This document shows positions 1 through 42,274 of a DNA stretch of 42,274 bases, piece after piece (the first letter of the stretch is position 1; each line of letters starts with the position of its first letter). This DNA comes from a virus: positions 1 to 42,274 of IMG/VR virus record IMGVR_UViG_3300046690_000140; one strand, written 5' to 3'. The notes under the pieces were generated by a model. It was not told where the DNA came from. It did not search any database and saw only the letters and a list, made by a program, of their open reading frames with translations. Position numbers and translations under genes: made by a program.

Positions 1-81
1 CATAGGCTCGGCGGCCTTGTCGCTGTCGGCGACGACTTCGTAGGCGCGGCCCTCGAAAACGGTCTGGATGGTGGTGATCAT
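1..81 (-). CDS. Partial leftward gene, N-terminus only (unknown)
   Basis: The first 27 codons of a leftward gene, cut by the window edge. The protein starts MITTIQTVFEGRAYEVVADS. The ATG is preceded on the minus strand by an AGGGAAG ribosome site about 10 nt upstream. The same leader (minus strand of about 82-98) stands in front of the 115-aa gene that starts at 41150, but the proteins differ after the first residues. The gene is therefore the leftward arm of a duplicated divergent module with a different payload. I do not recognise the family, and too little is visible to judge function. Confidence 0.6.
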   Translation of the reverse strand, partial: MITTIQTVFEGRAYEVVADSDKAAEPM

Positions 82-98
82 GTGATGGACTTCCCTGT

Positions 99-120
99 TC
101 AAACGGCGGGTGCCGTTTGA
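99..120. repeat. Inverted repeat in the leader of the partial gene
   Basis: TCAAACGGC and GCCGTTTGA form a perfect 9-bp stem with a GGGT tetraloop in the 5' leader of the leftward gene, between its promoter and ribosome site. In the right-hand copy of the module (about 41168-41190) the stem is eroded to about 5 bp, so the structure may be specific to this copy. Confidence 0.5.
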
Positions 121-124
121 AAGT

Positions 125-153
125 ACAATGGGACCAATGGTCCGTAATGTCAA
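125..153 (-). promoter_or_regulatory. Leftward promoter with palindromic operator
   Basis: Read on the minus strand there is TTGACA (153-148), a 17-nt spacer and CATTGT (130-125). The spacer contains the perfect 13-bp palindrome GGACCAATGGTCC (131-143). A palindrome between -35 and -10 is the usual place for a repressor operator. The binding protein is not known; the HTH protein at 40573-40806 is a candidate. Confidence 0.65.
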
Positions 154-186
154 CGACGATTTCTGAAAATAATTGAAAAAGACCCA

Positions 187-215
187 TTGACCTTTGCGGA
201 CCAATGGTCCATATT
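187..215 (+). promoter_or_regulatory. Rightward promoter with palindromic operator
   Basis: TTGACC (187-192), a 17-nt spacer and CATATT (210-215), with the palindrome GGACCAATGGTCC at 198-210 filling the spacer and touching the -10. The right-hand module at 41281-41309 has the same arrangement. The transcript would start about 30 nt before the gene at 251. Confidence 0.65.
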
Positions 216-238
216 GATCAAACCGGAATTAACCGGAC

Positions 239-316
239 GGAGCCATCACGATGACCAACCTCACCGCCACGATCGACGCCTACGCCGAACTCAAGACCCA
301 GATCGGCCAGCTGGAA
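239..316 (+). repeat. 78-nt block identical to 41333-41410
   Basis: The ribosome site (GGAG) and the first 66 nt of the coding sequence at 251 are identical, base for base, to those of the paralogue at 41345. Downstream the two copies diverge. Short fully identical blocks inside otherwise diverged copies suggest recent exchange between the two modules. Confidence 0.85.
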
Positions 317-568
317 CTCAAAAAGAAGCAGCTCGAAAACGCTCTCGCCGAACTGAAGGCCGGTTCCTATGAAACCGACCAGTTCCGCCTCACCATCTCC
401 GACAGCGTCCGCGAGGCGCCCGACGCCGTGCTGAAGGCGGAGATCGCGGAAGCCGTCGAGGCGTACCGCGCTACCCTGACCCGCCAGTACCTCACCGCCC
501 ACACCGTCGAGACCACGGTGCGCTCCCATCGCGTCGGGCTACCGACCGGCAAGAACCTCGCCGCCTGA
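251..568 (+). CDS. Small coiled-coil protein, copy 1 (unknown)
   Basis: This 105-aa protein has an N-terminal half that is almost certainly helical: residues 10-37 run through KTQIGQLELKKKQLENALAE with heptad-like spacing, suggesting a short coiled coil. The C-terminal part holds a conserved QYLTAHTV segment and ends GLPTGKNLAA. A paralogue of 109 aa lies at 41345-41674, with identical first 22 residues and the same C-terminal pattern. The start is fixed by GGAG 8 nt upstream and by conservation between copies. It is the first gene behind an operator-controlled rightward promoter, so it is probably expressed early. I do not recognise a family. A protein-protein or DNA-packaging accessory role is possible but unsupported. 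Confidence 0.85.
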   Translation: MTNLTATIDAYAELKTQIGQLELKKKQLENALAELKAGSYETDQFRLTISDSVREAPDAVLKAEIAEAVEAYRATLTRQYLTAHTVETTVRSHRVGLPTGKNLAA

Positions 569-580
569 TCTTTTACGCGA

Positions 581-605
581 CAGGCGGGCTGCTCTGGCCC
601 GCCTG
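581..605 (+). other. Conserved hairpin before the MKIPQLRY gene, copy 1
   Basis: CAGGCGGGC and GCCCGCCTG form a perfect 9-bp stem with a 7-nt loop (TGCTCTG) in the gap between the genes at 251 and 635. The same stem, with a different loop, precedes the paralogous gene at 42131 (42077-42101). No T-run follows, so it is more likely an RNA-processing, attenuation or stability element than a simple terminator. Confidence 0.6.
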
Positions 606-634
606 ACCCCCTTCAAACCTCAAAGGAACATCCC

Positions 635-847
635 ATGAAGATCCCGCAGCTTCGCTACACCCTCCAGATCGTCAGGACCAACGGCATCAAGCAGGCCATC
701 AAAGGCTCGTTCCGCGACCGCGCCGCGGCCACAGCCCACGGCGATCGCTGTTTCCCCGGCCGCTACGTCGTGGTCGACCGCATGCCCGGCCAGATCGGGG
801 AGGCGCTGAAGGCGCGCTACCCCGGCCTGAACATCACCGTGATCTGA
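635..847 (+). CDS. Conserved small basic protein, copy 1 (unknown)
   Basis: A 70-aa protein beginning MKIPQLRYTLQIV and rich in Arg and Lys. The start follows AAAGGAAC about 8 nt upstream. A paralogue starts at 42131 and is cut by the window end; the visible 48 residues differ at only four positions, and nucleotides 692-778 are identical to 42188-42274. In this copy the gene directly follows the coiled-coil gene, whereas the right-hand copy has two extra small genes between them. A terminator follows. The motif SFRDRAAATAHGDRC is the most conserved part. I know no function. The strong conservation compared with the neighbouring gene suggests selection or gene conversion. Confidence 0.85.
   Translation: MKIPQLRYTLQIVRTNGIKQAIKGSFRDRAAATAHGDRCFPGRYVVVDRMPGQIGEALKARYPGLNITVI
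692..778 (+). repeat. 87-nt block identical to the window's right end
   Basis: 692-778 equals 42188-42274 base for base, and the window stops exactly where this identity ends. It is part of the duplicated gene pair. Because the identical block is internal on the left, it is not a simple direct terminal repeat. It could be why an assembly stopped here. Confidence 0.85.
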
Positions 848-876
848 GCCTGACCCCCACCCCCTGCACGTGAGAC

Positions 877-906
877 AGCCCGCGGCACTCAGCCCGCGGG
901 CTTTTT
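877..906 (+). terminator. Intrinsic terminator after the gene at 635
   Basis: AGCCCGCGG (877-885) pairs with CCGCGGGCT (894-902) around an 8-nt loop, followed by five T's (902-906). It ends the rightward transcript of the left module. The convergent gene's stop codon (906-908) begins in the T-run. Confidence 0.85.
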
Positions 907-1286
907 CATGCCGGGTGGATCTTCGCCGGGAACTCGCCGTAGCGGACCTTGGCCTTCCACGTCGCCATCTCGCGATCGAACCTCGCCCACGCCTCGTCCG
1001 TGATCCTGTCGTAGGTACCGTGGTCGACGACCAGCCGCTGCAGGCTCGGCGGGGCGCTCAGGATCAGCCGCTCCGCCTCCGCGGCATTGGCAGCCGCCTC
1101 CCGCCGGACCACCTCCACGGCGTTCCGTAGCCGCTCCTCGGCGATCGTCAGCCGGTTGATCATCAGGTTGACCACCCGCTCCTCGCGCCGCTCCGGCTGC
1201 GCCCTGTCATAAACCTTGCGCGCCTGCGCCAGATTGGTCTCCGCCCGCTCGACCCCCAGCCGCATCTCCTCGACCCTGTCAACCAC
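906..1286 (-). CDS. Helical protein of unknown function
   Basis: A 126-aa protein from a GTG start (VVDRVEEMRLGV...). I chose the GTG because a full GGAGG lies 5-7 nt upstream; an in-frame ATG 12 codons earlier (1322) has no such site. Residues 1-75 are charged and helical with regular Leu, Ile and Val spacing, suggesting a long coiled coil or helical bundle. It is convergent with the gene at 635 and lies on the far side of the putative origin from the primase-helicase. No enzymatic motif is seen. It is probably expressed with the leftward replication block, but no specific role can be assigned. Confidence 0.7.
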   Translation of the reverse strand: MVDRVEEMRLGVERAETNLAQARKVYDRAQPERREERVVNLMINRLTIAEERLRNAVEVVRREAAANAAEAERLILSAPPSLQRLVVDHGTYDRITDEAWARFDREMATWKAKVRYGEFPAKIHPA

Positions 1287-1369
1287 ACTTCCCTCCTTTT
1301 GCCATGCGCCCAGCGCGGGCATCCTGACCCCTCAGCCGTGCCGACACTCGACCAGCCGTAGTCGACGGC

Positions 1370-1637
1370 ATGACCGACGATGACCGATGCGCGTCCTTTT
1401 CCCTACTTCGCCCCACAATTCACTTTTCACTACTCCCACCCTACCCCCCTTACCTCTCTCTCTCTTTTATTGAGATTATATTGAAATATGAGAAAAAGAA
1501 CGGTCATAACGGTCATCACTACTGCTAACACACTGCCAAACAATGCGTTTTCCACGATGACAGTTTTCTAAATAAACGGTCATCGATCGGTCACACGGTC
1601 ACGACACCGGTCATACTCGGTCATGGGCATCGGTCAT
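1370..1637. other. Putative replication origin: iteron array with AT-rich core
   Basis: Eight direct copies of CGGTCA(T/C) start at 1501, 1510, 1577, 1588, 1596, 1608, 1618 and 1631. Two inverted copies (ATGACCG) lie at 1370-1376 and 1380-1386. Between the two groups lies a pyrimidine tract and then the most AT-rich stretch of the area (about 1460-1500 and 1545-1577). The last repeat contains the stop codon of the primase-helicase gene. Short direct repeats next to an AT-rich stretch and a replication initiator gene are the classic layout of an iteron origin. Between 1287 and 1633 I see no gene. Confidence 0.65.
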
Positions 1638-4282
1638 GGATTTCCGCCCTTTTTTGCATGCGCCATACGCATATCTTCGATGGCCGGTTTCAGGTCCCAA
1701 GCCGCCGGAATTGGCAGGTTGATCGGCTTGCCGGAGGCCGTCGCGCTGGTCGTCTTACCCTTGAACAAGTCGCTGGTGACGGCAATATTCCAGTACTTCA
1801 GGCCAGCCTCATTCAGCCTGATCCCGGCATAGTAGCGGACCGCCATTGTCCGTAGCTCCTTCCGGTTGGCGGCGATCCGGGCATCGCCCAGCGCCGCCAA
1901 GGCCCGGCCGATACTCTCGTTGGATGGGATCCCGCGGTTCTCGCCCTTGTGCTCCGACCACCACGACGAGAAGGCGGCGCAGAAGTCAGCCGTCGACACC
2001 ATCATGTCGGTGTCGAAGTCGACGCAGTCCTCGACAAAGCCAGCCACCAGATTGCTGTCGAGCCTGACCTCGTGGGCGACCTCCAGCACCGCTTCTGGCT
2101 GGTCGAAATAGCCGCGCGCCAAGGCCCGCCGCAGGCCAGCCAGCGCCCACGCCAGCAGCCCCGGCAGTTCACGGTCCAGCACCAAGGTGGAGGGCCGGTG
2201 CAGGCCCATCCGGAGTGCCTCGGCCGCGGCTCCGACAGGGCGGTTCTCGTCGAACTCGACCCGGCACTTCACCACCACGATGCGGGACACGATCGCCTTC
2301 GACGCCTCCTGAAACTGGGGCGGGTTGTTGGTTCCCCACAGCACCGGCGCCGTGAACCGGCCCGACAGCATCGGTCCGTTCTTGACGTTGATCTGGATCG
2401 GCTCGCCGGTGATGATTGCCTTCACCGTCGATGAGAAATGCCACTTGCGCTGGTCGAACGCCTCGTGCAGCACCCACGGCATCCGCCGCATGAACGGCAC
2501 CAGTCCGTGCGCGCCGTCGAGCGTGTCCAGCGAGGCAGTGTTTTGCTCGGCCCCGAACAGCCCGGCCATCACTTCCAATAGCCCCGACTTCCCGGCATTC
2601 GAGCCGCCTTGGAAGATCAGCGCCTTGGATAGCGACCTCGGCTTGGCGTCGATCAGTCCGGCGCCGAGCATTTCCTGCAGCAGCTCGATATACTCGGCCC
2701 GGACATCGTCGGGGCGGTCGGAGAGCACATCCTCAAGCATCTTTAGCCACCACGGGCAGGCGGCGGCAGGCTCGTAGTCGACCTCGACCCGCCACGTGCA
2801 CCACTGCGAGGCGTGTGGCGGCTCCAGCTGGCCGGTTACGGGGTCCACCAGCCCGGAGCGCGTCGGCACCTTGCCGTGCCGGTCGAACGGCGCCTCGTCG
2901 ATCTGTAGATCCGGGTGGCGAATGATCCAGCCGCGAGTCTCGCTGACGAGACTGTTGCGGCTCTTGGCCTCGGTACCCCGGATGCACTGCTCGATCTGCG
3001 GGTCGAGCCACGCGCGGAGGGTGCGATCGTCCTGCAGGCGCCACAGCCCATCGAAGTAGCGCCACGCCCCTTGCGTCTGCGTGAACACGATACCTTGACC
3101 CGAGTTCTTCCAGCCCTCCAGCAGGATGGCGCCGATGTCGAGGTGGTTGACCTTGCCGCGCCTTGGTTTTGGCGGGGTCTGGCGTCTGGCGCGGGCGGCG
3201 GCGAGATCGGCGACGTTGTCGGTGTCCAGATGGGCTATTTCGGGTTCATCTTCCTTGACGGCATCCCTTGGCGGGGTGGGTGGGAACTTCCTGATCGCCC
3301 CGGCGCAGGCAGTGCGGATCCGCTTCTCCTCGGCCCGCCAGTTCCATTTGGCGGCGTCCGACCCGATCGCCTGCCTTGTCGCCTCCATCAGGATCGAAAC
3401 CACGTCCTCGACGGCCTCCCCGCGCGCCAGCAGGCTCGCCGATACCCGCACCTGCGTGTCGTGGATGTTGCCCTGCCCCATCGCTGCCAGCGCCTCCTCG
3501 ACGTCCAGACGCGGCTGGCGGCCCATCGCAGCAGCGGCCGCGAGGAAGGGATTTTCGTGAACGACGTTGCGTGGCTGCTTGGTTTTGGCCTGCTGCACAA
3601 CGCTGGGCGGCTTGCGGGTCAGTACTGGCCGCTGATAGGACACCCACTCGGCCAGCCCCTCCAGCTCGTAGCGCAGCGCGCCGTCACACCGCTCGATCGT
3701 GACTTCCCGCATGTCGCCATACTTGGAATTGACAGTCCCCGGCAGCCGCATCAGCCGGGCGATCTCGCAGGTGGCCGTATCTCCGGCGACGATCTCGGCC
3801 AGCTGCCGAAGCAGGAGATCGACCGCGTCGCGGTGCGCCTGCGCGTCGAGCGGCTCCCGCAACAGCCAGTACAAATGCAGTCCGCCGCCGGAGCGCACCA
3901 CGATCGAGGGCTGCGCCTCCAGCTTCGCAATCGCAGCCCAGATCCCGGCCTCGGTCTCGGTGATGCCCTTGAAGTCCAGATCCTGATGGATACAGACCAG
4001 CTCCCGGCAATTGTCTTTTGACCTTGTGCTGGCGCCCTCCGCGATCGTGGCGACGCAGACAAACATGCCACGGCGGGCGCGGTCGTGCTTGGCGACGAAC
4101 CGCTCGATCGCACCGATGTCGCGGCTCATCAAATGTCGCTTGTTCGGCCCCTCGTCGGGATCGTCGCCGTCATTGGCCAGCGTCTGCAGGAAGATCTGCT
4201 GCCCGGTTTCGCCGAACAGTGCCTTGAGGAACTCTATCGCGGGATGGGACTTTTCAACTCCGCCATTATCGGTTACAGCCAT
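1634..4282 (-). CDS. Fused AEP-type primase and SF3 helicase
   Basis: This 882-aa replication protein probably primes and unwinds phage DNA. The N-terminal third looks like a RepB/archaeo-eukaryotic primase domain: DLD at 101-103 fits the metal-binding acidic pair and SGGGLHLYW at 131-139 fits the His-containing nucleotide-binding motif. The C-terminal half is a D5/SF3-type helicase: Walker A GGSNAGKS at about 559-566, WVLHEAF near 600 as the likely Walker B region, and LWGTNNPPQF near 650 as the sensor Asn motif. The start at 4282 has GGAG 6 nt upstream; an upstream in-frame ATG at 4339 lies in a terminator loop and was rejected. The gene ends inside the iteron array, so the initiator and its probable origin are adjacent. 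No polymerase gene is seen, so the host enzyme is presumably recruited. Confidence 0.92.
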   Translation of the reverse strand: MAVTDNGGVEKSHPAIEFLKALFGETGQQIFLQTLANDGDDPDEGPNKRHLMSRDIGAIERFVAKHDRARRGMFVCVATIAEGASTRSKDNCRELVCIHQDLDFKGITETEAGIWAAIAKLEAQPSIVVRSGGGLHLYWLLREPLDAQAHRDAVDLLLRQLAEIVAGDTATCEIARLMRLPGTVNSKYGDMREVTIERCDGALRYELEGLAEWVSYQRPVLTRKPPSVVQQAKTKQPRNVVHENPFLAAAAAMGRQPRLDVEEALAAMGQGNIHDTQVRVSASLLARGEAVEDVVSILMEATRQAIGSDAAKWNWRAEEKRIRTACAGAIRKFPPTPPRDAVKEDEPEIAHLDTDNVADLAAARARRQTPPKPRRGKVNHLDIGAILLEGWKNSGQGIVFTQTQGAWRYFDGLWRLQDDRTLRAWLDPQIEQCIRGTEAKSRNSLVSETRGWIIRHPDLQIDEAPFDRHGKVPTRSGLVDPVTGQLEPPHASQWCTWRVEVDYEPAAACPWWLKMLEDVLSDRPDDVRAEYIELLQEMLGAGLIDAKPRSLSKALIFQGGSNAGKSGLLEVMAGLFGAEQNTASLDTLDGAHGLVPFMRRMPWVLHEAFDQRKWHFSSTVKAIITGEPIQINVKNGPMLSGRFTAPVLWGTNNPPQFQEASKAIVSRIVVVKCRVEFDENRPVGAAAEALRMGLHRPSTLVLDRELPGLLAWALAGLRRALARGYFDQPEAVLEVAHEVRLDSNLVAGFVEDCVDFDTDMMVSTADFCAAFSSWWSEHKGENRGIPSNESIGRALAALGDARIAANRKELRTMAVRYYAGIRLNEAGLKYWNIAVTSDLFKGKTTSATASGKPINLPIPAAWDLKPAIEDMRMAHAKKGGNP

Positions 4283-4316
4283 GGTGGCTCCTGTGTGTCT
4301 AATGAGGGATTGCAGG

Positions 4317-4358
4317 GAAAAGGGCCGGGAGAGTTGCAATCTCCCGGCCCTTTGTTTT
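4317..4358. terminator. Bidirectional terminator upstream of the primase-helicase
   Basis: AGGGCCGGGAGA (4321-4332) and TCTCCCGGCCCT (4340-4351) form a perfect 12-bp stem with a 7-nt loop. AAAA on the left and TTTGTTTT on the right give a T-run on both strands. On the minus strand it separates the gene ending at 4388 from the primase-helicase, so read-through here would limit primase expression. Confidence 0.75.
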
Positions 4359-4387
4359 ATGTCCGCTAGTCGACACTCGTCCAGATA

Positions 4388-5110
4388 CTAGATGCGGCCC
4401 CGAGGCTTGGCCTGTGCCACCTTCTGTGGTGTGGCTTTTGCCGGTTCCGGCTCCGGCTCGAAGGTTTCCTCAAGGCTTGCGCCTTCACCGAGGTCTGCCG
4501 CGAATGCGCTCTTGCTGCTCCATCCGACAATCTTGAACTCCGGCGTCTTGATCCGGCCGTAGCTGCGGTTCGGATGCTCATAGGAGCGCACGCCGATTGC
4601 GACCACCGGGTACTCGTCGGGGTGCTGCGCCATCACGCCGCCATAGGCCTTGCAGAGATCTCCGACCGCGTCGCGGCCGCCCTTGGATCCGGTCGTGAAC
4701 GTGTACAGCTCACCATCCGAGACACCCTTGACCAGCATGTAGTTGGACAACTGCCACGGGTCTCTGGCCTGTCCGTTGTCGTCGACTTCCCACTGCGTAT
4801 TGTCGGTGTCGCCCAGCTCGTTGCGGCGGGGCGGCGCGTAGCCAGCCGAGACTTTCCCCATGATGTGGTCGGTCGGCTTGTTTTCCTCCCAGCGGATCCA
4901 GCCGATCAGGAGTTCGTCCATATTTACAATGTACTGAGTGCCGACCGGAACATCGGTATTGTCCTGCCCGTACATCCAGTCCCCCTTCGAAAATTTCAGG
5001 ATGTCGCCCACGATATTGCGATGCGTTGCAGCTTCTCCGTATGCTGTAAATGGATTTTCAGATTGCTTTGCGACTGAAGTATTATCGTTCTTCGTTGTGA
5101 TGTTGCTCAT
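4388..5110 (-). CDS. Conserved phage protein with acidic tail, possible ssDNA-binding
   Basis: A 240-aa protein starting [10 protein letters not shown], with AAGGA about 8 nt upstream. The body contains [20 protein letters not shown] and a well-structured central part ending FKIVGW. The last 40 residues are acidic, then basic (EEFTEPEP-like run, then KPRGRI). I recall similar proteins beside recombination exonucleases in rhizobial and sphingomonad phages, annotated without a function. An acidic C-terminal tail beside an exonuclease recalls single-strand binding proteins, but I cannot see a diagnostic OB-fold motif, so this is inference only. The 5' end overlaps the inserted HNH gene by 29 nt, and its ribosome site lies within that gene's 3' end. 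Confidence 0.85.
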
Positions 5111-5642
5111 TTGCGTTTTCCTTTTGCGTTTCCGGCAAAGGCCGGGCTTTCTTCCGAGTGAACCCCGGAAGTGGTCCAGAGCGACGCACATTGCGCGCCT
5201 GCTCAAGGCGTGTGGCCCAGCGACAATTGTCCGGGCTGTAATTTCCATTGTTATTGATGCGATCGATGCTGTGCTTGTCAGATGGCCTGCGACCCATGTC
5301 AGAGATGAAGTTTTCAAATGAGGTTTGCCAACGCTCACTTACAGTGATGCCGCGGCCTCCGTAATCCTTGAAGAAGCGGTCATTTGGATCGCGGCAGCGT
5401 TGTTTCATTGCCTGCCAAACAGCGTACTCTGGAATGTAGCACAGACCATGCGTTTTGAGCTGGTTGCGAACAATGCAGCCGCATGAGCGAACACTGCCAA
5501 ATCGCAAGTTGCCGCCCTGAACCACCTTCTCACCGCCGCAGTCGCAGACGCAGCGCCAGCGCCAGTTTTTACTTTTAGTCCGATCTGCCCGAGCAACGAC
5601 CACGAGCTTGCCAAACCTCTCACCAATCAGATCAAGCGTCAT
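5082..5642 (-). CDS. HNH homing-type endonuclease
   Basis: A 186-aa free-standing HNH endonuclease of the phage family that begins GERFGKL. Residues 30-56 hold a four-Cys zinc site (CVCDCGG ... SCGC). The C-terminal catalytic part has [20 protein letters not shown], the HNH beta-beta-alpha core. Its start overlaps the exonuclease stop by ATGA, and its 3' end runs 29 nt into the next gene, so it is tucked into an otherwise continuous pair. By eye its base use is more AT-rich than its neighbours. This is the expected signature of a mobile, selfish gene that cuts alleles lacking it. Other phage HNH roles, such as packaging, are unlikely so far from the terminase. Confidence 0.88.
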
Positions 5643-6703
5643 TTCTCATCCTCAATCTGGATCAGCAGTCGATCAGAACGCTCACCAACCGTTGAGTACT
5701 TCTCCACATCAATCCCCGCGTCAGTCGCTGCCTCGCGTAATGCTTTGTTGTCGAAGCTCTGCCTCCCCTTTACTTCACTCCAGCTTAATACGCCCGGAAT
5801 TTTCTTCACACCCTTTTCGCGCAGTCGCGACTTGATGTCGGTTTCCAGCTGCCGGATCAATGTCTCGTCCTTGACGAGGGTCTCCTTGGCGGCCTTGAGC
5901 ACGCGGGCGGAATTAAGCATCTCGCTGACAAATTGCGGATCGATCGGCGGCCCGACGTCTTGGAACGGCAGGTTGCGTCGCTCGATGCCGCAGGGTTTTG
6001 TGAACGGGCAGTAGTTGCATTCGCGCCCACCAGCGATCCAGCCTTCCGGCGGCAGGTCTTTCAAATCGGTGGCGGTCATTACCAGCGTGGCGCGGTCCTT
6101 GGCCACCTGATAGACAGCGTCATCGAACGGCACCACGAACTCGCGAACCTCGTTCCAGAACGACGCGTCGATGTAGGACAGCACGCTGTGGGTTGGACGC
6201 AGCGGCGTCAATTCGCGGATCAGCCCCATCTGCACCTGCGTCTGGAATAGATTGGCGGGCTTGGCCTCGGCGAGATTGGTGCGCGGGTCTGCGCTCTTGC
6301 ACTCCAGCGTTACGCAATCGGTATGGTCGAGGCCGATCTCGTGCAGCTCGTCCGGGGACGGGTTAATAACGACGCCATCCGGCGTGGCGGACAGGAAGTC
6401 AGAAACGAAGGTGCGCTGATCCTTGCCGCTGTACAGCAGCCGCTTGCCGAACTTGGCCTTCATCGCCGGTTCCCAGAACGCCTCCTCGATCACGGTGCCG
6501 CGCATCCGCGCGCCCCACGTGTCGACATATTCCGGATCCCTCGGCACCTTCAATTTCGCGTCGTCCTCGTTCTTGTACCAGAACATCTTGCGGCAGCACT
6601 GGCCGACCTCGGAGGCGCCGAGTGTATTGAGGCGATCGTGGCTCCATGTTTTGCTGGCTGAGTTGGCGTAAGCGTCGAGCGCCTTGCTGATGATGGTGGT
6701 CAT
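5639..6703 (-). CDS. Cas4/RecB-like exonuclease with Fe-S cysteines
   Basis: This 354-aa PD-(D/E)XK nuclease probably trims DNA ends for phage recombination. The catalytic motifs are visible in order: Glu73-Glu74, TPDG with Asp109, LECKS with Glu134 and Lys136, and QTQVQ at 154-158 (the QxxxQ motif of RecB-family nucleases). Cys36/Cys37 near the N-terminus and the C-terminal group [10 protein letters not shown] (Cys229, Cys232, Cys238) match the four-cysteine Fe-S clasp of Cas4/AddB-type enzymes. There is no Cas context, so this is a phage recombination enzyme. The C-terminal 90 residues add a helical extension. The start overlaps the stop of the gene before it by ATGA. An annealing partner is not obvious; the protein at 4388-5110 is the likeliest. 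Confidence 0.9.
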
Positions 6704-7008
6704 GCTACCTTTACCCAGACGATCTGATTGCGCTTGGAGTTACCGGGCCGCTTCACGACGATGCCGTCGATCGTGGTCTTGGCCTTGATGATGCCCTTGC
6801 CACGCAACGGCTTGAAGCGAGGCGAAATGCTCGCTAAGGGAATGCCGCTGCGGACATGCAGCTCCCACCACGTCGCACCATCATTGCCACACATTGCGAT
6901 TTCCCCAGCTACGATAGCCTCCAAATGCGTGGCGCTGAATGATTGCGCTGCAGCCTTGCTGGTGTCCGGGTCAGACCAGCGATACCCACCTTCATCGTTG
7001 TCTTTCAT
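6700..7008 (-). CDS. Winged-helix-like DNA-binding protein
   Basis: A 102-aa protein starting MKDNDEGGYRWSDPDTSKAA. The opening WSDPDTSKAAAQS is typical of a phage family with a winged-helix fold. The rest fits helix-turn-helix followed by a wing: GATWWELHVRSGIPLASISP as the recognition region, FKPLRGKGIIKAK, and a basic strand ending QIVWVKVA. I expect DNA binding, either as a local regulator or as an accessory to the nuclease downstream. The start was set at the internal ATG at 7008, which overlaps the previous stop by ATGA. The family has no firm function that I know of. Confidence 0.75.
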   Translation of the reverse strand: MKDNDEGGYRWSDPDTSKAAAQSFSATHLEAIVAGEIAMCGNDGATWWELHVRSGIPLASISPRFKPLRGKGIIKAKTTIDGIVVKRPGNSKRNQIVWVKVA

Positions 7009-7493
7009 GTCAGCACCTTTAAGTATTCGCGGATGATCTCGAACGCCGTCAGCTCCTCGCCGGGCAGTGAGTCCTCGAACGGCGCGTAGCCGTTCTCCAG
7101 CCGCACCAGCAGCAGGTGCGAGGCGATGATGCCGAGCGCGTCCTGCCGGGTTTTCAGATCGGCATCCTTCAGCCACGACTGGTTCAGGATGTGGGTCAGC
7201 AACAGCTCCGGCTTCTCGAACAGCGTATCCCGAAGTGCCTTCTGCAGCTCACGCCAGTTGGCGCCGTTTGGACCCGTCAGCTTCTCGGCAAACGCGGCCT
7301 TGCTGGCGGCGCGATAGTTGCGAAGCAATCGCTCGCGATCGGCAAGCCTTTGCATCTGCGGCGTCAGCTTCATCGGGGCGTCGGCCTCCGACTTGGCGAT
7401 CTTTACCTCGCGGCGTTTGTGCCGGGCCTTGGTGGCGGCAACCATTTGCCGCTCGGCGAGGCGGGTGAAGGGGTTGTCTGACGCGTCGCTCAC
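7005..7493 (-). CDS. Unknown helical protein
   Basis: A 162-aa protein read from a GTG start whose first bases overlap the previous stop (GTGA). The N-terminus is very basic (residues 16-45 with KARHKRREVKIAK), followed by helical, Leu-rich segments such as PELLLTHILNQSWL and ALGIIASHLLLVRLENG. The basic start suggests nucleic-acid contact. The family is not recognised. It sits between the winged-helix gene and the VRR-NUC pair in the DNA-metabolism block, which is the only functional hint. Confidence 0.75.
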   Translation of the reverse strand: MSDASDNPFTRLAERQMVAATKARHKRREVKIAKSEADAPMKLTPQMQRLADRERLLRNYRAASKAAFAEKLTGPNGANWRELQKALRDTLFEKPELLLTHILNQSWLKDADLKTRQDALGIIASHLLLVRLENGYAPFEDSLPGEELTAFEIIREYLKVLT

Positions 7494-7678
7494 AGCAGCT
7501 CCTGAAAATCATCGACGGTGCCGGTAATGGCGATGTAGTCATCCTCTCCGGGGCCGAAGAAAATGTTGTATTCCCCCTTACCCGTCTCCACGATGAATTG
7601 AATACGCGGTACGTTGACCAGAACGTCGTAGCCCTGATTATTTTTCAGCAAAAGAAAATCATACTTGTCGTAGCTCAT
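7490..7678 (-). CDS. Small acidic protein (unknown)
   Basis: A 62-aa acidic protein beginning MSYDKYDFLLLKNNQGYD and ending DDFQELL. Its predicted strands (FLLLK, YDVLVNV, IQFIVET, YNIFFG, YIAITG) suggest a compact all-beta fold. The ATG overlaps the VRR-NUC stop (ATGA), supporting translational coupling with that nuclease. Its acidity and coupling would suit a DNA mimic or a nuclease partner, but nothing in the sequence proves this. Confidence 0.75.
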   Translation of the reverse strand: MSYDKYDFLLLKNNQGYDVLVNVPRIQFIVETGKGEYNIFFGPGEDDYIAITGTVDDFQELL

Positions 7679-8028
7679 CGCATCACACCCCACGCCTTGA
7701 GGATCTCGATCGCCTGCTCCAGCGTCTTGGCGACCGCATAGGGATGCTCGAGCCGCGCGCAGCGGGCCTGAAAACCCTTTTGCTCGGTGGTCTGGTAGCT
7801 GCCGGGCTTCTTCAGCTCCAGCCACGCCGACCTGCCGGACGGCAGCATGAAGCACAGATCGGCTACGCCGGACTTGAGGCCTTCGTGCTTCATGTGCGCC
7901 CCCATGCGGAGCGAACGCCGTCCGGCATTCGGGATCGCGAACCAGTACACTTCCGGTCTGGCCGCGGTGTCGAGCAGCGTCAGCAGCTGGACCTGTAGCG
8001 AGTGCTCGCTGGGCGTGACGCGTTTCAT
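7675..8028 (-). CDS. VRR-NUC domain nuclease
   Basis: A single-domain 117-aa VRR-NUC protein, the typical phage length. Visible motifs are Glu8, the PNAGRRS segment at 33-39, GVADL with Asp57, ELKKPG with Glu71 and Lys73, and Gln83 in TEQ. Together these make the PD-(D/E)XK active site of this family. Stand-alone VRR-NUC proteins are thought to be structure-selective, Holliday-junction-type nucleases, so the likely job is resolving branched replication or recombination intermediates before packaging. The stop of the upstream gene abuts the start codon. The small acidic gene is coupled downstream. Confidence 0.92.
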   Translation of the reverse strand: MKRVTPSEHSLQVQLLTLLDTAARPEVYWFAIPNAGRRSLRMGAHMKHEGLKSGVADLCFMLPSGRSAWLELKKPGSYQTTEQKGFQARCARLEHPYAVAKTLEQAIEILKAWGVMR

Positions 8029-8376
8029 CTAGCCTCCGTCGTTGTTGCCGCGAAAGCCGGGAAACACGTTGTCGTTTTCCTGTCGCAAGCACTGCCGATA
8101 TTTTGCGATCAGCATGTCGGAAGTCTTGTGGAACGGGACGGCGGTGCTTTCGGTGGCGTGTTGCCAAACGATATCGACCAGCAATCGCAGATCAACATCA
8201 GGGTCGTCGGGTGCTTGGGCATCACCAACTCGCAGTGATGTACACAGCGCGCGGTCGCGGTGGCTGTTGAATGTCTCGATGAACTTCTTGACGTTGACGA
8301 TTATCCCATCAGCGTCGTACGAAGTCGCCGCTACGATGGCGTCGAAGATTACCTGATTGTGGTTCACGAGTGTCAT
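8029..8376 (-). CDS. Unknown protein
   Basis: A 115-aa protein starting MTLVNHNQVIFDAIVAATSY and ending PGFRGNNDGG. It looks mixed alpha/beta with a helical centre (VDLRLLVDIVWQHATEST). No family or motif is recognised. The start overlaps the neighbouring stop by ATGA, and its own stop abuts the VRR-NUC start, so it belongs to the same leftward transcript. Its base use is less GC-rich than the genes around it, which may mean a different origin. Confidence 0.75.
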   Translation of the reverse strand: MTLVNHNQVIFDAIVAATSYDADGIIVNVKKFIETFNSHRDRALCTSLRVGDAQAPDDPDVDLRLLVDIVWQHATESTAVPFHKTSDMLIAKYRQCLRQENDNVFPGFRGNNDGG

Positions 8377-8558
8377 TCCGTGTCCTTCTCTGCGACCACG
8401 CAGCGCACCACCACGCGGTTCTTGGAAGCGTCTCTGGCGGCTCTTGCCAGCGCCTCGCAGGCCGCCATGTCGGGCAGCTCCTGTATCGAGGCGGGCACGA
8501 TCTGGTCGCCGCTGTAGAGCGGACCGAGCGTCGCCATCACCAGCAGGAACACCTTCAT
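8373..8558 (-). CDS. Small exported or membrane protein
   Basis: A 61-aa protein starting MKVFLLVMATLGPLYSGDQI. The first 15 residues form a short hydrophobic stretch after a single Lys, consistent with a signal peptide or anchor. The rest is helical with two Cys (CEAL ... VRCVV) that could form a disulfide in the periplasm. The start at 8558 overlaps the GcrA stop by ATGA. Its function is unknown; superinfection exclusion is one possible role for such small envelope proteins. Confidence 0.7.
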   Translation of the reverse strand: MKVFLLVMATLGPLYSGDQIVPASIQELPDMAACEALARAARDASKNRVVVRCVVAEKDTE

Positions 8559-9007
8559 GTCCACTTCACCTTGGTGTTCCCGGCGGCCCTTTCGGTGTGC
8601 TTGTTGCAGTAGGGCCTGCCGAGCAGCGCCGGGCCGCCGCAGTAGCGGTAGGGCGGCCGGTCCTCGATCTTGCCCAGCGGCCATTTGCAATCGCCCCAGC
8701 CGAGCTGGTAGATGTCCAGTCCTGCCTCGGTATTGCGCGGCGCGATCTCGGCTGCGATCGGGGCGTCGACGCGGATCCTGATCATCTTGGCTTTCCCCCT
8801 GTTCTTGCGCGGTGTGTCCGATTGGTTCCGCGTCGGCAGGCCCAACCGGTGAGCTTTGCCGATGCAGGCATTTTTTGTCAGCTCGATGTTGAACGCCGCC
8901 GACATCTCCGCGGCGATCTTACCGAACGATAGCGGCGGCTCTTGGCGGTGCAGCTTGGTGAAGCGGAGTATCATGTCCGCGGTCCAGTCGTGGATGCCTT
9001 CCCTCAT
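8555..9007 (-). CDS. gcrA-like: GcrA-type cell-cycle regulator homologue
   Basis: A 150-aa homologue of GcrA, the alphaproteobacterial sigma70 cofactor that activates promoters carrying methylated GANTC sites. Both ends of the family are present: the N-terminal HTH with WTADMILRF at 8-16 and NACIGKAHRLGL at 46-57, and the C-terminal part with CKWPLG (Cys107), CGGPALLGRPYC (Cys123, Cys134) and His137. The middle linker (62-90) is basic. Host GcrA is usually somewhat longer with a simpler N-terminus; this copy has an insertion (SAAFNIELTK) before the recognition helix. It lies in an ATGA-coupled run of leftward early genes. The likely job is to redirect host or phage promoters, probably in step with the cell cycle. 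No CcrM-type methylase gene is present. Confidence 0.88.
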   Translation of the reverse strand: MREGIHDWTADMILRFTKLHRQEPPLSFGKIAAEMSAAFNIELTKNACIGKAHRLGLPTRNQSDTPRKNRGKAKMIRIRVDAPIAAEIAPRNTEAGLDIYQLGWGDCKWPLGKIEDRPPYRYCGGPALLGRPYCNKHTERAAGNTKVKWT

Positions 9008-9252
9008 TTCAGCGCGTCCATCATACTGTCCATCTTGGCGAGGATGGCCCGGATCGACTTCGGTATTTCCCGAATACTCTCCTCACGCGCTTCCTTGCTG
9101 GCGGGCGCCAGCATCACCGCCATCATGCGGAGCAAGGCGATAAGCCCGATCGCGCGCGAGTGGCCGTGAAAGCACGGATCCAGCTTTTCCAGTATCTCGA
9201 CAATTTCCTTTTGGTGCTTTCCTGCAGCGTGGTCCTCGGCAAAATTGCTCAT
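9004..9252 (-). CDS. Small helical protein (unknown)
   Basis: An 82-aa protein with a hydrophobic helix at about 36-52 (AIGLIALLRMMAVMLAP) flanked by charged helices. It could be a membrane-associated protein or a helical bundle. The start overlaps the stop of the upstream gene by ATGA, and its stop overlaps the GcrA start in the same way. No family is recognised. Confidence 0.7.
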   Translation of the reverse strand: MSNFAEDHAAGKHQKEIVEILEKLDPCFHGHSRAIGLIALLRMMAVMLAPASKEAREESIREIPKSIRAILAKMDSMMDALK

Positions 9253-9503
9253 GGCGATGGGTTCTCGTGCTTGCCGCCGTTGAGGAACATCCGGTGGGCC
9301 TCGACCACGCTGTTGCCGAAAGTGTGCAGCCGGTCATCCATGCTGTTGAGCAGCTTGGCGTGCTCGGCCATCATCGCCTCGATGCCCTCGGCCAGCACCT
9401 GAACGCTGGCGCGCAGGTTCTGCGCCTCGGCGATCTGGTCGTCCGCGGCCTTGGTCAGCGTGGTGATGATCTGGCGGCTGATCTCCTGAAAATCGTATTT
9501 CAT
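9249..9503 (-). CDS. Small coiled-coil protein (unknown)
   Basis: An 84-aa protein from the ATG at 9503, which overlaps the upstream stop by ATGA; this is preferred over an ATG three codons earlier. Nearly all of it is predicted helix with heptad-like hydrophobics (ISRQIITTLTKAADD, VQVLAEGIEAMMAEH). The Met-rich, coiled-coil nature suggests oligomerisation. It may work with the similarly small helical product of the next gene, to which it is translationally coupled. No known family. Confidence 0.7.
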   Translation of the reverse strand: MKYDFQEISRQIITTLTKAADDQIAEAQNLRASVQVLAEGIEAMMAEHAKLLNSMDDRLHTFGNSVVEAHRMFLNGGKHENPSP

Positions 9504-9946
9504 TTGCGGCACTTCCAGCTTGACCCGACCGCGACCTTGTGCATGCCGTGGCGCGCGCAGATGTCGATCTTCATGTTGGCCCGGCGGGAAAACTTGCGCA
9601 GGTCATCCATGTTGAGGTCGGCGGCTTCGTCCATCTCGTTCTTGTCTGTCGCCTTGACGACCGGCATCGCCTTCATGACTTCCGTCGCCGGAACCTTGAC
9701 CGTCGTGACCGGGATCGGTTTGGTCAGGTCGATCATCTCGTTGTGGCCGACCATGCTGTTGCCGTTGATCTTGTAGGCCAGCTTGAGCGCCGCGATCTTG
9801 GCCTCCTCGGTCGGGATGACCGGCTTGACGTATACGGTCTGGTCGTCGGCGGTCTGGCCGCGGGCGTGGCTGGTTATCAACAGGAATATTCCAAGGGCTA
9901 TCAGCGACACCCCTGTCGAGATCGGATTCTTGATGGTCATCGTCAT
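9500..9946 (-). CDS. Exported protein with signal peptide (unknown)
   Basis: A 148-aa protein. The N-terminus has a clear Sec signal: a basic start, hydrophobic VSLIALGIFLLITS and a cleavage-like SHARGQ near residue 30. The mature part begins QTADDQTVYVKPVIP. The C-terminus carries two cysteines (DICARHG ... SWKCRK) that could pair in the periplasm. A phage early gene coding for a secreted protein suggests a role in the envelope, such as exclusion of other phages, but there is no recognised domain. The start overlaps the upstream regulator's stop by ATGA, so the two are co-expressed. Confidence 0.78.
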   Translation of the reverse strand: MTMTIKNPISTGVSLIALGIFLLITSHARGQTADDQTVYVKPVIPTEEAKIAALKLAYKINGNSMVGHNEMIDLTKPIPVTTVKVPATEVMKAMPVVKATDKNEMDEAADLNMDDLRKFSRRANMKIDICARHGMHKVAVGSSWKCRK

Positions 9947-10248
9947 CTCTCAGTCGTTGTGATGGATTTGCGGAACGGCTTGCGCCGCCCGGATGGGTAG
10001 TACTCCAGCCGCGCAATGGCTGCGCGAACGGCTTCTTTCGGGGTGACGGCCTTGGTCTTGCCGTCCATGTAGGCGTAGACGCGGTCGATGGTGGTTATTC
10101 TCGGGATCTTGCCCTCCTCTACGCGGGTGATGAAATGGCCGTCGCCCGCGGCCTTGACGCCGAAGGCGGTACGATCGATGCCGACCCGCGCGCGATACGC
10201 CTCGATGTCAGCGAGCAACTTCGTTGCAATGGGGTGCAGTTTTACCAT
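9943..10248 (-). CDS. XRE-like repressor candidate
   Basis: A 101-aa protein whose first 65 residues resemble small Cro/CI-like HTH proteins of Rhizobiales: a helix IATKLLADIEAYRARVG, then DRTAFGVKAAGDG and HFITRVEEGKIPRITTID, the usual HTH spacing. A basic C-terminal tail (SGRRKPFRKS) follows. It is the first gene of the leftward early transcript. Its ATG lies just beyond the dyad-symmetric promoter region at 10262-10345, so it is the natural candidate to bind the two TTTGTCAATTGAAA sites and repress both directions, including its own. Activator or Cro-like function is equally possible. Confidence 0.78.
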   Translation of the reverse strand: MVKLHPIATKLLADIEAYRARVGIDRTAFGVKAAGDGHFITRVEEGKIPRITTIDRVYAYMDGKTKAVTPKEAVRAAIARLEYYPSGRRKPFRKSITTTER

Positions 10249-10261
10249 TCGTGCCTTTTAG

Positions 10262-10345
10262 CACATCAATGGACCTTTGTCAATTGAAAAAGTTATCCAC
10301 AATGAAAATATTTCAATTGACAAACATCAATTAGTGTGCTAGTCT
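10262..10345. promoter_or_regulatory. Divergent promoters, paired operators and DnaA box
   Basis: TTTGTCAATTGAAA (10276-10289) and its exact inverse TTTCAATTGACAAA (10311-10324) flank a perfect DnaA box TTATCCACA (10293-10301). Rightward promoter: TTGACA 10317-10322, 17-nt spacer, TAGTCT 10340-10345. Leftward promoter: TTGACA (10282-10277), 17-nt spacer, TAAAAG (10259-10254). Both -35 boxes lie inside the arms, so a protein bound there would block both promoters. Looser matches (GCACA, CAAT) extend the dyad to about 29 nt per side. Confidence 0.75.
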
Positions 10346-10383
10346 ATGTTTATTGATAACGAAGATCTGACAAGGAATTACCG

Positions 10384-10623
10384 ATGACACGCTACGTTGC
10401 GCCCAAGGGCATCGTCGGCCACCCGGCTGTCGAGACATGTGACTACGGTCCCGACAGCGGCGTCGAGGATTATCGCCACGACGTCTGGCTGCACGAAGGA
10501 TGGATTTTCAAATACGGCCGCATGGCGGGCTGTCGCGGCGGCCACTTCAACTCGGTTCGCGATTTCATTTTCGCCGAGCCGACAAACCACCCCGACATCA
10601 TCAAGGTATGGAAGGACATCTAA
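10384..10623 (+). CDS. Small unknown protein, first rightward accessory gene
   Basis: A 79-aa protein starting MTRYVAPKGIVGHP, with AAGGAA about 9 nt upstream. It is rich in Tyr, His, Trp and Gly (DYRHDVWLHEGWIFKYGRM) and looks like a compact beta fold. Two Cys (ETCDYG, AGCRGG) could bind metal or form a disulfide. It is the first gene behind the rightward promoter of the DnaA-box region and overlaps the next gene by TAATG. I do not recognise the family. Confidence 0.8.
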   Translation: MTRYVAPKGIVGHPAVETCDYGPDSGVEDYRHDVWLHEGWIFKYGRMAGCRGGHFNSVRDFIFAEPTNHPDIIKVWKDI

Positions 10624-10799
10624 TGAGCATCATCCACTTCCCCGACAGCGGCGACACGGTCCAGATGGATCGCACCGCGGCGGGCGTCTACGTCGCCCGC
10701 CTCATTCTGGACGACGGCGAGACCTCGCCGGAGTTTGGAACCGGCGACACCGAGATGTCGGCGATCGCCGACCTCGTCGAAGCACTGGTGGGAGAATAG
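10623..10799 (+). CDS. Small unknown acidic protein
   Basis: A 58-aa acidic protein, MSIIHFPDSGDTVQMDRTAA, ending LVEALVGE. The ATG overlaps the previous TAA (TAATG), which fixes the start; no shorter alternative has a ribosome site. The sequence suggests a small beta-sheet followed by a C-terminal helix (MSAIADLVEALVG). Translationally coupled with its neighbour. No family is recognised. Confidence 0.75.
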   Translation: MSIIHFPDSGDTVQMDRTAAGVYVARLILDDGETSPEFGTGDTEMSAIADLVEALVGE

Positions 10800-10801
10800 T
10801 C

Positions 10802-11032
10802 ATGGGCTATTGCAATTGCCGCTTTTGCAAAAAACCATCCTTTGATGGCGACGGCATGGTGAAATACGGCACCCGTCACTACGCACATTTCAAATGCTAT
10901 CTAGACGCCGGTAAGGAACTCGGTGATCTGTCCGACTGGCAGGTCATACAGTTTCCGCATCTTCTACTCAAAGAACGTGGCCTGCTTGATCAAGGGATGG
11001 CTGCATACGACAGAGAAATGGAGAAAGTCTAA
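10802..11032 (+). CDS. Small zinc-binding protein
   Basis: A 76-aa protein with a metal-binding pattern near the start: Cys6 and Cys9 (CRFCKKP), then His26, His29 and Cys32 (HYAHFKC). This looks like half of a LIM or treble-clef finger. The C-terminal half is helical and charged (HLLLKERGLLDQGMAAYD). It lies 2 nt after the previous stop and overlaps the next ATG by TAATG. Probably a DNA- or protein-binding adaptor; the exact partner is not visible. Confidence 0.75.
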   Translation: MGYCNCRFCKKPSFDGDGMVKYGTRHYAHFKCYLDAGKELGDLSDWQVIQFPHLLLKERGLLDQGMAAYDREMEKV

Positions 11033-11394
11033 TGCAGATCCCCACCACCTATTTTTCGCTGCACGACGTCACCGCGCTCAAGGCCGCAGCCCTAACCACG
11101 ATCGACACGCCGCTGGTGCTGTCGATCGAGACCCCGCACGGCGGCATGCAGATCAGCCTCTACATGAACGATGTCGAGGCTGCCAAGATCGAGCGCATCG
11201 CGGACGCCATCAACACGATCCTGAAGGAACCGGAGCAGCCGAAGATCGCTTGTCCGGTCGAGACCGCGGCCTACGCCTCCGCCGACGACTATTGGGCGCG
11301 GCTGCGCGCCGATCTCGACCGCCACCCGATCGAGGCGCCACCTTCCCCCGAGGCCGCTGCCGCGCATTACCTCGTCACCGGGAGCATCAAGTGA
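11032..11394 (+). CDS. Unknown protein
   Basis: A 120-aa protein starting MQIPTTYFSLHDVTALKAA. The first 65 residues look like a small alpha/beta fold (PLVLSIETPHGGMQISLYMN). The second half is Ala- and Pro-rich with a helix YWARLRADLDRHP. Start and stop both overlap the neighbours (TAATG before, GTGA after), so it is the middle of a coupled operon. No recognised domain. Confidence 0.75.
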   Translation: MQIPTTYFSLHDVTALKAAALTTIDTPLVLSIETPHGGMQISLYMNDVEAAKIERIADAINTILKEPEQPKIACPVETAAYASADDYWARLRADLDRHPIEAPPSPEAAAAHYLVTGSIK

Positions 11395-11489
11395 ACTACG
11401 ACCTCACCTATATCGTCGCCGCCACGCTGACGGTGGCCTGCCTGATCGCGATCTGGGCCTGCGTTGTTGCTGAATTGAGGGCGCTATGA
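11391..11489 (+). CDS. Small single-span membrane protein (32 aa)
   Basis: A 32-aa peptide from a GTG that overlaps the previous stop (GTGA), ending LRAL with its stop overlapping the next ATG. Residues 6-26 form one hydrophobic helix (TYIVAATLTVACLIAIWACV). The perfect start/stop coupling on both sides argues that it is a real gene despite its size. Small phage membrane peptides often regulate host envelope functions or lysis timing, but the role here is unknown. Confidence 0.65.
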   Translation: MNYDLTYIVAATLTVACLIAIWACVVAELRAL

Positions 11490-11749
11490 GAACCCGGATG
11501 CTGGAGGACATCGGCGACCACTTCTCGGACCGCGTCCTCGACCTGATCGTCGACACGCTCGACACCTGCCGTCTTATGGACGTGCCCTACAAGGACGCCA
11601 AGGCGATGGTCGTCAGCGTCGTGGCGGCGCATCTCGCGGAGACCTGCTCGGTGTTCAGGATGTCGCAGGAAGATTTCCTGAAGCTGGCCGCAATGGCCTA
11701 CCAGCGCCACGCAGGCGCCCGGCGCAAGGCACCGCGTCGCACCAAATAG
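11486..11749 (+). CDS. Unknown helical protein
   Basis: An 87-aa all-helical protein beginning MRTRMLEDIGDHFSDRVLDL and ending in a very basic tail (ARRKAPRRTK) that could contact nucleic acid. It is the last gene before a strong terminator and is coupled to the membrane peptide by ATGA. No domain is recognised. Confidence 0.8.
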   Translation: MRTRMLEDIGDHFSDRVLDLIVDTLDTCRLMDVPYKDAKAMVVSVVAAHLAETCSVFRMSQEDFLKLAAMAYQRHAGARRKAPRRTK

Positions 11750-11751
11750 AA

Positions 11752-11798
11752 AAGCGCCCGGCGGGGGCAGGGGGTGCTGGCCGCCGGGCGCTTGGTTT
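11752..11798. terminator. Strong bidirectional terminator
   Basis: AAGCGCCCGGCG (11752-11763) and CGCCGGGCGCTT (11782-11793) form a perfect 12-bp stem, with TTTT following on the right and CTTTTC on the minus strand. It ends the rightward accessory operon, and it could also stop leftward late transcription that runs past the amidase gene. Confidence 0.88.
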
Positions 11799-11915
11799 TG
11801 CTCGTCCATCACAACAAGCGGAAGCACTGTACCCCAGATTTGCCGGATGGACTAGGGGAACCGGGAGGCGTAGGCTAGGGGCATTGGTTCATCACAATTG
11901 CCCTTGGAGCCTCCC

Positions 11916-12593
11916 ATGAAAAAGCTGTTGATTGCCGCCGCCGCCCTGCTCGCGACGGTTGGACTGGCGCGCGCCGACGTCATCGTCCAGAACAATCTGA
12001 GCGGCACTGGCGACAATGTCATCTTCAACTCGATCAGCGGCGATCTGGCGACCGCACTTCTAAACGGCCAGCACACCGGTATCGTCGACTTTCGCGACCT
12101 GAGCGGCAGCACGACTTTCGGCGCGTCCGCCAACGGCAACGACATCAAGATCGTCGGATCGCAGAACCTGTTCATCCAAGTGATGGACGCGACCAACACC
12201 AACGTACTCGGCACCACCACGCAGGTGTTTTCCATCACCGGCACCGGAGACATATTTGCCTTCGTGCAGGCCAATGACCAGTTCGGTAACGCGGAGGCCA
12301 TTCAGGCCTTCGACCTGACCTCGCTGTTCGGCGCGCTCGGGCCGGGACAGAACGGCTTCACCTTCACCGCGATCAACGGCGAGGTCATGACCTCACTGCG
12401 GCTCTTGGATCAGGGCGGCACCATCACCGATTTCGAGCATTACCGCATCGATGTCGCGCCAACCCTCGCCGTGCCGGGTCCTGTCGTCGGCGCGGGCCTG
12501 CCGGGCCTTCTGGCCGCCGCCTTCGGCCTGTTCATGCTGAACCGCTACCGCCGCAACAGGCGCGACGACGGCTTCGATGCTGCGATGGCTTAA
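11916..12593 (+). CDS. Exported protein with PEP-CTERM-like sorting tail
   Basis: A 225-aa protein from the ATG at 11916 (GGAG 8 nt upstream), starting with a textbook signal peptide MKKLLIAAAALLATVGLARA. The mature part is Gly-, Thr- and Asn-rich with beta-strand character (GSQNLFIQVMDATNTNVLG). The end is a three-part sorting signal: VPGPVVGAG at 186-194, a hydrophobic helix, then RYRRNRRDD. This matches the PEP-CTERM/VPxP layout, and the PGPVVGAGLPGL form is one I associate with Bradyrhizobium. In that system EpsH/XrtA-type exosortases cut such tails and sort the protein to the surface. No exosortase gene is present, so the host enzyme would be used. It is a probable cargo gene, separately placed after a terminator. 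Confidence 0.85.
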   Translation: MKKLLIAAAALLATVGLARADVIVQNNLSGTGDNVIFNSISGDLATALLNGQHTGIVDFRDLSGSTTFGASANGNDIKIVGSQNLFIQVMDATNTNVLGTTTQVFSITGTGDIFAFVQANDQFGNAEAIQAFDLTSLFGALGPGQNGFTFTAINGEVMTSLRLLDQGGTITDFEHYRIDVAPTLAVPGPVVGAGLPGLLAAAFGLFMLNRYRRNRRDDGFDAAMA

Positions 12594-12819
12594 ACGAAAA
12601 CTTCGCCCGCCGCTGGAGGCGGGCGAACCCTATCTGACCGACCCGACGCCGGAGAACCTCTACCGGCTGGTCAAGAAAAGATGCCCGGTGTGCGGGCTTG
12701 CGCCGCCGGAGTGGATCGAGAGCGAAAGGCCCGACGATGCGGTCTGCGCCCGCTGCGCCGCGCACTACAAGGTGCCGCAGCCGGGCAACAAGGCGTGGCG
12801 CGTCAATCGGATGCGTTAG
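12577..12819 (+). CDS. Small zinc-ribbon protein
   Basis: An 80-aa protein overlapping the end of the exported-protein gene by 17 nt. Four cysteines form a zinc ribbon: Cys36-Cys39 (CPVC) and Cys57-Cys60 (CARC). The N-terminus is basic (MLRWLKRKLRPP), suggesting nucleic-acid contact. The 3' end overlaps the convergent amidase gene by 17 nt, so the two late and early transcripts meet here. Its function is unknown. Confidence 0.78.
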   Translation: MLRWLKRKLRPPLEAGEPYLTDPTPENLYRLVKKRCPVCGLAPPEWIESERPDDAVCARCAAHYKVPQPGNKAWRVNRMR

Positions 12820-13762
12820 GGTGCGGAAAGATCACTTCAACCTCGTCGTCCGTCTCCAGCCCGAGATCGGCCAGCAGGCCGGGCGACAGATCCGCGACCC
12901 TTCCGGTGTCCTCGTTCGGACCCCAATCGGCCGGGAAGGCCGCCAGCTCCTGCCCGGTCGAGGGCACCCGCACCAGCGCGATGCCGTTCGCCAGCATCTC
13001 CTTGGACGTGACGTCGTAATTCCAGCGGCAGGCGATGTAGTGGACGTACGGATTCAGCCGCCGCGCCAGACCTGAGCTGCCGGACGGCTGGTAGGGCAGG
13101 AACAGATGCTGGTTGTCGGCGGTGACGTCGAAGTGCAGCGCCAGTCCCTCGTCCGACGTCACGCCGATGTCCTCCGGCCCGCCGAACTCCGAGCAGGAGC
13201 CGATCGCGTGGAACAGCGGCTCACCTCCGGGCGGAGCGAAGATGTCCTCGTCCTCGTCGCCAGCCTCGTCGGCAATGGCGTCGCAGATCTCCTCGAAATT
13301 GGCGTGGTAAACTTCCGCATCGGCGAGGCTGTCGACGAAGCAGATCTCCAGCAGCACCGCTGGCATTGCCGTGTTATTGAGGAAGAACAGGTCGGTGCGC
13401 TTCTTGGCGCCGCGGTCGATGAAACCGCAGGAGGCGATCGCTTCCGACAGCTTCGCGGCCAGCGCCTGCTGGCTGTAGTAGAGCACTTCGCAGCCCATCG
13501 GCTTGGCGGTTTCCACATAGGCATTCAGGTGCACGCTGATGTCCAGATCCCGCGTCTGGCTGTTGTGCCAGTCGACGATCCTGTTCAGGTTTTCATTCTG
13601 CGAGGTCGAGACCGTGTCGTGGTAGGTCATCACTTCATGGCCGCGATCGCGCAGATCAATCGCGAGCTGGTTGGTGACGCGGGTGGCCTCGGTGACTTCG
13701 TTGAGGATGCCGGACGCGCCTTGGCACTCAGTGGAGTGGCCGGATGAAATACAGATGCGCAT
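12803..13762 (-). CDS. Endolysin: N-acetylmuramoyl-L-alanine amidase
   Basis: A 319-aa protein; the first 160 residues are an Amidase_3 domain that cuts the amide bond between N-acetylmuramic acid and L-alanine in peptidoglycan. Zinc ligands are visible: His9 in SGHS, Glu22 or Glu25, and His78 in SVHLNAY. The catalytic Glu139 lies in VLLEICFVD. Beyond residue 165 an acidic extension (DEAGDEDEDIF) leads to a second part of unknown fold, perhaps for cell-wall binding or regulation. There is no signal peptide, so it needs a holin. The small membrane proteins just upstream fit that need. It is the last gene of the leftward late operon. Confidence 0.93.
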   Translation of the reverse strand: MRICISSGHSTECQGASGILNEVTEATRVTNQLAIDLRDRGHEVMTYHDTVSTSQNENLNRIVDWHNSQTRDLDISVHLNAYVETAKPMGCEVLYYSQQALAAKLSEAIASCGFIDRGAKKRTDLFFLNNTAMPAVLLEICFVDSLADAEVYHANFEEICDAIADEAGDEDEDIFAPPGGEPLFHAIGSCSEFGGPEDIGVTSDEGLALHFDVTADNQHLFLPYQPSGSSGLARRLNPYVHYIACRWNYDVTSKEMLANGIALVRVPSTGQELAAFPADWGPNEDTGRVADLSPGLLADLGLETDDEVEVIFPHPNASD

Positions 13763-13765
13763 GAT

Positions 13766-13855
13766 CTATCCCCACAATATCTGCACCAGCAGCGCCAGCA
13801 GCGCGATCGTTGTAACAGCCGCCAGCACCAGCCACCAGTCGCTGCGCCGGATCAC
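13766..13855 (-). CDS. Possible 29-aa membrane peptide in the lysis cassette
   Basis: A reading frame from GTG at 13855 gives VIRRSDWWLVLAAVTTIALL and ends QILWG, with one strong transmembrane helix after a basic start. It ends 3 nt before the amidase start. The frame stays open upstream for about 20 codons (NPKYVAAADVIRR), but no ATG or GTG is available there. Either the start is the GTG, or this is the remnant of a longer membrane protein. Its position suits a holin or antiholin. Between 13856 and 13935 I see nothing else. Confidence 0.4.
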   Translation of the reverse strand: MIRRSDWWLVLAAVTTIALLALLVQILWG

Positions 13856-13935
13856 GTCAGCAGCCGCGACATATTTTGGGTTGACCAGTGTCGAGCGGTG
13901 GCATTGGCTCTACGGGTCCGTCCGCGCCCGGCGCG

Positions 13936-14112
13936 TCAACGAATGGGGCTCCCGAAATCGTGCAGGCCAAGGATACCCACCAGCAGGAACAGGATGAACC
14001 AGCTTCCGAATGGCGCCCAGACCTGCCCCGCCGGACGCCACGGGTTCATGCCCCAGACCCCGAACACCAGCGTGAGCACATAGATCAGCCAGAACCAGAT
14101 ATTGGCACCCAT
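13936..14112 (-). CDS. Candidate holin, 58 aa with two membrane spans
   Basis: A 58-aa membrane protein with a good ribosome site (GGAGG, 6 nt before the ATG at 14112). Two hydrophobic helices are visible: IWFWLIYVLTLVFGVWG at 5-21 and WFILFLLVGILGL at 38-50, joined by a short loop with NPWRPAGQ. A small two-span protein immediately before an endolysin without a signal peptide is the usual holin context. It is shorter than most class II holins, so pinholin-like behaviour or another membrane role is possible. It sits 9 nt downstream of the gene ending at 14122. Confidence 0.7.
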   Translation of the reverse strand: MGANIWFWLIYVLTLVFGVWGMNPWRPAGQVWAPFGSWFILFLLVGILGLHDFGSPIR

Positions 14113-14121
14113 CGCGGCCTC

Positions 14122-14337
14122 CTACCTGTTAACCTCCATCAATCGCCGCACCTCGGCGCAGGTTTCCGTCACGGCGACGAACTTGCCATCGGTCATGTTG
14201 ACCTGACACTTCACGCCGGGCGTGAACAGCTTGTCATTGCCCGGCTCCGGGTTGCGCAAATTGGTGATGGTCTGCGTGTTCAGGTCGATGGCGGTGCCTG
14301 AGCCTGAGTGCAGGATGATCATCACCAGCAGGATCAC
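14122..14337 (-). CDS. Small exported protein before the lysis genes
   Basis: A 71-aa protein from a GTG at 14337 that overlaps the previous stop (GTGA). The N-terminus ILLVMIILHSGSGTA is a short signal or anchor. The mature part carries two cysteines (VKCQVN ... ETCAEV) that could pair in the periplasm, and an IDLNTQTITNLR segment. Position between the fibre accessory gene and the holin candidate suggests a role in lysis or in outer-membrane disruption (spanin-like), but no lipobox or long coiled coil is present to support that. Confidence 0.65.
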   Translation of the reverse strand: MILLVMIILHSGSGTAIDLNTQTITNLRNPEPGNDKLFTPGVKCQVNMTDGKFVAVTETCAEVRRLMEVNR

Positions 14338-14606
14338 GGCGACAGCTTGGTCAGGAAATCGGTGAGCGACAGCGGCGGTGCGCCCTCCTGCGCGCGGATG
14401 CGGTTTTCGTGATCGTACAGAACGGTGGTTTCCGGCGCAGGCTTGGGTGCGACCGGAGGTGGCGCGACGTAGGGATCGGGTACGCCACCCGCCGCGAGCC
14501 ACGCCTCGTATTCGGCGCGATCGCGGTTGGCGGGATCGTTGGGAATGCAGGCACCGTCTGCGGTGCGGATCACGCTGTCGGTTGCGGTGAGTTGATAGTC
14601 AGACAT
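14334..14606 (-). CDS. Tail-fibre accessory protein (unknown)
   Basis: A 90-aa protein starting MSDYQLTATDSVIRTADGAC, with INDPANRDRAEYEAWLAAG-like wording (residues 22-41) seen in many phage small proteins just downstream of a tail fibre. The centre is Pro-rich (DPYVAPPPVAPKPAP). Such proteins are commonly annotated as tail-fibre assembly or chaperone-like, on position rather than proof. It starts 3 nt after the fibre stop and is coupled to the next gene by GTGA. Confidence 0.75.
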   Translation of the reverse strand: MSDYQLTATDSVIRTADGACIPNDPANRDRAEYEAWLAAGGVPDPYVAPPPVAPKPAPETTVLYDHENRIRAQEGAPPLSLTDFLTKLSP

Positions 14607-14608
14607 GG

Positions 14609-16561
14609 TCAGAGCCTCGCATCCGCGACCCAGTGGAAAGTAATGGCGTTGCCCCCCGTCGTGGCAGCGGCATTGCTACCCAGTGTAAAGCTGTTTTCAG
14701 TATTGCCGTACTGCACGGCGGTGTTTGCGCCGAGATCAACCCCGCCCATGTTGGAGACCTGCCCCACAGCCCCGGCGTAGCCATAGATCGTCACTGTCGG
14801 AGTTGCGCGTTTGCCTACAGGAAAGCGGACCCCACCATAGAACATCCCGGCAGTGATCGAACTGCTCGGAATAATCCTGCACTCTCCACCGCCGACGCCG
14901 TTGGTCCCCGGTGGATTGGCGTAGGGATAGGTTTTCTCGTAGTACCGCTTGCACGTCAGCAGTTCCTGACCATAGGGCCGCATGATCAGGGATGATCGCG
15001 CGGCGGACGGGGCCTCGCCGCCGGGAAGAACAACGACGCCGGTGATGCGGAGCACATCGGAGGTCGCCGCCACGCCGTTAATCTGGCCGGGTGCGGCGTG
15101 ATAATTCCCGTTCACCCAAGCGTTCGCCGATGGCGCGGTAAATGTAGCCCCGGTCGCCATCGCAAAAGTGATGATCATCCCCACCGTATTGTCGCTGGCC
15201 CAGCTGCCTGTCGTGTCACCGGGAACAGTGACGGTATTGAACTGCGGCACGTTGGCTGCAGCCTGCGTGTAGGTAAAGGCGTAGGAGCGGGTGGAGGAAT
15301 TACGGATTGTCCCGCTATAGAGACCCGGCCTGTTGTGGGACGACCAGAAGCAAAGCGTAATGGGCTGCGCATTTGCGCCGCCCCACGCTAGTCGAGCGAT
15401 GCGCCTGCCCTCGATGTATTGCGCCATCGCAACATAATCGCCGATCGCAAGCGATGTCGATGCCGTATTGACCGAAAGAACGCCGCTATTTGAAAATCCC
15501 GCCGCGATCCCCGCAGCCACCTGAAACCCGCCGACAACCTGCGTGCCGTTACTGAAAACCACCCAGCCATCGCAGAAGTAGCGACCACTACCGATGACGC
15601 CTGCGGTTCCAATTTCCTGACTGACATCGAACGAGCCGTTGACCTGCATGCCGTTGCAGGACATCGCGTCGAGCGGCGCGGCGTAGATGTTCTGGCGCGC
15701 CTGCACCTGCTGCGCCGGGGCGAGTGTCTGCGCGACGTTGTACAGCACCGTACCGCCTGTGCTCGCGCCAACCATGACGCGTTGCCCGGAGACAACGTCG
15801 GTACCGCCGCTTTTGAAGATGGCTGTGACGCGGAAGTCGCCGCCCGACAGTACCGGATCGGCGGTCGTCGTGTAGATTTTGTATTTCGGCCCCTCGTCCT
15901 TGTCCTGAATGATGACGTCGGAGCCGGTCTTGAGGAAAAACGAGATCACTCCGGTATTGTCGCCGCCGAGCGCGCCCAGATGCGAGATGAATATCTCCGT
16001 CGCCGAGTTCTCGGTGGCGTTGTTGAGCCTGACCTGCCCTGCCAGCGGCGGGAACGTGATGGTGCCGTCGAATACATAGTCGCCAAGGTTTGCCGCCGCG
16101 CTGGCGCCCTGCCTGATCCACGAACCCCAGACGCCAGCCGTCATCACCCTGATATATTTGTCGGGGTTCAGCGGGTCGGTGAGGTCGGTTGCCTCGGTCA
16201 CAAGGTTCTGGTTGGTAGGCGGGTTGGTAAGCGGCTCGTTGAGGTAACAGACGCCAGCGAAGGCATGCCCGGAGACGGGAGCGATGCCTGTCGCGGTGGA
16301 CGCCGCATAAAACGACCCCGGCCGCCACAACTGGCTGTCCCAGCTGGTGACGGCTTGGGTAGCTGTTTCGCCGGACAGGTTGAACAGCGCCTGCGTGGCG
16401 CTGGTCGCGCCCGTGCCACCGGCCACGATCGGCCTCGGCAGATTGAGATCCTGCGTCACGTCGGCGACGAAGCCGTTATACTTCGTGCTCTCGATCGTGT
16501 AGTTGGTGATGCCGTTGGTGCCCGGCGGCGGGGCGTATTGGCTCAGACCATCGCGCGGCAT
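14609..16561 (-). CDS. Tail fibre / receptor-binding protein
   Basis: A 650-aa tail fibre. Residues 43-55 hold the fibre hallmark PIVAGGTGATSAT. From about 75 to 150 a knob-like segment follows (QLWRPGSFYAAST ... KYIRVMTAGVWGSW), similar to pyocin-knob domains. The C-terminal 350 residues match a common phage fibre module: VNGSFDVSQEIG, YFCDGWVVFS, ITLCFWSSHNRPG and LLTCKRYYEKTYPY, ending in a beta-rich tip. The role is host recognition. The start overlaps the previous stop (TAATG). As the gene closest to the lysis cassette, it lies where host-range modules are often exchanged. Confidence 0.9.
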   Translation of the reverse strand: MPRDGLSQYAPPPGTNGITNYTIESTKYNGFVADVTQDLNLPRPIVAGGTGATSATQALFNLSGETATQAVTSWDSQLWRPGSFYAASTATGIAPVSGHAFAGVCYLNEPLTNPPTNQNLVTEATDLTDPLNPDKYIRVMTAGVWGSWIRQGASAAANLGDYVFDGTITFPPLAGQVRLNNATENSATEIFISHLGALGGDNTGVISFFLKTGSDVIIQDKDEGPKYKIYTTTADPVLSGGDFRVTAIFKSGGTDVVSGQRVMVGASTGGTVLYNVAQTLAPAQQVQARQNIYAAPLDAMSCNGMQVNGSFDVSQEIGTAGVIGSGRYFCDGWVVFSNGTQVVGGFQVAAGIAAGFSNSGVLSVNTASTSLAIGDYVAMAQYIEGRRIARLAWGGANAQPITLCFWSSHNRPGLYSGTIRNSSTRSYAFTYTQAAANVPQFNTVTVPGDTTGSWASDNTVGMIITFAMATGATFTAPSANAWVNGNYHAAPGQINGVAATSDVLRITGVVVLPGGEAPSAARSSLIMRPYGQELLTCKRYYEKTYPYANPPGTNGVGGGECRIIPSSSITAGMFYGGVRFPVGKRATPTVTIYGYAGAVGQVSNMGGVDLGANTAVQYGNTENSFTLGSNAAATTGGNAITFHWVADARL

Positions 16562-18348
16562 TATTTCGTCTCCCCTAGCAGTGGATCCCAGCTCTCGGCG
16601 GGCTGATCGATGATGATGCGCCGTGGCGCGGCTGGCTGCGGTGCGACCACCCTTGGCTCGAATGGCGTGTCGGCGCCCGCCCAGATGTCCTGTCCCTCGC
16701 GCTGGACCTGTGGCATCAGCGCATAGGCAATGGCGTCGCGTGCCATGATGTTGGGGTTATCTACCGGCGGGCGGCCGCCGACCAGCGGTCCGGGCGCGGA
16801 CGCGCCGCCATACGGCATGAAGCCCTGCGGCGGCGGCGCTGGCGTTCCCTGCACGCGATCGCGGTACAGCGGCGAGTTCATGCGGATCTCGTCGAGCGCC
16901 TCCTGCGCCGACTTCGCCATGCCGGGCCGGGCGCCCCAGCGTGCGACGCCGCCCGCGACCAGCGGCGCGCCTGCGCCTGCCGAGGCCATCGCGGCCGCCG
17001 TGCCCCAGTCCAGCCCGAGCGCGCCGCCGAGGCTGCCACCGAGCGTGCCGCCGAGACCGGCGGCCTTGCCGCTCATCCCGATGTCGCCGACCTTGTTTAA
17101 GAGCCAGTTGCCGGTAGTGCCTTGGGCCGCTTGGCCAATGGTGGCAAGTTCGTGCGGGGAAGCACCAAAGATGGCTTCCCTTCCAGCTGGCGTATTGGCG
17201 TAATGATCGAGGACACTCTGGACAGCAGATCCTTCATCTGTCCGGTTAACCCGCGCGCTGTTCTTGGCGTCGATGAGGGCCTGCTCGACTGTCGACGCTG
17301 TCTTATACGTGCGCCAATTGCCGCGAGCATCCTCGATATGGCCCCGATAAGCGTCCAGTTCCTGCTGGGTGCCCGAAGCGAGACCACCGGGTGGGTGCTG
17401 GGTGTAGGTGTCGAGGCGGTCGGCGGCCTTGGACCCGGCGACACCACTTGGCCCTTGGAGGGAGCGTAGCTCCTGACGCAGCGCGTCCCATTCAGTTGCA
17501 GTGACTGGCGTGGCGCGTCCGACATGATTGTTGTACCACCTCGTCATAACGCCATAGAACTCGGGCGAGTTCTCCGGGATGTGAGGTGTGCCATGCATTC
17601 CCGGCGCACGCAACTCGTTGACGGCGCGCAAAATGTAGTCGTTGAGCGAGTTAGGCTGCCACTGTACCGGCGTGGAGGCGGCCATGTTGTAGCTTCTGGA
17701 TGACGCCAGCTTGTTCTCGTCGATCGGCCGCGATGACGACGGCAGCGCCGGTCCGTAGGAGCCGCCGGGCCGCATGCCGTACTGGTCGGGCTTGCCGAAC
17801 AGCTGCCGCTCGGGAAGCCACGACTTGTCGAGCGCGCTGCGCGGGATGTCGGCGTCGCGCACCGCGGTCTGGCCGCGCACGAACTTGGGCGCGTAGGTGC
17901 CAACAAAAGGAAGCACACCAAGCGCGTCAAAGGCTGAGTTTACATATTCGCCGCGGGGTGCGTGGTGCGTCAGATCAAAGCCTGACGTTACCGCGTTAAC
18001 CAACGGATTGAGCCGCACGGTATCGATCAGGCCCTTGCCGAGATGCCGCGCCGGATCGGCCTGCATACCGCCAGCCATCAGTGCATCCTGAATACCGTAC
18101 GCCATGCGCTCGGTCGGCGACCACTCGTGCGATTTGATCTCGCCGTAGGGCTTGCCCATCTGCGACCAGTCGACCTCACCGGGGGCCAACGGCGCGCGGA
18201 TACCGACCTGCTTCGGATTATTGAACGGGTTGATCGTCACGCTTGGCAGCGCCGGACCGGACACCGGCGGCGCGACCGGGGCCGCGCGTACTTCCGGAGG
18301 TGGTTCGCGCCGCCTATCGCGTGGCCTGTTGAACGGATTTTCTTCCAT
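16561..18348 (-). CDS. Large virion protein, probably ejected (unknown)
   Basis: A 595-aa protein starting MEENPFNRPRDRRREPPPEV. The first 60 residues are Pro/Arg-rich and disordered. A helical part has PTERMAYGIQDALMAGGMQ, and a Gly/Ala-rich hydrophobic stretch near residues 430-475 (GLGGTLGGSLGGALGL) could insert into a membrane. Large proteins with such segments between tail hub and fibre in podoviruses are often internal virion proteins ejected into the host. No enzymatic motif is visible. It starts 3 nt after the previous stop. Function inferred from position only. Confidence 0.8.
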   Translation of the reverse strand: MEENPFNRPRDRRREPPPEVRAAPVAPPVSGPALPSVTINPFNNPKQVGIRAPLAPGEVDWSQMGKPYGEIKSHEWSPTERMAYGIQDALMAGGMQADPARHLGKGLIDTVRLNPLVNAVTSGFDLTHHAPRGEYVNSAFDALGVLPFVGTYAPKFVRGQTAVRDADIPRSALDKSWLPERQLFGKPDQYGMRPGGSYGPALPSSSRPIDENKLASSRSYNMAASTPVQWQPNSLNDYILRAVNELRAPGMHGTPHIPENSPEFYGVMTRWYNNHVGRATPVTATEWDALRQELRSLQGPSGVAGSKAADRLDTYTQHPPGGLASGTQQELDAYRGHIEDARGNWRTYKTASTVEQALIDAKNSARVNRTDEGSAVQSVLDHYANTPAGREAIFGASPHELATIGQAAQGTTGNWLLNKVGDIGMSGKAAGLGGTLGGSLGGALGLDWGTAAAMASAGAGAPLVAGGVARWGARPGMAKSAQEALDEIRMNSPLYRDRVQGTPAPPPQGFMPYGGASAPGPLVGGRPPVDNPNIMARDAIAYALMPQVQREGQDIWAGADTPFEPRVVAPQPAAPRRIIIDQPAESWDPLLGETK

Positions 18349-18351
18349 CTT

Positions 18352-20211
18352 CTATCTCCGCGTCGACAGTACGCGCAGCGACAGCCCCGGAGTGTGATAC
18401 GCCTCGTCGAACATCTTATGCACTTTGGGGTCCTTGGATCCCGCGACCAGCCGCTGTACGTCCTCGTCGCGCACCATCTGCTCCATGTTCGGTACGCCGC
18501 GCTGATTGTACATCCGCGCCTCGTAGTCCTTTTCTCCGAGCGCGCCGGTCAAATCATGGATCTTGCGCTGGTGCTCGGTTGCCAGTGCAATACTGCCTTC
18601 CTGCAGGTCATCCAAGATGGTCAAAAGACTTTCCTTCTCCAGCTTGGGATCGCCGCCGGAAGCCTTCAACGCGGTTTCGACGTCCTTGTCGGAGATGTTC
18701 TGGTTGCCGGAGATCATCCGCCGGTTGGCGGCCACGATCGGTGCCATCAGCGTGGCGAACCGCTCGGTGTCGACCACCGCTGGATTAAGCCGCCAGCCGA
18801 ATGCGTGCAGCAGCTTGGCGCGAGTATTCTGCAGGTCTGCAGTAGACCCGGTGAACATCCTGTCGTCGTTCAATGAGGTGCGGATCTCATTGATTGCCTT
18901 GTTCTGGTGCGCCAGTCCGGCCACGTTCTTGTAGCTGTCGTCGATCGACTTTTCGTGAGGCGCGATGCCGGACGGACCGAATACGCGGCTGATCCGCTCG
19001 GTACGCTCGCGCTGTTGTTTTGCGTCCTCCAGCGCCTGTCTGTTCAGTTCAATTTCGGTCGAGCGCGAGGCACGTTCCTGCCCGGTCTTGAGCAGCTCGT
19101 CGCGGGTCTTGTAGGCGGTCATCGCTTGGTCGTGGTCAAGCTTGCGCTTCTCGGCCATCCGCTGTGCTTCGGCGGCGTACATTTTCTGGTACGACCCCAG
19201 CACGCCCGGATCGTTGGCCGCCTTCATGTAGTCCAGCTCCTGCGGACCGGGGTCGGCCATCCGCGGCGGTTTCTCGAACCTCGGCGTGCTGTAGGGCGTC
19301 TCTACGGGGCGTGCCTCCCGTGGCGCTGCGGGCACAGGCTCGCCGGGCGCACCCGGCAGTTTGACGGCGGGCGGCATCTGGTCTGGCGGCGGCAGGCTCA
19401 CCGGAGCCGCTGGCTTGGTGCCCGCCTCCGCTAGTTGAATGTTCGGCATCTCGATCGGCCGGTTGTTCAGATCAGGAGGGGAACCAAGGTCGTCCGGGCT
19501 GAAAGTTGAGGGCATGGAGGCGGGGGATTGCCCCGCCAACATAGGGTTTTGTTGCGGCCCTCCCTGCCGCGCCTGTAGCGCCCCGGCTATTCGGGCGCGG
19601 ATGTTGGGATCCGGCGGCGGCAGCGAGGCGCGCTGCACGCCGGGATCCGGCACATCAGAGATGATGTCGGACGGAATGTTGGCGGCGGTCTGTGGATAGC
19701 TCAGATCCTGCTGCGGCGGCGCTACAGAGGCGTCCTGCACCGGCGGCGCTGTCGGCGGCAGCTGCGGCGAGGCATCCGCGGTGTCCTGCGCGACGTCAGG
19801 GAACGGCGAGCCGGAGGCGGAAGCCTGTGGCGGCGGCAGGCTGACCTGCCCGCCGGTGAGCCACGGCGCGGCATCCGCGGTCTGCACCGGCGCAGGCGCT
19901 GCCGATTGCTGCCCCGTCGACGGGTCATTGCTGCCCGGCACGGCGGCCGGAGCCGCAGGCAGCGCCGCGGGCCGCACGCCGCGGTTGGCGCTGGCGCGCT
20001 CCAGCTGCGACATCTGCGCCACCAGCTGGTTCATCTGCGATCGCTCGCCGAGCGCGTCGCCGATCGCGGTCAGGCCCTCGCCGACGTTCTTGGGGTAGCC
20101 CTTGCGATCGCGGCCGAGCATCGCCAGCGCCATGCGCTGGCGCAGCGCCATTCCCTCCGGGGTCACGGGCACATTGCCGGTGACCGAACCATCATCAAAA
20201 GGCCACGCCAT
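18352..20211 (-). CDS. Large virion-associated protein (unknown)
   Basis: A 619-aa protein from the ATG at 20211 (MAWPFDDG), which overlaps the previous stop by TGATG; a GTG one codon earlier is less likely. Residues about 75-310 are Pro/Ala/Gln-rich and probably disordered. Residues about 315-400 are strongly helical and charged (KMYAAEAQRMAEKRKLDHDQ), consistent with a coiled coil. The C-terminal 200 residues are a compact helical part. It lies in the run of low-complexity virion genes after the tail hub, so an ejected internal protein is the best guess. No catalytic motif is seen. Confidence 0.8.
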   Translation of the reverse strand: MAWPFDDGSVTGNVPVTPEGMALRQRMALAMLGRDRKGYPKNVGEGLTAIGDALGERSQMNQLVAQMSQLERASANRGVRPAALPAAPAAVPGSNDPSTGQQSAAPAPVQTADAAPWLTGGQVSLPPPQASASGSPFPDVAQDTADASPQLPPTAPPVQDASVAPPQQDLSYPQTAANIPSDIISDVPDPGVQRASLPPPDPNIRARIAGALQARQGGPQQNPMLAGQSPASMPSTFSPDDLGSPPDLNNRPIEMPNIQLAEAGTKPAAPVSLPPPDQMPPAVKLPGAPGEPVPAAPREARPVETPYSTPRFEKPPRMADPGPQELDYMKAANDPGVLGSYQKMYAAEAQRMAEKRKLDHDQAMTAYKTRDELLKTGQERASRSTEIELNRQALEDAKQQRERTERISRVFGPSGIAPHEKSIDDSYKNVAGLAHQNKAINEIRTSLNDDRMFTGSTADLQNTRAKLLHAFGWRLNPAVVDTERFATLMAPIVAANRRMISGNQNISDKDVETALKASGGDPKLEKESLLTILDDLQEGSIALATEHQRKIHDLTGALGEKDYEARMYNQRGVPNMEQMVRDEDVQRLVAGSKDPKVHKMFDEAYHTPGLSLRVLSTRR

Positions 20212-20468
20212 CACACACCTATCCCTTGCTGCATCAGGGCAGCCTGTCGCTGCCGCTCGGCTTCGTCCGCCTGTTGCTGGAGTAGCATCTGCTGTTGTGG
20301 ATCGACCTGCGGCTGCTGTTGCTGGGCTTGCGCCATCGGATCCGGCAACATGGCGGCGCGCTGTTTCTGCGCGGCCATCTTCTGCGCCATCACCTGCATG
20401 GCAATGCGCTTGCGCAGTTCAGCCTGCTGGTAGCCTAGTGCTGCGATTTCCTTTGGCACGTTGACCAT
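20211..20468 (-). CDS. Gln/Ala/Met-rich helical protein (unknown)
   Basis: An 85-aa protein starting MVNVPKEIAALGYQQAELRK. Residues 15-45 are a long helix rich in Met, Ala, Gln and Lys (AMQVMAQKMAAQKQRAAM), then a run of glutamines (QAQQQQPQVDPQQQMLLQQQ at 48-67). A coiled-coil or polar-zipper virion component is plausible. It is coupled to the next gene by TGATG, and its start follows the S74-tailed gene by 1 nt. Unknown family. Confidence 0.75.
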   Translation of the reverse strand: MVNVPKEIAALGYQQAELRKRIAMQVMAQKMAAQKQRAAMLPDPMAQAQQQQPQVDPQQQMLLQQQADEAERQRQAALMQQGIGV

Positions 20469-20469
20469 C

Positions 20470-21870
20470 CTAAGCTGCCTTGATGATCGAGCCCATCACC
20501 TGACGGGGTCTGATGTACTTGACGCCTTCGTGCTCCTCGACGGCTTCCGGCGTGATCTTTTCCACGTCCTGCGCCATCGGGCCGATGTGGCGCACGCTGT
20601 CCGGGTCATCCTTGTAGCTGTACTGGTAGATCGGCAGCTTCCTGCGCGCGCCGTCCGTGTTAGCAGCAAAGACAGTGCCGATTTTGTCGATGTCGTCCTT
20701 TTCCCTTCGGTCGGACTTCAGCACGCCCGCGCCGAGGCCGAGCACGCCGCCGAGCAGCGCGTTGGATTGCTGCATCTGGGTATTGTAGAGACCCATCTGG
20801 TTCTGGAAGCCCTGCTGCGTGATGCCAGCAATATCTGTCGTCGGGATTTGCGTCGAAGGCGCGTTGACGAAATTGGGCTGGCTGACTTGGCTGCCGCTCA
20901 TCAGCGCGCTGATCTCGTTGATCGGCTGGTTGCGGTTGGCGTACTGCTCCTGTAGCCATTGATTTCTGGCGGCTTCCGCCGCGTTAAAACCGGATTGCGC
21001 CTGATTGACCTGCTGCGCCAGACCTGAATTGGCAAACGTCGCCTGCGCCGCGTTCTGCTGGAACAGCGTGTTGGCGGCGTTATTGTAAAACGTGCCTTGG
21101 CCGAGGTTCTGCTCATAACCCTGCTGCTGCGCGGCGTTCTGGAACGCGGCGCGCTGCGCCGCCATCGCGTCCATGCGCTGCTGTTCCTGACCAGCCTGCG
21201 AGATCGCGCCATATCTGGCGTCGTTCGCCTGCTGCGAATATTGCAACATGGCATCGTTGTAGGCTTGCGAACCGTAACGAATGCCCTGATCCGCGAGCTG
21301 CTGCTGGATCCCCTGCTGTTGGATCTGCAGCGACGGGTTCATTCTAGCCATGAGGCTATCTTCGACACGCTGGCGATCGGCGGAGTAGTTGTCAGCCGGG
21401 CCGTAGTCCTGCGTGATCGCACCACCGCTGTCGAAGCCGGTCTGCAGCGGGATGCCGGGGTTGAAGTTGGTCAGCGCCTTGGGGACGTTGGTGATAGATG
21501 CGCTGTCGCCCGCCTGCGGGCCTCCTGAGGTATTGAGGTTTGAGCTGAGCAAACCGGCGGCGCGCTCCGACTGCGAGCCTGCGAGCCATGCAAGCTGCTG
21601 CTTGGTCGAGTCCTGCGTGTTCTTGAGAGCGAGCTGGGTCGGCGACAGGCTTTGTGTCGCCGTGAATGTCGGGATGTTGTAGGTCTGGCCGTTCGACGGA
21701 TCGGTGAAGGCGTAGCTGCCGGATGGGTTATAGCTCAACGAGCCATCTGGCGTGTTCTGGTTGACGTTGCCCAGATAAGCGTTAGCCACCGCCGTCGAGA
21801 CGTTGGTTCCGGTCTGCGCGCGAGCCGTTGCGGCCGGATCGGGAGGGGTCGGAGGATCTGGTTTGCTCAA
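20470..21870 (-). CDS. Virion protein with peptidase-S74 chaperone tail
   Basis: A 466-aa protein that begins with a TTG start (GAGAGGA is 8 nt upstream). The body to residue about 375 is Gln/Asn/Ala-rich and helical (QQGIQQQLADQGIRYGSQAY). The last 80 residues are an intramolecular chaperone of the S74 family: SDRREKDDIDKIG from Ser386, LPIYQYSYK, GPMAQDVEK and VKYIRPRQVMGSI. In tail spikes and fibres this domain trimerises the protein and then cuts itself off in front of the Ser. Here it follows a helical rather than a beta-helical body, so the protein is probably a needle, plug or internal virion protein. Confidence 0.85.
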   Translation of the reverse strand: MSKPDPPTPPDPAATARAQTGTNVSTAVANAYLGNVNQNTPDGSLSYNPSGSYAFTDPSNGQTYNIPTFTATQSLSPTQLALKNTQDSTKQQLAWLAGSQSERAAGLLSSNLNTSGGPQAGDSASITNVPKALTNFNPGIPLQTGFDSGGAITQDYGPADNYSADRQRVEDSLMARMNPSLQIQQQGIQQQLADQGIRYGSQAYNDAMLQYSQQANDARYGAISQAGQEQQRMDAMAAQRAAFQNAAQQQGYEQNLGQGTFYNNAANTLFQQNAAQATFANSGLAQQVNQAQSGFNAAEAARNQWLQEQYANRNQPINEISALMSGSQVSQPNFVNAPSTQIPTTDIAGITQQGFQNQMGLYNTQMQQSNALLGGVLGLGAGVLKSDRREKDDIDKIGTVFAANTDGARRKLPIYQYSYKDDPDSVRHIGPMAQDVEKITPEAVEEHEGVKYIRPRQVMGSIIKAA

Positions 21871-21882
21871 GGTCGTATCCTC

Positions 21883-22218
21883 TCAGTATTGCTGGCCCTG
21901 TGGCGGCGGCATGCCTTGCGGCGCCGCGCCCGGCATTGGCGCTGCTCCCGGCGATGCCATCGGCTGCGGCGCCATTGCACCGGGTTGCCTTGGCACGATC
22001 GGCAGCTGTGGCGGCGCCACGCCCGGCAGCGGCGTACCTTGGCCGGGCATGCCCGGCGGCGAGTAGGGCGGCGGCATCGGCTGGCCCTGTTGCGGGATCG
22101 GCGCAGGCCCCTGCGGGAACTGCGGCGCCACGCTCGGCGGCGGGCTGGAGATGTTCATCAGCGCGCTCGTGATGCTGTTGCGCTGGTTGTCGATACCGGG
22201 CGGCAGATAGGGAGGCAT
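21883..22218 (-). CDS. Proline-rich virion protein (unknown)
   Basis: A 111-aa protein, about a third proline, starting MPPYLPPGIDNQRNSITSAL. Residues 28-111 are a tract of PP, GP, MP and QP units (PIPQQGQPMPPPYSPPGMPG), probably an extended polyproline-type coil. The start at 22218 overlaps the GNAT stop by TGATG. Such tracts could act as a linker, spacer or ejection tether in the particle. No known family. Confidence 0.75.
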   Translation of the reverse strand: MPPYLPPGIDNQRNSITSALMNISSPPPSVAPQFPQGPAPIPQQGQPMPPPYSPPGMPGQGTPLPGVAPPQLPIVPRQPGAMAPQPMASPGAAPMPGAAPQGMPPPQGQQY

Positions 22219-22697
22219 CAGGCGGCCTTTGCTTTCTCCGGCGCGTACAGCCGCCGGTCGCGCTGGTTGAACTTGTTGTCGTACCATGCCTCGAACGTCA
22301 GCGTGCAGATCACACCGTTTTTGGTCGGACCGAGCAGGCGCTCGATCGTCTTGAAGGCGTAGCCGATCGCGGACAGCACGCGCAGCAACGATCTGTTTTC
22401 TTCGGCGACCCGCATCAGCACCATCTGACAGCCGATTTCGAGGAACGGGTAGTCGTAGATCCGCCGCAGCGTTTCGCTCGTCAGCCAGTACTTGCCCGGC
22501 AGCGCGGCACCCGACATCTCGATCACGCCCGCGGCAATATCGAAATTATGGTAGACGAGGCCAGCAATCAGCTTGTTATCCTCAATAACTCCGATCGCCT
22601 TCGATGCCTTGGGAAAGCCACGATCGCGCACGGACGGGATCAGCACCGCCACGAAGTCGGCGACCAGCTGGTCATGTCCGTAGACGTAGTCAAGCAC
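22218..22697 (-). CDS. GNAT-family acetyltransferase
   Basis: A 159-aa GNAT-like protein from a GTG overlapping the previous stop region. Signs of the fold: GVIEDNKLIAGLVYHNFD (beta strands 1-3), WLTSETLRRIYDYPFLEIGC (helix then the acetyl-CoA segment), QMVLMRVAEENRSLLRVLSA and GYAFKTIERLLG, which recall RimJ/RimL enzymes where the Asn/Ser-rich turn (ENRSLLRVLS) contacts the cofactor. Similar GNAT genes sit among tail genes in several alphaproteobacterial podophages. The target is unknown; a virion protein or a host component could be acetylated. Confidence 0.82.
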   Translation of the reverse strand: MLDYVYGHDQLVADFVAVLIPSVRDRGFPKASKAIGVIEDNKLIAGLVYHNFDIAAGVIEMSGAALPGKYWLTSETLRRIYDYPFLEIGCQMVLMRVAEENRSLLRVLSAIGYAFKTIERLLGPTKNGVICTLTFEAWYDNKFNQRDRRLYAPEKAKAA

Positions 22698-22950
22698 CCG
22701 GCTGTCCTCCAGATCGATCTGTGGCGTCGGCCGCCATCGCCCTGACCGCGTTCATCTCGGCGGGCGACATTGTCTTGGGGAACGGGCTGGGCACCGCGCG
22801 CATCAGATCGCACACGCCAAACGGACTGATGGTGCCCATCACCGCCGAACAGCTGCCGGGGGTTCGATAGAACCTGCAGATGCCGCAGTGATCGATCGGA
22901 TCGCCCTTGCCGTAATTGGCCTCGGCCTGCGTATGTTTGCCTGTCACCAT
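22690..22950 (-). CDS. Small four-cysteine protein
   Basis: An 86-aa protein with Cys22, Cys25, Cys34 and Cys47 (HCGICRFYR ... GSCSAVMGTISPFGVCDL). The spacing matches small proteins that bind a metal or Fe-S cluster, such as high-potential iron-sulfur-like phage proteins, but I cannot tell which. The N-terminus is basic and polar, and the C-terminus is a helix (AEMNAVRAMAADATD). It overlaps the GNAT gene by 8 nt and lies next to the Gly-rich virion protein, so it is made late. Confidence 0.78.
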   Translation of the reverse strand: MVTGKHTQAEANYGKGDPIDHCGICRFYRTPGSCSAVMGTISPFGVCDLMRAVPSPFPKTMSPAEMNAVRAMAADATDRSGGQPGA

Positions 22951-24809
22951 CCGATGCCTCCCCCGCCGACGCCGTCACCCGGACCGGGTCCGGCGGAGTC
23001 TCCTGCTGTACCAGCGGTTCCGTCGCCAGCCGCTGCCCCTACTGCGCCAGCCACACCGCCACCGATGCTTCCGGCCTCGCCTGATTGTCCAGACGGCCCG
23101 TCCGCCGTGCCACCGAAGCCTACGGCGACACCTCCATCGGCGCCGGGGCCGACGCTCTGACCTGCGCCGAGGCCAATACCTTCGCCTAAACCGCCGACTG
23201 ACACACCGCCAACCGTGCCGTCGGCGTTGGTGGCGTCCCCAGTCTGGCCGAAGCCAATGCCGCTAAGGCCAATGCCGCTATCGGCGGTTTCTCCGGTAAT
23301 GCCTGACGCGATACCGGGATCCGCCGCTGTCGATGCTTCTGCGTCGGCCGCCACCGACATCGCGTCGGCGATGGCCTGCGCATCGGTCACGGACATCGCC
23401 ATGTTATTCGGTGTCAGCCCCGTAAGTCCCGTTACCTGACCAAGCGTCGAGGTCTGGTTTGGATCGCCGAAGTAGCCGTGTTGCAGGCCGGTATTGACGC
23501 CGGGCACGCCGGTTGGAGCGTTCAAGCCCAGACTGGCCGGTGACACGGCCGCTGCCGGTGCCGCGGTCGGTGCCGGACCAAGGCTGGTCGGTGCTGGCGT
23601 CCCGAGCGCGTCCATTGCCTGCTGCGCTTCCGCTTCCTGCGCCGCCGCGAGGTTCGCCGCTGCCTGCTGGCTGGCCTGCTGTCCAAGCTGCGACGCAGTC
23701 GGGCTGGCTGGCGGCGCCGGTGGCGCCGGTGGCGCTGGCGGTGCCACGTCAAGCCCGAGCGGTCCCTGCGGCGGGGCGAACGACATATTCTGGTTGTTCT
23801 GGTTGGTGACGCCTGTAATGGATGGCGCCGCAGCCAGATTAGCCGACTGCGTGGTGGTCGTCGTATTCGGCCCCGGTACGCCCTCTTGGGTCATGAAGCC
23901 TTGCTGCACGGCTTGGGCATTAGCTTCTGCCAATGCCGCCGCATCTTCTTCCGCCGTAGGTTCGCCTTTTTGCGGCGGTGTCGGAGCAGGCGGCGCTACT
24001 ACACTCGGCTGGTTCACAGTGGCCGGATCTTCCGCATGTGTATCAGCGGGTGGCTGCGAATTGACATCGACCTCGTTCTCCACAGCCGGATCGACCACGC
24101 CGTGTTCTACTTCATCCTGCGTAAGAGCTGGCGGCGCCTTGGCCTCTGGCGGCGCCTGTGGCACCGCCGTTGGCGGTGCTGGTGTATCCTCCGGCGGTGC
24201 GGTGAACGGCACGGCCTGCGGCACGGCAGCCTGCTCCAGCGCCGTTGGCGTCGGGTTGTCCGGGTCGCCGTGGCCGAGCGAGGTATAGCCGCCGCCATAG
24301 CCGTTGATTTCCGCTTGCCTGACCAGTTCGCGCGCGATGGCGTCGCGCGTCGGCTTATCTGTCTCTCCCGCAGCCACCGGTGCGGCTGGCGCCGATGGGA
24401 TAACCGGATTGGTGGAGGGAATGAAGCCCTGCCCGAACAGCCCGCCCATCGCCGCGCCGGTGTCGGTCGACGGCCGTGCGCGGTTGGTCGCGGTGCCGTA
24501 CGGGCCGACGTCGGGAACAGACTGATAGGCGTATTGCACGCCTTTGCCGGGCGCGCGCGACTGCAGCGGCTGGCCGTTCTTGTCCAGTGTAGGCGGGGCT
24601 TGCGTTGGCGGCCCGTCGTAGGGAACGACATCGTTACGGGTAGGATCTCCGGTCCGGTTCGGATCCGGGAGCACCAGCGGGTAGTCCAGACCCTGATCAT
24701 CGACAACGCCCGGCGTTCTGGTACGCATGTACGCGCCCGGAGGGTAAGGCGGATACCGCCCCATCAGGATGTCGGCCGGGTCGTAATAATTACCGTAGCT
24801 TCGCGCCAT
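22944..24809 (-). CDS. Pro/Ala/Gly-rich low-complexity virion protein
   Basis: A 621-aa protein. The first 60 residues have a Tyr/Pro pattern (YPPYPPGAYMRTRTP), and residues 150-420 are Pro/Ala/Thr-rich (TPAPPTAVPQAPPEAKAPPA). The last 180 residues are about 40% glycine with a GxG repeat (GIGLGAGQSVGPGADGGVAV), ending GDGVGGGGIGW. No enzymatic domain is seen. Such long disordered virion proteins may be flexible fibres or internal filler. The low-complexity DNA is prone to slippage, so length could vary between strains. Confidence 0.78.
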   Translation of the reverse strand: MARSYGNYYDPADILMGRYPPYPPGAYMRTRTPGVVDDQGLDYPLVLPDPNRTGDPTRNDVVPYDGPPTQAPPTLDKNGQPLQSRAPGKGVQYAYQSVPDVGPYGTATNRARPSTDTGAAMGGLFGQGFIPSTNPVIPSAPAAPVAAGETDKPTRDAIARELVRQAEINGYGGGYTSLGHGDPDNPTPTALEQAAVPQAVPFTAPPEDTPAPPTAVPQAPPEAKAPPALTQDEVEHGVVDPAVENEVDVNSQPPADTHAEDPATVNQPSVVAPPAPTPPQKGEPTAEEDAAALAEANAQAVQQGFMTQEGVPGPNTTTTTQSANLAAAPSITGVTNQNNQNMSFAPPQGPLGLDVAPPAPPAPPAPPASPTASQLGQQASQQAAANLAAAQEAEAQQAMDALGTPAPTSLGPAPTAAPAAAVSPASLGLNAPTGVPGVNTGLQHGYFGDPNQTSTLGQVTGLTGLTPNNMAMSVTDAQAIADAMSVAADAEASTAADPGIASGITGETADSGIGLSGIGFGQTGDATNADGTVGGVSVGGLGEGIGLGAGQSVGPGADGGVAVGFGGTADGPSGQSGEAGSIGGGVAGAVGAAAGDGTAGTAGDSAGPGPGDGVGGGGIGW

Positions 24810-24816
24810 AGCTACC

Positions 24817-26685
24817 TCACACGTTGACGCCCGCGGCGTCGTAGGTCGCCGCGATCGAGATCAGTTCGACATTCGGTGGCGAGGTCTGCGCGATCGTCAC
24901 CTGACAGATCGGCGCGTGCGAGAAACCGGTGTAGCCGATCGACACCCACATCGTGTTCTGCACCGTCGCTGTCGCAGGCGCTGGCTGATCCCACTGCGCG
25001 TATTGCAGCTTGTCCGCTGGCGACGGCGGTGTAGGACCGGGCGGCGTCGGACCGGCGTCCGGCCCCCACAGCCCCTGATCCCAGACGTCGAGCGGGCCGG
25101 GGTCCGGCGCTGCCGACGGCGGCGGCGGGATCACGATCACATAGTCGGTCGTCGCACTGAGCTGCGGCTGGAACGGCTCGCCAGCGCGGGCGCTGAACGA
25201 GGCGCGCGCCTGCCGCCACACGATCGTCGCCGACTGCGAGGAGAACATCTCCCAGCCGCCCACCATGGTGCAGACATAGGGCGTGCCGTCGTCGGTGCCG
25301 GTGCGCTCGAACTGGATGACCTTGCCACCCTGCGTACCAAAGAACGCGTCAGCACGAAGCCTGCCGAAACACATCACGTCCAGCCCGGTGTAGCGCGCCC
25401 ACGCGCCGGTCGAGACATTGACCGCACCCATGGTGTAGCTGCCGGGAATGCCGCCGGGCCAAGTAACGAATAGCCCGCCGAACTCGTCCCATTTCATCAT
25501 CGTCCACGGCAGCGCGCGCTTGGCATTGACCTCGTCGCGCCACATCCGCTTGATGGCAAGCGTGATGGCGGCGAGTTCGAGCTGCGCGGTGTCTTTGGTA
25601 ATGGACGCGCTGATCGGGATGATGCCGTCCACCGTCGCGATCAGCACATCGCCGCCGATCGCCTGATGCGCGTTCATGCCGAGCGGGAAGCTGGTGGCGT
25701 ATCTGCCCTCCTGTCGCCAGTTCGCCGCTGTCGAGGGGTCCGAGCCGGTAAATATCAGCAGCTCGCCTTGGTCGGTCATGAACACGCACTTGTCGTCAAT
25801 GCCGTCGCCTGCGTCGATGCTCCAAGTGAAGCCGCAGAGCAGCTTGCCACCTTTCGTCGCTGCTCCGGCAAGCGGGATCATCAGCAATTGCCCGCCGACC
25901 GCGTTGGTCGGCAGGTACCACGCATTCATGCCGCCACCTTCAATGAAGAAGTAGCGGCCGCGGTATTTCCAGACGTAGGTCAGGTTGTGGCCACTGACGA
26001 CGGAGGATCCCGCAGGCCCGGTGATCCAGCCGGAGCCATCGGATGCAGTATCCGGCACCCAGAAGGTCGGATGAGCAATACGATCCGCTTGGAAGGTGCC
26101 GGTCGCGGCACTGGTGTGTGCCACCGCGCATTTCCAGTAAGAACGGTCGGTAGCGTCCATCGCGCGAGCATTGATCGCGTAGACGGCACCGTTCGCCCAC
26201 GCCGTCGGTGCGGTTCCGTCCAGTGTCGCCCATGACGTGCCGTTAAATCTGAGCGGATAATCGCCCGCGTCGTTCAGCACCAGCATCCAGTAACCGCCTT
26301 GATTGGCGAGCGAGGACGCGACGTAGTTCCCGGAGTTCTGTCCTGACTTTACCAGAACAGGAACAGACGCGGTGACGTCGTACAGCTTGGTGGCGTTACC
26401 CGCGTACATGAATTGCTGGTTGCCGCTGATGTAATTGAACATCGAGACGACAGGTGTCGTCTCGGGCAATTGTAACCACGTCTTGGTACCGCCGCGCAGC
26501 TTGAGGCTCTTTGTCGTCGGCAGCCAGTTGTCGAGCACCAGCGCGCCGCCGGGCTGCATGAAACTCTCGTTCTCATTCAGAATGAGACCTCGCGTCGGCG
26601 CTGGCAGCGTCACGGTCTGCAGCTGCTGCGCGACCTGAGCCGGTACCGCCTGCCGCCTGAAGCCTTGGTAGGCGGCGACGTTCAT
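24817..26685 (-). CDS. Tail hub / nozzle protein
   Basis: A 622-aa tail protein. The first 60 residues hold the opening PAPTRGLILNENESFMQPGG, typical of podovirus tail-hub proteins. Residues 60-420 are a series of beta-rich repeats with Trp, Gly and Asp turns (YKYRG, DQGELLIFTG, GGDVLIATVDGIIPIS), consistent with a beta-propeller as in P22 gp10. A Pro-rich linker (PGPTPPGPTPPSPAD, about 540-560) joins a C-terminal beta domain. It should form the hexameric ring between connector and tail tip. Its start overlaps the connector stop by ATGA. Confidence 0.82.
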   Translation of the reverse strand: MNVAAYQGFRRQAVPAQVAQQLQTVTLPAPTRGLILNENESFMQPGGALVLDNWLPTTKSLKLRGGTKTWLQLPETTPVVSMFNYISGNQQFMYAGNATKLYDVTASVPVLVKSGQNSGNYVASSLANQGGYWMLVLNDAGDYPLRFNGTSWATLDGTAPTAWANGAVYAINARAMDATDRSYWKCAVAHTSAATGTFQADRIAHPTFWVPDTASDGSGWITGPAGSSVVSGHNLTYVWKYRGRYFFIEGGGMNAWYLPTNAVGGQLLMIPLAGAATKGGKLLCGFTWSIDAGDGIDDKCVFMTDQGELLIFTGSDPSTAANWRQEGRYATSFPLGMNAHQAIGGDVLIATVDGIIPISASITKDTAQLELAAITLAIKRMWRDEVNAKRALPWTMMKWDEFGGLFVTWPGGIPGSYTMGAVNVSTGAWARYTGLDVMCFGRLRADAFFGTQGGKVIQFERTGTDDGTPYVCTMVGGWEMFSSQSATIVWRQARASFSARAGEPFQPQLSATTDYVIVIPPPPSAAPDPGPLDVWDQGLWGPDAGPTPPGPTPPSPADKLQYAQWDQPAPATATVQNTMWVSIGYTGFSHAPICQVTIAQTSPPNVELISIAATYDAAGVNV

Positions 26686-27386
26686 GTCGGCACCGGGAAC
26701 GGATAGGCGGTGCGGACGCCACCGCCCATCGGACGTCGACCGATGATGATCGGCGCCGGGCTGTCATGTCCCATCGCGATCGACAGCGCGTCGGAATAGG
26801 TGCCCATATCTTCGGCGTAGCTGGTGCCCTTGTTCTGCTTCCACTGCCAGATCATGCCGAGCTTCAAAAGCCTCTCGTCGAGCCGGAAGCTGTCGGTGTC
26901 GGCCACGAAGCTGTCGCCATTGCCGCCGCTGGTGAGAGCGACACAGTTCTGTTCGAGGTAGGGAAAGTAGACGCTGGTGCCGAGCGCAAGCGTCGGTGCA
27001 ATCAGCATCTTGCCGCCCATGATGGTCCACTCTCCGGCGGCGTCGTAGTAATTGCGCGCGCGGCGGTTCAGCCACTCGTCGGTGTCAGGCACGAACAGCA
27101 TCGGGTACAGCGTCTGGGTCGATCGCCATACGCTCGACGTCAGCAGCATGCGCTGGTAGTCGGCCGGAAGATTGAACGAAGTCTTTACGCCGTCGCCGGT
27201 GAAGGTGTTCACCTTGCGAAACAGCGTCCAGTCTCGGGTGTCGTAGGCGATGCGCTGCGCCATCTCGTTGGCGAGAGCCAGCATCTCCTGCATGGTGCGG
27301 TTGGCGACGATGCTGGTGGTGACGGACGACGGCACGGCGACACCGACCACCGCGCAGACGTCCTTCACCACCGAAAGTAACGACAT
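26682..27386 (-). CDS. Head-tail connector / adaptor
   Basis: A 234-aa protein resembling podovirus adaptors (P22 gp4 / T7 gp11 type). The N-terminal helix LSVVKDVCAVVGV is followed by ANRTMQEMLALANEMAQRIA and DWTLFRK, then a beta-rich part (FTGDGVKTSFNLPADYQRML) and a C-terminal helix-rich region (LLKLGMIWQWKQNKG). The adaptor binds the portal ring and receives the tail hub. The following gene encodes the hub, as in this type of tail. Identification is by motif resemblance and order, not by a strict signature. Confidence 0.8.
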   Translation of the reverse strand: MSLLSVVKDVCAVVGVAVPSSVTTSIVANRTMQEMLALANEMAQRIAYDTRDWTLFRKVNTFTGDGVKTSFNLPADYQRMLLTSSVWRSTQTLYPMLFVPDTDEWLNRRARNYYDAAGEWTIMGGKMLIAPTLALGTSVYFPYLEQNCVALTSGGNGDSFVADTDSFRLDERLLKLGMIWQWKQNKGTSYAEDMGTYSDALSIAMGHDSPAPIIIGRRPMGGGVRTAYPFPVPT

Positions 27387-27387
27387 C

Positions 27388-28104
27388 CTATGCGACCTTG
27401 TCCGGCCGTGAGTTCTTGGCCATGCGTCTCAGAGCATTTCGGTTCAGCGCGCCGAGCGGCGCCTGACCTGTTTGTTCAGTGATGTACGCGCGCAGCTCGA
27501 TCAGCGACATCTCGTCGAACTCGTCGTCGGTGGAGGCTTCAGCCTCCTGCCGCGCCTTCTTGATCTTCATGTCCTCCTCAAGAACCGCGTTGCGGGCCTT
27601 CAGCGCCGCCAGCTCCTCGACCATCTGCCTGTTTGGTGCGGAGGCGCGGCCCTCCTCGATGAAGGCCTCGGCGGCGTTCTTCATTTCCCTGCCGCCGGGT
27701 CCGAGGTTCTTCAGCTCGGCGCCTTCGACCGCGGCGAGCTGTTCGATGGTGTAGATGTTCTGCGCCTTCAGCTCGGAGCGGCGGCCTTCAGACAGGAACA
27801 GCGCGAAGTCGAGCGGCGTGCCGGTCTTGGTCTGCGATGCTTTCGCTTTGAATTGCCGGTACTGATGGCTGAAGCGTTCGGCGTAGCTCTGCTTGGTCTG
27901 CTCGCCGGTCATGGGATCGTCGATCCAGCGCGCGAACGCATTGGCCGGAAACACTTTTACGTCCTTGCTGCCGGGCGCGCGGATCTCGCAGATCTCCTGA
28001 TCGTCGAAGATCGGCCGACCTTCGGCCAGCGACTTCGCCTTGTTTTCGGTTGCTAGATGCTTGAACAGAACGACGAGCAGATCATCAGGGTCTTGAACGG
28101 GCAT
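27388..28104 (-). CDS. Head-completion type protein (unknown)
   Basis: A 238-aa protein. Residues 120-155 look like a helix-hairpin-helix or SAM-like unit (IEQLAAVEGAELKNLGPGGR), residues 165-198 are coiled coil (EELAALKARNAVLEEDMKIK), and the C-terminus has an SAP/Rho-N-like motif (LRAYITEQTGQAPLGALNR). Similar proteins follow the major capsid in many phages and have no established function. Translation may be controlled by the RNA leader at 28112-28187, which can hide the ribosome site GAAGGAAGG 7 nt before the ATG. Confidence 0.78.
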   Translation of the reverse strand: MPVQDPDDLLVVLFKHLATENKAKSLAEGRPIFDDQEICEIRAPGSKDVKVFPANAFARWIDDPMTGEQTKQSYAERFSHQYRQFKAKASQTKTGTPLDFALFLSEGRRSELKAQNIYTIEQLAAVEGAELKNLGPGGREMKNAAEAFIEEGRASAPNRQMVEELAALKARNAVLEEDMKIKKARQEAEASTDDEFDEMSLIELRAYITEQTGQAPLGALNRNALRRMAKNSRPDKVA

Positions 28105-28111
28105 GGGTGGT

Positions 28112-28187
28112 CCTTCCTTCTCGGTTGAAACGGTCCGGGCCGCCTTCGTGGAAGGAAGGCAGAATGACCTACACGTCAGCGGCCCGG
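28112..28187 (-). promoter_or_regulatory. RNA leader with mutually exclusive stems over a ribosome site
   Basis: On the minus strand the ribosome site GAAGGAAGG (28120-28112) can pair with CCTTCCTTC (28159-28151). An interleaved stem pairs CCGGGCCGC (28135-28143) with GCGGCCCGG (28179-28187), both read on plus. A local hairpin GCCTTC/GAAGGC (28160-28155 with 28147-28142) competes for the anti-SD strand. The three pairings exclude each other or form a pseudoknot, so translation of the 238-aa gene could be switched. The gap 28105-28221 holds no gene. Confidence 0.55.
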
Positions 28188-28221
28188 TGTACTCGGTTCG
28201 CCTGTCAGCTGTTCGGCTTGC

Positions 28222-29241
28222 TCAGGCGGCCGGGTTGCTGTCGTACATGCGCCAGTTGAACAGCGGATTGGTCATCGTGAGTTCACCCATCCAGCCAATA
28301 AATTGCGCGATCGCATCTTTATCAATTGGCATCTGACCTTCGCCGTCGAACAGTTTGTCGAAGTTGCGCGCGCTGTTGTAGCGAAGCCGTAGCGTGTCGG
28401 TATTGATGCCGAACGTGGTATTGGCGGGCATGTTGCTGCCAATGCCACCATCGAGCACGATCTCGGCGCGCTTGCCGCCGCCGATATATTCGAGGGCGCT
28501 GAAGCCGAGCTTGCCGAGCGAGGTTTCGTTCTGTTGCCGCTGGATGGCAACGGTCGCGGCGTCATATGCCGCATAGTGCTCCGGCGACATAAGGAGAAGA
28601 TCCGCGTAGTCGCGGCCGCGGCTGCGCTGCGTCATGACGTAGTTCAGCATCGGGCGGATCGTGGTCGACGACACCTGCGTGCTTCCAGATAGGAAGCTGT
28701 TGGCGTCGAAAGTCGCGGTGCGCCAGATCAAAGCCGAGCCGCGATCGATGCCGCCATAGACGCCGGTCGTGTTCGCGATCGGGATCGCGGTGGCGAGCCC
28801 GGTAATCTGTTTGTTGCCGTTGGCGGTGCCGTCCGAGTAGATGCCTTGATCCATCGCATCTTCCAGCGCCTTCTCCGCCGCGGAGATGTAGCTCTCGTAG
28901 ACGTCCATCAGCTGGTTGTCGCCTTGGTTGTTGAGGATCTCCTGATAGCTCAGGATGATCGGGATCACGACCATCTTCGGATCGAAGAACGCGTCGTTAA
29001 AAAGATCGATCGCGGGGTTCAGCAGCTGATCGTAGCCGGAGTACCACTGCGCGGATTGCTTTCCGATCTGCAGGGTCTGGCGGATCTTCGGACCTGAGTA
29101 GGTCTGCCAAAGTCCCTTCCTTCTCATGACCGCGAGCAGCGCGTTGTTGTTGCTCACGAGATCTTCGTAGCCGGACGATCGATCCTCGATCGCCATCGAC
29201 AGGATCTGTTGATAGGCGGCATTACTGGTGACGTTGGGCAT
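28222..29241 (-). CDS. Major capsid protein
   Basis: A 339-aa protein with the length and order of a podovirus major head protein. It follows the scaffold and precedes connector genes. Typical features are MPNVTSNAAYQQILSMAIED (N-arm), YSGPKIRQTLQIGK, IPIILSYQEILNNQGDNQLM, a long helix EKALEDAMDQGIYSDGTANG (spine-like) and YADLLLMSPEHYAAYDAATV. A HK97 fold is expected. No protease gene is seen, so maturation without cleavage, as in P22-like phages, is likely. The ribosome site GGAG lies about 11 nt before the ATG. Confidence 0.88.
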   Translation of the reverse strand: MPNVTSNAAYQQILSMAIEDRSSGYEDLVSNNNALLAVMRRKGLWQTYSGPKIRQTLQIGKQSAQWYSGYDQLLNPAIDLFNDAFFDPKMVVIPIILSYQEILNNQGDNQLMDVYESYISAAEKALEDAMDQGIYSDGTANGNKQITGLATAIPIANTTGVYGGIDRGSALIWRTATFDANSFLSGSTQVSSTTIRPMLNYVMTQRSRGRDYADLLLMSPEHYAAYDAATVAIQRQQNETSLGKLGFSALEYIGGGKRAEIVLDGGIGSNMPANTTFGINTDTLRLRYNSARNFDKLFDGEGQMPIDKDAIAQFIGWMGELTMTNPLFNWRMYDSNPAA

Positions 29242-29263
29242 GGTGTTGGTTGCTCCAAAGGGT

Positions 29264-30535
29264 TCAGATCTGGCCGTTCAAACGCGCGATCGCGTTCGCA
29301 ACAGCTGCGCGAGGGGTTGGACTGGCCGTCCGCGGTCGCCTCGAAGTCCCGTTGGCCGGGCCTATCTCGTGGGTGCCGTGGATCGAACGATCCGGTTCTC
29401 GGGTCTGAGCCGATGTGGAGCGGGTCTGAGCCGCGTGTGTGGCCGGGTAGAGACGTTCTGCCCGCCGGTAGGCCGTTTCGAGATCGAAACCGAGCTTCAG
29501 TTCCTGCTCGATCGCAGTCCCGAGTTCGTCAAAGCGCGGATGGCTATCAGCGAAAACATCGATGGCGGACCGGGTCTGGACGAACTGCTGCTGAGTATGC
29601 ATCTGCTGCACGGTCTGGCGCAAGCCTTGGATCTCCTGATGCAGGGCGCCAATCTGGTGGCTGGCCGCCTGCTGCTGGTTGCCCATCTGCAGCTGGCGGA
29701 GCTGGTCCGGGCTTTGTGACAGCACATGGTAGGCGATGTCGCGCAGCCCGATCTTCTGGCCGTCAGGGGTGCGCAGGTTCAGATTGTTGACGATGACGTC
29801 CAGACCCGCGACCGGGTCCGCGCGCAGCTTCTGCTCCATGCCGACGTAATTGGTCAGCGCCTGCTGCAGCGTGGTGCCTTGGTCCGACGCCATCTTGTGG
29901 AAGTGCCGGATCTTGGTCATCTCGTCGAAGTCGCCTTTATATACGCGGTACGCCTTGACGAACTCCTCCTGCATCCGGCCGACGTCGCCGCGCACGCTCT
30001 CTGGCGTGCCGTGCCAGTCGGCCTTGGCCTGCTCGCTCATCCGCTGCGGCGGCACCGCGTAGGGCGCGTTCGGCGCCAGTTTGCGGACCGGCTGTCCCGG
30101 TTGCGCGGGCTGCGCAACATTTTGCGCGCCTTGCGTTGCGGCTGGCGCCGTGCGCGGCGCGAACCGGCCGCGGTCGCGCGGTTGCGCCGCGGACGGCACC
30201 GCAGCTTCCGCCTGCGGCCGCTTGCGGAGATTGAGGGCTTCCGGTTTAGTCTCCTCCGGCGGCTGGTTGTGGCCAGCCTTGGCCTCGGCGACTGGTGCGG
30301 TCCGCTGCGCGGGCCGCTCGCCCTTCGGCGGCGGGACATTGGCGCGGTCGAAGGCGCGCTGGATGGCCGCCCTGCGGCCCTCCGCCGCGTCCGGCGGGGT
30401 TTGCGGGGTCTGCGGGCCAACCGGGTTGGGCGAGTTGACCGGGTTCTGGTTGATCGGCACCTCGGTACGAGCCGGGGGGTTAGGCTGCGTCTGTGCGGGT
30501 AAGGGTGCCGCAGGCGTAACTGTCGTGTCAGACAT
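29264..30535 (-). CDS. Scaffold protein
   Basis: A 423-aa protein. The first 150 residues are Pro/Ala/Thr-rich and disordered. The middle is charged helix with coiled-coil character (MQEEFVKAYRVYKGDFDEMT; HQIGALHQEIQGLRQTVQQM), and the C-terminus is basic (RRPRTASPTPRAAVANAIAR). It sits immediately upstream of the major capsid gene, the usual scaffold position, and has no enzymatic motif. The basic C-terminus would bind the inner face of the capsid protein. Preceded by AGAAGGAA about 8 nt upstream. Confidence 0.88.
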   Translation of the reverse strand: MSDTTVTPAAPLPAQTQPNPPARTEVPINQNPVNSPNPVGPQTPQTPPDAAEGRRAAIQRAFDRANVPPPKGERPAQRTAPVAEAKAGHNQPPEETKPEALNLRKRPQAEAAVPSAAQPRDRGRFAPRTAPAATQGAQNVAQPAQPGQPVRKLAPNAPYAVPPQRMSEQAKADWHGTPESVRGDVGRMQEEFVKAYRVYKGDFDEMTKIRHFHKMASDQGTTLQQALTNYVGMEQKLRADPVAGLDVIVNNLNLRTPDGQKIGLRDIAYHVLSQSPDQLRQLQMGNQQQAASHQIGALHQEIQGLRQTVQQMHTQQQFVQTRSAIDVFADSHPRFDELGTAIEQELKLGFDLETAYRRAERLYPATHAAQTRSTSAQTREPDRSIHGTHEIGPANGTSRRPRTASPTPRAAVANAIARLNGQI

Positions 30536-30552
30536 GATTTTTTCCTTCTGTT

Positions 30553-30569
30553 ACGGCCTGTTGGGCCGT
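30553..30569. other. Small hairpin in the leader of the scaffold gene
   Basis: ACGGCC (30553-30558) and GGCCGT (30564-30569) form a 6-bp stem just upstream of the ribosome site of the scaffold gene, in the 48-nt gap after the gene ending at 30584. Too short to be a strong terminator; it may be an RNA-processing or stability element that helps give high scaffold and capsid expression. Confidence 0.35.
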
Positions 30570-30583
30570 TTCATTTATTTCAT

Positions 30584-30895
30584 TTAACCCGCACGGACGC
30601 GCTCGATCGCCTTCTTAAGTGAAACGCGGCGCGCCTCCTTGGCCTCACGGGTCTGGGACGGTCGTGTGGTCCGCGGTTTTGGCTTCTCGTTGCCGACCTC
30701 AATTAATCCGTTGGCCTTGCCCACCGCGCGGAACTCGCGCTTGGAGGTATAGAAGCGGCCGTCGACCTGCTCGGTCTCTGGCATGATGTCGCTGATCACG
30801 TAGGGCATCGGCAAATCGGCACGCAAATACGCATGCGTGTTTGCGCGCTTGACACGCCACTTTCCCGGCTCGATCTCGACCAGCTCGACCGTCAT
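30584..30895 (-). CDS. Conserved small phage protein before the scaffold
   Basis: A 103-aa protein containing PYVISDIMPETEQVDGRFYT and REFRAVGKANGLIEVGNEKP, a wording I have seen in a family of small phage proteins beside head genes of many podoviruses. The C-terminus is very basic (SQTREAKEARRVSLKKAIER), suggesting DNA contact. It lies two genes after the TIG-domain proteins and just before the scaffold. Its function is unknown. Confidence 0.82.
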   Translation of the reverse strand: MTVELVEIEPGKWRVKRANTHAYLRADLPMPYVISDIMPETEQVDGRFYTSKREFRAVGKANGLIEVGNEKPKPRTTRPSQTREAKEARRVSLKKAIERVRAG

Positions 30896-31086
30896 TTCGG
30901 GTGCTTGTCCCCGTTGGTGGCAATGACGAGGTAGTTCACCGGCATGCCGTAGGCGGCGACCTTGGTCACCGGCATGCCCTTGCCGTTGAGCGCCTCGGTC
31001 ACGCCCAGCCCGAGTTTCGGACTGGACGCGGTGACGTCGACCACGGGCCGACCGCCCGTGGCCACGGTGATGACGCTGACGCCCAT
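30892..31086 (-). CDS. Small hydrophobic beta protein (unknown)
   Basis: A 64-aa protein starting MGVSVITVATGGRPVVDVTA. Alternating hydrophobics and Gly suggest a small beta domain, then VTKVAAYGMPVNYLVIATNG. The family is common next to head genes of rhizobial phages; I know of no function. Its start follows the previous stop by 1 nt and it is coupled to the next gene by ATGA. It may be a minor head or decoration component. Confidence 0.75.
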   Translation of the reverse strand: MGVSVITVATGGRPVVDVTASSPKLGLGVTEALNGKGMPVTKVAAYGMPVNYLVIATNGDKHPK

Positions 31087-31087
31087 G

Positions 31088-31576
31088 TCACTTCTTCCTT
31101 GTCGACGAGCGCGCGATCGGCAGGAACTCGAAATTGACCGGGTCGCTCATTTCAGGCCCGTTCTTGATCTGAACCTGCACCGTCGCCGGTTCCGCCCACA
31201 GGCTTGGCTTCACGCCTGTGGACAGCGTCTTGGCCTCGGCATCGAACGTGGTTGGCTCGTCGTGCCCGGCGAAGTGGATCACGCTGTCGTTAAAGAAGTT
31301 CTCGCCGGTGATCACCAGCTGGAAGTCCGGGTCGCCGATCATGCATTCGTAGGGGTCGTAGCCGGTGATGGACGGCTTCGGCACCACCACGCCCTGCGGC
31401 AACGGCAAGCTGACCGTCTGCGGCTCGTTGATCGAGGCGGAGTGCGGAAACGCCTGCGCCGTTTCCTCCTTTGATGCGGCCTTGGGCGCGGCCTTGGCCT
31501 TGCCCTTGGCTTCGTGCTCGTCGTGCTCGTGCTCGTCGCGCTCGTCGCGCTCGTCGTCGTGCTTTTTTGTGGTCAT
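31088..31576 (-). CDS. Ig-like (IPT/TIG) head decoration protein
   Basis: A 162-aa protein. Residues 1-40 are a striking Asp/Glu/His/Lys-rich tail (KHDDERDERDEHEHDEHEAK), then KGKAKAAPKAASK. Residues 68-155 look like an IPT/TIG immunoglobulin fold: PSITGYDPYECMIGDPDFQL, VITGENFFNDSVIHFAGHDE and VQVQIKNGPEMSDPVNFEFL. Ig-like domains are common decorations on phage capsids and bind glycans or host surfaces weakly. The acidic tail may bind metal ions or capsid. It overlaps the next gene by ATGA, so the two Ig-like proteins are made together. Confidence 0.78.
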   Translation of the reverse strand: MTTKKHDDERDERDEHEHDEHEAKGKAKAAPKAASKEETAQAFPHSASINEPQTVSLPLPQGVVVPKPSITGYDPYECMIGDPDFQLVITGENFFNDSVIHFAGHDEPTTFDAEAKTLSTGVKPSLWAEPATVQVQIKNGPEMSDPVNFEFLPIARSSTRKK

Positions 31577-32415
31577 GTGAACACCCAGTTTTGAGGAGCC
31601 GTCACCACCGACCCGCCAGTGATAACCACCACCGGCAGGTTGCCGGAGGTCGCCTTCTTCGGCGCTACCGCGGTCAATGAAGTCGCGCTGACGAACGTGG
31701 TCGGATAGTTGATGCCGTTGATGTTGAGCACCGACTGCCGGGTGAAGCCGGTGCCGGTCGCGGTGCAGGTCGCGGTGCCGCCGCCGGAGGCGCCGCCCGC
31801 CGAGACGCTGGTCAAGGTCGGGTTGGTCGCGGGCGACAGGCTGGAGGCGTGATTGGCGTTCGGCGAGACCGGTGCACCGGCGTCGGTGGTGGCCTTGACC
31901 AGTGCCGGACCGGCGCCGACCGTAACCAGCGGGATCGGGGCGTAGATCGCGGCGGAGTAACTCGCCGTCACCACCGTTTCTGTTCCCAGCCCCTCGGCGG
32001 TGGCACTGGCGGCAGCCGGGACGAGGCCCGAGGCGACGCCGGGATAGGATCCGAGCACACTGTTGAAGCCATCGCCACCGGCGCCCGCGGCGTTGGTGCC
32101 CGGCGTGGTGCCGGTATTGTTGTCGGCCGCGGAGGTACCACCGGCGAGCGCCGCCACTGATGCTGCGAACGCCGTCGCGGTCAGCGCGGCGCCGTCGTCA
32201 TAATAAGGCGGCGGGCTCTGGTTGACGCCAACGCCGGGGATTGTCTGCACCGGTCGACCGCCGGAACCATCGGCCGCCACCGCCGACATATTGGCCATGT
32301 TGGCGTAGTTTCCCCGCGTAAAGTTCGGCGGGTTCGGGCCGGTGGCGCCGGTGGTGGCGAAATTTGTGGGCGGCGTCGGGTTGGGCGGTGTGACCGTAAG
32401 TGCGCTCTGAGCCAT
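31573..32415 (-). CDS. Virion protein with C-terminal Ig-like (IPT/TIG) domain
   Basis: A 280-aa Ala/Gly/Thr/Pro-rich protein. The first 75 residues are disordered (PPNPTPPTNFATTGATGPNP), the middle is a beta-rich Ala region, and residues 196-280 look like an IPT/TIG fold: NPTLTSVSAGGASGGGTATC, GTGFTRQSVLNINGINYPTT and VVVITGGSVVTAPQNWVF. It is the second Ig-like protein of the pair. Both are placed between the ejected-protein genes and the scaffold, the usual place of head decorations. It starts just after, and overlaps by 1 nt, the gene at 32415. Confidence 0.78.
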   Translation of the reverse strand: MAQSALTVTPPNPTPPTNFATTGATGPNPPNFTRGNYANMANMSAVAADGSGGRPVQTIPGVGVNQSPPPYYDDGAALTATAFAASVAALAGGTSAADNNTGTTPGTNAAGAGGDGFNSVLGSYPGVASGLVPAAASATAEGLGTETVVTASYSAAIYAPIPLVTVGAGPALVKATTDAGAPVSPNANHASSLSPATNPTLTSVSAGGASGGGTATCTATGTGFTRQSVLNINGINYPTTFVSATSLTAVAPKKATSGNLPVVVITGGSVVTAPQNWVFT

Positions 32416-34244
32416 TACATTTTCTCCTCGGGTTGGTAGTTGTCCTGCGCGGCCAAACCACCCATGACGGCGGCAGGAATGCCGTACATCGGAATTTCCT
32501 TACGGATTAAACCGCGACGCACGATCTCCTCGCGCGGCATGCCGGTGAGCCGGTGCGTGGTCTCGATCGACCGATTGATCGTATTGATCATCGGTCCCTC
32601 GTAATCGAACTGGAATGGTTCGCTGTTGTGTCCAATGCCGGGGTTTGCCTTCGCGCGTTTCGCGGCTGCCGCCGCAGCTGCCTGCTCCTCGCCGAGCGAC
32701 TTCAAACCGGCCCATGCGACATCCTGAAAGCCGCGAGGATCGACGCCAGCTCTGGCAGCCTCTTCGTGCAGGACGCGTGTCGCAGGTCCGTACCATTCAG
32801 GGATGGTCTGGCCCGGCATGATGGCGCCAAACATCTGTTCGTCGATCGTACCAGCGCTCCTGTTGCCGAGGTAGGCGTTCATAAAGTCGGTTCGCTTCGG
32901 GTTCTGCGCCGGGTCAAACGGCTGCATGCCGCCTTCGATATATTTCTGCGCCTGCTTCATGTTGCCACTGGCGAAACGGCCGCCGATCGGGAACGGCATC
33001 TCGTAGGCGCGCTGCGCCACGTCCGTGGCGCCCTGCTTGTTGAGGTAATTTGCATAATGCGACATCAGGAAGTTGTTGTAGGGGCTTGCGCCGCCCGTCG
33101 TCGCCGCCATCATACCGGCGAACTCTTTCTGGAAGGCGTCGCGCCCGGCCTGTGGCCCCAGCTCCTTGATGTACTCATCCTCCAGCTGTTTCATGTGATA
33201 CCAGCGATCGGTATCCGGTATGGTCTGCCCCTTTTCAAAACCAGCCTGCAGCCGTTCGCGCGCCGCTGGAGTGCCGTACATGTCGTAAAACTTTTGCATG
33301 GTTGGCAGCGTCTTTGGTGCCGCGGCCGTCACCGTATCGGGGAACGGACCGTAGCCACTGACGTCCGCGCGTTTTGCCGGATCGAAGTAGGGCTGATAGC
33401 CGTGCAGGTCCATCTCACGCTGCACCGTATTGCGGTCCTTCTGAAACTGCTCCGCTTCCGGCAGCAGTCGCTTCTCGAAGAAGTACTGCGGCGTGGCGTC
33501 CAGCTTCGCCGCCTCTTCAAAACTGGTGTATGGCACTTCGCGCAGCGGCTTGGCCGACAGATACGCTCCCGGCTTATTGGGATCGGGACGCTTCTCCATC
33601 AGCGCAGGCGGACCGACATCGGGATATTGCTCGGCATATTGCGGGTAGGTCTCCCACAGCTTCTCGGCTTTGGCGCGCAGTTTCGGATCGGCAAAAGTAT
33701 TGGGCAAAGACTTTATCTGCGGCGCCGCCGGAGATACCGGACTGACGAAATCCTCTGCCGTCAGTGCTCCGCGCGACGGACCGCGCGAGACGAGAATGTC
33801 GCCCAGTACGCTTGACCCTGCGCGGACCGGACCCTTCGGCACCTTGATGCGCTCTCCGATCTTTGCCTCGGCCTCACTCGGCTCCATGCTGGCGCCAAGA
33901 CCCCACGCCACGCCTCTGAGCGGTCCGCTCGCCAACAGGCCCATACCAAGCGGGGATACCGGGTTCTGCAAATCGGCGGCGATCGTGCCAGCGGTCTGTC
34001 GCGGCGGGTTCGAGCGCCACGCACTGAACGGCACCAGCGGGTTCGGCGCCTCTTCAGCAGGCTTCGGCTGCTTCGGCGTCGGAAACATCCCGACATTAGG
34101 CTCGAACGATTGCGGATAGGCCGCAGCCTGACGCGCCCAGTCCGAGGTAAACATGCGCGGATCCTGCTGCGGTTCGGGCGGCGTCACCGCGCTGTCCGAG
34201 AACGGATCGTAATAGGCGTCGGTACGCGCGAGATTGCCCATCAT
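32415..34244 (-). CDS. Large polyvalent/ejected protein candidate
   Basis: A 609-aa protein from the ATG at 34244, which overlaps the previous stop by ATGA. The first 120 residues are Pro-rich and disordered (PEPQQDPRMF; PTPKQPKPAEEAPNPL). The middle holds a segment near residues 340-400 (DRWYHMKQLEDEYIKELGPQ followed by AFQKEFAGMMAATTGGASPY) that resembles a small helical domain of phage polyvalent proteins. The end has GIGHNSEPF and MPREEIVRRGLI. Its neighbour encodes an ADP-ribosyltransferase-like domain, another polyvalent-protein component. I infer that the two are packaged and ejected together. No clear active site is visible here. Confidence 0.75.
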   Translation of the reverse strand: MMGNLARTDAYYDPFSDSAVTPPEPQQDPRMFTSDWARQAAAYPQSFEPNVGMFPTPKQPKPAEEAPNPLVPFSAWRSNPPRQTAGTIAADLQNPVSPLGMGLLASGPLRGVAWGLGASMEPSEAEAKIGERIKVPKGPVRAGSSVLGDILVSRGPSRGALTAEDFVSPVSPAAPQIKSLPNTFADPKLRAKAEKLWETYPQYAEQYPDVGPPALMEKRPDPNKPGAYLSAKPLREVPYTSFEEAAKLDATPQYFFEKRLLPEAEQFQKDRNTVQREMDLHGYQPYFDPAKRADVSGYGPFPDTVTAAAPKTLPTMQKFYDMYGTPAARERLQAGFEKGQTIPDTDRWYHMKQLEDEYIKELGPQAGRDAFQKEFAGMMAATTGGASPYNNFLMSHYANYLNKQGATDVAQRAYEMPFPIGGRFASGNMKQAQKYIEGGMQPFDPAQNPKRTDFMNAYLGNRSAGTIDEQMFGAIMPGQTIPEWYGPATRVLHEEAARAGVDPRGFQDVAWAGLKSLGEEQAAAAAAAKRAKANPGIGHNSEPFQFDYEGPMINTINRSIETTHRLTGMPREEIVRRGLIRKEIPMYGIPAAVMGGLAAQDNYQPEEKM

Positions 34245-35137
34245 GGCTGCACCTCGTACTGGCTCTGGTCGTAGGTGTCGCCCATCGCGGCGCCGACCAC
34301 TGGAGCTGCCGCGGCGCCTGCAATGCCGTACTTCTTCAGGATGTCGATGTTGGCTGGATCGAACACGACGTAGTTGCTGGTGACCGGCTTGGCTTCCCAC
34401 GTCGCGAGGTTCTTCTGGATCTGGTCATAATGAGGAGCCATGCCGGGATCCGCCAGCTGCGCGCGGTACCGCTCGATCTCCTGCGGCACACCGCGCGATC
34501 CTTCGTCGAGATACTTGATGCCGGGGATGCCTGCCGCTTGAAGATCTTCCGCTGTTCTCGGTAATTTCAGTGGAGAACCAGCTAATGTTCCCAAGGGACG
34601 TTGGGGTCCACCTCCGGCAAGGTACGGCGCTTTGCTCCAGACACCTTCCTTTACCAGATCGGATTGTGCCGCCAGCGGCTTGTCCCAGTCCAGCATCTGC
34701 GCCGGGTCGGCCTTGATGTTGACCTCGTAGGTGCGCGCGCCTAAACGCTGCGGACTTTTCAACACATCCAGCGCACTGGCGATGTTTTCTACCTGCTGCG
34801 GAATGTACATATGCGGTCGGTCAGTAACGTGCTTCAGGTTTGCCTCTGCTCTGGCAATAGCTGCTGCCCTGTCGCCGTTGGTGTCGATCAAGTAACGATG
34901 TGCAAACCCCTCAGGCGAGGTGGTGTTTGCCAGCGGTGCGGTAAATTGCTTCCAGTATTCCCCGCCCTGTCCGCTTACTTTCGGGTTCTCGGCGAAGTAC
35001 AGCCCGTGCCCATAGACCTGCGCGCCCTCGCCGGTGCCGATCTTGGACAGGTCGAACCGCTCGAAGTCATGCGGCGACGAATGGAAGGCGCGGATGCCGC
35101 CGCTGATCAGTTTCGCGATGGCATCGCGCACGCCCAT
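34241..35137 (-). CDS. ADP-ribosyltransferase-like (polyvalent ART) protein
   Basis: A 298-aa protein with an ART-like N-terminal domain. The pattern FHSSPHDFERFDLSKIG (18-34), then GEGAQVYGHGLYFAE (37-51), and later GIPGIKYLDEGSRG, is one I associate with the ART-like domains of phage polyvalent proteins. ART enzymes transfer ADP-ribose from NAD+ to targets. The pattern is clear, but I cannot point to a certain catalytic Glu. It follows the portal gene directly (TGATG overlap), which fits a protein packed in the head and injected with the DNA. Target and role (host takeover or anti-defence) are unknown. Confidence 0.78.
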   Translation of the reverse strand: MGVRDAIAKLISGGIRAFHSSPHDFERFDLSKIGTGEGAQVYGHGLYFAENPKVSGQGGEYWKQFTAPLANTTSPEGFAHRYLIDTNGDRAAAIARAEANLKHVTDRPHMYIPQQVENIASALDVLKSPQRLGARTYEVNIKADPAQMLDWDKPLAAQSDLVKEGVWSKAPYLAGGGPQRPLGTLAGSPLKLPRTAEDLQAAGIPGIKYLDEGSRGVPQEIERYRAQLADPGMAPHYDQIQKNLATWEAKPVTSNYVVFDPANIDILKKYGIAGAAAAPVVGAAMGDTYDQSQYEVQP

Positions 35138-37554
35138 CAGATCGCTCCCGGCGGCCGCTGTGTCATCTGCCGCATCCGCATCGCCTCCTGCCGCTCGCCT
35201 TGGCGTGCCGCCATGTCCTGCTGCTTCATGGCGTGCTGGCTTTGCATCAGCGCCGCCTTCTGCTGCGCGGTCTGCATGTCGATCTGCGCCTTCTGCAGCG
35301 TCATCTGATGCGCCTCGCGGCTCTCCTGCATCTTCTGGCCCTGCACCGCCATGTCGACCTGCTGCTCCTGACCCTCGCCGCTGGCCTTCATCTGCGCGAT
35401 CTGGCGCTGGGTCGCCAGCTCCCATTGCTTGTGCTGGTCCTCCTGCTGCAGCTTGGCCTGCGCGATCTGCATATCCTGCGCGTTCTTCGCCTGCGCGGTC
35501 TGCTGCTTCATCTGCTCGATCTGGATCTGGGTCTGCGCGGCCATTGTCGCCGGGTCAGTGGCCTGCGGCTGGTTCGCCTTGTCCTTCATCTGCTCGACCA
35601 GATCGTCGATCGCGCCGTCGAGGCTTCTTCCTGCGCGGAACGGCGCGGTGGCGAATTTTAACACTTCACCACAAAATTGCGCGGTCTTGGGATCGGCCTG
35701 TATCATCTGCGCCAGCTGCGGCAGCAAGCCTCCAAGCACCTGCGTGAACTCGGTGCGGCGCTGTTTTTCAGCATCTTCATCCGCCATGATGGTGCTGTCG
35801 GTCTCGATGTCGAGCGTGAAGGACTTTGCTCTTGTGTCTTTCAGGAAATAGAGCACCTGCTCGATCGTCACCTCGTTCTGCAGCTGCTGCAGCTGTGTCA
35901 TTCCAGCCTGCATCGCCTGCTGCGCCTGCTGCACGATCTGCTGCACCGGGTCCGACGGCGGCGGACCGCCAGAACCCGGTGCTCCAGCCGCAGCAGGTGG
36001 AGGGCCGCCCCCGACAGAAGGCGGCCCCTGCTGCGGTGGCGGCAGCTGCGTGGGCGGCTGCTGCCGTGCCTGCTGGATCTGCTGCATCGCCTGTTGCTGG
36101 ATCTGCTGCAGCTGCTGCGTGACCTGTTCGACGTCCTTCTCGACCATCGCCTGCGTGCGCAACTGCGTCTGGGACATCTCCACGATCGTCACGTCGTCGA
36201 ACTTCTCGGTGATGATCTCGCTGGCGATCTCGACCAGATCACGTGCGACGCGGACCAGTTCGCTCTGCTTGTCTCTTATCCGCGTGGTGCCGTACTGGTT
36301 CTTGAGCTGCTGGGCGCCGAGCGTTTCGTTCGGGTCGGTATCGCCGCGCATGATATCGGCCATGCCGGTGATCTGGTAGATGTCCTCGATGATCTGTTTT
36401 CTGAGCATCACCAGCGCAGTGATGGTCGACGCGATCATGTCGATCGGGATCCAGACGATGATTTCCTTGGTGCCGCCGAAGGCGGCCCAGTTCGAGATCG
36501 GCACCAGCATGCGGCCAGAGGTATGTGTAGTAACGGCTGCCTGCACCGCCTCGGCCAGCTCCGCACCTCCTGCCGGGTAGAAGCCTTTTGCTTCGAGCGC
36601 GTCACTGAGCGCGTGGATGCGGCCGGTCAGCAGATTGATCTCGTCGAGCTGGTCCTTGTACTGCATGACATCAGGCACTGGCACGAGGCTGCCACGCTGC
36701 AGCGTGCCATACGCAGGCCGTGGGCACGGGAAATAGTTCTGCAGCTCCAGATGCGGATCCGCCTCGTCGAGAATGTCCTCGCAGCCGTGCGCGACCCAGA
36801 TCACCTTCCTGTCGCCCTTCGACCAGATCTCCCAGAATTTTGCGCGCTCGCGGTTGTCGCCGCCGCCGATCTCTTTTGCTTCCTTGTCGACCTTGTACTC
36901 GGCCTGTTGATAGGTATCGCCTGAGTGCTTGCGAAACCGCTTGCGCGCCTCGCTGCGCGTCAAATAGGAGGCGGCCGCGACCCACGTCACTTCTCTCCAG
37001 TTTGCCGAGAGCGAATGCAGGAAGTCGCGGCGTCCCTTGAAATCGATGCAGACACGCTCGGAGGCGTAGTGGCCGTCGCCTTTACTCTCATATCTGCACC
37101 ACGGCACACCACGGCCGATCAGCGCGAGATCATCGCGCACCAGCTTCATTAGATCGTCGATGCGGATCAGGTCGAACGCCACCACGCAGCAACGCTCCAT
37201 CACTTCGCTGGCGGCCTGATAGACAGGTCTCCTGTCCTTGAATTTCGGCGTCACTACCGGCACCGGCGCCGAGGCGTAGATCGTGGGTTTAATCACTTCG
37301 CAATTGGCCCAGAACATCGCGAACTCGCGATCGCGGATCGCGCGTCCGCTTGTGGCGTTGGTGGCCAGCCGTTCGAGGCTGGCATAGACCTTGTCGATGT
37401 TGTCGCAGTGATCGTGCCAACGCTCGAACGCGTCCTCGCTCTCCTCGAGCCGGTTCAGCCACGCCTTGCTTTTCTTGGCGGGCTGGATGTCGACGTCGAA
37501 CTCCAGATCATCGTGCCGGACGTCATCGCGATCGGCGGCTGCGGTGTCAGACAT
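35137..37554 (-). CDS. Portal protein
   Basis: An 805-aa podovirus-type portal. The start is the ATG at 37554 (MSDTAAADRDD), overlapping the previous gene by 8 nt. Characteristic parts are KAWLNRLEESEDAFERWHDH, FWANCEVIKPTIYASAPVPV near residue 90, and LRKQIIEDIYQITGMADIMR followed by RGDTDPNETLGAQQLKNQYG near 410-450, typical of this portal family. From about residue 490 it is Gln-rich and helical with coiled coils (QQLQQIQQQAMQQIQQARQQ), probably forming the barrel or crown inside the head. It forms the dodecameric DNA gate, docked by the terminase. Confidence 0.9.
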   Translation of the reverse strand: MSDTAAADRDDVRHDDLEFDVDIQPAKKSKAWLNRLEESEDAFERWHDHCDNIDKVYASLERLATNATSGRAIRDREFAMFWANCEVIKPTIYASAPVPVVTPKFKDRRPVYQAASEVMERCCVVAFDLIRIDDLMKLVRDDLALIGRGVPWCRYESKGDGHYASERVCIDFKGRRDFLHSLSANWREVTWVAAASYLTRSEARKRFRKHSGDTYQQAEYKVDKEAKEIGGGDNRERAKFWEIWSKGDRKVIWVAHGCEDILDEADPHLELQNYFPCPRPAYGTLQRGSLVPVPDVMQYKDQLDEINLLTGRIHALSDALEAKGFYPAGGAELAEAVQAAVTTHTSGRMLVPISNWAAFGGTKEIIVWIPIDMIASTITALVMLRKQIIEDIYQITGMADIMRGDTDPNETLGAQQLKNQYGTTRIRDKQSELVRVARDLVEIASEIITEKFDDVTIVEMSQTQLRTQAMVEKDVEQVTQQLQQIQQQAMQQIQQARQQPPTQLPPPQQGPPSVGGGPPPAAAGAPGSGGPPPSDPVQQIVQQAQQAMQAGMTQLQQLQNEVTIEQVLYFLKDTRAKSFTLDIETDSTIMADEDAEKQRRTEFTQVLGGLLPQLAQMIQADPKTAQFCGEVLKFATAPFRAGRSLDGAIDDLVEQMKDKANQPQATDPATMAAQTQIQIEQMKQQTAQAKNAQDMQIAQAKLQQEDQHKQWELATQRQIAQMKASGEGQEQQVDMAVQGQKMQESREAHQMTLQKAQIDMQTAQQKAALMQSQHAMKQQDMAARQGERQEAMRMRQMTQRPPGAI

Positions 37555-37729
37555 CGGATCGCTCCTTTGGCGCCAGCTGCTCGGCCTCCTCCAGCATCTT
37601 CGCGAGCAGCGACGCGGCGTTGCGCATGCAGGCCGCCATCCGCGCATTGCCGTACTGGTCCGACGCCTTGGCGTAGATCGACAGCTCGGAGACCAGCCTG
37701 AAGGCCATGTCGCACTGCGCTTCGGTCAT
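37547..37729 (-). CDS. Small helical protein (unknown)
   Basis: A 60-aa protein from the ATG at 37729 that overlaps the previous stop by ATGA; another ATG four codons earlier is possible. It is almost entirely helical (FRLVSELSIYAKASDQYGN; MRNAASLLAKMLEEAEQLA), ending KERSDV. Coupled to the portal gene downstream by an 8-nt overlap. Function unknown; a chaperone or packaging accessory is possible from its position. Confidence 0.72.
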   Translation of the reverse strand: MTEAQCDMAFRLVSELSIYAKASDQYGNARMAACMRNAASLLAKMLEEAEQLAPKERSDV

Positions 37730-38004
37730 TTCTGCTTCCATTCAGCCGGTGGCTCCGACGCTTGATACCTCGTCAGTATCTCACCGGCGATCCTCGACAA
37801 AATGTTCAACTTGGTGACGTGAGCACTGTCCTGATCGCGTATCAGAAGCCACAGCTCCTCCAATACTTCCTGCAAGGCATCGCGCTCGGCTGGCTTGATC
37901 TCGACCATCCTGCCAACTTCATCCGAATTGTAATTTACAAGCCGAACGCCATGACGGGCTGTTTCATCCTGCGGATCGACAACCCATTCGGGCTTCCAGC
38001 CCAT
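37726..38004 (-). CDS. Unknown small protein
   Basis: A 92-aa protein starting MGWKPEWVVDPQDETARHGV, with a GGTGCA-type ribosome site just upstream. The centre is helical and acidic (ERDALQEVLEELWLLIRD), followed by KLNILSRIAGEILTRYQ. The start at 38004 lies 13 nt after the stop of the zinc-ribbon gene, so both are in the same transcript. No family is recognised. Confidence 0.72.
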   Translation of the reverse strand: MGWKPEWVVDPQDETARHGVRLVNYNSDEVGRMVEIKPAERDALQEVLEELWLLIRDQDSAHVTKLNILSRIAGEILTRYQASEPPAEWKQK

Positions 38005-38017
38005 GGCTGCACCTCGG

Positions 38018-38374
38018 TCATTGGATCGTGTCCTCGTCGACTGGTGCGCGCAGCCACGCTTCGCGCTCGCTGGCCCATGTTGCGTACTCGCGCTCGCGCT
38101 TGCGCTTCGGCGCCTCGATCCGCTCGCGTGCGGCCTTGGCCTCGACCTCCTCGCGCTTGCGTTGACGCGCAACCCTGCGCAGCACCGCGCGTTGCATCTT
38201 CAATCTGGCGGGCGACAACCGCGGCGTCATGTTCCACAATATAATTGCATCAATCTCGTCGCACGCATGCGGTCCGCTGGCTGCGCATCGATTGCACTCG
38301 ACCGTGGTGCCGCGAACGCCTTCCCACGTCTGTAATCGTGTCGAGCCGCAGAACGGGCATGGTTTGCAGGTCAT
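38018..38374 (-). CDS. Lar-like zinc-ribbon protein
   Basis: A 118-aa protein whose first 50 residues match the restriction-alleviation (Lar-like) zinc ribbon common in phages: Cys6 and Cys9 in KPCPFCGS, Cys27 and Cys30 in ECNRCAASGP, then the helix DEIDAIILWN at about 39-48. The rest is a long basic helix (RRVARQRKREEVEAKAARER). Lar-family proteins are known in name from lambda-like phages, where they modulate host restriction; many members only share the ribbon. It starts within the end of the large terminase gene (ATGA). Confidence 0.82.
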   Translation of the reverse strand: MTCKPCPFCGSTRLQTWEGVRGTTVECNRCAASGPHACDEIDAIILWNMTPRLSPARLKMQRAVLRRVARQRKREEVEAKAARERIEAPKRKREREYATWASEREAWLRAPVDEDTIQ

Positions 38375-39756
38375 AGCAGCAGCCCTCCGCGGCGGGCATC
38401 GGGTGGCGGCGGGATGCGCCAGCCACTCTGTATCGGCTGCCTGACGATCTTCAGCGGCGCCGGGCGCCAGCTCTGGCTCAAGTATCGAAAAGCGTCAGCT
38501 GGATTGGATGACCAGTCGTGCAGGGGTTTTGGGGTGAAGCACTTTTTGTCATCGTCCCATTCGCGTCGATACTGTTCGAGCGCCGAAATACCGCCTTCCT
38601 CAGTTCGTGGGTGAAACACGCATAGAGGGAGTGTTCGTCTGACGGCGTTAATGCCGTCATCGATGGTTGCGAGAGGAACGAGGACAGGTTTGAGGCCAAG
38701 TGCTGACATGGTTTCAACGCGCGTCCTCCCTGATCCCCATTCCTTCACCTTGGCGTCGTGCGGCACGTAGGCGCTGCCGCGCTTCCAGCCGTAGAGCTTC
38801 TCGCGCTTCTCGATCTGTTCGAGGTAGTGCTCGAGGCCGTGGCCACTGGCGGCATAGTGGTCGAGCAGCACCAGCTGCGCGCCTTGGCTCTGAAACCACC
38901 AGATAGATGTGTCGTCGCCAACGCCGAGATCCCAGCATGTCTGCACCGGCCGATCGTCGAGCGCCTCGACGTCGAGGATGCGGCCCTCGCTGCGCACGTC
39001 GTGCATCTCGCGACCGTAGAAGGTGCCGAGCAGCGCCGCGTTGAACGAGCACATCATCTCCTGCTCGAACATCGCCGTGCCAGCGTCCTCGCCGTAGAGC
39101 GCGCAGTATTCGCTCAGGGCTTCGGCAACAGCTTTTGGTGTGAGAGCATGAGTGTCGTCGACGGTAAGGATTTCTGAGAACCAGCCGGGCGTCCGGGCGG
39201 CGTACTGGTAGAGTGAAAGTAGATGATTGCGTCCTCGGGGAGTACTGATGAACGCCGCCCAGCCGTTGTTTTCCTGCAATATCGGGCGGTAGTAACCCCA
39301 CGCTGAAGGGTTCGCGAGCGCCCATTCGGAAAATACAATTCCGGCGACGCTAGAGCCAAGTCCCGAGCCTGCGACGACGGCGTCACTTCCCATGAGCTGC
39401 CACGTACTGCCAGTTCCTTTGAACCGGATGAACATGTCGTGCTCTCTTGTGGTTTCTCTAAGCTCTTGTGGAAAAGCCTCATCGATACGTCTCCGTCCTG
39501 TATGCGGATTGACAGCGTCCCACACGGCTTTGCGGGCACTGGCAAATTCCGGGAGCATGTGCCAGTACGACGCCCCCGGCCGATCGAGCATTGCAACCGC
39601 TGTGGCATGTAAAAGCACTTCATCCTTGCCACAGCGTCTGTGCCACACCGCGACCGCGCGCTTGCCACCACGGATCAGATAATTCCACAGCCGCTGCTGG
39701 TGCGGCCGCGGGCACCAGCTGCGTTGTGGGACAGAGATGTCGATGACATCACTCAT
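38371..39756 (-). CDS. terL: Terminase large subunit
   Basis: A 461-aa terminase. Motifs: Walker A-like HRRCGKDE at 39-46; Walker B with the acidic pair context GIVFSEWA near 139-146; coupling motif FISTPRGRNHL at 169-179; and a C-terminal nuclease with CWDLGVGDD near 275 (first acidic metal ligand). The packaging motor cuts phage DNA and pumps it through the portal. The start overlaps the previous stop by ATGA. It is the head of the morphogenesis block together with the small-terminase candidate and portal, in the usual order. Confidence 0.93.
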   Translation of the reverse strand: MSDVIDISVPQRSWCPRPHQQRLWNYLIRGGKRAVAVWHRRCGKDEVLLHATAVAMLDRPGASYWHMLPEFASARKAVWDAVNPHTGRRRIDEAFPQELRETTREHDMFIRFKGTGSTWQLMGSDAVVAGSGLGSSVAGIVFSEWALANPSAWGYYRPILQENNGWAAFISTPRGRNHLLSLYQYAARTPGWFSEILTVDDTHALTPKAVAEALSEYCALYGEDAGTAMFEQEMMCSFNAALLGTFYGREMHDVRSEGRILDVEALDDRPVQTCWDLGVGDDTSIWWFQSQGAQLVLLDHYAASGHGLEHYLEQIEKREKLYGWKRGSAYVPHDAKVKEWGSGRTRVETMSALGLKPVLVPLATIDDGINAVRRTLPLCVFHPRTEEGGISALEQYRREWDDDKKCFTPKPLHDWSSNPADAFRYLSQSWRPAPLKIVRQPIQSGWRIPPPPDARRGGLLL

Positions 39757-39983
39757 AGTGGCGACGACACTAGTGATGCCATTCCCTCGTCGAACTTTGC
39801 CTGCGCTGTCGGCTTCATCTGGATTGGCGAAACCGTCCCGGCCTTATGGTAAGCGCATTCCCGGAGATCGATCCGGGCAGGAATGATCGACTTGGTGATC
39901 CAGTGGTTACCGTCCGAACGCGGGGCATGACCCATACCGCACCATTTGCAATTGATCTTTTTCATGGGTTTCCCCTTTGTCAT
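39753..39983 (-). CDS. Small zinc-binding protein
   Basis: A 76-aa protein with CKWC (Cys12, Cys15) and CAYH (Cys43, His46), a CxxC...CxxH pattern that probably binds zinc. The ATG at 39983 overlaps the previous stop by ATGA; an internal ATG at 39965 has AAGGGG at a good distance and would give 70 aa, so the true start is uncertain. Coupled downstream to the large terminase by ATGA, hence a possible packaging accessory. Confidence 0.72.
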   Translation of the reverse strand: MTKGKPMKKINCKWCGMGHAPRSDGNHWITKSIIPARIDLRECAYHKAGTVSPIQMKPTAQAKFDEGMASLVSSPL

Positions 39984-40063
39984 AGCGGCCGCTTCATCAG
40001 CGCGAAGCAGAAGCCGATCAGAAACACGATCGCGAATGCAATGGCGAGTTCACTGAGCGTCAT
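39980..40063 (-). CDS. 27-aa membrane peptide between the terminase genes
   Basis: A 27-aa peptide, MTLSELAIAFAIVFLIGFCF, ending ALMKRPL. Residues 5-23 form one strong hydrophobic helix with a positively charged end. It overlaps the small-terminase candidate by 14 nt and the next start by ATGA, so its stop and start are both built into the operon. Such small phage membrane peptides can affect host membrane processes. It is very short, but the tight coupling on both sides makes a coding role likely. Confidence 0.6.
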   Translation of the reverse strand: MTLSELAIAFAIVFLIGFCFALMKRPL

Positions 40064-40331
40064 CTTCCTCTTTCGTCAGCAGCTTCCTTATGGTTATCCG
40101 AAGTTCGCCGTCGAGCTTGGCGTCATGCGGCTGGTTTGGTTTACCCCAGCCGCGGTCAAGGATCATGCCGATCGCGCGGATCTGGATCTCGGGATCGACA
40201 GTGGCCTTGCCTTCCGCGTCAGGCTGCGCCGTGGCCCACGCGCCGAGCGTCTGCACGCTTTTGGCTGTGTAACTGCGCGCCAGCGAACCAAGATCGAGGT
40301 CATCTACCGTTTTACGTTTAGGTGTGGTCAT
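40050..40331 (-). CDS. Small terminase subunit candidate
   Basis: A 93-aa protein with a central helical region (SYTAKSVQTLGAWATAQPDA) and the signature IQIRAIGMILDRGWGKPNQP, a wording common in phage proteins beside the large terminase and read as small-terminase-like DNA-recognition proteins. The N-terminus is basic (TTPKRKTVDDLD). It starts at 40331, overlapping the previous stop by ATGA. DNA recognition for packaging is inferred from position and this pattern, not proven by motif. Confidence 0.75.
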   Translation of the reverse strand: MTTPKRKTVDDLDLGSLARSYTAKSVQTLGAWATAQPDAEGKATVDPEIQIRAIGMILDRGWGKPNQPHDAKLDGELRITIRKLLTKEEDDAQ

Positions 40332-40495
40332 TTAGCCGGGGTCACCCCTCCCTGTTCGAGACGTCTAACCCGTTCTTCCAATGGACGAATTTCGGCGTCG
40401 ATCGCCGCGATCATGGCTGTGAGGTCGCGCTCCAGTTCGGCGCGGATCTCGGCTTGGCGAGCTGCGATCAACGCCTCGATCTTCATGCCGGACAT
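40328..40495 (-). CDS. Small coiled-coil protein (unknown)
   Basis: A 55-aa coiled-coil protein (MSGMKIEALIAARQAEIRAE; the second Met, at 40486, is an alternative start). Heptad-type Ile, Leu and Ala continue through EIRPLEERVRRLEQGG. It lies just downstream (on minus) of a terminator and is coupled to the small-terminase candidate by ATGA. It may assist or regulate packaging. A weak ribosome site makes the start uncertain. Confidence 0.65.
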   Translation of the reverse strand: MSGMKIEALIAARQAEIRAELERDLTAMIAAIDAEIRPLEERVRRLEQGGVTPAK

Positions 40496-40517
40496 GTGGC
40501 TTAACCTGAAAACGCAC

Positions 40518-40554
40518 AAAGCGCATATGCGCCGGGTGGAGCATATGCGCTTTT
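40518..40554. terminator. Terminator between the control module and the late operon
   Basis: AAAGCGCATATGC (40518-40530) and GCATATGCGCTTT (40541-40553) form a 13-bp stem with a 10-nt loop, flanked by TTTT on the right and CAAAG on the left. It ends the leftward transcript of the right control module (115-aa gene and HTH gene). Late genes beyond it must be read from another promoter or by antitermination; I see no clear -35/-10 pair there. Confidence 0.7.
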
Positions 40555-40572
40555 GGCTTGGTGCGTCCAGAT

Positions 40573-40806
40573 TTAGTAGGATCTTGGCCTTGGTTTGGGC
40601 ACTAATGGTCTGAGCCGGTGCGCGATCAGGCAATTGAGCAGCAGCACGACCGGAACCGGGATCTCGCGCTCGCCGCGCAGATGGCGCCGCATCTGGCGCG
40701 CAGACATGCCGAGGTAGCGGGCGGCGGCCGCGGGCTTCATGCCTGTGGCCTTGATCGCCTGCGCCAGCTCCTCCGGCGCCATGACGCGGTGGTCCTGCCA
40801 GCTCAC
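40573..40806 (-). CDS. Small HTH repressor candidate
   Basis: A 77-aa protein from a GTG at 40806 overlapping the previous stop (GTGA); an ATG at 40782 is an alternative. The helix-turn-helix is plain: MAPEELAQAIKATGMKPAAA, then ARYLGMSARQMRRHLRGERE, with the recognition helix SARQMRRHLRG. The basic end (HRLRPLVPKPRPRSY) may add DNA contacts. It lies in the leftward transcript of the right control module, downstream of a promoter carrying the 13-bp palindrome. Autoregulation through those palindromes is the simplest hypothesis, but binding is not shown. Confidence 0.8.
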   Translation of the reverse strand: MSWQDHRVMAPEELAQAIKATGMKPAAAARYLGMSARQMRRHLRGEREIPVPVVLLLNCLIAHRLRPLVPKPRPRSY

Positions 40807-41150
40807 GCTGGCACCTTGGCGAACTTCTTGGTATCGCGTTTGCGGGCCTGCCCGACCCGGCGCACGACGTCGCGGCGGGCCCCCTCCAGCGTGGCAAACT
40901 CGATGGTATTGAACGACGGGCCATACTTCTTGCCATTGCGGGTCGGGTGGCCCCACAGCTCGAACAGCACCGCAGGCTCGCGGTGGTAATAACCGTAATT
41001 GCCTCCGTCCCCCGCCAGCTCGGCGTAGGTCACCTGCCGGATACGCCACGCGTAGCCGACGCTGCGGTTCAGGCGATCGGCGAAGCCGTACTCGACCGCG
41101 CCGCTGTCGAGGACTTCACCGTAGGTTTTGGTGCATTTGGTGGTGGTCAT
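40803..41150 (-). CDS. Unknown 115-aa protein of the right control module
   Basis: A 115-aa protein starting MTTTKCTKTYGEVLDSGAVE at 41150, where the ribosome site AGGGAAG has been conserved with the left module. The body is rich in Tyr, Gly and Arg (GGNYGYYHREPAVLFELWGH), and the basic end has RRDVVRRVGQARKRDTKKF. The first residues after MTTT differ from the left partial gene, so the module carries different payloads under the same leader. Its stop overlaps the HTH gene by GTGA. No family recognised. Confidence 0.75.
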   Translation of the reverse strand: MTTTKCTKTYGEVLDSGAVEYGFADRLNRSVGYAWRIRQVTYAELAGDGGNYGYYHREPAVLFELWGHPTRNGKKYGPSFNTIEFATLEGARRDVVRRVGQARKRDTKKFAKVPA

Positions 41151-41193
41151 GTGATGGACTTCCCTGTTTGAACGGCGGATGCCGTCTGAAAGT

Positions 41194-41221
41194 AGAATAC
41201 AGACCATTGGTCCGAAGTCAA
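41194..41221 (-). promoter_or_regulatory. Leftward promoter with palindromic operator
   Basis: Minus strand: TTGACT (41221-41216), a 16-nt spacer and TATTCT (41199-41194). The spacer contains AGACCATTGGTCC (41201-41213), one base off the perfect palindrome. It drives the 115-aa and HTH genes and mirrors the left module. Confidence 0.62.
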
Positions 41222-41235
41222 GACTATCCCACACC

Positions 41236-41248
41236 GGACCACTAGTCC
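41236..41248. promoter_or_regulatory. Fifth palindrome, variant operator
   Basis: GGACCACTAGTCC, a variant of the 13-bp palindrome, lies between the two right-module promoters and overlaps neither. It may be an auxiliary site for cooperative binding or looping. The left module lacks it. Confidence 0.6.
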
Positions 41249-41280
41249 GATAGTCGTAGAAAATAATTGAAAAAGACCCA

Positions 41281-41309
41281 TTGACGTTTACGGACCAATG
41301 GTCCATATT
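41281..41309 (+). promoter_or_regulatory. Rightward promoter with palindromic operator
   Basis: TTGACG (41281-41286), a 17-nt spacer and CATATT (41304-41309), with GGACCAATGGTCC (41292-41304) in the spacer. The preceding stretch (AATTGAAAAAGACCCA) is identical to the left module. Confidence 0.65.
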
Positions 41310-41332
41310 CGCGTTACCGGAATTAACCGGAT

Positions 41333-41410
41333 GGAGCCATCACGATGACCAACCTCACCGCCACGATCGACGCCTACGCCGAACTCAAGACCCAGATCGG
41401 CCAGCTGGAA
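41333..41410 (+). repeat. 78-nt block identical to 239-316
   Basis: The second copy of the block covering the ribosome site and first 66 nt of the MTNL coding sequence. Flanking sequence is diverged, consistent with local gene conversion between the two modules. Confidence 0.85.
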
Positions 41411-41674
41411 GCCAAAAAGAAGGAACTCGAAGCGGCGCTGGCCGACCTTAAGGAAGGCAACTACGAGAGCGACCAGTTCCGGCTCACGATCTCCGATGTT
41501 AGGGGAACAGCCCCCGACGCCAAGCTGAAGGCCGAGATCAAGGCCGTTCTAACGGCCGCTGAGGCCGATTACCGCAGCTCCCTGTCTACCCAGTACCTGA
41601 CCGCCCACACCGTCCCCACGCTCGTCCGCAGGCATCTGGTAGGCCTTCCCACCGGAAAGGACTTGGCCGCCTGA
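41345..41674 (+). CDS. Small coiled-coil protein, copy 2 (unknown)
   Basis: A 109-aa paralogue of the protein at 251-568. The first 22 residues are identical; the middle has diverged (AKKKELEAALADLKEGNYES), and an insertion of four residues (AVLTA) precedes SSLSTQYLTAHTV. The C-terminus GLPTGKDLAA is the same type. It has the same GGAG ribosome site and the same operator-bearing promoter, so the two are probably expressed together. No family is recognised. Its stop overlaps the next ATG (TGATG). Confidence 0.85.
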   Translation: MTNLTATIDAYAELKTQIGQLEAKKKELEAALADLKEGNYESDQFRLTISDVRGTAPDAKLKAEIKAVLTAAEADYRSSLSTQYLTAHTVPTLVRRHLVGLPTGKDLAA

Positions 41675-41853
41675 TGCCGACCCTCACCCTGACCCCGGCC
41701 GAGATCAGGCTGATCTCGGCCGCACTGGAGGAAGCGATCGACTACTGGTCGATCACCGACGCGGACGGTGTCCGCGACAGCCCCGCCAACCAGAGGCGGA
41801 TCACCAAGACCCGAACCCTGCTCACCAAACTGACCCAAAGGAACACCCCATGA
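41674..41853 (+). CDS. Small 59-aa protein (unknown)
   Basis: A 59-aa protein starting MPTLTLTPAEIRLISAALEE, with a helical first half and a polar, Arg/Thr-rich end (ITKTRTLLTKLTQRNTP). Both ends overlap the neighbours (TGATG before, ATGA after), which supports coding. It is absent from the left module, so it is either a gain here or a loss there. No domain is recognised. Confidence 0.72.
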   Translation: MPTLTLTPAEIRLISAALEEAIDYWSITDADGVRDSPANQRRITKTRTLLTKLTQRNTP

Positions 41854-42065
41854 CCAAGACCCCATACGACGGCCGCCCCTTCAAAGTCCTCAGTGAGGCT
41901 ACCGGCACCCTGATGGCCGAGGCCGACCGCCTGCAGGACGCGCAGGCCGCCGCCGACCAGCTGCACCGGGACGACCCGTCCACCCACTTCCGGGTGGTCG
42001 AGATCCGCTGGTGCGGCGGCAGCAAGCGGTTGTCCGACATCGACGCCCGCAAGGCCAGCCAGTAA
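41850..42065 (+). CDS. Small unknown protein
   Basis: A 71-aa protein starting MTKTPYDGRPFKVLSEATGT. It has strands FKVLSE and FRVVEIRW around a helix EADRLQDAQAAADQLHR, perhaps a small ferredoxin-like fold. The stop at 42065 is followed by the conserved hairpin at 42077-42101. Like the 59-aa gene, it is missing from the left module. Confidence 0.75.
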   Translation: MTKTPYDGRPFKVLSEATGTLMAEADRLQDAQAAADQLHRDDPSTHFRVVEIRWCGGSKRLSDIDARKASQ

Positions 42066-42076
42066 CCAAAACCTCA

Positions 42077-42101
42077 CAGGCGGGCCGCGCTGGCCCGCCT
42101 G
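42077..42101 (+). other. Conserved hairpin before the MKIPQLRY gene, copy 2
   Basis: CAGGCGGGC (42077-42085) and GCCCGCCTG (42093-42101), the same 9-bp stem as at 581-605. The loops differ at several positions while both arms are unchanged. Stem kept and loop changed is what selection on an RNA structure would leave. Confidence 0.6.
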
Positions 42102-42130
42102 ACCCCATCACAGCACCAAAGGAACACCCC

Positions 42131-42274
42131 ATGAAGATCCCGCAGCTCCGCTACACCCTCCAGATCGTCAAAGCCAACGGCACCAGACAGGCCATCAAAG
42201 GCTCGTTCCGCGACCGCGCCGCGGCCACAGCCCACGGCGATCGCTGTTTCCCCGGCCGCTACGTCGTGGTCGAC
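42131..42274 (+). CDS. Partial gene: conserved small basic protein, copy 2
   Basis: The first 48 codons of a paralogue of the protein at 635-847 (MKIPQLRYTLQIVKANGTRQ); the window ends before the stop. Four of the 48 residues differ, all before residue 20; from 42188 to the end the DNA is identical to 692-778. Ribosome site AAAGGAAC as in copy 1. Confidence 0.8.
   Translation, partial: MKIPQLRYTLQIVKANGTRQAIKGSFRDRAAATAHGDRCFPGRYVVVD
42188..42274 (+). repeat. 87-nt block identical to 692-778 at the window end
   Basis: Identical to 692-778 up to the last base of the window. Whether the real sequence continues like copy 1 or differs cannot be seen. An assembly could have stopped at the repeat. 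Confidence 0.85.

Follow-up and report, generated by a model that had tools for sequence, protein, structure and literature searches.

What controls two divergent early promoters that flank an exact DnaA box, in a phage whose leftward operon encodes a GcrA homologue? The first-pass annotation had suggested that the locus may be a switch read by the replication state of the host, with DnaA bound in the spacer as activator or blocker, and with the phage GcrA pointing to cell-cycle-linked control of the early genes. We analysed the entire IMG/VR virus record IMGVR_UViG_3300046690_000140 (42,274 bases), referred to here as the window. Coordinates are collected in Table 1.

Divergent promoters and the operons they head

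The locus is an early control region in the virus of a soil bacterium. The window belongs to a Caudoviricetes phage, probably with an alphaproteobacterial (Hyphomicrobiales-like) host, the host being suggested by the similarity of portal, capsid and terminase to those of Rhizobium phage RHph_I3_18 and Bradyrhizobium phage ppBjS10J-1. Leftwards, the gene for a small HTH protein is followed by three small genes and those for GcrA, a RecE-like exonuclease, an HNH protein and a D5-type primase/helicase; the minus strand carries late genes over the remainder of the window. The rightward operon consists of small early genes with no assigned function, of which the first has no relatives among the viral contigs searched, and the second (10623) and later ones are kept in relatives.

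Viral contigs were scanned with proteins, protein alignments and one DNA pattern, and the operon of HTH gene and GcrA gene proved common to about 30 phages; conservation of the XRE-GcrA pair was seen by tblastn in relatives and in a comparison of 47 GcrA loci. Cultured phage records gave no match to the HTH protein or to GcrA, and a 3-kb DNA search of those records returned nothing. In three relatives (L031, L033 and L034) the divergent region is absent, and the XRE-GcrA pair is immediately preceded by a LuxR-type-HTH-like gene, read by eye.

Table 1. Features of the early control region and related elements, in window positions
Feature	Position	Strand	Basis or remark
Putative phage replication origin	1371..1636	.	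10 CGGTCA iterons and adjoining AT-rich stretch; primase 3' end
GcrA homologue	8555..9007	-	in P_L operon; Pfam GcrA E 6e-16
XRE-type (lambda-repressor-like) HTH protein, 101 aa	9943..10248	-	first gene of leftward early/replication operon; proposed autoregulator
P_L -10 TAAAAG	10255..10260	-	6 nt before ATG at 10248; leaderless transcript inferred
P_L -35 TTGACA	10278..10283	-	sequence, promoter scan; 17 bp to -10
Inverted duplication of both promoters	10259..10341	.	36-nt arms 10259-10294 / 10306-10341, 81%
Likely operator O_L AATGGA-cctttg-TCAATT	10268..10285	.	dyad scan, family-wide core; overlaps P_L -35 and spacer
Consensus DnaA box TTATCCACA	10293..10301	+	centre about -49 from P_L start, -55 from P_R start; leftward reading TGTGGATAA
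Likely operator O_R AATTGA-caaaca-TCAATT	10315..10332	.	perfect 6-N6-6 dyad; dyad scan, family-wide core; overlaps P_R -35 and spacer
P_R -35 TTGACA	10317..10322	+	sequence, promoter scan; 17 bp to -10
P_R -10 TAGTCT	10340..10345	+	sequence, promoter scan
First gene of rightward early operon	10384..10623	+	79 aa, function unassigned, SD-like leader
Further operator copy AATTGAAAAAGACCCATT	171..188	.	ahead of rightward promoter, left end
Further operator copy AATTGAAAAAGACCCATT	41265..41282	.	ahead of paralogous promoter, right end

The symmetry of the region is as first annotated: the -35 boxes of the divergent promoters lie within the 14-mer TTTGTCAATTGAAA (10276-10289) and its exact inverse (10311-10324). 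When the 135-bp intergenic region (33% GC) was shuffled with its dinucleotides kept, an exact inverted repeat of at least 14 arose 0.02% of the time. The two 14-mers form the core of a longer inverted repeat, of 36 nt, in which whole promoters are duplicated. P_L of the window (TTGACAAAGGTCCATTGATGTGCTA) and P_R of the relative L021 (TTGACAAAGACCCATTGATGTGCTA) agree, in a count by eye, at no fewer than 22 of 25 bases, so that the symmetry is best explained if the rightward promoter was duplicated in inverted orientation.

Of 27 relatives, 21 have their best sigma-70-like promoter ending 5-9 nt ahead of the ATG that starts the HTH gene; shuffles gave 1.9. Because of this position P_L probably starts transcription at or next to that ATG in most relatives, which would make the HTH mRNA leaderless.

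Paired operators and a candidate autoregulator

When the rightward promoters of the relatives were aligned, a second conserved element, TCMATT, appeared at a fixed distance from the -35 box. This element and the -35 half make up a dyad, WATTGA-N6-YCMATT, which has 22 matches with up to one mismatch in the intergenic regions of the clade (0.16 in shuffles), near-palindromic sites being counted in both directions. This 18-bp dyad, shifted outwards to 10268-10285 and 10315-10332, is likely to be the protein-binding unit, rather than the 14-mer. Its strict form has four copies in the window (10268, 10315, 171 and 41265), every one of them at a promoter.

The motif was found post hoc, an objection that is partly answered by 16 distant relatives held out from the derivation of its core; the motif and the relatives are not phylogenetically independent. 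In this set the core ATNG-N8-CNAT (AT.G-N8-C.AT) is present at spacing 8 in 12 members, and at spacings 5-7 and 9-11 in 0-1 (0.65 in shuffles). The sequence-anchored comparison took the place of a generic test of arm complementarity, which found 20 of 27 regions at spacing 6, but also 18 at spacings 2, 4 and 8, and did not single out spacing 6. The dyads overlap both divergent promoters and recur in relatives, the arrangement expected of operators in an XRE-type divergent switch.

Two paralogous cassettes occupy the ends of the window (60-850 and 41140-42274), each with a divergent promoter, an operator copy and several palindromes of the GGACCAATGGTCC type. These palindromes, at 131, 198, 41201, 41236 and 41292, represent another operator family, as yet unassigned. 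The record terminates within the end-cassette repeat.

The candidate ligand of the dyads is encoded beside them. An AF2 model of the HTH protein, built from 15 relatives, reached a pLDDT of about 86-88 over residues 11-60, and its best fold matches were HipB, SinR, the 434 and P22 c2 repressors and C.Esp1396I. The match probabilities were 0.97-0.99 with E values of 0.17-0.6, so that the assignment to the lambda-repressor fold carries an E value above 0.1. The protein has no match in Pfam or NCBIfam, and a sequence search of the PDB gave nothing useful. The first-pass interpretation holds in part. Its proposal that the product of 9943-10248 governs the divergent promoters through paired operators is supported by conserved operators, the HTH fold and a conserved leaderless promoter, with operator boundaries that differ from those first drawn.

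We consider it probable that the GcrA/replication operon is preceded by an autoregulated divergent early switch of the XRE type, to which a DnaA site has been added as an option. From the promoters, operators, fold and operon described above we infer binding and repression as follows. P_L, probably leaderless, would express the small HTH protein and then GcrA, exonuclease and primase/helicase, and P_R the small early proteins. The HTH protein would bind the 18-bp dyad over the -35 box and spacer of each promoter and, as it accumulates, would shut down both P_L, and with it its own gene, and P_R. The copies at 171 and 41265 would place two further early promoters under the same protein. The DnaA box, located in the free 29-bp spacer at an activator-like distance from both promoters, would be a lineage-specific extra.

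A DnaA box in the spacer

The box is perfect, as the first-pass annotation had stated, and is the sole exact copy in the window. Dinucleotide shuffling of the intergenic region, as above, yields an exact box in 0.24% of cases. The location of the box, 49 and 55 bp upstream of the starts of P_L and P_R, is a regulatory one, as expected of a DnaA-regulated promoter. Host DnaA bound at 10293-10301 might activate P_L, and perhaps P_R, so that replication competence of the host switches on the GcrA/replication operon. Such an input would be compatible with the XRE-type switch and would copy the link from DnaA to gcrA in Caulobacter, where gcrA is DnaA-dependent and its promoter region binds DnaA (PMC8203912); the phage operon likewise includes a gcrA gene. 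The comparison of genomes speaks on both sides. The box is absent from all of the nearest relatives. It recurs upstream in two others, L030 and L050, in each case at position -31 relative to the HTH start codon, directly behind the -35 box of P_L, and all three exact boxes share one orientation.

The box is therefore present in 3 of 22 upstream regions (0.044 expected), a number that none of 3000 shuffles reached, and among 1680 permuted 9-mers tested the DnaA 9-mer was the only one found in three regions. The window was picked for its box, which leaves L030 and L050 as the only independent cases and a p value, from shuffles, of roughly 0.001. In L030 and L050 the box lies inside P_L, where it is expected to repress; in the window it lies upstream of P_L, where activation or no effect is expected. 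Further points against DnaA control are that the box is single and that DnaA sites in alphaproteobacterial phages show no positional pattern (PMC9437464). We regard regulation by DnaA at this locus as possible but doubtful.

The near-identical phages L049 and L050 differ exactly at this box (L050:404-412; -31 to -23 relative to the ATG of the HTH protein): L049 has TGTGAACAA at the place where L050 has TGTGGATAA. The two constitute a natural mutant pair. A search of IMG/VR for the pattern operator-DnaA box-operator found one other contig, L037, and this was rejected as a chance match within the coding sequence of an AT-rich phage. The 22 upstream regions contain no LexA, CtrA, IHF or FNR sites.

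On balance we incline slightly towards a chance 9-mer in an AT-rich spacer, where the spacer would serve as an UP element for the alpha subunit of RNA polymerase and DnaA would not be needed. Consistent with this are the AT-richness itself, the conserved AA at -10/-9 relative to the -35 box in P_R, the loss or gain of the box between near-identical phages, and the frequency of the 9-mer in the coding sequence of the group (5 in 303 kb, with 0.3-0.6 expected). The boxes in L024, L026 and L028, which are within or at the end of coding sequence, were excluded as regulatory. Against chance stand the low shuffle probability in the window and the finding of the box in this short region of two more phages. 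Because of this recurrence in two other relatives (3 of 22; 0.04 expected), a lineage-specific DnaA input is possible, and we grade it as plausible but unproven. The first annotators' activator or blocker is in the same position: exact boxes occur in two other lineages above chance, and the box is missing from all of the closest relatives and replaced by TGTGAACAA in L049.

An AT-rich stretch with a DnaA box might also mark a DnaA-assisted origin of phage replication, and the minimum of the cumulative GC skew falls within about 3 kb, although gene direction confounds the skew. The region has a single box and no iterons. In contrast, iterons and an AT-rich stretch adjoin the D5-type primase gene at 1371-1636, and comparable arrays are present in L036 (unit GTGACCG) and L028 (GCCACCC). 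The iterons are likely the better origin candidate, and we consider an origin at 10293 very improbable.

GcrA and the relation to known systems

Could the phage GcrA act directly at these promoters, through CcrM-methylated sites? Its gene is part of the operon. Known GcrA activity requires CcrM-methylated GANTC (PMC3667746), and no GANTC occurs in 10245-10390 or within 320 bp of the early promoters; the nearest, at 9925, is inside a gene. The avoidance is genome-wide. The window has 6 GANTC sites, where 52 (maximal-order Markov) to 143 (base composition) are expected, and among the 16 palindromes of its form GANTC is avoided most strongly. In relatives that carry the HTH-GcrA pair, counts are mostly 0-3 per 10 kb (30-38 expected), the highest being 5 in L040 (23 expected), 5 in L052 (31 expected) and 8 in the distant L056 (22 expected). 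GANTC is more frequent in distant GcrA loci that do not have the HTH gene and in L019 and L020, which lack GcrA and in which the site is depleted only about half-fold.

Because GANTC is avoided and is absent near the early promoters, GcrA cannot act on them by its known mode, and direct action there has next to no probability in our assessment. The suggestion that GcrA contributes to control of the phage's own early genes thus finds no support. More plausibly, GcrA, a product of the leftward operon, is aimed at host promoters; the avoidance suggests that it acts on the genome of the host and not on that of the phage.

We speculate that the phage has put its gcrA/replication operon under the control of host DnaA. 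Through the box between the operators, DnaA would switch on the early promoters, or lift their repression, in cells competent for replication; GANTC would be avoided so that GcrA re-programmes host promoters only; and in some relatives (L030 and L050) a DnaA box would have taken the exact place of the repressor site of P_L. Taken as a whole, this scheme is unlikely. The map of operators and box makes possible a direct test of whether such phages read host replication via DnaA. The preferred reading, the autoregulated switch, comes with an operator code, defined from sequence alone, for a small XRE regulator whose gene is the first of a GcrA-carrying early operon shared by about 30 uncultured phages.

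Phage lambda has a divergent CI/Cro switch with dyad operators and a leaderless cI transcript from PRM. The window shares with it the divergent promoters, dyad operators of 16-18 bp over the -35 box and spacer, a small protein of the lambda-repressor fold and, probably, a leaderless regulator mRNA. Unlike lambda, it has one small HTH protein that heads a replication operon, one operator per promoter and a DnaA box in the spacer. A CI/Cro lysogeny switch, with two antagonistic repressors and integration functions, was rejected, as neither a second repressor nor an integrase was found among roughly 45 window proteins scanned against Pfam, PHROGs or NCBIfam.

Among alphaproteobacterial phages, phiCbK also combines a small XRE regulator, TgrL (gp216), with a GcrA, gp222 (PMC10688885, PMC3556154), although phiCbK, unlike the phage studied here, is a giant siphophage. 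Like the locus, the DnaA-activated gcrA promoter of Caulobacter has a DnaA box ahead of the transcription unit to which gcrA belongs (PMC8203912). In the window, however, gcrA is a phage gene located downstream in its operon, and the candidate DnaA site is not conserved. Phages under CtrA control (lytic deferment) read the host cell cycle via a host regulator (PMC9437464). The CtrA site TTAA-N7-TTAA occurs in 0 of the 22 upstream regions of the present group, in which the candidate input is DnaA.
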